A stretch of DNA of 36,966 nt, taken from NCBI GenBank assembly GCA_001783065.1, contig MFQN01000009.1:1-36966 (forward strand), written 5' to 3'. Position 1 is the stretch's first letter. The number at the start of each line of letters is the position of its first letter. Both the position numbers and the translations under genes were made by a program. The notes under the pieces were generated by a model that had not been told where the DNA came from, did no database searches, and saw nothing but the letters and a program-made list of their open reading frames with translations. Shown one piece after another: positions 1 through 36,966 of the stretch. The DNA comes from Candidatus Magasanikbacteria bacterium RIFCSPLOWO2_12_FULL_43_12 (lineage in GTDB: Bacteria > Patescibacteriota > Patescibacteriia > Magasanikbacterales > UBA922).

Positions 1-144
1 AGAGGCGGCGGACATTCAGCCAAGCAATCCATTTTGGATAACCACGTTATCCGAAGTGCGATTGCCCGAGAGGCGGCGGACATTCAGCCAAGCAATCCAT
101 TTTGGATAACCACGTTATCCGAAGTGCGATTGCCCGCCGCCTCT
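1..144. repeat. 68-bp tandem repeat with palindromic core and ends
   Basis: Positions 1-68 and 69-136 are identical 68-bp units in direct tandem. Each contains the inverted repeat GGATAAC-CAC-GTTATCC (36-52 and 104-120). The second unit opens with AGAGGCGGCGG (69-79) and is closed by its reverse complement at 134-144, so 69-144 is a 76-bp imperfect palindrome. The internal GCAATCC and GATTGCC words resemble the TGTCATTGCGAG repeat family elsewhere in the window. More units may lie upstream of the window. A tyrosine recombinase gene begins about 100 bp downstream. Confidence 0.9.
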
Positions 145-201
145 CCTGCCAATTTCGTTTAACTACCTATAAGCGAAGTTGTTTTTTATTTGCGTAAAAT
201 A

Positions 202-210
202 TGCTATAAT
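202..210 (+). promoter_or_regulatory. Extended -10 promoter of the recombinase gene
   Basis: TGC-TATAAT is an extended -10 element, with only a T-rich stretch in the -35 area. Transcription would start near 217, giving a leader of about 25 nt to the ATG at 242. This argues against the upstream in-frame start at 179. Confidence 0.6.
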
Positions 211-241
211 TTGGCTTATTACTTTAAATCATACTGCCGGT

Positions 242-1084
242 ATGGAACAAAGTCAATATTATCCGAGCCAGGATCCGATTGTTAAACTACAGCAGGAGAT
301 GAAATTGCGGAGACTTAGCCAAAAAACGGTCAAAAGCTACTGCCATTATATTACAGATTGTCTTCGGTGGTCAAATCAAAACGCGAGAGATATAACCACA
401 AACCACATTCGCGGTTATTTGGAGCAATTAGCCGATAACGGAGTCTCGTCTTCCACGCTCAACACCGCATACAGCGCTTTGAAATTTTATTTTGGCAATA
501 TCTTGCGCCGCAAGTTTTTTCTTTCCATTCCCCGCGCGAAAAAGGATAAAAAATTGCCGAACGTACTCTCCAAAAATGAAGTTCATAAAATGATTGAGCT
601 TACTGTTAAACCAAAACATAATTGCATACTTTGCTTACTCTATGGCTCGGGATTGCGTGTTGGCGAATTGGTTCATTTGCGCGCGCAAGATATTGATTTG
701 GAGAGAGGCGTTCTGATCGTCAGGAACGGAAAAGGTAGCAAAGACAGGTATGTTTGTTTGCCAGAAAAATTACGGCCAGTCTTGGAAACACAGAAAAGGA
801 TAAAACAGCCAGAAGATTTTTTATTCACGAATGGTCGCGGTGGTGGATTGACAGAGAGAACAGCGCAAGAAGTTGTTAAAGAGGCCGCGGAAAGGGCTGA
901 GATTAAGAAAAATGTGTCTCCACATACTTTGCGCCACTCATTTGCCACGCATTTGCTTGAAGCCGGCACGGATATCAGGTATATACAAGAATTGCTTGGT
1001 CATGCTAAACTGCAGACGACGCAGATTTATACCCATGTTGCTACAAGTAATTTGGCTGGGATTGCGAGTCCGTTGGATGTTTGA
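242..1084 (+). CDS. Tyrosine recombinase/integrase (Xer / integron-integrase-like)
   Basis: This is a site-specific recombinase of about 280 residues. It has an N-terminal SAM-like core-binding domain (roughly the first 90 residues) and a C-terminal catalytic domain. Counted from the upstream in-frame start at 179 (subtract 21 for the chosen start), the catalytic set is complete: Arg160 (GSGLRVGEL), Lys185 (NGKGSKDR), His249 and Arg252 (HTLRH), His275 (LLGH) and Tyr284 (IYTH). The ending GIASPLD resembles the tail of integron integrases, but I see no extra IntI-specific insertion, so XerC/D-like or a general integrase is equally possible. The ATG at 242 is preferred because a -10 box (202-210) lies between it and the earlier start. 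No Shine-Dalgarno is visible. It sits just downstream of a 68-bp tandem palindromic repeat that may be a substrate; that link is inference. Confidence 0.9.
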   Translation: MEQSQYYPSQDPIVKLQQEMKLRRLSQKTVKSYCHYITDCLRWSNQNARDITTNHIRGYLEQLADNGVSSSTLNTAYSALKFYFGNILRRKFFLSIPRAKKDKKLPNVLSKNEVHKMIELTVKPKHNCILCLLYGSGLRVGELVHLRAQDIDLERGVLIVRNGKGSKDRYVCLPEKLRPVLETQKRIKQPEDFLFTNGRGGGLTERTAQEVVKEAAERAEIKKNVSPHTLRHSFATHLLEAGTDIRYIQELLGHAKLQTTQIYTHVATSNLAGIASPLDV

Positions 1085-1090
1085 GTTGAG

Positions 1091-1119
1091 TTGACAGGTT
1101 TTGATTTTAGTAATATAAT
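1091..1119 (+). promoter_or_regulatory. Perfect consensus sigma70-type promoter upstream of fic
   Basis: TTGACA (1091-1096), a 17-bp spacer and TATAAT (1114-1119) match both consensus hexamers at the optimal distance. The predicted start is near 1126, which puts the Fic ATG (1148) about 22 nt downstream. The in-frame TTG at 1091 is the -35 box itself and cannot be the start codon of this transcript. Confidence 0.85.
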
Positions 1120-1147
1120 AAATGCGCAAAAAGTATCCCTAACTATT

Positions 1148-2086
1148 ATGCCACAGATATACAAAAAATTTGTCAAGAATAAGCCGTTTTTTTATCTTAC
1201 CGAGTATATTAGAATAAATAAGAAAAATAAAAAAATTCAGGTTTATTTAGGCAAAAGTATCCCTAACGATTTGAGCCATTATTATGTTGAATTGTCCGGT
1301 AAAGAGAAAAGGTTGACCCAAAAAAATTTGTCCGATTTATTTGCGTTTGAAAAAATTTTTAATCAAGAACAGATTGGCAAGATTGAGGATTTAAGGATAG
1401 AGCTGAAATATCGGATGCTCAGCCTGTCCGATGCTAAAAGAGAACGGCTGTGGAATCGCTACGCGGTGCAGTTTATTTTTGAATCAAACGCTATTGAGGG
1501 CAGCAGGTTGAGCAAAGCGGAGGTTAACTCTATAGTGAAAAATAGTTATATCAAAAAAAATATAGAGCGGAGAGAGATCAGGGAGGTAAGGAATTCAATT
1601 GCAGCCTTTAATTTTTTGAGGAGAGGCAGATTCAGATTGAATCAGCACCAAATAATAAATCTGCACAAAGCGCTAATGAAAGATTTGCCCACGAACACGG
1701 GCTATAAACGGGTTGAAATTATAGTTAATAATAAAACCACTACTCCGGTTGGGGGGGTGCGGCGCGAAATGAGCATGCTTTTAGAGTGGTGGAAAAAAAA
1801 TAAAAAAAGCGCGCGCCACCCGCTGGCCGCAGCCGCTGATTGGCACCAACGTTTTGAGTGCATACACCCGTTTGAAGACGGTAATGGCAGGGTCGGCCGG
1901 CTTCTGTTGAATTTTCTTCTGTGGGAGAGCGGATACCCGCCGATCTTGTTTTTGTATCAAAACAGAAAATTGTATTTTAGCGCTTTGGATCAAGCGGACG
2001 AAGGGCGGAAAAACAAATGGTATTGGTATGTGATTAGGGCTTATAAAAATAGTATTAAGTGGCTTTTGAATGAAAGTAAACATTGA
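1148..2086 (+). CDS. Fic family protein (probable AMP-transferase), N-terminal inhibitory motif
   Basis: Fic proteins transfer AMP or related groups from nucleotides to hydroxyl side chains of target proteins. The catalytic loop [12 protein letters not shown] is intact and matches HxFx(D/E)GNGRxxR, with the catalytic His and the phosphate-binding region present. A helix with SNAIEG upstream of the Fic core fits the inhibitory (S/T)xxxE(G/N) motif, whose Glu blocks productive ATP binding in class II enzymes. The length of 312 residues is usual for that class. The ATG at 1148 is chosen because a perfect promoter ends at 1119. The N-terminal 100 residues are Lys-rich and resemble no DNA-binding domain I can name. 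The 3' end overlaps the next gene by 17 bp, so the two are probably co-transcribed. No antitoxin gene is adjacent; regulation appears to be intramolecular. The target is unknown. Confidence 0.9.
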
Positions 2087-3386
2087 AAAATTAGTTTTCG
2101 GCGGGCAAGGGCTCGGCAGGCTTGATGACGGTCGAGTCTGTTTTGTTTGGAATGCTTTGCCCGGCGAAGAAGTGGAGCTTGAGATTTTGAAAAATAAAAA
2201 GACTCATTTGGAAGCAGTGGCGACAAGAATTATAAAGCCGTCGCCGGAGCGGATTGAACCAAAGGAGAGCCATTTTTTATCCTGTTCGCCTTGGCAGATT
2301 ATGAATTTTGAGGCAGAGAACAAGTGGAAGCGAGAAATTGCAGTTGAGACGTATAAAAAATTGGGCGGGATTGATGCTGGTGATTTGGAAATTGTCAGCG
2401 ATGAAAAAGAGTATGGATATAGAAACAAGATGGAGTATTCTTTTGTGGAATTTGGACGAAAAATAAGTTTAGGGTTTCATATTCGGGAAAGCCGGCGATA
2501 TATTCCGATCACTGTTTGCGAGCTGGCTCGGCCGGAAATTAACGAAGTTGCTTTACAATTGTTAGAATGGATAAATCAAAATCAGATTCCGATTAGGAGT
2601 TTGAAAACAATGATCGTTCGTTGTAATCAAAAAGGCGAGGTTTTGGCAGGATTGTTTTTGAAAGACCGTTTGCAATTTGAGCATTATCCGGAATTGAAAA
2701 ATAATTTTGTCGGGTTGACGGTTTTTTATTCCACTCACAAAAGTCCGGCGTCAGTGCCTACGGATATTCTGTATCAAGCCGGCCTGGACTATTTGGAAGA
2801 GGATTTGTTTGGGATAAAATTAAAATATGGTTTGTTTAGTTTTTTTCAGATAAATGTGCCAGTTTTTGAAAGAGTGTTAGGGGATATTGAAAAATTTGCG
2901 TTTGGAGATGAAGGGACAGGTCGCGACCTGTCCGTACTAGATTTTTATTCCGGAGTTGGCTCAATCAGCTTGCCGCTGGCGGGGAAATTCAAGGATTGCG
3001 TTTTGGTGGATAATAATGAGGAGGCGATTGGATTTGCTAAAGAGAATATTGAGGCGGTGGAGAGAGACCTCACCCTATCCCTCTCCTACAAGGAGAGGGG
3101 ACGCAATACAGTAATTTGTGTGGCGGCGGAGAAGATGATAGAGCTGATTGCATCTGATAAGGTGGTTATTGTCGATCCGCCGCGAGCCGGGTTGGATAAG
3201 AGGGTGGTGGAGAGGATTTTGGCAATTAAACCCAAGCAGGTAATTTATTTATCTTGCAATTTATCCACTCACGCGCGGGATTTGGGAATACTGAAAGAGC
3301 TTTATGATATTAAGTTCATGAAATTATATAATTTTTTCCCACGCACTGCTCATATTGAGGGTTTGGCGGTGTTGATTAGGAGGTAG
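2070..3386 (+). CDS. rlmD: RlmD/TrmA-family RNA (uracil-C5)-methyltransferase
   Basis: This SAM-dependent enzyme makes 5-methyluridine in rRNA or tRNA. The 438 residues contain an N-terminal TRAM domain (about 1-55), the [10 protein letters not shown] segment (116-125), a Gln motif (FFQIN, near 260), SAM motif I ([10 protein letters not shown], from 289), motif IV ([10 protein letters not shown], 368-377), the catalytic Cys396 in YLSCN and the terminal FFPRTAHIE. Only one cysteine (Cys72) lies where RlmD and RumA carry their four-cysteine 4Fe-4S site, so the cluster is probably absent. That makes RlmD versus TrmA versus another target (for example RlmCD-like) uncertain. Two palindromic repeats are embedded in frame (2914-2933 and 3079-3099). 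It overlaps fic by 17 bp. Confidence 0.85.
2914..2933. repeat. 20-bp perfect palindrome inside the methyltransferase gene
   Basis: GGACAGGTCG followed by its exact reverse complement CGACCTGTCC lies in frame and encodes roughly GTGRDLS (codons 282-288) just before the SAM-binding motif. It looks like a small mobile palindrome tolerated at a surface loop. Confidence 0.75.
3079..3099. repeat. Hairpin repeat CCCTCTCCT-ACA-AGGAGAGGG inside coding sequence
   Basis: Nine-bp perfect arms with a 3-nt loop sit in frame between SAM-domain elements, encoding about LSLSYKERG. The wording resembles the CT-rich repeat at 19751-19842, suggesting one dispersed family. Confidence 0.75.
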
Positions 3387-3394
3387 AGAGTGGT

Positions 3395-3429
3395 GTGGAT
3401 TGCTTCGCCTGCGAAGGCTCGCAATGACA
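3395..3429 (-). repeat. TGTCATTGCGAG family repeat, half element
   Basis: Read on the minus strand, this is the TGTCATTGCGAG...GAAGCAATCC half of the dispersed palindromic family. It lies in the spacer after the methyltransferase gene. Confidence 0.8.
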
Positions 3430-3438
3430 GACGTGGGG

Positions 3439-3466
3439 TTGAAATAAAACAGTTTTGTGGTAGAAT
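3439..3466 (+). promoter_or_regulatory. Promoter upstream of the PfkB kinase gene
   Basis: TTGAAA (3439-3444), a 16-bp spacer and TAGAAT (3461-3466), preceded by TGG, form an extended -10. The predicted start near 3473 leaves a leader of about 140 nt, most of it the palindromic repeat at 3489-3593. Confidence 0.6.
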
Positions 3467-3488
3467 ATACTGGATAATAAAAGTTACC

Positions 3489-3593
3489 GTCATTGCGAGG
3501 AATGAAGCCGCAGCGTAATGACGAAGCAATCCAGAACAATCGCGGATAATTACAATGGATTGCCGCGCTCCCTTGGGTAGCTCGCAATGACAG
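3489..3593. repeat. TGTCATTGCGAG family repeat, full element
   Basis: About 105 bp with inverted termini GTCATTGCGAG and CTCGCAATGAC, and inner words GCAATCC and GGATTGC pointing at each other. It lies in the predicted 5' leader of the PfkB kinase gene. Confidence 0.85.
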
Positions 3594-3614
3594 GTCGTGT
3601 TGGTCTAAAAAAAT

Positions 3615-4556
3615 ATGTCCATTTTGATCTCCGGCTCACTCGCGTATGATTACGTGATGGATTTTCCGGATAGTTTTAAAAACCACATTTTACCCGACCA
3701 GATTCATATTTTGAATGTCAGTTTTGTCGTGGATAAATTAAACAAGAATTTTGGCGGATGCGCCGGCAACATCGCTTATACCATGAAACTTTTGGGCGGG
3801 GAGCCGTTGATTTTGGGCGCGTTGGGTAAAGACGCGTCGGATTATTTGAAACATTTTAAAAATGTCGGGATAGAAACTTCGCATATAAAAACAGTGGAAG
3901 ATAAGTTTACCGCTTCGGCTCATATTACCACTGATAAAGACGACAATCAGATTATCGCGTTTTATAGCGGAGCTGGTGAGGACGCGGTTGGTTTGTCAGT
4001 GGATGGCGCGAAAGATAAAATTGATTTCGCGTTGATTACTCCGACGAAGAAAGAAGCCATGATAAAACACGCCAAAGAGTGCTACGAACAAAAAATTCCG
4101 TTTGTGTTTGACCCCTCGCACCAACTCACCGCTTTTACGCCGCAGGAATTGATGATGATAATCGGCCAGGCGAAATTTTATGTTGCAAATGATTATGAAA
4201 TGAAATTGACGCAAGAGAAGACCGGCTGGGATATGAAAGAATTGTTAAATCATGTTGAAGTCGTTATCACAACTCTTGGCGAGCACGGTTCTATAATAAC
4301 AACAAAAGAGGGGATTATTGAGATTGGTGTCTGTCCGCCGCGTTCAGTTGATGATCCAACCGGCGCCGGCGACGCGTATCGCGCCGGATTCTTTTTCGCT
4401 TACGCCAATGGGTTAAATTTAAAAACCTGCGGCCAAGTCGGCGCTGTCGCCGCGACCTATGCTGTGGAAAATTACGGCACGCAGAACCATCGGTTTGTAA
4501 GGAGTGAATTTGAGGAGAGATACGAGGGGGCGTTTGGAGATAAATTACAATACTAA
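3615..4556 (+). CDS. PfkB-family kinase, probably adenosine kinase
   Basis: This ribokinase-fold sugar or nucleoside kinase has 313 residues. Visible are the N-terminal substrate motif NFGGCAGNIAYT (45-56) and the C-terminal PfkB signature DDPTGAGDAYRAGF (246-259), in which the GAGD Asp (253) is the catalytic base and the glycines form the anion hole. The family covers adenosine, ribose, fructose and other substrates, and the sequence alone does not decide. Adenosine is favoured because S-adenosylhomocysteine hydrolase, which releases adenosine, is two genes downstream on the same strand. The two enzymes together would keep methylation running by removing an inhibitory product. No Shine-Dalgarno precedes the ATG. 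A TTGAAA/TAGAAT promoter (3439-3466) is upstream, with a palindromic repeat in the leader. Confidence 0.85.
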   Translation: MSILISGSLAYDYVMDFPDSFKNHILPDQIHILNVSFVVDKLNKNFGGCAGNIAYTMKLLGGEPLILGALGKDASDYLKHFKNVGIETSHIKTVEDKFTASAHITTDKDDNQIIAFYSGAGEDAVGLSVDGAKDKIDFALITPTKKEAMIKHAKECYEQKIPFVFDPSHQLTAFTPQELMMIIGQAKFYVANDYEMKLTQEKTGWDMKELLNHVEVVITTLGEHGSIITTKEGIIEIGVCPPRSVDDPTGAGDAYRAGFFFAYANGLNLKTCGQVGAVAATYAVENYGTQNHRFVRSEFEERYEGAFGDKLQY

Positions 4557-4651
4557 TATACGAATAGAGTACTAATGATACTAATGGATACGAATATTTG
4601 CATCAAAGGGTATTAGTATCCATTAGTATCATTAGTAAATTAGTATATTGG
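4553..4651. repeat. Head-to-head short-period array ATACTAATG, long hairpin
   Basis: The arms at 4570-4591 and 4616-4637 are perfectly complementary over 22 bp. The stem continues inward five more pairs past one mismatch, leaving a loop near 4597-4610. Each arm is built from 9-bp units of the ATACTAATG type, and further partly complementary units lie outside the core. It occupies nearly all of the kinase-antiporter spacer and could act as a transcription attenuator or mRNA stabiliser (inference). Confidence 0.85.
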
Positions 4652-4664
4652 TATATTTAATTTT

Positions 4665-5621
4665 ATGTTTTTAGCGATTTTTCTATTTATTATTGGTTTG
4701 GCGGTTTTAGTCGCCGGCGCGGAATTTTTGGTGCGCGGAGCGTCATCGTTAGCGCAAAAATGGGGCGTGCCGGCGATTGTAATTGGTTTGACGATTGTGG
4801 CTTTTGGCACTTCGATGCCGGAATTAGTGGTTAATCTTTTTTCCGCCTTTCGCGGCGCGACTGATATTGCCATTGGCAATGTTATTGGCAGTAACACCGC
4901 GAACATCTTGCTTATTTTGGGTATAACGGCGCTGATTTATCCATTGTCAGTCAAAAAAAATACAACTTGGAAAGAGATTCCTTTTGCTTTATTGGCGGTA
5001 GTTTTGGTGTTTATCATGGGCAACGACCGCTTGTTTGACGGCGTGGATTTTAACGCTCTCACTCGCACCGATGGTTTGGCTCTGATTGCTTTTTTGGGAA
5101 TTTTTATGTTTTACATTGTAAGTTTGGCGCGGCAGGGAGAGGCGAGTGAAGAAAAAGCGCGGGTTTATTCTACCTGGTTATCGGCCACATTTACTATTGG
5201 CGGATTGGCGGCGCTATTTGTTGGCGGTAAAATTTTGGTGGATAACGCGGTCATCCTGGCAAGGTTGGCCGGAATGTCGGAAGTTTTAATCGGTTTAACA
5301 ATTGTCGCGGTTGGCACTTCATTGCCGGAATTGGCCACTTCCGTGGTCGCCGTTATTCGCAAGCAAAATGATATCGCGGTCGGCAATATTGTCGGTTCAA
5401 ATATTTTTAATGTGTTTTGGATTTTGGGTTTGACCGGCACGATTTTGCCTCTGCCTTTCAACTCAATAATTAATTTTGATGTGTTGGTAAGCATAACCGC
5501 CACTCTATTGTTATTTTTATTTATGTTTATCGGCGCGCGCCGAAAATTGGATCGCTGGCAGGGCGCGATGTTTATATTATTGTACGCGGTTTATGTCGCG
5601 TATCTGGTTTATCGCGGTTGA
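4665..5621 (+). CDS. Calcium/sodium antiporter (CaCA family, YrbG-like)
   Basis: This integral membrane cation exchanger moves Ca2+ out against Na+ or H+. The 318 residues are almost wholly hydrophobic with about ten predicted membrane segments. They contain the two family alpha-repeats: [13 protein letters not shown] with GNVIGSN (41-81) and [13 protein letters not shown] with GNIVGSN (210-250). The conserved Glu in each PEL and the Asn in GSN are the ion-binding residues of the family, and the repeats have opposite membrane orientation. The length is typical of prokaryotic members. It starts 28 nt after the ATACTAATG hairpin, and its TGA stop (5619-5621) lies 17 nt before the ATG of ahcY, so it is probably co-transcribed with that gene. 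The ion cannot be fixed from sequence. Confidence 0.92.
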
Positions 5622-5638
5622 TTAAAATATTTTTTACT

Positions 5639-7045
5639 ATGCCAAAAGATTTTAAAGTTAAAGACATTTCTCTTGCCGATTGGGGCAGAAAAGAAATGGA
5701 GATCGCGGAAAAAGAAATGCCAGGTTTGATGTCTATCCGCAAAAAATATACCGCTAAAAAACCACTTAATGGGGCGAAAATTACCGGCTCTCTCCATATG
5801 ACAATTCAGACCGCGGTGTTGATTGAAACACTGGTTGCTTTGGGCGCGAAAGTTCGCTGGGCATCATGCAATATTTTTTCCACGCAAGACCACGCGGCCG
5901 CGGCAGTGGCTAAAGCCGGGATTCCGGTTTTTGCTTGGAAGGGCGAAACATTAGAAGAATATTGGTGGTGCACAGAAAGAGCTTTGGATTTTGGGAGTGG
6001 GGTTGGACCCGATTTAATAGTTGACGATGGCGGTGATGCGACCCTGATGATTCATAAGGGTGTGGAAGCGGAGAAAGAGCCAAAAATTTTAGACGCTGAT
6101 TTTAAAGATGAAGGCGAGGATTTTAGAGAATTGATGAAAAAATTAAAATTAGAATACAAGAAAAATCCGAAGCGATGGATGAGTGTCGCGAAAAAAATAA
6201 AAGGCGCGTCAGAAGAAACCACAACCGGCGTGCATCGGTTGTATCAAATGGAAAAAGCCGGAAAATTATTGTTCCCGGCAATTAACGTGAATGATTCTGT
6301 CACCAAATCAAAGTTTGATAATATTTATGGCTGCCGCCATTCAATTGTTGATGGACTAAACCGCGCTATGGATGTTATGCTGGCAGGTAAGGTCGCGGTA
6401 GTTTGCGGTTATGGCGAGGTGGGGAAAGGCTGCGCTCAAGCATTGCGCGGGCAAGGCAGCCGCGTGGTTATTACCGAAATTGACCCGATTTGCGCTCTGC
6501 AAGCGGCGATGGAGGGTTATGAAGTCAAAACCGTGGAAGACACGCTGGGTTGGGCTGATATTTATGTTACCGCGACCGGCAATTTGGGAGTTGTTACTCT
6601 TGGACACATGTTAAAAATGAAAGACCAGGCGATTGTCTGCAACATCGGGCATTTTGATAATGAAATTGAGGTGGAAAAATTAAATAAAGCTAAAGGCGTA
6701 AAAAAAATAAACATCAAACCGCAGGTTGATAAATATGTTTTATCCGATGGTAGAGAGCTGTATTTATTAGCCGAAGGCCGTTTGGTTAATTTAGGTTGCG
6801 CCACTGGACATCCTTCATTTGTCATGAGCAATTCTTTCAGCAATCAAGTGTTGGCGCAAATGGAGTTGTGGCAGAAGAAATACAAAATCGGCGTATATTG
6901 TTTGCCAAAAGAATTGGACGAAGAAGTCGCGCGTCTGCATTTGGAAAAAATCGGCGTCAAGCTCACCAAACTCACCAAAACGCAGGCGGATTATTTGGGT
7001 ATTGATCATAATGGGCCGTATAAGACGGAGGGTTATAGATACTAG
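5639..7045 (+). CDS. ahcY: Adenosylhomocysteinase (S-adenosylhomocysteine hydrolase)
   Basis: This cytosolic NAD+-dependent enzyme splits S-adenosylhomocysteine into adenosine and homocysteine, relieving product inhibition of methyltransferases. The ATG at 5639 gives 468 residues. An in-frame TTG at 5618 overlaps the upstream stop, but the family N-terminus fits [16 protein letters not shown] soon after 5639. Motifs include DDGGD, the catalytic region [13 protein letters not shown] (Lys and Asp), the NAD-binding GYGEVGKG (about residues 257-264), CNIGHFDNE and the C-terminal Tyr-Arg-Tyr tail that closes the NAD site. It carries the insertion of about 40 residues found in many bacterial and plant forms (about 140-185). 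Substrate suppliers in this window include several SAM-dependent methyltransferases; the kinase at 3615 could remove the adenosine. Confidence 0.96.
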
Positions 7046-7049
7046 CGTT

Positions 7050-7090
7050 AAAGTCCGTAAAGTCCGAAAGTCTATAAAGTCTATAAAGTA
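7050..7090 (+). repeat. Short-period array AAAGTCCGT
   Basis: Five units of 8-9 bp (AAAGTCCGT, AAAGTCCG, AAAGTCTAT twice, AAAGTAG) follow the ahcY stop. The same unit recurs at 31856-31897 in a head-to-head arrangement. Confidence 0.85.
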
Positions 7091-7109
7091 GTGAATTGAG
7101 CGGCACATC

Positions 7110-7206
7110 TGTCATTGCGAGGAGCTCGCGCGACGAAGCAATCCAGTCGCTAAACGGCGATGGATTGCCACGCTCACCGCCAGCTGGCGGTTCGCTCGCA
7201 ATGACA
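7110..7206. repeat. TGTCATTGCGAG family repeat, full element
   Basis: A 97-bp imperfect palindrome running from TGTCATTGCGAG to CTCGCAATGACA, with internal GCAATCCAGTCGC and GGATTGCC. It could be translated in frame with the NUDIX gene from an upstream start, but that peptide is typical repeat translation, so the gene is started downstream at 7237. Confidence 0.88.
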
Positions 7207-7236
7207 GGTGATACTGTTGGTAAATTATCGACTCAT

Positions 7237-7797
7237 ATGTCGCGTAAAGTAAGAAAATTGAAATATGGTCCGTTCAAAAAAGTCTACAGTGGCATTATTT
7301 TTGAAATTGACCAGCGGCCGGTGAGGTATCCTGACGGGACTAGGAAAATTTTTGAGTATTGCTCCCGCAATGATTCTGTGGTGATAATGCCGTTTGATGA
7401 TAGGGGTAGATTGTTATTAATACGCGAGTTTAGGCATCGGCATGGCGGCAATGTGCTGTTTCTTCCAGCTGGGCGGCGCGACAAAAAGCATGAATCGCCG
7501 TTGAAAGCGGCTCATCGCGAGTTGCGCGAGGAAACCGGGTTTGACGCGAAAATATGGAAACATTTTCACACTAAATTTCCGACGGAAAATCTATTATGGA
7601 CGGCGCACGTTTTTTTGGCGAAAAATCTGTTCCCCGCTCTATTGGTCGGCGATGAAGATTTTCCAATTAAACTTGTTCCGACTTCAATAAAAAAAGCGGC
7701 CCAACTCGCTCTGGACGGCAAAATAGAAAACGAGTTTTTAGCGTATAATATCATTAGGCTTGAGTATTTGATGAGGAGAGGGAGGCTGGGGTGGTGA
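7237..7797 (+). CDS. NUDIX hydrolase (ADP-ribose pyrophosphatase-like)
   Basis: NUDIX enzymes hydrolyse nucleoside diphosphates linked to another moiety. The 187 residues contain the box GRRDKKHE-SPLKAAH-RELREETGF. The E-x7-REL-x-EE-x-G part is exact and carries the metal-binding glutamates. The gap from the first Gly to the first Glu is one residue longer than the usual GX5E. An upstream Arg-Glu-Phe-Arg (REFRHRHGG) and the preceding beta-strands resemble ADP-ribose/ADP-sugar pyrophosphatases, so that substrate class is likely but not proven. The ATG at 7237 is chosen because the 47 codons before it are the TGTCATTGCGAG repeat. No Shine-Dalgarno is seen. The next 130 bp hold only short arrays and a promoter. 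Confidence 0.88.
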   Translation: MSRKVRKLKYGPFKKVYSGIIFEIDQRPVRYPDGTRKIFEYCSRNDSVVIMPFDDRGRLLLIREFRHRHGGNVLFLPAGRRDKKHESPLKAAHRELREETGFDAKIWKHFHTKFPTENLLWTAHVFLAKNLFPALLVGDEDFPIKLVPTSIKKAAQLALDGKIENEFLAYNIIRLEYLMRRGRLGW

Positions 7798-7811
7798 TAA
7801 AGCAAGCGATT

Positions 7812-7871
7812 ATTAAATTGTTAAATTGCTGTTTTCGTAGTTCGTAATTTCGTATCCTGTTCGTAAGTTCG
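7812..7871 (+). repeat. Short arrays TTAAATTG and TTCGTA
   Basis: Two TTAAATTG units (near 7812-7828) are followed by repeated TTCGTA(A/G) words (7834-7871). They fill the spacer between the NUDIX gene and the promoter of the DsbA-like gene. Confidence 0.6.
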
Positions 7872-7884
7872 CACATATATACTG

Positions 7885-7911
7885 TTGACAAATCTTAAAA
7901 CCTGCTATAAT
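7885..7911 (+). promoter_or_regulatory. Promoter of the DsbA-like gene
   Basis: TTGACA (7885-7890) and TATAAT (7906-7911), with extended TGC before the -10. Both hexamers are consensus, but the spacer is only 15 bp, so the extended -10 may compensate. Predicted start near 7918; ATG at 7929, giving a very short leader. Confidence 0.75.
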
Positions 7912-7928
7912 ATAGTTACTCAAAAAAT

Positions 7929-8717
7929 ATGGCGGAAAATTTTACCTCACAAACTGACATCTCGGGAGTGGTGAAAAAGTGGTATAAAAAAGGCTGGGGT
8001 GTCGCGATTTTGACAGTAGCCGGATTGGTTTTAATCGTCGGCCTGTCGTTTGCCGGATTTTTTGCTTATTACGCTTGGCAGCTACGATTCGGCGACGCGG
8101 AGAGCGTGAGCAAACAGTTTGCCGGCAATAAAAAAATGATGAGCACGGCGCAGTTTTTGTCCAATGCTCAAAACACCAGCGATTTTATCGGAGATTACGC
8201 TAAATATATTCGGCCGAGCAATCAAGTTGTCGGAGATGAAAACGCGCCGGTGACGATTTTGGTTTTTTATGATTTTCAATGCCCTTACTCGCGCGAAGCG
8301 TTTCCGATTTTTCAAGAAGTGATGCGCAAGTACGAGCCGGTAGTCAGGGTGGTTTTCAAATATCTGCCGTTGGTCAGTATTCACCAGGATTCTTTAGTCG
8401 CGGCTGAAGCGGCGTCTTGCGCGCAGGAGCAGGGAAAATTTTTGGTGTATCATAATTTGCTTTTTACCAAACAAGATTTGCAAACTGAAGCTTTGTTGGC
8501 GAACGCTAAAGAGCTGGGACTGAACACTGATATGTTCAATCTTTGTTTGGCGACTGAAAAATATAATCAGGAAATCAATCTTGATACCAAGGACGCGATG
8601 GAAATCGGATTGCAAGGCACGCCAAGCTACTTAGTCAATGGCGTGAAAATCGGCGGCGTTTTGACCGCGCAACAATGGGACGAAATTATTTTGAGCTTTT
8701 TGAATAAAACAAAATGA
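7929..8717 (+). CDS. Membrane-anchored DsbA-like thioredoxin-fold protein
   Basis: The 262 residues comprise a cytoplasmic N-terminus, one membrane helix (about 24-50) and an extracytoplasmic thioredoxin fold of the DsbA/BdbD type (from about 98). The active site is FYDFQCPYS (Cys118 to Ser121), so the second cysteine of CxxC is replaced by Ser. A cis-Pro loop is present (GTPSYLVNG, Pro232). Two other cysteines (164 and 206) lie in the helical insert. The family oxidises or isomerises disulfides of exported proteins, and a one-cysteine site suggests isomerase, reductase or chaperone-like action (inference). Its TGA stop overlaps an ATGA that begins a copy of the start of the cysteine-rich gene now found at 9525, so the two genes may once have overlapped. 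Confidence 0.88.
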   Translation: MAENFTSQTDISGVVKKWYKKGWGVAILTVAGLVLIVGLSFAGFFAYYAWQLRFGDAESVSKQFAGNKKMMSTAQFLSNAQNTSDFIGDYAKYIRPSNQVVGDENAPVTILVFYDFQCPYSREAFPIFQEVMRKYEPVVRVVFKYLPLVSIHQDSLVAAEAASCAQEQGKFLVYHNLLFTKQDLQTEALLANAKELGLNTDMFNLCLATEKYNQEINLDTKDAMEIGLQGTPSYLVNGVKIGGVLTAQQWDEIILSFLNKTK

Positions 8718-8809
8718 GAAAATATTTACAGCCATCTGTCATTGCGAGCCGCAGCGAAGCAATCCAGTCGCACATGCATACGGAATAAAAAGAGCGGAAG
8801 TGTCCTGGC

Positions 8810-8846
8810 TGTCATTGTGAGCGACGAAGCGAAGCAATCCAGTCGC
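8810..8846 (+). repeat. TGTCATTG family repeat, half element
   Basis: A TGTCATTGTGAGCGACG...GAAGCAATCCAGTCGC half unit, 14 bp before the GIY-YIG start codon, in the same orientation as 8737-8771. Confidence 0.8.
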
Positions 8847-8859
8847 GCACATATTGGGT

Positions 8860-9150
8860 ATGATTAAAGATTATTATGTTTATATAATGGCAAATGACAG
8901 AAATGGCACGCTCTACACTGGCGTAACGAACAATTTGTTTCGCAGAGTATGGGAACATAAAGAGAAAATTTAAAAAAGGACGTTCACAGGTAAGTATGAT
9001 CTGGAAATGTTAGTTTTTTATGAAGGATACACAGACCCGAAGAACGCTATTATGAGGGAAAAACAAATTAAAACCGGTTCAAGAAAAAAGAAACTTGCGT
9101 TGATAGAAAAGATGAATCCAAAATGGAAAGATTTATCAGACGATTTTTGA
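8860..9150 (+). pseudogene. GIY-YIG endonuclease gene with in-frame stop
   Basis: The reading frame has 96 codons and shows the small UvrC-like GIY-YIG nuclease fold. The N-terminal strand YYVYIM stands for [11 protein letters not shown] for [12 protein letters not shown] supplies the catalytic Arg and His, and AIMREKQIK supplies the metal-binding Glu. Codon 38 is TAA (8971-8973), directly after HKEKI. The same frame continues without any shift through TFTGKYDLEMLVFYEGYTD to the TGA at 9148-9150, so a single nonsense substitution explains the break. Stop-codon reassignment is unlikely because TAA ends other genes normally here. Family members are single-domain nucleases of about 80-100 residues with unclear roles. 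It is bracketed by inverted copies of the TGTCATTGCGAG repeat. Confidence 0.85.
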
Positions 9151-9214
9151 ATGATTGGATTGCGGCGACTGGATTGCTTCGCTGCGGCTCGCAATGACAA
9201 ACGACTGGATTACA

Positions 9215-9265
9215 GCGACTGGATTGCTTCGTCGGCCGACGAACGTCGGCCTCCTCGCAATGACA
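9215..9265 (-). repeat. TGTCATTGCGAG family repeat, half element with inner hairpin
   Basis: GCGACTGGATTGCTTC, then a GTCGGCCGACGAACGTCGGC inner palindrome, then CCTCGCAATGACA. It is the minus-strand half of the family. Confidence 0.8.
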
Positions 9266-9296
9266 GATAACCCGCCCAATGTCGGTCGGCGCCAGC

Positions 9297-9403
9297 TGTC
9301 ATTGCGAGGAGCGAGGAACGAGCGACGTGGCAATCCATCGCGATTATCAATGATTGTTCTATATTGCGGCGACTGGATTGCTTCGCTGCGGCTCGCAATG
9401 ACA
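9297..9403. repeat. TGTCATTGCGAG family repeat, full element
   Basis: About 107 bp from TGTCATTGCGAGG to CTCGCAATGACA. Its right arm (9369-9403) is identical to the right arm of the GIY-YIG element (9165-9199). Confidence 0.85.
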
Positions 9404-9410
9404 GGCTATC

Positions 9411-9514
9411 CGTCATTGCGAGGAGGAGCTCGCGCGACGACGAAGCAATCCAGAACAATCGTGAATAACCACGATGGATTGCCGCGTCGTCCGCGAGGAC
9501 TCCTCGCAATGACA
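9411..9514. repeat. TGTCATTGCGAG family repeat, full element
   Basis: A 104-bp palindromic copy with central GAATAACCACGATGG resembling the core of the 68-bp repeat at 1-136. It ends 10 bp before the ATG of the VirB2-like gene. Confidence 0.85.
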
Positions 9515-9524
9515 GTAGAATTTT

Positions 9525-11252
9525 ATGAAAAAATATTTACAGTTTACAATTTATTTTTTAATCTTGTTATTCGGGCAGTTTTTATTTGCGTCGGTTTCTT
9601 TTGCGGAAGATTGTTCCACTGATATTGATTGCGGAGAAAACGCCAAATGTGAAAGTGGTTTTTGTGTGTCAGATGATTCTTCTTTTACACCAGCAGAAAG
9701 TTCTAACTCTGGCGGTGGGTCAAGTTCTGGTGGTAGCGCGGACGGCGGAGTCGGTTTTACTTACACCGGCGTTGATCAGCGCTGTTGGACAAAGGATGAC
9801 TGTGAGGTCAAGGCATTCGGAACATTTGTCGGACCGAACGATGAAACTAAGGAAGCTTGCAAAATGGAAAAGGACTCATCCAATAAATTAATCGGATTTT
9901 GTCTGCCAGGAACAACAGCCAAGATGGGTGTGAATTGGGGCGAAGCAGGCAATCAGCCAAGCACTTTCGCTCACATCGGCGAGTTTATAAAATGGATTTA
10001 TCGCTATGGCATAGTCGTAGCTAGTATTTTGGCCGTAATGATGATTATCAAAGCCGGATTTGATTGGATAATGTCCGGCGGGAATCAAGAGATGATCAGT
10101 GGCGCGCATAAAAAAATTGGCAACGCGCTGATGGGCTTGTTTTTGGCGGTAATGGCGTATTTTATTTTGAATTTAATCAATCCGTATTTAGTTAATTTTC
10201 GTCTGCCGCAAATATGGATGATTAATACCGCTGGTTTAGTCCCGCCATATTGCGATTTAGCCAAAGACAAAAAATTCTATTTCGCCAAAGAAACATCCAG
10301 CGAGGAATATAAGAACCAATATTCTGAAGGACAGCAGAAAGGATTTAAGACTTATGATGACGCGAAACCGGCTTGCGGCAAGGAGTATTATGTGGAAGGA
10401 AGCGGAGGATTGACGTGTAGCGGGACGGTTTGTAGTACTGCTGATAAGTCAGTGTGTTTGAAAGGGAAGTGTGTTAATGGTATGTTGATTGGAGCAGTTG
10501 ACGGAACTTTTGGTCCGGTTGGAGTTCCGGCGGTAGATTCAGGGAATAATATTAAACTATTGGCCTTATGCAAGAGCGAGGGTAAAATTAAAGAAGTTAA
10601 AGATGTTGATTATGTGAGCAATAAAAACGGTGATCTTTATAAAATTCCGTATGTTTCTTCAATAGAAACAATTTGTAATGATTATGGTGGTTTAGCCGGT
10701 TTTTATCTTGGAGTGGAAGTGAATGATGAAACAGGCGGGAGTGTCAATGGTTGGTTTGAGGGTATGCCGTGGACGGGAGGCACAGATGATTGGCACGCAG
10801 TTGGTCAGACCGCTCCGCGTTCGCACGATTGCAGTGTTAATTTATCAACCGCCTTTCAAAAAAAGTATTATTCAACAGTAAATTGCGGACCGGGGAATAT
10901 GGGGTGCTCCTGCGCTTATGTGTCTGTTCCAACTGTCGCGTTTATCGTCGCCAATGATCCGAAATATACCCAGAATTTGATTTCTCTTGATGAGTTAAAG
11001 AATGGATATTTATGTAATATACATATTACCAGGACTAATTTTCCGGCTGTGGAAAATGGGATGAAATGGCCGAGTTTGGATGGAATGGTCGCGGGCACGG
11101 CGGTTGGCGGTGTCGTGGGTACGTTCATATTTCCCGGAGTTGGTTCTCTGGCGGGGTTAGGTTACGGGTTGGCTGTTGCTCCTACTGCTGAGGTACTTAT
11201 TGGTTTTTGGAACTGGGGGGATGATCCAACCAGTTGTAGGGATAAAAATTAA
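9525..11252 (+). CDS. Cysteine-rich exported protein with VirB2/TrbC-like membrane hairpin
   Basis: This 575-residue membrane protein is of a type common in CPR genomes. It has a signal peptide (about 1-27), a small Cys cluster (30-47, C-x5-C-x5-C-x4-C), a Gly/Ser linker, a second Cys segment (87-126), then two membrane helices (about 158-182 and 197-224). These helices are joined by [19 protein letters not shown], the hallmark of VirB2/TrbC-type pilin domains. A long exported domain with [14 protein letters not shown] and about 22 cysteines in total follows, and a Gly-rich hydrophobic stretch lies at about 521-565. It may be a pilin-like or channel subunit of a secretion or DNA-uptake machine; no partner is visible in the window. 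The upstream DsbA-like gene could form its disulfides. The stop abuts the uvrA start. A repeat cluster separates it from the DsbA-like gene. Confidence 0.8.
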
Positions 11253-14093
11253 TTGTTAAAATTTGTGAATAGCATCAAAATCATCAACTCTCGGGTGCAT
11301 AATCTGAAGAATGTTTCGCTCGAGATTCCAAAAAATAAACTTACGGTAATCACAGGACTTTCCGGCTCGGGAAAGTCCTCTTTGGCTTTTGACACGATTT
11401 ACGCCGAGGGGCAGAGACGGTATGCCGAGAGCTTGTCAGCCTACGCGAGGAGATTTATGGAATTGCAGGATAGGCCGGATGTTGACGAGATTAGAGGTTT
11501 GTCGCCGACCATCGCGATTGACCAGCGGTCGGTTTTGCAGAATCCGCGTTCAACAGTCGGCACAATTACGGAAATCTACGACCATTTGCGTTTGTTGTTC
11601 GCCCGGCTCGGCACGCAATATTGTCCTGAATGCGGTATCGCGGTTCGCGCGCATTCAATCGGCGAAATTGTTGAAGAAGTAAGAAAAATCGGCAGGCGGT
11701 CAAACGCTTTGCTAATTCTTTCGCCATTGATTCAAGATGGACAGATTAAATTGAAAGAATTATTATCGCGTTTGGAGCAAGCCGGCGCTGAAGAGGCGCG
11801 GGTTAATGGCATGGTGATGAAATTGATCGAGGTTAGTAAATTTAAATTTGAACCGCAGAAAAAATATACGGTGGAATTGTTGGCCGGCAGAGTTTCTGAC
11901 ATTAAAAAACAAGACTTCGCCGCGATAGTTGATAAGGCGATTGATTTATCAAACGGCGATGCGGTTATCTGCGATGAGACGGAAGGCGAGGATTATATTT
12001 TTTCCACTAACGCGTTTTGTCGGCAATGCGGCAAGAGATTTGACCCAATTGAGCCGCGGAGTTTTAGTTTTAACAGCCCTTATGGCGCCTGTCCGCGCTG
12101 TACCGGCCTCGGCATTACTTTGGAAGTTGATCCGGAGCTGGTTATTCCCAATCCGCGCTTGACTTTGGCCGAAGGCGCGATTCAGCCCTGGACCAGAATC
12201 GTCGGCAATCATGGCCATTATCAAAAACTTTTGGCGGAAGTGGCGAGGGCGCATAATTTTTCTTTAAATACTCCGGCAAAAGACTTAACCAAAGACGTGA
12301 TGGATGTTTTGTTTTATGGCACTGACGGAGAGGAGTATGAAGTCGCGGGCAAAAAAGCGCAGTTTGAAGGGATTATTCCGAATTTGACCCAGCGGCATTT
12401 TGAAACCGATTCTGAATATGTCAGAAAAGAGATAGAGCAATATATGCATGAGAGGGTTTGTTCTGTGTGCAAAGGAAAGCGTTTGCGCACAGAATCTCTG
12501 TTTGTAAAAATTGACGACCATTCTGTCGCAGATTTGGCGGAAATGAGCGCGGAAGAGGCAGGTTTGTTTTTTAAGACTTGGTTGACAGCGAAAAAAAGCG
12601 CAAGCAAACAATTTAGCAAGAACGAGTTGATGGTGGCCGCGCCGATTATTAGAGAAATTGATAAGCGGTTGGAGGATTTGTTAAGGGTTGGTCTGTATTA
12701 TTTATCACTTGATCGTTCAATCAACACATTGTCCGGCGGCGAAGCGCAGAGAGTCAGATTATCCACCCAGCTTTCTACCGGTTTAACTGGTGTGATTTAT
12801 ATTTTGGACGAGCCATCGGTTGGTTTGCATCCGCGCGATAATGACAAGTTGATAAGTACGCTGAAATTTTTGCGCGACCAAGATAATACTGTGATTGTGG
12901 TTGAGCATGACAAAGCCATGATTGAAGCGGCGGATTATGTGGTTGATGTCGGGCCTGGCGCGGGCGAGTACGGCGGAGAGATTGTCGCCAGCGGTACAGT
13001 TGGAGATATTAAACGAAGCGCGAAATCTTTAACCGGCCGTTATTTGTTAGGTAAAGAAACAATTTCCGCGCCTAAAAAACATCGCAAAGGCAGCGGCAAG
13101 ATCATCAGTATTATCGGCGCTAAAGCGTTTAATTTGAAAAATATTGATGTTGATATTCCATTAGGCAAATTAGTTTGCGTTACCGGCGTTTCTGGTTCCG
13201 GCAAGTCAACTTTGATCAGCGATATTCTCGGCAAATCATTAAACAAACATTTTTATCGCGCCAAAGATGAGCCGGCCGAACACAAAAAAGTCGTTGGCTT
13301 ATCAAATATTGATAAAGTGATTGTGATTGATCAAACCGCGATCGGTCGCACTCCTCGCTCCAATCCGGCAACTTATACCGGTGTGTTCAGCGCGATTCGC
13401 GACGTGTTTACCGCTGTGCCGGAAGCAAAAATGCGCAATTATGACGCCGGCAAATTTAGTTTTAATGTCAAAGGCGGAGGCCGATGCGAGGCCTGCGCCG
13501 GAGAAGGCTATGTCCGCATTCCAATGCAATTTTTATCAGATGTGTTTGTGGAATGCGCCGAATGCCAAGGCAAGCGATACAACAAAGAAGCGTTGGAAGT
13601 GCATTATCATGGCAGAAATATCGCTGATGTTCTCGGTATGGCGGTAGAAGAAGCGTGTCCGTTTTTCCGCGATGTGCCGGCGATTGCCGATAAATTGAAG
13701 ATTCTACGCGATGTCGGTTTGGGTTATGTTCATCTTGGCCAGTCCGCCACCACTCTTTCCGGCGGTGAAGCCCAGCGCGTTAAATTGGCGACCGAGCTTG
13801 CTCGCCGCGCCACCGGCCGCACTTTATATATTTTAGACGAGCCGACGACCGGTTTGCATTTTGAAGATATTCGCCGTTTGTTGGAAGTTTTGAATCAATT
13901 AGTGGAAAAGGGCAACACGGTTTTAATTATTGAACACAATTTAGATGTAATTAAATGCGCGGATTGGATCATTGATCTGGGCCCGGAAGGCGGCCGCCGC
14001 GGCGGTGAAATCGTCGCCCAAGGCACGCCGGCGGATGTGGCGAAGGTAAAGAGAAGCTATACGGGACAGTATCTGAAGAGATTGTTGAATTAG
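11253..14093 (+). CDS. uvrA: Excinuclease ABC subunit A
   Basis: This is the DNA-damage recognition ATPase of nucleotide excision repair, acting as a dimer with UvrB. The 946 residues are standard. The first ABC module has Walker A GLSGSGKS (35-42), a zinc finger CRQC...CPRC (about 255-282), signature [12 protein letters not shown] (about 492) and Walker B with [11 protein letters not shown]. The second has GVSGSGKS (about 645), zinc finger CEAC...CAEC (about 743-770), [12 protein letters not shown] (about 835) and [11 protein letters not shown]. All catalytic elements are intact. The start is TTG at 11253, directly after the stop of the preceding gene; GTG at 11265 is an alternative. Translation by re-initiation is likely. 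A palindrome plus T-run terminator follows at 14110. No uvrB or uvrC is in the window. Confidence 0.97.
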
Positions 14094-15583
14094 GGATTTA
14101 ATTTTGTAGAGACGCATTGCAATGCGTCTTTTTTATTTTCATTATGCGGTATGGCGGCCAACATCGCCGGCAGAAGCCAAAACAACATCGCCAGATCGTT
14201 TTTGATGTATGGCGAATCCACTAGACCAGCAACGAGGATTATCGCCAAACTGCTTAATATACATAAATTGAAAATTGAAAAATTTTTGAATTGTTTGAAA
14301 ATTGAAAATTGAAAATTGAAAATTGCGAATATGATTAACATAAATCCAATCAATCCCGCCAATCCAGCATTCACCCACATTGTCAAAAATATATTATGCG
14401 GATGATGAAAAATTTCTATGCCCTCGCCATTGACGGTCGTGTGATAGGGTTTGATTTTATCTTGGTAAGAAGCGAGGCCCGCGCCCCAGATAGGATTATC
14501 TTTTAGAAATTGCCAAGTTTCGCTCCAAATTGCCAGACGGATTTGGCCGGAGCGGTTCTGAAATAGTAATTCTTGTTTGATTGGATTGTTTGCGGGGAGG
14601 CTTACGAGGCTCACAAGACCGACGAGGCTTACGAGGCAGGCGATAAGGCGAGTTTTTTTATTGTAAAAAAAGAGAAAAAATAATAGACCGGCTACGAGGC
14701 CGACGAGAGCGCCAGTGGAGCGAGCGTAATAAATTGCGAGCGGCGAAGATACAAGATACAAGATACAAATAATTTTTAAATTCCAATTTTCAAATATCCA
14801 AGCTTTTATTTTTTGATTTATTTTTTTGTATTTATTTGTTTCTTGTTTCTTGTTTTTTAAAATTAAATATAACGCCAGCGGCCAAATGGGGGCGAGAAAA
14901 AGTCCGACTGCATTCGGAAATCCATACCAAGCGGTAACACGATAAGTGTTTTGATTAGTCCAAAAGGCGTCAGGCACCATCCAGCCGGTAAAATGCTGGT
15001 AGATCGCAAGAATCGCAGTAATCAGACCAGAGAGAATTAACGCAAAAATTATAGTGAATTTTAGATTTGGGATTTTTGGATTTTGTTTGAAAATTGAAAA
15101 TTCCTGCCCGAGGCGGGTCCGCCTTGGGCGGAGAAAATTGAAAATTTTTTGAGTGTTAGAAGATGGTTGGGTGTTTAATGTTGTAATTAGGATAAAGAAT
15201 AGCAGTATTGGCTCAACATAGAATGCTTTCCATTCGCCGAGAGCCGATAGAGTGTTTGAAGAAGTGAATATAGAGACAGTCGCGGCGAGCAGAAAGAGGG
15301 TGGACGCGACAGCGAATAATTTATTGTGTTTGCCGATAGGAGATAAGAGATAGGAGATAAGAGATATTTTTTTGTAGTTTTTTATCAGTCTCACTGTCCA
15401 AGTTAAAAAAATAATCCACAACATCACTTCCAATAGCGTGGTCGGCAAGGAGCCGATGTTAAAACGGATAAGATAGCTTGGCAAGGCAAAGAAAAATAAG
15501 GCCAGGGCGATATCAAATCTGCGCCAAGACAAAAAAGCGAATAATAGGGCGTAAATTATTACCAACCAAATGAACATAAACAA
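14090..15583 (-). CDS. O-antigen ligase/polymerase family membrane protein
   Basis: These proteins join or polymerise surface glycans from lipid carriers at the outer face of the membrane. The 497 residues give about ten to twelve hydrophobic segments and one large extracytoplasmic loop containing WGAGLASYQ and the family motif HHPHNIFL (393-400), which includes the conserved His and Asn of Wzy_C/WaaL proteins. In a CPR cell without lipopolysaccharide the acceptor is unknown; it could be a wall polymer or glycoprotein. Low-complexity DNA is read in frame at several points: LISYLLSPI (75-83) from GAGATAA units, LRPRRTRLGQEF (151-162) from a GC hairpin, LVSLVGLVSLVSL from ACGAGGCTT units, and FNFQFSIFKQFKN from AAAATTG units. 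The C-terminus is read from the uvrA terminator. It is adjacent to a flippase gene on the same strand. Confidence 0.85.
   Translation of the reverse strand: MFMFIWLVIIYALLFAFLSWRRFDIALALFFFALPSYLIRFNIGSLPTTLLEVMLWIIFLTWTVRLIKNYKKISLISYLLSPIGKHNKLFAVASTLFLLAATVSIFTSSNTLSALGEWKAFYVEPILLFFILITTLNTQPSSNTQKIFNFLRPRRTRLGQEFSIFKQNPKIPNLKFTIIFALILSGLITAILAIYQHFTGWMVPDAFWTNQNTYRVTAWYGFPNAVGLFLAPIWPLALYLILKNKKQETNKYKKINQKIKAWIFENWNLKIICILYLVSSPLAIYYARSTGALVGLVAGLLFFLFFYNKKTRLIACLVSLVGLVSLVSLPANNPIKQELLFQNRSGQIRLAIWSETWQFLKDNPIWGAGLASYQDKIKPYHTTVNGEGIEIFHHPHNIFLTMWVNAGLAGLIGFMLIIFAIFNFQFSIFKQFKNFSIFNLCILSSLAIILVAGLVDSPYIKNDLAMLFWLLPAMLAAIPHNENKKDALQCVSTKLNP
14110..14134 (+). terminator. Intrinsic terminator after uvrA
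   Basis: AGACGCATTG is followed by its exact complement CAATGCGTCT (14110-14129) and T residues to 14134. It lies inside the 3' end of the convergent ligase gene, whose last codons (ALQCVSTK) are read from it. Confidence 0.88.
14265..14325. repeat. Short-period array AAAATTG inside the ligase gene
   Basis: Period-7 repeats of AAAATTG, including four consecutive units near 14298-14325, encode the FNFQFSIFKQFKNFSIF segment in frame. Similar words occur near 15090-15140 and 17752-17775. Confidence 0.8.
14604..14637. repeat. Period-9 array ACGAGGCTT inside the ligase gene
   Basis: Four 9-bp units (ACGAGGCTC, ACAAGACCG, ACGAGGCTT, ACGAGGC) encode the LVSLVGLVSLVSL stretch of a membrane segment. 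Confidence 0.7.
15107..15128. repeat. GC-rich hairpin repeat inside the ligase gene
   Basis: CCCGAGGCGG-GT-CCGCCTTGGG forms a 10-bp stem with one wobble. It is flanked on both sides by GAAAATTGAAAAT words, as if a small palindrome had landed in an AAAATTG array. It is in frame and encodes PRRTRLG. Confidence 0.75.
15335..15366. repeat. GAGATAA array inside the ligase gene
   Basis: Four period-7 units of GAGATA(A/G) encode SLISYLLSPI in frame. The same array occurs inside the Trm11-like gene (20243-20270) and in spacers at 30389-30481 and 36496-36524. Confidence 0.85.
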
Positions 15584-15597
15584 CTTGCGGGTTTAGA

Positions 15598-15626
15598 TTG
15601 CGGGTTTTGGCCCGTTCTGTTATAAT
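15598..15626 (+). promoter_or_regulatory. Promoter of the putative lipoprotein gene
   Basis: TTGCGG (15598-15603), a 17-bp spacer and TATAAT (15621-15626) with TGT before it. The leader is about 50 nt to the ATG at 15683. The -10 is nearly palindromic and might also serve the divergent ligase gene (TATTAT on the minus strand). Confidence 0.6.
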
Positions 15627-15682
15627 ACAAATAACCTCTAAAATAGTGTATCACGTTTTTAATTTTTAAACCATAAATTATT

Positions 15683-16252
15683 ATGAAGAAAATAGCGGTA
15701 GTTTTGGGGTTATTTCTTATCGCGGGAGGCGGCTGCTCCGTGATTAATAACTTTGGCGTGGACAGGGTTGGGGTTAAAGATTACACCCCAAGCATTCATT
15801 ATTTTGATAGTGAGCTCTTTTCGTTGGATACGCCGGTGGTGTATGGCGAGTTCAGCAGTGAGGATGGCGGAGAAGGGAGCTTGATTGCTCCAGATAACAA
15901 AGGTTATCCGGAAATTCTTTTTTATGTGAAGACCGGCAAGGTTCTATCCAATACGGAGTTGTCGGCGCAGGAAGAAGAGCGATTAAAAATCCTTCGCGAA
16001 CAAGTAGAAGGCGATGGGGAGATAATAGAAAATAAAGAAGTGTATTTTAGCGGACAGAAAGGCGCTCGAACAGTTGTTCAATACCGCGGCCGAAGTCTTG
16101 AAGATGACGGCGGCTACATTAGAGAATTTATTTATTCTTTTTTTGTTAACGGAAATGAGTTTAGATTTTGGGTATCAGCCACTGACCAGGAAGATCCGGA
16201 CAAAGTGGCGGCGATGTTTGATGGTATAATGAAAACGATTCAATTCAAATGA
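15683..16252 (+). CDS. Putative small lipoprotein, function unknown
   Basis: The 189 residues start with a Lys-Lys signal peptide (MKKIAVVLGLFLIAGGGCS). Cys18 follows Gly-Gly-Gly, a loose lipobox, so lipid anchoring outside the cell membrane is possible but not certain. The mature part is acidic and predicted to be soluble; the final 60 residues (VQYRGRS to FDGIMKTIQFK) alternate in beta-strand and helix as in small stress-type or PsbP-like folds, though I recognise no family. It stands alone, with its own extended -10 promoter and a strong terminator (16290-16318), between two minus-strand surface-polysaccharide genes. A role at the cell surface is inferred only from export and location. Confidence 0.75.
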   Translation: MKKIAVVLGLFLIAGGGCSVINNFGVDRVGVKDYTPSIHYFDSELFSLDTPVVYGEFSSEDGGEGSLIAPDNKGYPEILFYVKTGKVLSNTELSAQEEERLKILREQVEGDGEIIENKEVYFSGQKGARTVVQYRGRSLEDDGGYIREFIYSFFVNGNEFRFWVSATDQEDPDKVAAMFDGIMKTIQFK

Positions 16253-16289
16253 AGAATCTTGGAATGCGCCATTACGGCGTTCCTTCGTC

Positions 16290-16318
16290 AATCAGGTCGG
16301 CGGCGCGGCCTGATTTTT
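16290..16318 (+). terminator. Intrinsic terminator after the lipoprotein gene
   Basis: AATCAGGTCG / CGGCCTGATT forms a 10-bp stem with one wobble and a 6-nt loop, followed by TTTTT. A second hairpin (GGAATGC...GCGTTCC) lies at 16261-16283. The terminator overlaps the end of the convergent flippase gene. Confidence 0.85.
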
Positions 16319-17734
16319 CGTCTTTAGAGTAAAGACGTCTTTGATGGTTTGTCTAGAAACCGCTCCTAATGAGAAAATTGCCATTAAATAAGCCAAACAA
16401 GCTACAGGCAATTGGATGAATAGTCCGGTTGATTTTGTTGACCATAATGCGGCCGACATTGCTAATCCAGAGAGCAGAATTTTGCCAAAAGTTTTTAGTT
16501 GGATTTTTTCTTGGCTGTAATATCTGATTGTCAGCCAAAGCAAGAAGCCGGCGTAGAGTTCGGAAAACACTGTCATCCACGCCGCGCCGGACATGCCGAA
16601 GCGGGGAACGAAATACAAATAGCCGATTAGAGTTAAAATCGCGTCGGAAATGTAAATCCACAGAGTTTGCTTTTGCCGGTTGATTGCTACCGCGACATGG
16701 CCGAACACCGCGCCTAAATATACACCAAAAATCGCGATCGCCAAAATTTGCAAGGGTCTGCTTGCGTCAGCAAACTCACTGCCAGCGACAAAAATCATAA
16801 TTTTGTCCGCCAGCATTATCAATCCAATTATGATTGGCACGGCCATAAGCATGATGATGTCAAAGGCTTGCTGGTAATATTTTTTAAACTCTTCTTTTAG
16901 ATTACGCGACCAATTGTAGGCGAGCAATGGCATGATTACACCCATAATCATCATCGCGGTTTGCGCTAAAATATCAATCACGCGATAAGCCGCGCCGTAA
17001 ATACCGACCTCGGATTGGCTTTTAAAAATTGAGAGAATAATCGCGTCGCCTTTTAGATAAACAACATTAAAAATAATTGCGATCGCTACCGGCCACATTT
17101 TTTTCATAATCGTTTGCCAGACGGCCCAATCAAAAGCCGGGCTGACAGCCGTATATTTTTTAGCCGCGATCCATAATATAAGAGTATAGCTAAGGCTGTT
17201 CAAAACTACCACCATCATGATCGGTATGAATCCGGATTTTAGATTAATCAACAGCCAAAGGCCGACGACCAGCACAATCCTGCCGGTCAGTTCGCCGATT
17301 GTCGGGATGTGCATTTTTAATTTTGTTTGGTATAAACCAAAGAACACCTGATTAATTGCCACACCAATGAAAGCAACAGCGGTTAACGCGATAGCTTGTT
17401 TGACTATTGTCGGGTAAGGAAAAAATAACGCGGCCAGAGGAGCGAGGCCGAGAAAAATTATCGCGGTCGCTAAGCGGAAGCCGATAAGATTGCGGAATAA
17501 TTTTGTTTTGTCATGTTCCGGTTCGCTTAACATTTGCGCGCTGACCGGGATAAATCCGAAATCTGTCAAAATACCGGCGAAAGTCAGAAAAGAAATTACG
17601 GTAATATACCAGCCGAATTGTTCTTGTCCCAAATATCGCGTCATCATGCCGAGAGCGAGCAAACCCAAAGCCACAGAAATAATTTTTCCGATTATTTGGA
17701 TGATGGTGTTGTGGGCGATAACGCGGGTAGACAT
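16292..17734 (-). CDS. Polysaccharide flippase (MOP superfamily, Wzx-like)
   Basis: The 480 residues are very hydrophobic with 12-14 predicted membrane helices, the usual size of Wzx/RfbX-type flippases that move lipid-linked oligosaccharides across the cytoplasmic membrane. The start STRVIAHNTIIQIIGKIISVALGLL and the following MTRYLGQEQFGWY segment match the typical first helix and loop of the family (YLGxxxFG). No short catalytic motif exists in this fold, so assignment rests on length, topology and the N-terminal pattern. The O-antigen ligase gene is on the same strand downstream, with the plus-strand lipoprotein between them, which supports a surface-glycan pathway. Peptidoglycan lipid II flippase (MurJ) is less likely given the N-terminus. 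The upstream spacer is an AT-rich array. Confidence 0.87.
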   Translation of the reverse strand: MSTRVIAHNTIIQIIGKIISVALGLLALGMMTRYLGQEQFGWYITVISFLTFAGILTDFGFIPVSAQMLSEPEHDKTKLFRNLIGFRLATAIIFLGLAPLAALFFPYPTIVKQAIALTAVAFIGVAINQVFFGLYQTKLKMHIPTIGELTGRIVLVVGLWLLINLKSGFIPIMMVVVLNSLSYTLILWIAAKKYTAVSPAFDWAVWQTIMKKMWPVAIAIIFNVVYLKGDAIILSIFKSQSEVGIYGAAYRVIDILAQTAMMIMGVIMPLLAYNWSRNLKEEFKKYYQQAFDIIMLMAVPIIIGLIMLADKIMIFVAGSEFADASRPLQILAIAIFGVYLGAVFGHVAVAINRQKQTLWIYISDAILTLIGYLYFVPRFGMSGAAWMTVFSELYAGFLLWLTIRYYSQEKIQLKTFGKILLSGLAMSAALWSTKSTGLFIQLPVACLAYLMAIFSLGAVSRQTIKDVFTLKTKNQAAPPT

Positions 17735-17751
17735 ATCACGATAATTTACAA

Positions 17752-17812
17752 TTTACAATTTTCAATTTTTAAACAATTTTTAATTTAACAATTAAACAAT
17801 TAAACAATTATC
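17752..17812. repeat. AT-rich short arrays TTTACAA and AACAATTA
   Basis: TTTACAA-type units (17752-17775) and three AACAATTA units (17788-17811), period 7-8, fill the spacer between the divergent flippase and SpoIID genes. Confidence 0.65.
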
Positions 17813-17861
17813 GCCATGAGTCATTATTCGTTAGTCTATCATTTTTTAGGTGGGAAATCAA

Positions 17862-17890
17862 TTGTGGTCTATCAGTTTTTTTGGTATAAT
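17862..17890 (+). promoter_or_regulatory. Promoter of the SpoIID-domain gene, nearly leaderless
   Basis: TTGTGG (17862-17867), a 17-bp spacer and TATAAT (17885-17890) preceded by TGG. Transcription should start about 17897, only about 3 nt before the ATG at 17900. The earlier in-frame start at 17816 is upstream of the promoter and is rejected. Confidence 0.7.
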
Positions 17891-17899
17891 TATTTTGCT

Positions 17900-19738
17900 A
17901 TGAAGAGTAATTCAAAAAAATCTCCAATTTTGGTTACAGTGATAATATTTTGTTCGTTTTTTTGGCTAAATATAGCCAAAGCGGCGGAGCCGGATGTGAA
18001 GATAAAAGACGAGGCCTATGCGGCGAAGTTTGTGTCGCAATCAATCGCGGATCCGATTTTAATTACTGGCGGGGAGACGGCAACAATCAAACTAGAATTT
18101 AAGAATATCGGCACGGCTGTTTGGAATGCTTCGGGCGATCGTTTTATTTCCGCCTATACAATGGAGCCGCGAGATCATATTTCGGTTTTTAAGGGGTCAA
18201 ACTGGTTGAGTGGTAAACAGACCGCCAAAATTGACGGTAAGATCGCATCGGGAGAAACGGGAGAGTTAGTAATAGAGTTAAAAGCTCCGGAGAAAGCCGG
18301 AGAATATTTGGAAAAATTTTATTTAGCCGCGGAGAATTATTCTTGGATTAAAGGCGGATACTTTTTTTTGAAAATTAAGGCGGTTGAGGCAAAAAAAACC
18401 GCTGTCACCGAGCAAGTCAATGATGTTACGACAAATGGCGCTGAATATCAGGCCAAGAGGGTGGGATTGAGTAAGAAACAAGTTACATCTGTCGGCGGTG
18501 AAAGAATTAAACAAGTTTTGACTTTGATGAATAAAGGCACGGCCGTTTGGCAGAAGTACAGAGTCAAATTTGTTGGGACGGCGACCGTGGCCAGCTTGGG
18601 CGGACCGAGTTTTGCCGACACGAATTGGGATAACGCGCAAGTGGCTTTGAGCGGAGAAGAAAATGTCGCGCCCGATGAATTTTTGCGTTTGACGTTTAAT
18701 TTTCGCACTCCTGAAAAAAAGGGAAATTATATCGCGAAGTTTTTAGTTGAAGTAGATGGCAATGAATTAAAGGAAATTGAAGTGGAAGTGCCGGTGGAAG
18801 TGACTGAAGACGCGCCGGTGGATTATCAGGCGCCGACTTTTTCCGAGGCAATTGAAGTATTTGTTCCGCGTTTGAGCGAGGAACCGCGATTGAGGGTCGG
18901 AATTAATTTGGCGGATGACGCGCGGATGCAGTTTATGTCCGCCAATGACGACTACGTTATTTCTGTTGGCAGTGAGACAAAAGGAGCTTTGCCAAAAAAT
19001 AAAATCGCGATTCTGCGTTATAAAGATGGCGAGTATAGTTTTGATGGAGGCGGTTTGGAATTTTCTTCTCCGCAGTATGTGAAATTATCGCCACAATCAG
19101 ATCCGCACGCGGTATTTACAATTTTTAATTTGAAGCGTCCAGCCAAATGGGTAACTACTGGAGATCATAATCACTATCGCGGCGCTGTTGAGTTCCGCCG
19201 CGGCGAGGTGGATGGCAAGTTTTATGTAGTGAATGACCTGCTTTTTGAAGATTATGTCGTCGGCATGGCAGAAACAAGCAACAAAGCCCCGATTGAGTTT
19301 ATCAAGGCCAATATGGTGGCGGCGCGGAATTACGCTTATTTTAATAAAAATAAATATCCATTTTTTGACGTTATCGCCAACACCTACGACCAGCTTTATT
19401 TGGGCTATGATTCGGAAATGGCGATGAGCAATGTGGCGCAAGCGGCCAGAGATACGCGCGGCATTATGGTAACTTACAATAATGAAATTGTTACCACGCC
19501 GTATTTCGGCAACAGCAATGGCTGGACCAAGAGCTGGAAAAACGTTTGGGGCGGAACAGACAAACCATGGTTGCAACCAGTTAAGGCAGGGTATGATAGC
19601 GGCAGAACGAAAAAGGGCCATGGTGTGGGCATGAGTCAGCGCGACGCGGCTATTCGAGCGGATAAAGAAGGGTTGAGTTTTGAAGAATTATTGAAGTATT
19701 ATTATACAGGTGTTAGGGTTGAGAAGATGTATTTATGA
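17900..19738 (+). CDS. Exported SpoIID/LytB-domain protein with two Ig-like domains
   Basis: SpoIID proteins are lytic transglycosylases acting on peptidoglycan glycan strands stripped of stem peptides. The 612 residues have a signal peptide (about 1-27, ending AKA-A), then two similar beta domains (about 40-140 and 175-280). Each has a Lys-Asn-x-Gly-Thr-Ala-Val-Trp type core (FKNIGTAVWN and MNKGTAVWQ) like the NBR1-type Ig-like domain. A SpoIID domain follows, with MAETSNKAPIEFIKAN, the AARNYAYFNK helix, PYFGNSNG and the C-terminal GHGVGMSQRDA (from about 573). The catalytic acid of the family is Glu within the EWP-like motif; here the matching segment reads GMAETSNKAP, so a Glu is present. 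Outside sporulators the domain serves in wall remodelling, and the Ig-like parts probably bind surface polymers (inference). Confidence 0.88.
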   Translation: MKSNSKKSPILVTVIIFCSFFWLNIAKAAEPDVKIKDEAYAAKFVSQSIADPILITGGETATIKLEFKNIGTAVWNASGDRFISAYTMEPRDHISVFKGSNWLSGKQTAKIDGKIASGETGELVIELKAPEKAGEYLEKFYLAAENYSWIKGGYFFLKIKAVEAKKTAVTEQVNDVTTNGAEYQAKRVGLSKKQVTSVGGERIKQVLTLMNKGTAVWQKYRVKFVGTATVASLGGPSFADTNWDNAQVALSGEENVAPDEFLRLTFNFRTPEKKGNYIAKFLVEVDGNELKEIEVEVPVEVTEDAPVDYQAPTFSEAIEVFVPRLSEEPRLRVGINLADDARMQFMSANDDYVISVGSETKGALPKNKIAILRYKDGEYSFDGGGLEFSSPQYVKLSPQSDPHAVFTIFNLKRPAKWVTTGDHNHYRGAVEFRRGEVDGKFYVVNDLLFEDYVVGMAETSNKAPIEFIKANMVAARNYAYFNKNKYPFFDVIANTYDQLYLGYDSEMAMSNVAQAARDTRGIMVTYNNEIVTTPYFGNSNGWTKSWKNVWGGTDKPWLQPVKAGYDSGRTKKGHGVGMSQRDAAIRADKEGLSFEELLKYYYTGVRVEKMYL

Positions 19739-19750
19739 GTGATTGCGATA

Positions 19751-19842
19751 CCACCTCCCCTGTGTTCCCCTCCTTGTCAAGGAGGGGGGTATCTAACCTC
19801 TCCCCTTAACAAGGGGAGATGCCCGGAGGGGCAGAGAGGTGG
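19751..19842. repeat. Composite CT-rich hairpin repeat
   Basis: Outer arms CCACCTC (19751-19757) and GAGGTGG (19836-19842) enclose two inner hairpins, CCCCTCCTTG/CAAGGAGGGG (19767-19787) and CTCCCCTT/AAGGGGAG (19800-19818). It lies after the SpoIID gene and supplies the last codons (about DHLSAPPGISPC) of the convergent methyltransferase gene. Confidence 0.85.
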
Positions 19843-20975
19843 TCGACACTCACTTTTTTTACAAACCTCCAAATCGTTCTCGCCAGATGTTGGTCGGGAC
19901 GATGGTAAGTAAGATGCTCGACGGATTTGCTACCAAGTATTTCAAACGGGACGGTTTTAAAACCGGTCTTTTTTATTTTATCCACGCAATCCATTTCCAC
20001 CCACTCGTCTTTGTACAAAAATTTTGGAATTATAAACAGCACAACACCGCCGGGTTTTAAAATTTTAGCGAAGGTTTTAAAAGAGTCTATATATAATTTT
20101 GCGAGTTCGTCAGTTTGAGCTTGTAGTTTTTCTATATTTTCTCTGCCAGTCAGCGGCTTGCCAAGCAATGGTTCAGTGATGATGGCGTCAACTGAAGCGG
20201 GTTTGATGTGTTTGGTTAGTTGAGTTGCGGGCGATTCGCAGAGGAGATAAGAGATAGGAGATAAGAGATAATTGTCTTTTGTCCATTCTAGATTTTTTTC
20301 AGTATCAGCGACGGCTTTGGCGCTGATGTCAGAACCGATTAGATTTCCATATCCCATCACCATGGCTTCGGTTAAAATTGTGCCGGAACCGCAGAACGGA
20401 TCCAGAATCGCCGCGTTTTTTGGTATTTGCGCCAGATTAATCATTATTCTTGCCAGCTTTGGCGGCAGCATGCCGCTTTTATTGTCGCTTTGCGGGCGGT
20501 CGTAATCGCGTTGGCTGAATTCTTCAAACGGCTGGATTGCTTTGGTGACGAAAATTTCGTTGGCAAAAATCGTTAAATCAGTTTGCCGCTGGATTAGACT
20601 ATTGTGCAGAATCGTGGCGGTATTTTTTGGTTCAATGTAACGCACAGAACACCCCGCAGATTTAAGTGTTTTTTTTGCTTCCAGCGCAAGCTGGCGACTG
20701 TCTGGGCCAGAAAGAGAGAAGTGGATTTTACCTTCTGATTTTTTAGTCAATAAGTAGTCGGCGATATTGGCAAAATTAATTTTTTGCATTATTTTAATTG
20801 TCCCACCGAGGATTTCAATTAACCCCTCGCAATTTAATTGTTGGTCTGTTTCTAAATTTAAAAAATTCTCTCGGTGATGCAGTGATGAGGCGGTGAAGCG
20901 ATGCAGCGACAAAACCGCTGTTATTTCAGCGGCGGAGATTTGCGGTTGATGGCCGAGTTGAAACAGATATTTCAT
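19806..20975 (-). CDS. Trm11/TRMG10-like tRNA guanosine methyltransferase
   Basis: This SAM-dependent methyltransferase of 389 residues is related to the Trm11 family that makes N2-methylguanosine at tRNA position 10. The family signature RDYDRPQSDNKSGMLPPKLA is present just before motif I, ILDPFCGSGTILTEA (DPFCGSG at about 192-198). In place of the usual catalytic (D/N)PP(Y/F)G, motif IV reads TEPLLG (about 267-272), keeping only the Pro and the Gly, so activity or specificity may differ. A GAGATAA array is read in frame as NYLLSPISYLL (20243-20270), and the C-terminus is made of repeat DNA. The ATG at 20973-20975 overlaps the stop of the preceding small gene as ATGA, fixing the start and showing translational coupling to the pilus operon. 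The earlier in-frame ATG (21068) would lie deep inside that gene. Confidence 0.82.
   Translation of the reverse strand: MKYLFQLGHQPQISAAEITAVLSLHRFTASSLHHRENFLNLETDQQLNCEGLIEILGGTIKIMQKINFANIADYLLTKKSEGKIHFSLSGPDSRQLALEAKKTLKSAGCSVRYIEPKNTATILHNSLIQRQTDLTIFANEIFVTKAIQPFEEFSQRDYDRPQSDNKSGMLPPKLARIMINLAQIPKNAAILDPFCGSGTILTEAMVMGYGNLIGSDISAKAVADTEKNLEWTKDNYLLSPISYLLCESPATQLTKHIKPASVDAIITEPLLGKPLTGRENIEKLQAQTDELAKLYIDSFKTFAKILKPGGVVLFIIPKFLYKDEWVEMDCVDKIKKTGFKTVPFEILGSKSVEHLTYHRPDQHLARTIWRFVKKVSVDHLSAPPGISPC
20243..20270. repeat. GAGATAA array inside the Trm11-like gene
   Basis: Four period-7 units, essentially the same sequence as at 15339-15366 in the ligase gene. They insert NYLLSPISYLL between the SAM-binding motif and motif IV. 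Confidence 0.85.
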
Positions 20976-21316
20976 AATTGTTGGGTGGAAGTCGCGTTTG
21001 GTTTCGCGATGAATAGAAATGGATCGCGCGTTGGCGCCGGTGTTTCCGCGTTCATTTTTTTCTCCCACGCCGCTATCGCCGAGTCATATTTGTTAAAATC
21101 AACCGTCTCCACGTTCAGGGCGGGGTCGGTCAAAAGAACCTCGCGGGTTTTGCTGATTGATTGATAAATGTTGGTGTAAAGGAAAAATAGAGTAACGCCA
21201 ACTCCGACAGCGATTAGTATCGCCGCGGCAATGCTAATTATGTGCAAACGCTCATACTCTTTGTATTCCGCCAGCAGAATCGCGCGTTTATTTTTTGACT
21301 GACGTGGGGTCAACAT
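20972..21316 (-). CDS. Small single-pass membrane protein of the pilus operon
   Basis: The 114 residues have a basic N-terminus, one membrane helix (about 25-50) and an extracytoplasmic tail ending with TRDPFLF. It starts 29 bp inside pilO and its TGA overlaps the next ATG, so it is firmly part of the pilM-N-O operon. Its place corresponds to pilP in proteobacterial operons, and the Arg-Asp-Pro-Phe near the C-terminus recalls PilP/GspC-like proteins. It has no lipobox, however, and there is no secretin gene to contact. I treat it as an uncharacterised alignment-complex component (inference from position); the resemblance to PilP is weak. Confidence 0.75.
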   Translation of the reverse strand: MLTPRQSKNKRAILLAEYKEYERLHIISIAAAILIAVGVGVTLFFLYTNIYQSISKTREVLLTDPALNVETVDFNKYDSAIAAWEKKMNAETPAPTRDPFLFIAKPNATSTQQL

Positions 21317-21863
21317 AGATGATTCCGCTAAAATTTAAAGTAATAGGTGATTTTTTGGCTTTATCTTCTTTGCCTTTTTCCCATTTTATATTATCAACAA
21401 TAAGATAAAAAGGCAGTTTTTCCAACTCGGCCAAATAACGAAGATGGTCGGCAAAGTCTCCCTGATTAGAAAAATTCAGTAAATAAAAATGAGTAAGACT
21501 GGCGCGCGGTTTATCGTCTTTTATTTCTTTGAAAATCACCTCCAGATTTTGCGTGATATGATTTTTTTCCGCGAGATTTTCCAGACGAGTGATCATGTCA
21601 AGTTCGCCGCCGGCCGCGATCATGGTCTGTGCCAATTGATTTGTGTTTTTTGTTATCTCGCTAATTTCTCTTGCTGTGCGTTTGAATTTTTGTGAGTTTT
21701 CATAGCGTTTCTCCAGCTCCGCCTCCACCCGATTTATTTCTTTTTGCAAACGATATATTTTTTGCGATACCGGATAAACTATACCCGCCAAAATAGACAG
21801 CAAGACAGCCATAATTATACCGAGCGTCAGTAGAATTTTTTGAATTAGAGTTAGGCGCGTCAT
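21288..21863 (-). CDS. pilO: Type IV pilus inner-membrane protein PilO
   Basis: The 191 residues comprise a short cytoplasmic start, one membrane helix (about 9-31), a coiled coil (about 32-80, VYPVSQKIYRLQKEINRVEAELEKR) and a small alpha/beta domain ending in SGIIYVDP. This is the standard PilO plan: it pairs with PilN through the coiled coil and links the cytoplasmic PilM ring to the pilus. Sequence conservation in the family is low, so the call relies on architecture and gene order. It begins 2 bp after pilN ends, and its 3' end overlaps the next gene by 29 bp. A second start in the coiled coil is not favoured. Confidence 0.85.
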   Translation of the reverse strand: MTRLTLIQKILLTLGIIMAVLLSILAGIVYPVSQKIYRLQKEINRVEAELEKRYENSQKFKRTAREISEITKNTNQLAQTMIAAGGELDMITRLENLAEKNHITQNLEVIFKEIKDDKPRASLTHFYLLNFSNQGDFADHLRYLAELEKLPFYLIVDNIKWEKGKEDKAKKSPITLNFSGIIYVDPTSVKK

Positions 21864-21865
21864 AA

Positions 21866-22393
21866 TTATTTAATGGCAGCGGAAAAAGAAAAGTTGATAT
21901 TGTCTTTTTTAGTGAGCTGGTCAACCGGGATATCGGTTTTTTCAACCCATAAGATTTGTTCAAGCCGCGACTGAAGGTTCAAGAGATCATCGCGATTGGC
22001 GGCAAAGCCGGTTAGACTGATGATTTTATTTTTTAAATCTATGTTAAGCGCGGTTAAGTTGGCGCCATCAGGCACAGCCGAAGCAATCTCCGGCAATAGC
22101 GGCGTTATCGGGTGGTAAAAATTTTGGATGAATTCTATCCGTTTAAGCTTTTCATTGAGTATTTTTACGGTTTGATTGGTTTCAGCGTAACGGTTTTGCA
22201 AAGAATAAATAGTGACATTCAATTCATTAAAATAGCTGCCAAGCACCCACTCGCCTCCCAGCATCGCGATGCCGATGACGCAGGTGACGATCAAAATAAC
22301 TTCAAGTATATTTTTAAGAAACTGGAAACGGACCATGGTTTGAAGGTGGCGGCGTTTTGGCGGAGAGATTAAATTAATACGGCAGGGTATCAT
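21866..22393 (-). CDS. pilN: Type IV pilus assembly protein PilN
   Basis: The 175 residues contain the conserved cytoplasmic peptide CRINLISPPKRR (residues 4-15), matching the INLLP-type motif by which PilN docks into the PilM groove. A membrane helix follows (about 29-51), then a coiled coil (about 55-90) and a ferredoxin-like domain (about 100-175, VPDGANLTALNIDLKNK). It overlaps pilM by 4 bp, so translation is coupled. With pilO it forms the membrane heterodimer of the assembly platform. All elements are complete. Confidence 0.9.
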   Translation of the reverse strand: MIPCRINLISPPKRRHLQTMVRFQFLKNILEVILIVTCVIGIAMLGGEWVLGSYFNELNVTIYSLQNRYAETNQTVKILNEKLKRIEFIQNFYHPITPLLPEIASAVPDGANLTALNIDLKNKIISLTGFAANRDDLLNLQSRLEQILWVEKTDIPVDQLTKKDNINFSFSAAIK

Positions 22394-23493
22394 ATGATGT
22401 ATTTGGTAAAAAAAGGATTATCAGCCGCGCGCAGGCCCAAACCAATGGCCGTGGCGTAACTAATGGCTTTTTCCGGAGATAATCCGATATCTTTTTTGGC
22501 TGATAAATTTTTCCATGGATTGCCAGGTCGGGCGGTTATTTTTAGTTTCGCGGATATGATGCGATCCAGCCGTTTCAGGTTGGCGCCGCCGCCGCACATG
22601 ACAATGCGGGTGATGCGGTTGGCTTCCGTAAAGTGGGAGTAATAAAAATCAATCGCGTTTTTAATTGAATCAACGAAATCATCAGTTAATTTTATCAGCG
22701 CCGTCCAACTATTGCGTCGGTTTTGCTTAAAATCCAAGCCTTGCTTTAATTTTATCGCCTCCGCTTCTTCATTTGATATGTGAAGCGCCTGAGCGATCGC
22801 GGTGGTGACAATTTCTCCAGAAAACGGCAGAGAGGTGCTGAATTGAATAATATCATGGTCGTGGACAATCAAACAGGAGCGCGAAGCGCCAATATCCAAA
22901 ATCACCCGGGCTTCATCAATGTATTCTTTTTTAGCGGTAACCATGCTGCGCGCGATGGATAAAGCTTCTATCTCTAACGCTATTACACCCAAACCCAAAC
23001 TTTCCAGCAAGTAAGTGTAGCCGTCAGCAATCAGTTTTGGGACAGCGCCGATTAATACGTTTGTAGCGTTTGGGCCGCTGCCGTTGGGTATGATCTGCCA
23101 TTGTAAATAATAATTATCCTCGTCAAAAGGGATGTGTTTTTTTGCCGAAGTTAGAATATCAGAGTCAATTAATTCGTCCAAGAATTTTTTTATTTGAATC
23201 ATTTTGATAAAACTTTGAGTTTCCGGCAAAGCCGCCACCACCCACGGGCTGCGGATCGGTTTTTGTTTGGCATTTAGGCCGCGCAGCATTTTTGCCATTC
23301 TCTTGCGGACTTCTTCCGGCTGTTGGAGTTCGCCATTTACAATTAAGCCAGGTGGAAGAGATATTTCTCTTATGTTCATGATTTCGTAATGCGGCGCTCG
23401 GTACAAAAGCGAACGATTGCGAAGCTGGATCAGTTTGACCGACAGATCGCCAATATCTAAACCGAAAGCGTTTGGAAACGGATTGGTGAACAT
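22390..23493 (-). CDS. pilM: Type IV pilus assembly protein PilM (actin-like ATPase)
   Basis: This cytoplasmic FtsA/actin-fold protein of 367 residues forms a ring under the pilus machine and holds the PilN tail. The phosphate-1 loop FGLDIGDLSVKLIQL (10-24), the second loop ILDIGASRSCLIV and the adenosine motif VMCGGGANLKRLDRI (near 310) are intact, as is the PilM-type 1C domain between them. The start is the ATG at 23493, 3 bp after pilC. The length is normal. The actin-type residues suggest ATP binding, but catalysis is not implied. Confidence 0.93.
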   Translation of the reverse strand: MFTNPFPNAFGLDIGDLSVKLIQLRNRSLLYRAPHYEIMNIREISLPPGLIVNGELQQPEEVRKRMAKMLRGLNAKQKPIRSPWVVAALPETQSFIKMIQIKKFLDELIDSDILTSAKKHIPFDEDNYYLQWQIIPNGSGPNATNVLIGAVPKLIADGYTYLLESLGLGVIALEIEALSIARSMVTAKKEYIDEARVILDIGASRSCLIVHDHDIIQFSTSLPFSGEIVTTAIAQALHISNEEAEAIKLKQGLDFKQNRRNSWTALIKLTDDFVDSIKNAIDFYYSHFTEANRITRIVMCGGGANLKRLDRIISAKLKITARPGNPWKNLSAKKDIGLSPEKAISYATAIGLGLRAADNPFFTKYII

Positions 23494-23496
23494 AAA

Positions 23497-24609
23497 TCAG
23501 AAATTTTGCACCAGCGAGTACATTGGCATAATTACGGCGATTGCCATAAAAGCCACTGCCACGCCTAAAATTATGATGATAACCGGCTCAATGATCGCTG
23601 TAAAATTTTTCATGGTTTTATCCACCTCACTGCCATAAAAAGCCGATAATTCATCCAAGAGTTGTTGAACCTCGCCGGTGCGTTCACCCACCATAATCAT
23701 TTCTGTCACCATTGGCGGGAAAAGAGCCGGGTTTTGGCTTAAGATTTCAGACAAAGGCGCGCCGGTTTTAATTTTTTCCGCCGCTTGTTTTAGAATATTG
23801 CGATAAATGACGTTGCCGCAGGTATCCGCGGTGATTTGCACCGCGTCAATTATTGGAATTGTGCTCTTTAGCAATGAAGATAGAGTAAGCGAAAAGCGCG
23901 CTAAGTTGATTTTTTTCATTATCTTGCCGAAAATAGGCAAATGTAAATTCATTTTATGAACGAAATATTTAAAATCCGGAAACTTGCGCAAGGCAGACAT
24001 AAAACCCATGATTGTTCCAATGGTAATCACAACTATAAGAACCATGTTAAAAGGGCTGCTGGCGAATTTAGTGATGGTAATCATGATTTTGGTTGCCAGC
24101 GGCAGTTCCGCGTCAAATTCATTAAACAGAGTTATCAGTTTTGGCAGGACCACGGTTACCATCATCACGCCGATGCCGCCCATCGCGGCAATAATCACTG
24201 ACGGATAAATCATGGCCCCGCGGATGCTTGACATTAATTCATGGGTTTTGCGCATCTGGTTGGTAACTTGAAACAATGACTCTTCCAGTTTTCCGGCCAC
24301 TTCTCCGGCCGCGATCATCTGCACGTAAATCGGCGGAAAGGCTTTTGGGTGTTTGGTCAAGGATTCACTTAATGTTTGTCCTTTTTCTACGTCTGATTTG
24401 ATGGCGGCAATCACCGTCCTCAACTTTTGATTTTCTATTTCCTTGCTCAAAACATCTAATGACTCAACCACTGACAGCCCGGCATGTATCATGGTGTGCA
24501 GATGCTCAACAAAAAACATTTTTTGCACGAAAGGAATGCCAGTCAAGTATTTGACGACAAAATTATTTAACTTTTGTTCAAGCGGTGATAACTTTTTTTC
24601 CGGTTTCAT
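23497..24609 (-). CDS. pilC: Type IV pilus inner-membrane platform protein PilC (GspF family)
   Basis: The 370 residues contain two GspF domains (about 25-150 and 230-350), each with the helical bundle pattern; the first holds LHTMIHAGLSVVESLDVL and the second LSSLLKSTIPIIDAVQ. Three membrane helices are visible (about 150-175, 190-215 and 340-365). The family converts PilB ATPase movement into extraction and addition of pilin subunits. It follows pilB by 3 bp and precedes pilM by 3 bp. No retraction ATPase (pilT) and no pilin gene of the classical type lie in this window. Confidence 0.95.
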   Translation of the reverse strand: MKPEKKLSPLEQKLNNFVVKYLTGIPFVQKMFFVEHLHTMIHAGLSVVESLDVLSKEIENQKLRTVIAAIKSDVEKGQTLSESLTKHPKAFPPIYVQMIAAGEVAGKLEESLFQVTNQMRKTHELMSSIRGAMIYPSVIIAAMGGIGVMMVTVVLPKLITLFNEFDAELPLATKIMITITKFASSPFNMVLIVVITIGTIMGFMSALRKFPDFKYFVHKMNLHLPIFGKIMKKINLARFSLTLSSLLKSTIPIIDAVQITADTCGNVIYRNILKQAAEKIKTGAPLSEILSQNPALFPPMVTEMIMVGERTGEVQQLLDELSAFYGSEVDKTMKNFTAIIEPVIIIILGVAVAFMAIAVIMPMYSLVQNF

Positions 24610-24612
24610 AAA

Positions 24613-26337
24613 TTATTCTCTGGTCGCGCGTAAAACTTCGCCAATCGTGGTAATGCCTTGTTTGGCTTTCACCAACCCGTCTTCCATCATGGTAAGCATG
24701 CCTTTTTTGCGCGCGTATTCTTTGATAACATCGGCAGTGGCGCGCTGATTGATTTTTTGCGCCAGTTCAGAATCAACTTCCAGTACTTCATAAATGCCGA
24801 CACGTCCCTTATGTCCGCTATTGCCGCAACGGCGGCAGCCATCGCCTTGATAAAAAGTCATGTTCTCCAGAGTTTTTTCTTTAGCGTCTAGTTTTATGCC
24901 CTGGTCAGTAAAGAGAGAAGTGAGTTTTTTAACATCAAACAACTTACCAAGTTCGTTTACCGCCGCTTTTTCAAGCCGGTATTCTTTTTTGCAAAATTCA
25001 CAGTTTTTACGAATTAAACGTTGAGCTACAATGATATTGGCGGTAAACGCGATCAAAAAAGGCGGTACACCCATATCTAAAAGACGCGGCAGGGTAGTCG
25101 GGGCATCATTGGTGTGTAGGGTGGACAGCACCAGATGTCCGGTCATGGCCGCGTGAATGGCAATTTCCGCGGTTTCTTCGTCGCGGATCTCGCCAACCAT
25201 TATAATGTTCGGGTCTTGGCGCAGAAACGCGCGCAAACCGGCGGCAAAAGTGAAGCCGACCTGTGGATTGATCTGGCTTTGGTTCACGCCTTGGACATGA
25301 TATTCAATCGGATCTTCAATCGTGGAAATGTTTACGTTCGGCTGGTTTAAAATACCCAACAGAGAATAGAGCGTGGTGGTTTTTCCTGAACCGGTCGGAC
25401 CGGTAACTAAGATTATACCGTGCGGTTTTTTTATTGCTTCTTCCACTAATTTTCTTGGGCCGGGTAAAAATCCCAGCGCGTCAAGCGGCAGAGGTTTCTG
25501 TCCTTCGTGCAAAATACGCATGACAATCTTTTCTCCATCATAAACCGGAATGATGGAAACGCGCATAGCGAGTTTTTCATCTTGAATTTGAATTTTAATG
25601 CGGCCATCCTGCGGTTTCATGTGTTCATCAATCTTTAAATTCGCCAAAATTTTAATTCTCGCCACAATACCGCTTTTGACTGCTTTCGGCAGATTCATTA
25701 CCATGTGGAGCAAGCCATCTACCCGATAACGCACCACCATTTCTTTTTCGGTTGGCTCAATGTGGATATCGCTCGCTCCTTCATAAACCGCGTGTTCCAG
25801 AATACTATTGACGATGTTGATGATTGGCAATTCCTGCGCCGCCTTTTTAAGATCGCCGGTATCTTGTGCGCCGTCTGCCAGCTGGGTGATGGCGATATCA
25901 TTCTCCAAATCAGCGTGATAGCGCCGCAGGGCGTCTCTGATGCCCGATGGCGTGGCAACATAGACTTTTGGGTTGAGCCCCGTTTTTCGGTGTAAAAATT
26001 CAATACTCTGGATATCATCCGGATCCAACGTAGCCAGCTTGATTTCAGTTGAGCTTTTATCAAAAGCGATAATCTCGTGAGTTTGAGCAAATGGCGGTGG
26101 CACTAAATTAAGCACTTCTTTTTTGATTTCTTTCCCCCCTAATTCAATGAAAGGCGCAGCCATGCCTTTGGCAACTTCGGTATAAAGCGCTGTCTCATCA
26201 ACAATACCCTCATCAAGCAGGTACTGTTCCGGTGTTTTATTTACTTTTTTGGCCTTGGCGGAATATGATTTCAGGTCAGCGCCGCTGATTTTGAAATGTT
26301 CTTTCAGCAGGACGTTTAACAGCTTTTCTGGCAACAT
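24613..26337 (-). CDS. pilB: Type IV pilus extension ATPase PilB (GspE family)
   Basis: The 574 residues have an N-terminal MshEN domain (about 1-150) and a hexameric secretion ATPase core. Walker A GPTGSGKTTTLY (about 311-322), Asp box TIEDPIEYH, Walker B IIMVGEIRDEETAEIA and His box TGHLVLSTLHTND are all intact. Zinc ligands of the C-terminal domain are present as CEFC (about 443-446) and CRRC (about 497-500). These features mark an extension ATPase rather than PilT, which lacks the MshEN domain and the Cys4 site. It is first in the operon, with an extended -10 promoter about 30 bp upstream and no Shine-Dalgarno. Confidence 0.95.
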   Translation of the reverse strand: MLPEKLLNVLLKEHFKISGADLKSYSAKAKKVNKTPEQYLLDEGIVDETALYTEVAKGMAAPFIELGGKEIKKEVLNLVPPPFAQTHEIIAFDKSSTEIKLATLDPDDIQSIEFLHRKTGLNPKVYVATPSGIRDALRRYHADLENDIAITQLADGAQDTGDLKKAAQELPIINIVNSILEHAVYEGASDIHIEPTEKEMVVRYRVDGLLHMVMNLPKAVKSGIVARIKILANLKIDEHMKPQDGRIKIQIQDEKLAMRVSIIPVYDGEKIVMRILHEGQKPLPLDALGFLPGPRKLVEEAIKKPHGIILVTGPTGSGKTTTLYSLLGILNQPNVNISTIEDPIEYHVQGVNQSQINPQVGFTFAAGLRAFLRQDPNIIMVGEIRDEETAEIAIHAAMTGHLVLSTLHTNDAPTTLPRLLDMGVPPFLIAFTANIIVAQRLIRKNCEFCKKEYRLEKAAVNELGKLFDVKKLTSLFTDQGIKLDAKEKTLENMTFYQGDGCRRCGNSGHKGRVGIYEVLEVDSELAQKINQRATADVIKEYARKKGMLTMMEDGLVKAKQGITTIGEVLRATRE

Positions 26338-26363
26338 AGGAAGAGTTTAGATTTAGTGAGTTT

Positions 26364-26372
26364 ATTATATCA
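26364..26372 (-). promoter_or_regulatory. Extended -10 promoter of the pilus operon
   Basis: On the minus strand TGA-TATAAT, with no convincing -35 at the normal distance. The transcript would begin near 26357, about 20 nt before the pilB ATG (26337). Confidence 0.55.
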
Positions 26373-26438
26373 AAAATTTTGTTAATGGGGAATAGGGTAC
26401 GGTGATTTGGCGTCTTTACCCCGAGAGCAACCGATGGG

Positions 26439-26467
26439 TTGACAGTGTCTCTGCAATAGCTTAACAT
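26439..26467 (+). promoter_or_regulatory. Promoter of thrS
   Basis: TTGACA (26439-26444), a 17-bp spacer and TAACAT (26462-26467). The predicted start near 26474 allows an ATG at 26482 (8 nt leader) or at 26506. No T-box-like leader fits in this space. Confidence 0.55.
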
Positions 26468-26481
26468 ATAGCAGTAGTTGA

Positions 26482-28308
26482 ATGAGCTTATACGAAATAA
26501 ATTTTATGGATAAACAAGAAAAACTTTTGGCTTTGCGCCATTCCTGCGAGCATGTGTTAACAATGGCGATGTTGCGTTTGTGGCCAGGAAAAATCAAAGC
26601 CGCCATGGGTCCGGCAACGGAAGATGGTTTTTATTTTGATTTTGATTCTGAAATTAAGATTTCAGAGGCTGATTTTATCAAGATTGAAAAAGAAATGGCT
26701 AAAATCATTAAAGAAAATCTGCCGATAATTAAAGACGAAATGAGCGCAAAAGAAGCGAGGAAATTTTTCAGCAGCGGCACTTATAAAGGCAATGAATATA
26801 AACATGAATGGATTGATGAAATAGAACAGCGCGGCGAAAGCGTTAGTGTGTATTGGCTGGGAAAGAAGGGCGGTGATATGCCCAAGACGTTTGTGGACAT
26901 TTGCGCCGGTCCGCATCTAAAGTCCACCGGGGAGATTGGCGCGTTTAAATTATTAAAAATCGCCGGCGCTTATTGGCACGGAGATGAGAAAAATAAGATG
27001 TTGACGCGTATCTATGGCACGGCGTTTGAGACAAAGGACGAGCTTGATAAATATTTATACATGCTGGAAGAGGCCGAAAAACGAGACCATCGCAAATTGG
27101 GCAAAGAATTGGAATTGTTTGTGTTTTCTGATTTAGTGGGCCCGGGAATGCCACTGTTTACTTTCCATGGAGCGATTATCCGCCAAGAAATAATTAATTA
27201 CATTGATGAATTGCAAAAGGGGATTGGCTATCAAACCGTGCATACTCCCAACATGAACAAAGCGGAACTGTTTAAAATTTCCGGCCATTATGATAAATAC
27301 AAGGATGACATGTTAATGGTAAGGTCGCACTATTCGGACGAGGAATATTTTCTTAAGCCAATGAACTGTCCGCAACATACGCAGATTTACGCGTCCAAGA
27401 TGCGCAGTTACCGCGACCTACCAATTAGAATTGCTGATTTTGCCAACCTGTATCGCGACGAACGCCCAGGCGAGCTAAACGGCCTGTCTCGTTTGCGCTG
27501 TTTTTGCCAAGATGACGCGCATTGTTTTTGTCGCGAGGATCAAATTGAGCAGGAATTTTCTCCGGTGCTCGGCATCATTGAGAAGGCATTGCGCACTTTT
27601 GATATGAAATATTGGGTGCGTCTTTCTCTGCGCGACCCCAAACAGCCGGAGAAATATTTAGGCGGCGACGAGGTGTGGAATAAGGCCGAGGCGTTGCTGG
27701 AAGGCATTTTGAAAAATAAAAGAATTGAATATAAAAGAGCCGAAGGCGAGGCGGCTTTTTACGGTCCAAAGATGGATATTATTGTGCAGGACGCGCTTGG
27801 CCGTGAATGGCAGATTTCTACGATTCAGGTTGATTTTAACATGCCGGTACGGTTTGGATTAAAATATGTTAATAAGGACGGTACGGAAAAAACTCCGGTC
27901 ATGATTCATCGCGCTATTATTGGTTCCCCGGAACGTTTTATGTCTATTTTAATAGAGCATTATGCCGGCGCGTTTCCAGTGTGGTTATCGCCAGTACAAG
28001 TTTTGTTTGCTCCGGTCGCGACAAAACATCAGGAAGGCGCGAGAGCGCTTGCCGAAGAATTCCGCGGCATCGGCGTTAGGGTGGAAGTTGACGACGCGGA
28101 TGAAACAGTCGGCAACAAAGTTCGCAAGGCCGCCGGACGAAAAATTCCGTACATTATCATTGTCGGCGACAAAGAATTGTCCGGCGATCCTTCGGCAAGC
28201 TCAGAACAAGAGTGGATGATTAGAGTCCGAGGTGAAAAAGATCAGGTAAAGATGAGTAAAGAGGATTTTGTTGGAAAAGTGTTGGGAGAGATTAGAGAGA
28301 GAAAGTAA
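26482..28308 (+). CDS. thrS: Threonyl-tRNA synthetase lacking the TGS domain
   Basis: This enzyme charges tRNA-Thr and edits mischarged serine. The 608 residues begin almost directly with the editing (N2) domain: HSCEH at 20-24 provides HxxxH, and DICAGPHLKSTGE the Cys and His of the second editing motif. The class II core has MNCPQH (zinc Cys), motif 2 RDERPGELNGLSRLR, DDAHCF (zinc His), motif 3 with MIHRAIIGSPERF and the third ligand, then the anticodon-binding domain (about 505-605) with VRVEVDDADETVGNKVRKA. The N-terminal TGS domain of about 60 residues found in most bacterial ThrRS is missing. The start could also be the ATG at 26506, with little effect. No Shine-Dalgarno is present. A TGTCATCCCC repeat follows the stop. 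Confidence 0.95.
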   Translation: MSLYEINFMDKQEKLLALRHSCEHVLTMAMLRLWPGKIKAAMGPATEDGFYFDFDSEIKISEADFIKIEKEMAKIIKENLPIIKDEMSAKEARKFFSSGTYKGNEYKHEWIDEIEQRGESVSVYWLGKKGGDMPKTFVDICAGPHLKSTGEIGAFKLLKIAGAYWHGDEKNKMLTRIYGTAFETKDELDKYLYMLEEAEKRDHRKLGKELELFVFSDLVGPGMPLFTFHGAIIRQEIINYIDELQKGIGYQTVHTPNMNKAELFKISGHYDKYKDDMLMVRSHYSDEEYFLKPMNCPQHTQIYASKMRSYRDLPIRIADFANLYRDERPGELNGLSRLRCFCQDDAHCFCREDQIEQEFSPVLGIIEKALRTFDMKYWVRLSLRDPKQPEKYLGGDEVWNKAEALLEGILKNKRIEYKRAEGEAAFYGPKMDIIVQDALGREWQISTIQVDFNMPVRFGLKYVNKDGTEKTPVMIHRAIIGSPERFMSILIEHYAGAFPVWLSPVQVLFAPVATKHQEGARALAEEFRGIGVRVEVDDADETVGNKVRKAAGRKIPYIIIVGDKELSGDPSASSEQEWMIRVRGEKDQVKMSKEDFVGKVLGEIRERK

Positions 28309-28310
28309 TT

Positions 28311-28400
28311 TGTCATCCCCATCAAAATGGGGATCCAAAAATCGGACGCGATGGATTCCCATTGGAATTTATCCTCACGAAAGTGGGGACGGGAATGACA
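28311..28400. repeat. TGTCATCCCC...GGGAATGACA hairpin repeat
   Basis: A 90-bp imperfect palindrome with three inner hairpins: CCCCAT/ATGGGG (28317-28332), ATTCC-CATT-GGAAT, and TCCTCAC-GAAA-GTGGGGA (28372-28389, GNRA-type loop). It shares the outer TGTCAT...ATGACA with the TGTCATTGCGAG family but has a different interior. Confidence 0.8.
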
Positions 28401-28416
28401 AACCATCGTTTTTTTA

Positions 28417-29697
28417 TTATCGTTTTGTCATTGCGCGCAGGAGCCGTTTGGCTTCCGGAGAAGCCGGCGTTTCTTTTCCACCCGCAATCAATTTTCCCGC
28501 CAAATCGTCCAATGCCTCCATTTGCGTTTCAAAAAGTTTTTCTTCAGGCGATTTGAAAAGCCGTTTAAACCACGGTTTGTTGTGTTTTATGGCGGTAAGT
28601 TCATCAAATTTTTCTAGTGATAATCTTCCCACGACTTCTTTTAAAACCGACAAATCTCCGTTCCATTTTTCAATATCAAGAGCTTGAAGAAAAGTTTTGT
28701 CAGCCAAAATTGCCGCCGTGTGTTCTTCTTTATCAAGATATATTTCAGAATGAAATAATTTTTGCAGAAGTTTTTCCGGCGCTATTTCTTTTGTTAAATC
28801 TTTTTCAGCCCAATTCTTGTCTTGACCAAAAAATTTAACATCTCTATTGGAGTTTATTAACTCTTGATCAAGATCAAATATGGCTTCCTCGTTGGTGCGT
28901 TCCGTGCTATCTTCGCTGGTTCGTCGGTTGACATCGGATATTGACGCACCACTTTTATGGCCAATTACTTCCGCTAAATTTCCTGTGCCGTAGCCGCCAA
29001 TTGGTCCACTATTTCCACCAACCTTTCTGTAATATACTGGATGAGGTTGGAACCGACGTGTTTCTGCCGGAGAAGTAATTTTTTCTTTTTTAACTTCTTC
29101 AGCTACCTTTTCAGTCTCTACTGGAGCGGCTTGTTTTTTTGCGCGGCGGACAATACCTTCCAACTGGACTATTTTGACGCCGTTTCGTCTAAAATAAGCT
29201 TCCAGTTTGTCCATTTCTTTTTTTACTTTTCTCTCTTGCTCTATAACTAGTAATAGTAATTTTTGTAACTCTGGATTAAGTATTAGTGGGCGTCCTATTT
29301 TTTTACGTGCTTCCACTAACTCTTCTGTTTGTTTATCCAATTTCAAGTATCTCTGGGCGTTGGGTAGAGCTGATTCATCCGGGATCGCCGGCGGCAATGC
29401 CTCTTCGTCCGAGGCTATATAACCGCGTTTGTGCCATTCTTTTGCTTCATCAACCACATCTTCGTCACTTATTTCAATCACTTCCGGAATTTCAGGTTCT
29501 GGTTTTGTTGCGCGCGTTTGTTGATCTAAAGCCATTTCTTTTCGCAATTGCGCAAGTAGTTCGGTCGTGCTGCCAGTAAAGCCGCCTTGTCGCCTTCTTC
29601 CTTCTTCTAGGGGGGTCTGAGAGGTATATTTTTGTTGGTGTTCATCTACTTGTTGATTAGCTGGACTTTCAATTGGTTTGCGCTGAGCTTCTCCCAT
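28417..29697 (-). CDS. Large charged cytoplasmic protein, unrecognised
   Basis: I do not recognise this 426-residue protein. It has no signal peptide or membrane helix. Residues 1-115 are polar and acidic, rich in Glu, Gln and Pro, and likely disordered. A coiled coil spans about 142-190 (LLLLVIEQERKVKKEMDKLE), then a Gly- and Ser-containing linker (about 215-265) precedes a helical C-terminal half. It contains no cysteine. The last residues (LLRAMTKR) are read from half of a TGTCATTGCGAG-type repeat (28426 onward), so the stop was probably shaped by repeat insertion. It has its own TTGACA/TATAGT promoter and is divergent from the orphan gene at 29820. A structural or scaffold role is possible, but nothing in the context supports a specific function. 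Confidence 0.75.
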   Translation of the reverse strand: MGEAQRKPIESPANQQVDEHQQKYTSQTPLEEGRRRQGGFTGSTTELLAQLRKEMALDQQTRATKPEPEIPEVIEISDEDVVDEAKEWHKRGYIASDEEALPPAIPDESALPNAQRYLKLDKQTEELVEARKKIGRPLILNPELQKLLLLVIEQERKVKKEMDKLEAYFRRNGVKIVQLEGIVRRAKKQAAPVETEKVAEEVKKEKITSPAETRRFQPHPVYYRKVGGNSGPIGGYGTGNLAEVIGHKSGASISDVNRRTSEDSTERTNEEAIFDLDQELINSNRDVKFFGQDKNWAEKDLTKEIAPEKLLQKLFHSEIYLDKEEHTAAILADKTFLQALDIEKWNGDLSVLKEVVGRLSLEKFDELTAIKHNKPWFKRLFKSPEEKLFETQMEALDDLAGKLIAGGKETPASPEAKRLLRAMTKR

Positions 29698-29731
29698 ATT
29701 ATGGAAGTTAATGAGTAATTAAGCTGGTGAT

Positions 29732-29761
29732 ACTATAACACTTTAAAGCTGTGGATGTCAA
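29732..29761 (-). promoter_or_regulatory. Promoter of the 426-residue protein gene
   Basis: On the minus strand TTGACA (29756-29761), an 18-bp spacer and TATAGT (29732-29737) preceded by TGT. The leader is about 28 nt to the ATG at 29697. Confidence 0.75.
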
Positions 29762-29764
29762 CGC

Positions 29765-29792
29765 TTGACTATTTTTTTGGTTGTGGTATTAT
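29765..29792 (+). promoter_or_regulatory. Promoter of the orphan 149-residue gene
   Basis: TTGACT (29765-29770), a 16-bp spacer and TATTAT (29787-29792) preceded by TGG. Predicted start near 29799. Its -35 lies next to the divergent -35 at 29756-29761. Confidence 0.7.
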
Positions 29793-29806
29793 GCATTGTT
29801 CTGCGG

Positions 29807-29814
29807 AAAGGAGG
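29807..29814 (+). promoter_or_regulatory. Perfect Shine-Dalgarno of the orphan gene
   Basis: AAAGGAGG, followed by 5 nt and the ATG at 29820. It sets the start at 29820 rather than at in-frame codons upstream. It is the only clear Shine-Dalgarno I find in front of a gene in this window. Confidence 0.88.
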
Positions 29815-29819
29815 GGGTT

Positions 29820-30269
29820 ATGAATCCGCAAACAAAGAGACGGCGTTCGGCTCTCTTCGGTCTGCTCACTCGGCTGGTGCTCAGCTATGTGGAGTGGAAA
29901 GGAACTGATGAGAGGGAGCTTTTAGTGTCTTTGGTCAGGGGACCATGGACACTGGAAGCCATTGATGAGTATTGCGATGAGGAGGTCTTTGCCCTTACGA
30001 AGCGGGTAAGGTGGGTCATACTTGTGGACGGCTTCAACCGCAAGTGGACATGGCGAGTTACTGCTTCGCGTGGCGGGTATTTTACCCGCGACGGATCAGG
30101 GAAGACGCAGAGCGCTTTTTTGGCGTTCAAGGCGATTATGTGCGAGGACCGCGATGAGGCGCGGATTTGGCCAAATCCGTCCGGAGTCGGCTTGTCGCTG
30201 AGTGAGGGACAGGAAATCGTGATTGGGCGGCGGCCAGTCGTGTCATCGGCAGAAAGGGAGGGCTGTTAG
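29820..30269 (+). CDS. Orphan 149-residue protein, GC-rich, unknown
   Basis: I recognise no family. The 149 residues are basic at the start (NPQTKRRRS), then mixed alpha/beta with RELLVSLVRGPWTLEAIDEY, many Trp (RVRWVILVDGFNRKWTWRV) and a Gly/Arg-rich turn (SRGGYFTRDGSGKT). There is no membrane helix or signal peptide. It is a complete, isolated unit with its own extended -10 promoter, a perfect Shine-Dalgarno and a GC-rich hairpin terminator at the stop. It is visibly richer in G+C than its neighbours (CGG, CGC and GGC codons are common). These traits suggest a separate origin or a highly expressed accessory protein. Coding is supported by the signals and by continuous use of the frame, not by homology. 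Confidence 0.75.
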   Translation: MNPQTKRRRSALFGLLTRLVLSYVEWKGTDERELLVSLVRGPWTLEAIDEYCDEEVFALTKRVRWVILVDGFNRKWTWRVTASRGGYFTRDGSGKTQSAFLAFKAIMCEDRDEARIWPNPSGVGLSLSEGQEIVIGRRPVVSSAEREGC

Positions 30270-30307
30270 CGCCGGATCGTTTCTACGACCGGCGCGCCTT
30301 CATTTTT
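30269..30307 (+). terminator. Hairpin terminator of the orphan gene
   Basis: GCGCCGG-A-TCG / CGACCGGCGC (30269-30279 and 30286-30295) pairs 10 bp with one bulged A. A short T-run follows at 30303-30307, so the stem to T distance is longer than ideal. Confidence 0.7.
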
Positions 30308-30313
30308 AGGGGG

Positions 30314-30342
30314 TTGAATTGGCGAGAGGATTAGGTTAAAAT
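30314..30342 (+). promoter_or_regulatory. Possible promoter upstream of miaB
   Basis: TTGAAT (30314-30319), a 17-bp spacer and TAAAAT (30337-30342). A leader of about 190 nt to miaB would contain the GAGATAA hairpin. A 26-codon frame (30341-30421) overlaps, but its end is repeat sequence and I do not call it a gene. Confidence 0.4.
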
Positions 30343-30388
30343 GGTGAAAGTGAGGTTAGTGTTAGGAGCTGATTTTGTCGCGGGAAGT

Positions 30389-30481
30389 GAGGAGATAAAG
30401 GAGATAAGTTATAGGAGATAATTGATAAGATTTAAAGATTAATTTTTTATTCCCTATCTCCTATCTCATATCTCTTATCTC
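30389..30481. repeat. Head-to-head GAGATAA array, hairpin
   Basis: GGAGATAA-type units (30389-30420) face TATCTCC-type units (30454-30481). ATAGGAGATA (30411-30420) pairs perfectly with TATCTCCTAT (30455-30464), and the flanking units pair less well. It occupies the spacer before miaB. Confidence 0.8.
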
Positions 30482-30538
30482 AATTTATTTATTAACTTTA
30501 ATAAATTTTACTCTGAATTACATCGCTTAGTCATACTT

Positions 30539-31846
30539 ATGTTAAGCAAGTATCATATCACTACCCTTGGTTGTCAAATGAATAAAAACGATTCGGAAAG
30601 GATTGGCGGCTTGTTATCAGGTACCGGGATGGAAGTTGCTGATAGCGCGAACGAGGCTGATGTTCTGTTAATCAACACTTGCAGTGTGCGGCAGTCTGCC
30701 GAAGACAGAGTATTTGGCGTGGTAAAAAATTGGCAGGAGTTGCGCCAGCGTCGGCCGGAATTGATTGTCTGTGTTACCGGTTGCCTGCCAGGACGGGATA
30801 AAGATGGAAAATTGCGAAAAAAATTTCCCGGCGTGGATTTGTTTTTTCCAATTGATGAGTTAAATTTATTACCAAAAAGATTATTGTCTCTTAATCGTGA
30901 TTTGTTTGCGGATAATTTTGATGACCACGGCGATTATTTGAACGTTAATCCTTTGCGTGTCAATAATATCTCCGCGTCTATCACGATTCAAACAGGTTGT
31001 GATAATTTTTGTACCTATTGCGCCGTGCCTTACGCGCGCGGCCGCGAGCGCAACCGAGTTGTTCGTGATATTTTGGAAGAAATTAAACAAGCGGCGGCGA
31101 GCGGGATTAAAGAAGTGGTGCTGTTGGGACAGGTGGTGAATAATTTTAAAATCATAAATCAAGGCAATCCGTTTGGCGACGGCTTCACAGCTTTGTTGCG
31201 GGAGGTGAATCAAATTGACGGCGTGGAGCGATTGCATTGGACCGCGGCTGATCCGCAGTATTTTAATGATGAACAAATTGAAGCGTTGAAATTATCAAAG
31301 CAAATAAATTATTTACATCTGCCGGTGCAAAGCGGGGATAATGAAATTTTACGCAAGATGAATCGCAAGTACACACGCGAGTCTTATATTGGTTTAATTA
31401 AAAAAATTCGCGTTGCCAGACCGGACATCGCTATTGGCACAGACTTAATTGTCGGGTTTTGCGGAGAAACCGACGAACAATTTAATAATACTTTGGATTT
31501 ATATCGCCAGTGCGATTTTGATATCGCGTATCAAGCCAAATACAGCGAACGCGCCGGCACGGTTGCGGCCAAAACATTTAAAGACGATGTTCCGCGCGAA
31601 ATTAAAAAACAACGCTGGCAGGCGGTGCAAGATTTAATGGAAGAAACCGCTTATCGCAAAAATCAAAAATATGTTGGACGAATTGTGATGGTGTTGGTTG
31701 ATAAATGCGAAAAAAATATTTGTTCAGGCAATTCTTCGGAAATGAAATTGACGCAATTCCCTGGCGAGTTAGATTTGATTGGACAGATCGTGCCAGTCAA
31801 AATAGACTGGGCCGATACGTGGGTTTTACGCGGGAAAGTGGTATAA
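30539..31846 (+). CDS. miaB: tRNA-2-methylthio-N6-dimethylallyladenosine synthase
   Basis: This radical-SAM methylthiotransferase adds the 2-methylthio group to i6A at position 37 of tRNAs reading codons starting with U. The 435 residues show the N-terminal UPF0004 domain with cluster cysteines Cys12 (LGCQMN), Cys48 (NTCSV) and Cys82 (TGC). The radical-SAM CxxxCxxC at 154-161 (CDNFCTYC) is followed by VPYARGRERNR, and a C-terminal TRAM domain spans about 370-435. All six iron-sulfur ligands are intact. MiaA, which makes the i6A substrate, is encoded next on the same strand. The start is at 30539, with no Shine-Dalgarno. The stop TAA is part of an extended -10-like TGGTATAAT. Confidence 0.95.
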   Translation: MLSKYHITTLGCQMNKNDSERIGGLLSGTGMEVADSANEADVLLINTCSVRQSAEDRVFGVVKNWQELRQRRPELIVCVTGCLPGRDKDGKLRKKFPGVDLFFPIDELNLLPKRLLSLNRDLFADNFDDHGDYLNVNPLRVNNISASITIQTGCDNFCTYCAVPYARGRERNRVVRDILEEIKQAAASGIKEVVLLGQVVNNFKIINQGNPFGDGFTALLREVNQIDGVERLHWTAADPQYFNDEQIEALKLSKQINYLHLPVQSGDNEILRKMNRKYTRESYIGLIKKIRVARPDIAIGTDLIVGFCGETDEQFNNTLDLYRQCDFDIAYQAKYSERAGTVAAKTFKDDVPREIKKQRWQAVQDLMEETAYRKNQKYVGRIVMVLVDKCEKNICSGNSSEMKLTQFPGELDLIGQIVPVKIDWADTWVLRGKVV

Positions 31847-31847
31847 T
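31839..31847 (+). promoter_or_regulatory. Possible extended -10 promoter for miaA
   Basis: TGG-TATAAT overlaps the miaB stop codon and is identical to the one before the SpoIID gene. No good -35 is visible. A start near 31854 would place the whole AAAGTC array in the miaA leader. Confidence 0.4.
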
Positions 31848-31855
31848 GTAGTTAG

Positions 31856-31961
31856 AAAGTCCGTAAAGTCCGTAAAGTCTTTAAAGTCTGTAAAGTCGCG
31901 AATGCCGTCAATACTTTATGACTTTATGACTTTTTGACTTTATAGACTTTCAGACTTTTTT
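31856..31961. repeat. Head-to-head AAAGTCCGT array, hairpin
   Basis: The left arm consists of four full AAAGTCCGT-type units of exactly 9 bp plus a final AAAGTC (31856-31897). A spacer follows (31898-31912), then six ACTTTATG-type units of 8-9 bp (31913-31961), the inverted counterpart, ending in a T-run. It could work as a terminator or attenuator between miaB and miaA (inference). Confidence 0.85.
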
Positions 31962-31984
31962 AATGAAATTATTCTGCCTGTTTT

Positions 31985-32929
31985 ATGCCCAGGGAAACGA
32001 AATCATTATCAAGAGTCATCGTCATTGTCGGCACCACTGCCAGCGGGAAAACCGGTTGGAGTTTGCGTTTGGCGAAAAAATTTAATGGCGAGATTATTTC
32101 CGCTGATTCGCGGCAGATTTATAAAAAAATGAATATTGGCACGGCTAAAGAGCCTGGGGAATGGAAGCGGGTCGGTTTGCATAAATTATATTATGTTCAA
32201 GACATTCCGCACTGCATGATTGATTTTTTGGATCCCGGCAAGTCTTTTACAGTATCAGAATTTAAAGATAGAGCGAACAAATGCGTTAATTTGATTTTTG
32301 AGCGCGGGCATCAGCCGTTTGTGACCGGCGGTACAGGTTTGTATGTTCACGCTTTGGTTGACAATTTGTTAATTCCGCAAATCGCGCCAAACAAAAAATT
32401 GCGTCGTAGTTTGGAAGAGAAAGATAATTATGAGTTGATGCAATTGTTAAAACAGTTTGATCCGAAAGGCGCGGAAACAGTTGATTTTAATAACAAACGC
32501 CGGATTGTCCGCGCGCTGGAAGTTTGTCTTTTGAGCGGTACGCCATTTTCCGAACAGCAAAAAAAAGGCGAGCCATTATACGAATTTTTGCAGATTGGCA
32601 TTGAAGTGCCGCGCGACGAGCTTTACGCGCGCATTGACAAGCGGGTTGATGATATGATGAAGTTGGGGTTGTTGAAAGAAGTTGAGGATTTGTTAAAACA
32701 AAAATACAGTTGGGATTTGCCGAGTTTGAGCGGTATAGGTTACAGCCAGTTTAAAGGTTATTTTGAAAAACAATTTAGTTTGGATCAGGTGATTGAGTTT
32801 TTGAAACGAGACACCCGCCGTTACGCCAAGCGCCAAGTAACATGGTTCAAGCGCGACCCGCGGATTAAATGGCGTAAGACTTATGAAGAGGCGGAGGAGT
32901 TGGCGGGGGAATTTTTAGGTGCGGGGTAG
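31985..32929 (+). CDS. miaA: tRNA dimethylallyltransferase
   Basis: This enzyme transfers the dimethylallyl group from DMAPP to N6 of adenosine 37 in tRNA, the step before MiaB. The 314 residues include the P-loop GTTASGKT (16-23), DSRQIYKKMNIGTAKP-like motif (DSRQIY, 41-46), DFLDPGKSFTV, GGTGLYV (about 115) and NNKRRIVRALEV (about 170), all hallmark MiaA segments. The motif usually written GTAKP reads GTAKEPG here. The length is typical. It follows miaB with a 138-bp spacer that is almost entirely the AAAGTC hairpin array. The ATG has no Shine-Dalgarno. Confidence 0.95.
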   Translation: MPRETKSLSRVIVIVGTTASGKTGWSLRLAKKFNGEIISADSRQIYKKMNIGTAKEPGEWKRVGLHKLYYVQDIPHCMIDFLDPGKSFTVSEFKDRANKCVNLIFERGHQPFVTGGTGLYVHALVDNLLIPQIAPNKKLRRSLEEKDNYELMQLLKQFDPKGAETVDFNNKRRIVRALEVCLLSGTPFSEQQKKGEPLYEFLQIGIEVPRDELYARIDKRVDDMMKLGLLKEVEDLLKQKYSWDLPSLSGIGYSQFKGYFEKQFSLDQVIEFLKRDTRRYAKRQVTWFKRDPRIKWRKTYEEAEELAGEFLGAG

Positions 32930-32944
32930 TTTATACTAATTAAA

Positions 32945-33040
32945 GTCATTGCGAGCCTTCGCAGGCGAAGCAATCCATATCGCTTTCGCGTTCTCGCGCG
33001 ATTGCTGGGTTGCTTCGTCGCGCGAGCTCCTCGCAATGAC
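32945..33040. repeat. TGTCATTGCGAG family repeat, full element
   Basis: A 96-bp imperfect palindrome from GTCATTGCGAGCC to CTCGCAATGAC with internal GAAGCAATCC and TTGCTTCG. It lies between miaA and a small reading frame. Confidence 0.85.
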
Positions 33041-33048
33041 AGAGTTTT

Positions 33049-33339
33049 ATGCCGCTATCAAACACATTAAATAAACTAATGAGGCCGTCAGCAGGCAAGA
33101 TTTCAAATTTTCCCGTGCTGAATAAACCACTGCCGACAACTTCCATTAGCAGACTAAATTCTTCCTCAAACGTCAGGACTTCTATTTTTGATAAACCAAT
33201 GGAAGCTGCCGGCGTGAATCGTTTTGGCGGCAAAAACAGTCAGGAAGCGATGGATACCAAATATTACGTTTATGTAAAGAAACTTATTAAAGAGAGACAG
33301 AAGAGAGAAAAGGAGGAGAAGAGAAAAGTATCAGGTTAA
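33049..33339 (+). CDS. Small basic protein, uncertain
   Basis: This 96-residue frame begins 8 bp after a palindromic repeat and overlaps the end of the convergent gatB gene by 9 bp. The first two thirds are Ser/Asn/Pro-rich with few features (SISRLNSSSNVRTSIFDKP). The end is a charged helix (KKLIKERQKREKEEKRKV). There is no signal peptide, membrane helix or known motif, and no Shine-Dalgarno. The full ATG-to-TAA frame and lack of a competing gene favour a real protein, but composition alone does not prove it. The antisense frame contains repeat sequence and looks less likely. Confidence 0.4.
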   Translation: MPLSNTLNKLMRPSAGKISNFPVLNKPLPTTSISRLNSSSNVRTSIFDKPMEAAGVNRFGGKNSQEAMDTKYYVYVKKLIKERQKREKEEKRKVSG

Positions 33340-34869
33340 TTTTTCCCGCAAAAGTTTTTCCACCACTTTCGGATCAGCCGAGCCTTCAGTGGCTTTCATT
33401 GCCATGCCGATTAAGAATTTAATTATCGGTTCTTTACCGGTTTTGAAATCAGCAACTTGTTTGGGATAGCTTCTAATTATTTCCACGACAACTTCGTTGA
33501 TTTTATTTTCATCATCAACTTGCCCCCAGCCTTTTTCTTCCATAATATGCGTCGGGTCTTTGTCAGTTTTAGAACCGGCCATAATTAAAAGAATTTTTTG
33601 CGCGTTGGTGGAGTTTACGCGATTATCATAAATTAAAGCGATAAGTTCGGCGAAGTTTTCCGCGGAAAACTTTACTTCGGTAATTTCCATTTTTTTCTCC
33701 GCTAAAATTCCCATCAGTTTGGAAGTGATCCACCCGCCCGCCAGCCGCGCGATTTTCTGCGGCACCTTCTCGGCTTTATTTTTAGATTCTGGCAAAGAAT
33801 CCAGCCATTCCACCACCTCACTCATCACTTTTTCGGTAAAATCCGCCCAATCTTTATCTTCACTTAAAATTTTCGCGTCAGCGTAAGACAAGCCATATTC
33901 TTCATGAAAGCGATTTCGTTTTTGCAAAGGCAATTCCGGCAAAGAAATTTTTCCGGCAATTTTTTCCGGATGAAACGGCGGGATGTCCGGCTCGGGAAAA
34001 TAGCGATAATCGGCCGCGTTTTCTTTAATTCGCTGTAACACGGTTTCACTTTTATTTTCATCCCAGCCGCGAGTTTGTTGCGGCCAAGTTTCGCCTTTTT
34101 CCAATAATTCTGTTTGCCGTTTAATTTCAAACTCCAGCGCTTTTTCCACGGCGCGGAAAGAATTGATATTTTTCACCTCCACCTTATTATTCAGTTTGTA
34201 ATTGCCCAAAGGTTTTACTTTGCCGTCAACAATTTCAAATTTATCGGCTTCTTGAACAGAAATATTCGCTTCACAGCGCATATGGCCTTTTTCCATGTCA
34301 GCATCGCTTACTTCCAAGTATCTGAAAATACCGCGCAATTCTTGGCAATAAGTTTTTGCTTCTAACGCTGTCTTGAAGTCAGGGTCGCTTACGATTTCTA
34401 CAAGCGGGGTTCCAGCTCGATTAAAATCAACCAGCGTGTTGCCTTTAGTGTCATGAGTTAATTTTGCTGTATCTTCTTCCAAATGTACGCGAGTGATGTT
34501 GATTTTTGCGGTTTCTCGGATATTATCATTAAGAGGAAAATCAAGAGTTATCGCGCCGCGTTCGGCAATCGGTTCATCGTATTGGGAAATTTGATAACCC
34601 TTTGGCAGGTCTGGGTAAAAATAATGCTTGCGGTCAAATTTTGAAAGCTCGCGGATTTCGCATCCGAGCGCATTACCGATTAAAACCGTCCAAGCGATTG
34701 CTTGTTTGTTTGGCACTGGCAGGGTTCCCGGTTGGGCAGTGCAAATCGGACAGATGTTTGTGTTTGGCTCCTTAATGTCCGGATCATTTTTACAACCGCA
34801 AAACATCTTGCTTTTGGTTTTAAGCTCAATATGAACTTCCATGCCGATGATGGCGGTATATTTGGACAT
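33331..34869 (-). CDS. gatB: Aspartyl/glutamyl-tRNA amidotransferase subunit B
   Basis: GatB is the kinase and tRNA-binding subunit of the GatCAB complex that converts Glu-tRNA-Gln (and Asp-tRNA-Asn) to the amide form. The 512 residues have the usual N-terminal cradle with IGMEVHIEL, the zinc-type cysteines 24, 26, 40 and 43 (FCGC...CPIC), the signature RKHYFYPDLPKGYQISQYD (about 79-97), VDFNRAGTPLVEIVSDPD, a helical domain and the C-terminal tRNA-binding YqeY-like domain (about 375-512). It starts 2 bp after the membrane-protein gene ends, so it is the last gene of a minus-strand operon. gatA and gatC are not in the window. Confidence 0.96.
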   Translation of the reverse strand: MSKYTAIIGMEVHIELKTKSKMFCGCKNDPDIKEPNTNICPICTAQPGTLPVPNKQAIAWTVLIGNALGCEIRELSKFDRKHYFYPDLPKGYQISQYDEPIAERGAITLDFPLNDNIRETAKINITRVHLEEDTAKLTHDTKGNTLVDFNRAGTPLVEIVSDPDFKTALEAKTYCQELRGIFRYLEVSDADMEKGHMRCEANISVQEADKFEIVDGKVKPLGNYKLNNKVEVKNINSFRAVEKALEFEIKRQTELLEKGETWPQQTRGWDENKSETVLQRIKENAADYRYFPEPDIPPFHPEKIAGKISLPELPLQKRNRFHEEYGLSYADAKILSEDKDWADFTEKVMSEVVEWLDSLPESKNKAEKVPQKIARLAGGWITSKLMGILAEKKMEITEVKFSAENFAELIALIYDNRVNSTNAQKILLIMAGSKTDKDPTHIMEEKGWGQVDDENKINEVVVEIIRSYPKQVADFKTGKEPIIKFLIGMAMKATEGSADPKVVEKLLREKLT

Positions 34870-34871
34870 GT

Positions 34872-35756
34872 TTATGTTTTTTGTTCAATTCGCGCCGGGC
34901 CGAGTTTTTTTAATTCTTCGTAGAGGATAATGGCGGTGGCAAAGGCGACTGGAGTTACTAAGAGAGAAAGCGCTTGCATCAAAATGTTATAAATCAGAAT
35001 AGTGCCTCCACCGACTATTCCGAAAATTTTGAGCAGGGAATCCAATACCAACGATAATATAAGCGATAACACCAAATAGACAAACCATACAGCGGCGGCG
35101 GTTAGTAAGAGCCTTCCTAAGATTAACCACCAACGATTTTGTGTTAGAGCGAAGGCTGATTTAATTGATTCATGGGTTGGTTTTTCGGCGAGAACAGTTT
35201 CATATGTTGCCGGGAATAATTTTAGAGAAAAGATTATAGCGTGGATACTGCCGTATACTGCCAAAATACCACCTAAAGCAAGCACTACTGCCGACGACAT
35301 TGGCGTTAAAATACCAAAAGGAAGGATAACGGCAAGTCGGTTGAGAATCAAAAGTATCGCTCCAACCACAAATGGCGCCACTGTATATACTCCAACCAAT
35401 AAGCTGGTGCCAATACCTTTCCAAACCACCTTTTCCGTTTCTTTGGTGGTTATCAAGAGCGGAGACAGAGTTTCTCCATGATAGAGTTTTTTTATTACTC
35501 GCATGAGAGTGAAACTGAACCAGAGTCCGAGCAGAGCGACCAGTAAGAAAGTAAAAATTCCCATTGCGGTGAATAACCACCAAAATTTTATTAGTATTGA
35601 AGAGAAAGTATCACCAAAAATTGTCGGTATCCACATTACCAAGACAGCGATGAGGGTGGGGATTAGTGTGAGTAAAAGGTACTTTAAGATGACGACGAAG
35701 TTGTTGGTATATAAGTTTACGGATTTCTTGAGAAGTTCTACGGCTGAGATGAGCAT
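34872..35756 (-). CDS. Polytopic membrane protein, unknown function
   Basis: The 294 residues have about six hydrophobic segments, with a membrane-amphipathic start (AVELLKKSVNLYTNNFVVILKYLLL) characteristic of the glycerophosphoryl-diester-phosphodiesterase membrane-domain-like or DUF975-like family. Only the general pattern fits, and no catalytic motif is seen. A cytoplasmic segment in the middle holds KPTHESIKSAFALTQNRWW, a repeated feature of such proteins. It lies 18 bp after tmk and 2 bp before gatB, in the folA-tmk-gatB operon. Operon position does not explain its job. Confidence 0.78.
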   Translation of the reverse strand: MLISAVELLKKSVNLYTNNFVVILKYLLLTLIPTLIAVLVMWIPTIFGDTFSSILIKFWWLFTAMGIFTFLLVALLGLWFSFTLMRVIKKLYHGETLSPLLITTKETEKVVWKGIGTSLLVGVYTVAPFVVGAILLILNRLAVILPFGILTPMSSAVVLALGGILAVYGSIHAIIFSLKLFPATYETVLAEKPTHESIKSAFALTQNRWWLILGRLLLTAAAVWFVYLVLSLILSLVLDSLLKIFGIVGGGTILIYNILMQALSLLVTPVAFATAIILYEELKKLGPARIEQKT

Positions 35757-35774
35757 ATAGTTAAGAATTAGGAA

Positions 35775-36473
35775 TTATGAATTTTGAATTAAGGACGATT
35801 TGGCGATTGTTTGCCAGATTTTTTCGTGGATGATTTGGGGTGGGAGGATTTTGTTATTTTCAACGCATTCAATGATTTTGAATTTCGGATATTTTTTGCT
35901 TATTTCCAAATAAGTCTGTTCAGCGTCGCGGAGATGATTCAAGTCGTCTTCGTGGATATCGCGCTTTTTGCCTTTGAGATATTTTCGTTCGCCTTTTTTG
36001 TCCACCAGCTGTTGAGAAATTTTTGGTGTAACATGTAAAATCAAATTAACGTCCGGTTTCGGAATACCGAGTATATTATACTCCAAATCATACACCCAGT
36101 CCAAATATTGCCGGCGTTTTTTCGCGTTTTTTATTTTTCCGCCCTGATGCCCCATGTTGGACGCGACATAGCGATTGGCAATAACAATTTTGCTTTGTTT
36201 TAGCCATTTTTTTATCTGTTCAGACGCGGCAAAACGGTCTATCGCGTAAAATATGGAAGCGCGGTATGGTCCGACTTCTCGCGCGCTGCCAAACTCGCCG
36301 TTCAGATATTTTTCCACCAAAACAGCGCTCGGTTGGCCGTATTGCGGAAAACTGATCTGTTCCACTTTTTTTCCGAGTTTTTTCAGCCGTTTAATCAAAA
36401 GACTGGTCTGCAGGGTTTTGCCCGAGCCGTCGGTGCCTTCTAGAAGAATGAATAGTCCGCGGTGATTGGCCAT
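35775..36473 (-). CDS. tmk: Thymidylate kinase
   Basis: This enzyme phosphorylates dTMP to dTDP for DNA synthesis. The ATG at 36471-36473 gives 232 residues; upstream TTG/GTG codons would add four. Motifs are the P-loop EGTDGSGKT (about 12-20), a nucleobase/sugar motif DRF (AIDRFAAS), and NRYVASNMGHQ (DRY/NRY-type), followed by the lid-like KKGERKYLKGKKRDIHEDD. The protein is slightly longer than E. coli Tmk (about 213), mainly from a lysine-rich insert in the middle. The gene follows folA, separated by a GAGATAA-type array, and precedes a membrane-protein gene. Both tmk and folA serve thymidine nucleotide and one-carbon metabolism. Confidence 0.93.
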   Translation of the reverse strand: MANHRGLFILLEGTDGSGKTLQTSLLIKRLKKLGKKVEQISFPQYGQPSAVLVEKYLNGEFGSAREVGPYRASIFYAIDRFAASEQIKKWLKQSKIVIANRYVASNMGHQGGKIKNAKKRRQYLDWVYDLEYNILGIPKPDVNLILHVTPKISQQLVDKKGERKYLKGKKRDIHEDDLNHLRDAEQTYLEISKKYPKFKIIECVENNKILPPQIIHEKIWQTIAKSSLIQNS

Positions 36474-36495
36474 AAGATTCACCAAGTTTGGTTAC

Positions 36496-36524
36496 AATTA
36501 TCTCTTATCTCATATCTCTTATCA
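36496..36524. repeat. TATCTC array between folA and tmk
   Basis: Period-7 units on the plus strand. The word TATCTCATATCTCTTATC is shared with the right arm of the array near 30462-30480. It ends at the folA stop codon. Confidence 0.8.
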
Positions 36525-36966
36525 CTTTTTTCTTTCATATTTTACAAAAGCAAACCCATCATGTTTTTTTTCTTCAGCAACTTTCCACACATTCGGGTCA
36601 ATCACCGGGAAAAACGCGTGGCAATTTTCAATATTTTGGTCAACCAAAGTCAAATCCAAAACATCCGCGATGCCAATCATCTCTTCAAAAATTCTCTGTC
36701 CGCCAAAACCAACGATTTCTTCATTTTTGTGTGCGGCAATGGCTTCTGTCACCGAATCAAACCGTTCCGCGCCGGCAGGCAATGGATAATTTTTATCGCC
36801 GGTGATGACAACATTGGTTCTTTGCGGCAAAGGCCGGCGGTTTTCAGGTATTGATTCCCATGTTTTGCGTCCCATAATCAAAACTTTCCCCTTGGTTATT
36901 TCCCGCATCCGTTTCATATCTTCCGGAATATCCCAAGGAATAGCATTATCTTTGCCAATGCAATTG
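36522..36966 (-). CDS. folA: Dihydrofolate reductase, 5' end outside the window
   Basis: DHFR reduces dihydrofolate to tetrahydrofolate with NADPH. The 148 codons present begin within the gene: the first residues visible are NCIGKDNAIPWDIPEDMKRM, the conserved start region in which the Asp near PWDIPED is the usual acidic active-site residue. The start codon lies beyond 36966. Further motifs are GKVLIMGRKTWESIP (NADPH site), PLPQRTNVVIT, and IVGFGGQRIFEEMI (GGxxIY-type), with a typical C-terminal strand ending FAFVKYERK. The ATG at 36915-36917 would drop the PWDI segment and is not the true start. It is probably the upstream member of an operon with tmk, the membrane protein and gatB. Confidence 0.93.
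   Translation of the reverse strand, partial: NCIGKDNAIPWDIPEDMKRMREITKGKVLIMGRKTWESIPENRRPLPQRTNVVITGDKNYPLPAGAERFDSVTEAIAAHKNEEIVGFGGQRIFEEMIGIADVLDLTLVDQNIENCHAFFPVIDPNVWKVAEEKKHDGFAFVKYERKK

Follow-up and report, generated by a model that had tools for sequence, protein, structure and literature searches.

The window analysed here, a stretch of 36,966 nucleotides from Candidatus Magasanikbacteria bacterium RIFCSPLOWO2_12_FULL_43_12, carries a pfkB-family kinase gene followed on the same strand by a Na/Ca exchanger gene, and the junction of both genes is occupied by an inverted tandem array with the capacity to fold into a long hairpin (Table 1). A preliminary description of this DNA had placed the array at 4553-4651 and had built it from 9-bp units. 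The inverted tandem array itself was confirmed and contains 22 contiguous base pairs (4570-4591 with 4616-4637; folding window 4545-4662), whereas its limits were refined to about 4550-4654 and the strict 9-mer had to be replaced by a core, TACNAAT, which recurs at steps of 8-11 bp and is read inward from both hairpin ends. Folding furthermore unveiled seven additional pairs inside the 22-bp helix (4593-4599/4608-4614) and an outer helix of 12 bp (4550-4561/4643-4654). The predicted RNA fold has a free energy of -48.3 kcal/mol (z -9.5), the corresponding DNA fold reaches a z value of -9.3, and none of 200 shuffled sequences was as good. The pfkB stop codon TAA (4554-4556) falls within the first array unit.

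No match to Rfam 15 at gathering score was obtained anywhere in the window. It had also been asked whether such hairpins mark transcript ends. Judged by sequence and fold, the hairpin has A+T-rich arms and lacks the T-tract after the stem that would be expected of an intrinsic terminator; with no covariation of its pairs and with related elements inside an operon (e.g. between rplX and rplE), a transcript-end role is unsupported rather than disproved.

Table 1 Coordinates, strand and supporting evidence of the genes, arms and arrays in the window.
Feature	Position	Strand	Evidence
pfkB-family kinase gene	3615..4556	+	PF00294, E 1e-39; ORF limits
Left arm, end type A	4550..4595	+	Cores TACTAAT, TACGAAT, TACTAAT, TACTAAT, TACGAAT, inward; profile match 53 bits; conserved in 17 copies
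Loop	4596..4611		Fold
Remnant GCATCAAAGGGTATTAG	4600..4616	+	Matches 3' end of GxxExxY ORF in G002:C55 (TTATCAAAGGGAATTAG, I-K-G-N-stop)
Right arm, end type B	4612..4654	-	Same cores as left arm, inverted; profile match 41.6 bits
Na/Ca exchanger gene	4665..5621	+	PF01699, E 3e-63; start 11 bp past element
Half-array, AAAGTCCGT type	7049..7089		Arms like those at C6; score 26, shuffled maximum 15
Half-array, TTCGTA units	7833..7880		Arms of GxxExxY element G000:C4:39361; arm score 39, shuffled maximum 18
TTGAAAA array inside Wzy ORF	14265..14325		Arms of four-helix-bundle element G000:C4:34482; arm score 33, shuffled maximum 24
TTGAAAA-related array	17743..17810		Adjoins start of gene at 17816; arms of G000:C4:34482 element; score 37, shuffled maximum 26
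Third hairpin, unit GAGATAA	30389..30481		Inverted partner within 60 bp
Second hairpin, unit AAAGTCCGT	31856..31961		Arms like four-helix-bundle gene element G000:C6:14224; score 29 against C6, 33 against G049:C1 (L237), shuffled maximum 17

Paired arrays and dispersed copies

The window's own genome (1.05 Mb) is denoted G000, and G001 and G002 are genomes of the same genus. As the preliminary description had stated, two further sites in the window (the second and third hairpin of Table 1) are inverted pairs as well. Its criterion, that paired arrays should exceed random placement, was examined in 346 kb of G000, using arrays of period 6-20 and inverted partners at a distance of up to 60 bp. 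Such a partner was found for 34 of 157 arrays, far above chance (mean 0.35, maximum 2 under random placement). The 346-kb sample was partly picked around copies of the TACTAATG type; the excess nevertheless holds, because other units make up about a dozen of the array sites on the list.

The 18-base pattern ATACTAATGATACTAATG (up to 2 mismatches) occurs at 32 sites in the 1.05-Mb genome, compared to a single site for the reversed control pattern. Most of these TACTAATG-type sites are arranged head to head, in about 13 pairs that measure about 105-120 bp, and several are single halves. About 20 dispersed copies are roughly 70-95% identical across the whole ~120 bp, and all 18 mapped copies lie outside long ORFs, mostly in narrow gaps separating adjacent genes and in many cases 0-20 bp away from a stop or start codon. 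The copies share a common loop and two types of arm, of which A contains AGAG and B does not; in three copies the loop is turned relative to the arms. Full-length relatives are distributed patchily and were found in 10 of 59 genomes of the family. On this sequence evidence the hairpin at 4550-4654 very probably belongs to a set of about twenty copies, dispersed in the genome, of a small mobile DNA element.

Gene-bearing form and relatives

A complete element of about 480 bp was identified in G002:C55 (L104, 849-1330), where a single ORF lies between facing arms at 849-892 and 1287-1330. This ORF encodes a GxxExxY protein of 132 aa (TIGR04256, 52.8 bits with a cut-off of 35; PF13366). The stop codon of the ORF is supplied by the array (TAG of ATTAGTA). 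The own genome contains two TACTAATG GxxExxY elements split by contig ends (C3 end/C32 start and C8 end/C29 end), and the neighbour genes of C3 and C32 match those of G002:C55. The 3' end of the ORF, TTATCAAAGGG, was recovered with at most 2 mismatches in 11 of 17 hairpin loops, exactly in two of them, and in 1% after loop shuffling. As the loops keep the last GxxExxY codons, the hairpin is best read as a non-autonomous, MITE-like internal-deletion derivative of a GxxExxY element.

Comparison with relatives revealed orthologous sites in G001 without the element at C10 (rplX-rplE junction) and at C4:69545, while at C18:13244 G001 retains only one end. At C4:35260 the place of the G000 hairpin is taken in G001 by a complete GxxExxY element, the unit of which differs (ATGCGAAAG), and at C7:57950 and C8:5508 the relatives carry other palindromic repeats. 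The window's own locus behaves alike: pfkB adjoins the exchanger with the array absent in G018, and other short-unit arrays follow pfkB in G001 and G002. Junctions that are unoccupied or carry other units in relatives are thus shared landing sites for different elements. A consistent target-site duplication was not found at the cleaner empty sites (C10 and C4:69545). A 26-bp remnant in G001:C2 proved to be an orthologous copy reduced by loss of most of its length.

The same plan around GxxExxY and four-helix-bundle genes

In the own genome, inverted arrays enclose the PF13366 matches, and the unit differs from one match to the next: ATAATCCGG on C33, TACGAAAT at C4:39361, CACTAAT at C4:48989 and the two TACTAATG elements described above. 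Likewise, six of seven matches to PF05635 (23S-IVP, four-helix-bundle) are bracketed. The seventh match lies below the cut-off beside a reverse transcriptase and has no arrays; reverse transcriptase fragments adjoin an Avd-like four-helix-bundle gene there (G000:C29:15617-16813). This locus is probably a diversity-generating retroelement with the four-helix-bundle gene encoding its Avd protein, for which the position beside a reverse transcriptase and the score below the cut-off would be expected. The arms of the IVP elements (69 loci, L171-L239 and others) consist of many different units, such as AGGCTTAC, GTTCACA, GTAAGTGT, CAAGTTG and AAAGTCTGT.

For 62 GxxExxY genes in relatives, upstream and downstream flanks were aligned as inverted repeats and gave a median score of 25, compared to 12 with exchanged partners; the corresponding medians were 22 and 12 for 69 four-helix-bundle genes, and control ORFs scored 11. 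Where control ORFs reached 20 or more, they were GxxExxY or IVP genes, a Y1 transposase gene, DUF559 genes or, in one instance, the neighbour of an IVP element. About a quarter of the GxxExxY genes in relatives have flank scores below 20, at or near background. The 95% limit of exchanged partners was exceeded by 24 of 41 named loci from Patescibacteria and by 16 of 22 from Bacteroidota. The pairing of gene and inverted arrays, as read from these sequences, is thus a plan found repeatedly, in several bacterial phyla. A GxxExxY gene is more often present in genomes that contain such hairpins (p 0.005, in an association that ignores phylogeny).

PF13366 matches were also observed inside longer open frames of 505-869 aa (G031:C14:22612, G007:C25:4047, G025:C30:8948, G007:C30:4961 and G031:C4:9759). 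Some of these domains are surrounded by inverted arrays, and the long frames possibly represent in-frame insertions of GxxExxY elements into genes. As a separate observation, three DUF559 (Vsr-like nuclease) genes on G000:C4 (L011; 1513-1884, 5209-5580 and 7080-7472) lie between G+C-rich, REP-like inverted repeats, one pair over 130 bp.

The arrays of the window were compared with the arms of such elements (Table 1). For the GAGATAA hairpin no significant gene partner was found (best arm score 18, shuffled maximum 19); the four-helix-bundle genes that rank highest as candidates (G000:C22:7721 and G011) lie within the shuffled range.

Proposed recognition core

The core was surveyed at 80 named loci of genomes in GTDB. 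Many arms at GxxExxY genes look alike across Patescibacteria, Bacteroidota and a few other phyla, with ACGAAT, ACTAAT, ACAAAT and ACAGAT recurring in short steps, and can be summarised as RCNRAW with a spacing of 7-11 bp (mode 9). Per 200 bp, RCNRAW occurs 5.8-7.5 times on the inward strand and 1.6-3.4 times on the other strand at GxxExxY genes, and IVP genes give 1.5 and control ORFs 2.4; these counts are descriptive, as the motif was defined after viewing the named loci, which are part of the same data, and the strand asymmetry and the IVP comparison serve as internal controls. Among GxxExxY pairs of less than 60% identity, protein distance tracks motif distance (rho 0.20, reached in 0 of 500 permutations).

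The bases of the core hardly vary among the 17 hairpin copies, to which the low divergence of these related copies adds, and the N position varies and thereby breaks pairs. Pairing covariation was absent from the 17 copies (score 0.035, below all 500 shuffles), and RNA structure was rejected as the conserved feature. A nearly invariant core with a free N and no covariation argues for a constraint on the word rather than on the stem; judged from the alignment, it looks as if a motif, as for a DNA-binding protein, were under constraint. Most likely the arrays are recognition sites for the element's own nuclease.

These results also bear on the earlier view that a shared architecture with unrelated units reflects a common generating process and not common descent of the unit. 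The common process is borne out insofar as each partnered unit type brackets its own small gene and occurs elsewhere as gene-less hairpins or half-arrays. Within one unit type, however, common descent does link the copies (about 20, ~70-95% identical), and between GxxExxY elements the units are not unrelated, as they share the core RCNRAW.

The GxxExxY protein

To our knowledge, no function has been established for the GxxExxY and four-helix-bundle (S23/IVP) proteins, both of which are multicopy families. A structural model of GxxExxY, built from 31 relatives, reached a pLDDT of 92 and displays the order helix-helix-strand-strand-strand-helix-strand. Its best match among solved structures is the Cas4-like SSO0001 (4ic1, Z 9.5), and the list of similar folds is dominated by PD-(D/E)XK nucleases. 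D65...E75-x-K77 are invariant and Q89...Y93 nearly or fully so. When PDB sequences were searched with the GxxExxY profile, the matches stayed weak (Pcc1 with E 0.001, endonuclease I with 0.44), and the comparison of folds told more. According to the model, GxxExxY is predicted to adopt a PD-(D/E)XK nuclease fold and may act as a nuclease. A transposase or recombinase domain was not found in GxxExxY.

Discussion

We consider the array, with a probability of about 0.8, a non-autonomous, MITE-like copy of a GxxExxY mobile element that ends in recognition arrays. A complete element would comprise an inward TACNAAT array, the GxxExxY gene and the same array inverted, and the hairpin copies would have lost most of the gene, its last codons staying in the loop. 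GxxExxY would bind the inward cores as tandem recognition sites and nick or cut where the arrays end, perhaps at the replication fork as the inverted arrays fold on single-stranded DNA. It would then move its own element and, in trans, the hairpins, in the manner proposed for RAYT and REPs. We regard the chances that GxxExxY itself is the mobilising protein as evenly balanced. No transposition event was observed, which speaks against it. Furthermore, we know of no catalytic site in the four-helix-bundle proteins of the same architecture; mobility could therefore depend on a shared host factor, which is the main rival. Reverse transcriptase was rejected in this role, being absent from three element-rich genomes (G011, G031 and G017).

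With odds somewhat below even, we propose that GxxExxY and IVP proteins are central to a superclass of minimal selfish elements, widespread and so far undescribed, with inverted arrays of short recognition cores as ends. The Cas4-like GxxExxY would then be the only mobility enzyme that these elements encode, and many bacterial intergenic arrays of 7-10 bp units that still lack an explanation would be its gene-less offspring.

The strong RNA folding of the hairpin, together with four-helix-bundle genes that belong to the 23S-IVP family and follow the same plan, is also what would be expected of selfish RNA hairpins similar to 23S rRNA intervening sequences (IVS), whose stem is cut from transcripts by RNase III, with the protein as a passenger and a host-encoded or RNA-based mobility. 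The Coxiella IVS, with 28-bp terminal inverted repeats, an S23 ORF and excision by RNase III, provides a precedent (PMC4990558). Nevertheless, this explanation is unlikely: the elements lie between protein genes and not in rRNA, the free core base breaks pairs so that pairing is not conserved, with covariation below that of every shuffle, the motif enrichment is strand-specific relative to the gene, and G011, G031 and G017 hold many elements with no RVT_1 match, so that reverse transcriptase is not needed.

The position of many copies next to start and stop codons (0-20 bp) would fit cis-regulatory arrays or arrays bound by a repair protein, domesticated by the host and controlling translation or transcription, a role proposed for heptamer repeats by MacGregor 2015 (PMC4679880). 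Insertions would, however, come to lie near starts and stops in tight intergenic spaces anyway. As the sites differ between closest relatives, with junctions empty or carrying other units, the neighbours seen share no obvious function, and the loop gene remnants and gene-bearing forms point to a mobile origin, we find domesticated arrays improbable.

Even less probable is mobilisation by Y1 (RAYT-like) transposases instead of GxxExxY. Two Y1_Tnp genes are present in the genome, but the one on C6 (G000:C6:5358-5702, L030) is bracketed by its own, different 93-bp near-perfect inverted repeat in a TIRtron-like unit, and no TACTAATG cluster was detected in the sequenced stretches examined around both genes. 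Y1/RAYT was rejected as partner gene, the repeats at Y1 genes being others or none of the TACTAATG type. Finally, replication slippage or template switching, by which arrays grow locally and become inverted through fold-back priming with no element involved, would explain the variable unit spacing and the half-arrays but is highly improbable, as a local origin cannot yield about 20 unlinked copies sharing both arm types and the loop, nor a gene between arms.

The GxxExxY elements resemble several known systems. REPtrons and TIRtrons combine RAYT/TIRYT tyrosine transposases with REP, BIME or REPIN repeats (PMC3733652, PMC3116915). There, too, a small gene lies between inverted repeats of its own, and palindromic copies devoid of the gene are numerous in intergenic positions, alone or in pairs; in our case this arrangement is represented by L104 849-1330 and by the dispersed copies in G000 and G002. 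The partner of the arms here is, however, GxxExxY (TIGR04256/PF13366) and not Y1/HUH (PF01797), so that the enzyme has a PD-(D/E)XK fold, or is a four-helix bundle in the sister elements, and the ends are core arrays at steps of 7-11 bp instead of a tagged short palindrome. With the MITEs of insertion sequences (reviewed in PMC10969869) the hairpins share their short, non-coding nature as internal-deletion derivatives, inverted ends, arms in common with a gene-bearing element and an ORF remnant in the loop. In contrast to MITEs, the parent gene between the arms is GxxExxY and no known transposase of the DDE or HUH type, and the ends are tandem arrays; at the empty sites C10 and C4:69545 no consistent target-site duplication was seen.

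The intervening sequences of 23S rRNA share inverted terminal repeats around a small ORF, and sister elements here encode the same protein family (S23/IVP); the hairpin, in turn, lies between pfkB and the Na/Ca exchanger gene and not in 23S rRNA, and its parent element encodes a protein with a nuclease fold. Short-unit arrays between genes, r-protein operons included, are also known as the intergenic TAACTGA heptamer repeats of Beggiatoaceae, for which a mobile binding protein was speculated (PMC4679880), and as heptameric repeats in Xanthomonas and Nostoc (PMC4692102). Those are direct repeats, as a rule with no inverted partner and with no gene partner identified. As described in these reports, none of the closest systems pairs this enzyme with these ends. 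A search of openly accessible journal papers returned no description of the pairing of GxxExxY gene and arrays, nor any paper on miniature inverted-repeat elements together with the Candidate Phyla Radiation; a passage on GxxExxY in one paper makes no mention of repeats.

Short-unit intergenic arrays have been noted for years with no source assigned to them. Linking them with GxxExxY and IVP would give both sides a testable function, the proteins as mobility or recognition proteins of minimal transposable elements, and the cross-phylum core RCNRAW makes the recognition prediction directly testable. Should a PD-(D/E)XK nuclease alone move DNA, this would be a transposition chemistry off the usual list, in less than 500 bp. 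The elements would also explain part of the variable intergenic DNA, and some of the assembly breaks, in the small genomes of Patescibacteria.

Other repeats in the window

The O-antigen ligase (Wzy) ORF at 14090-15583 contains at least four short-unit arrays (TTGAAAA, GAGGCTTAC, AAGATAC/TTGTTTC and GATAAGA) with the frame still open; these arrays are in-frame insertions in a coding gene. Two identical direct repeats of 68 bp occupy positions 1-136 at the contig start, possibly as an assembly edge effect. At 8866-9150 another nuclease gene, GIY-YIG endonuclease-like and with a broken frame, is enclosed by a dispersed repeat of its own, GTCATTGCGAGC...GCAATCCAG, in inverted copies at 8739-8845 and 9151-9200.
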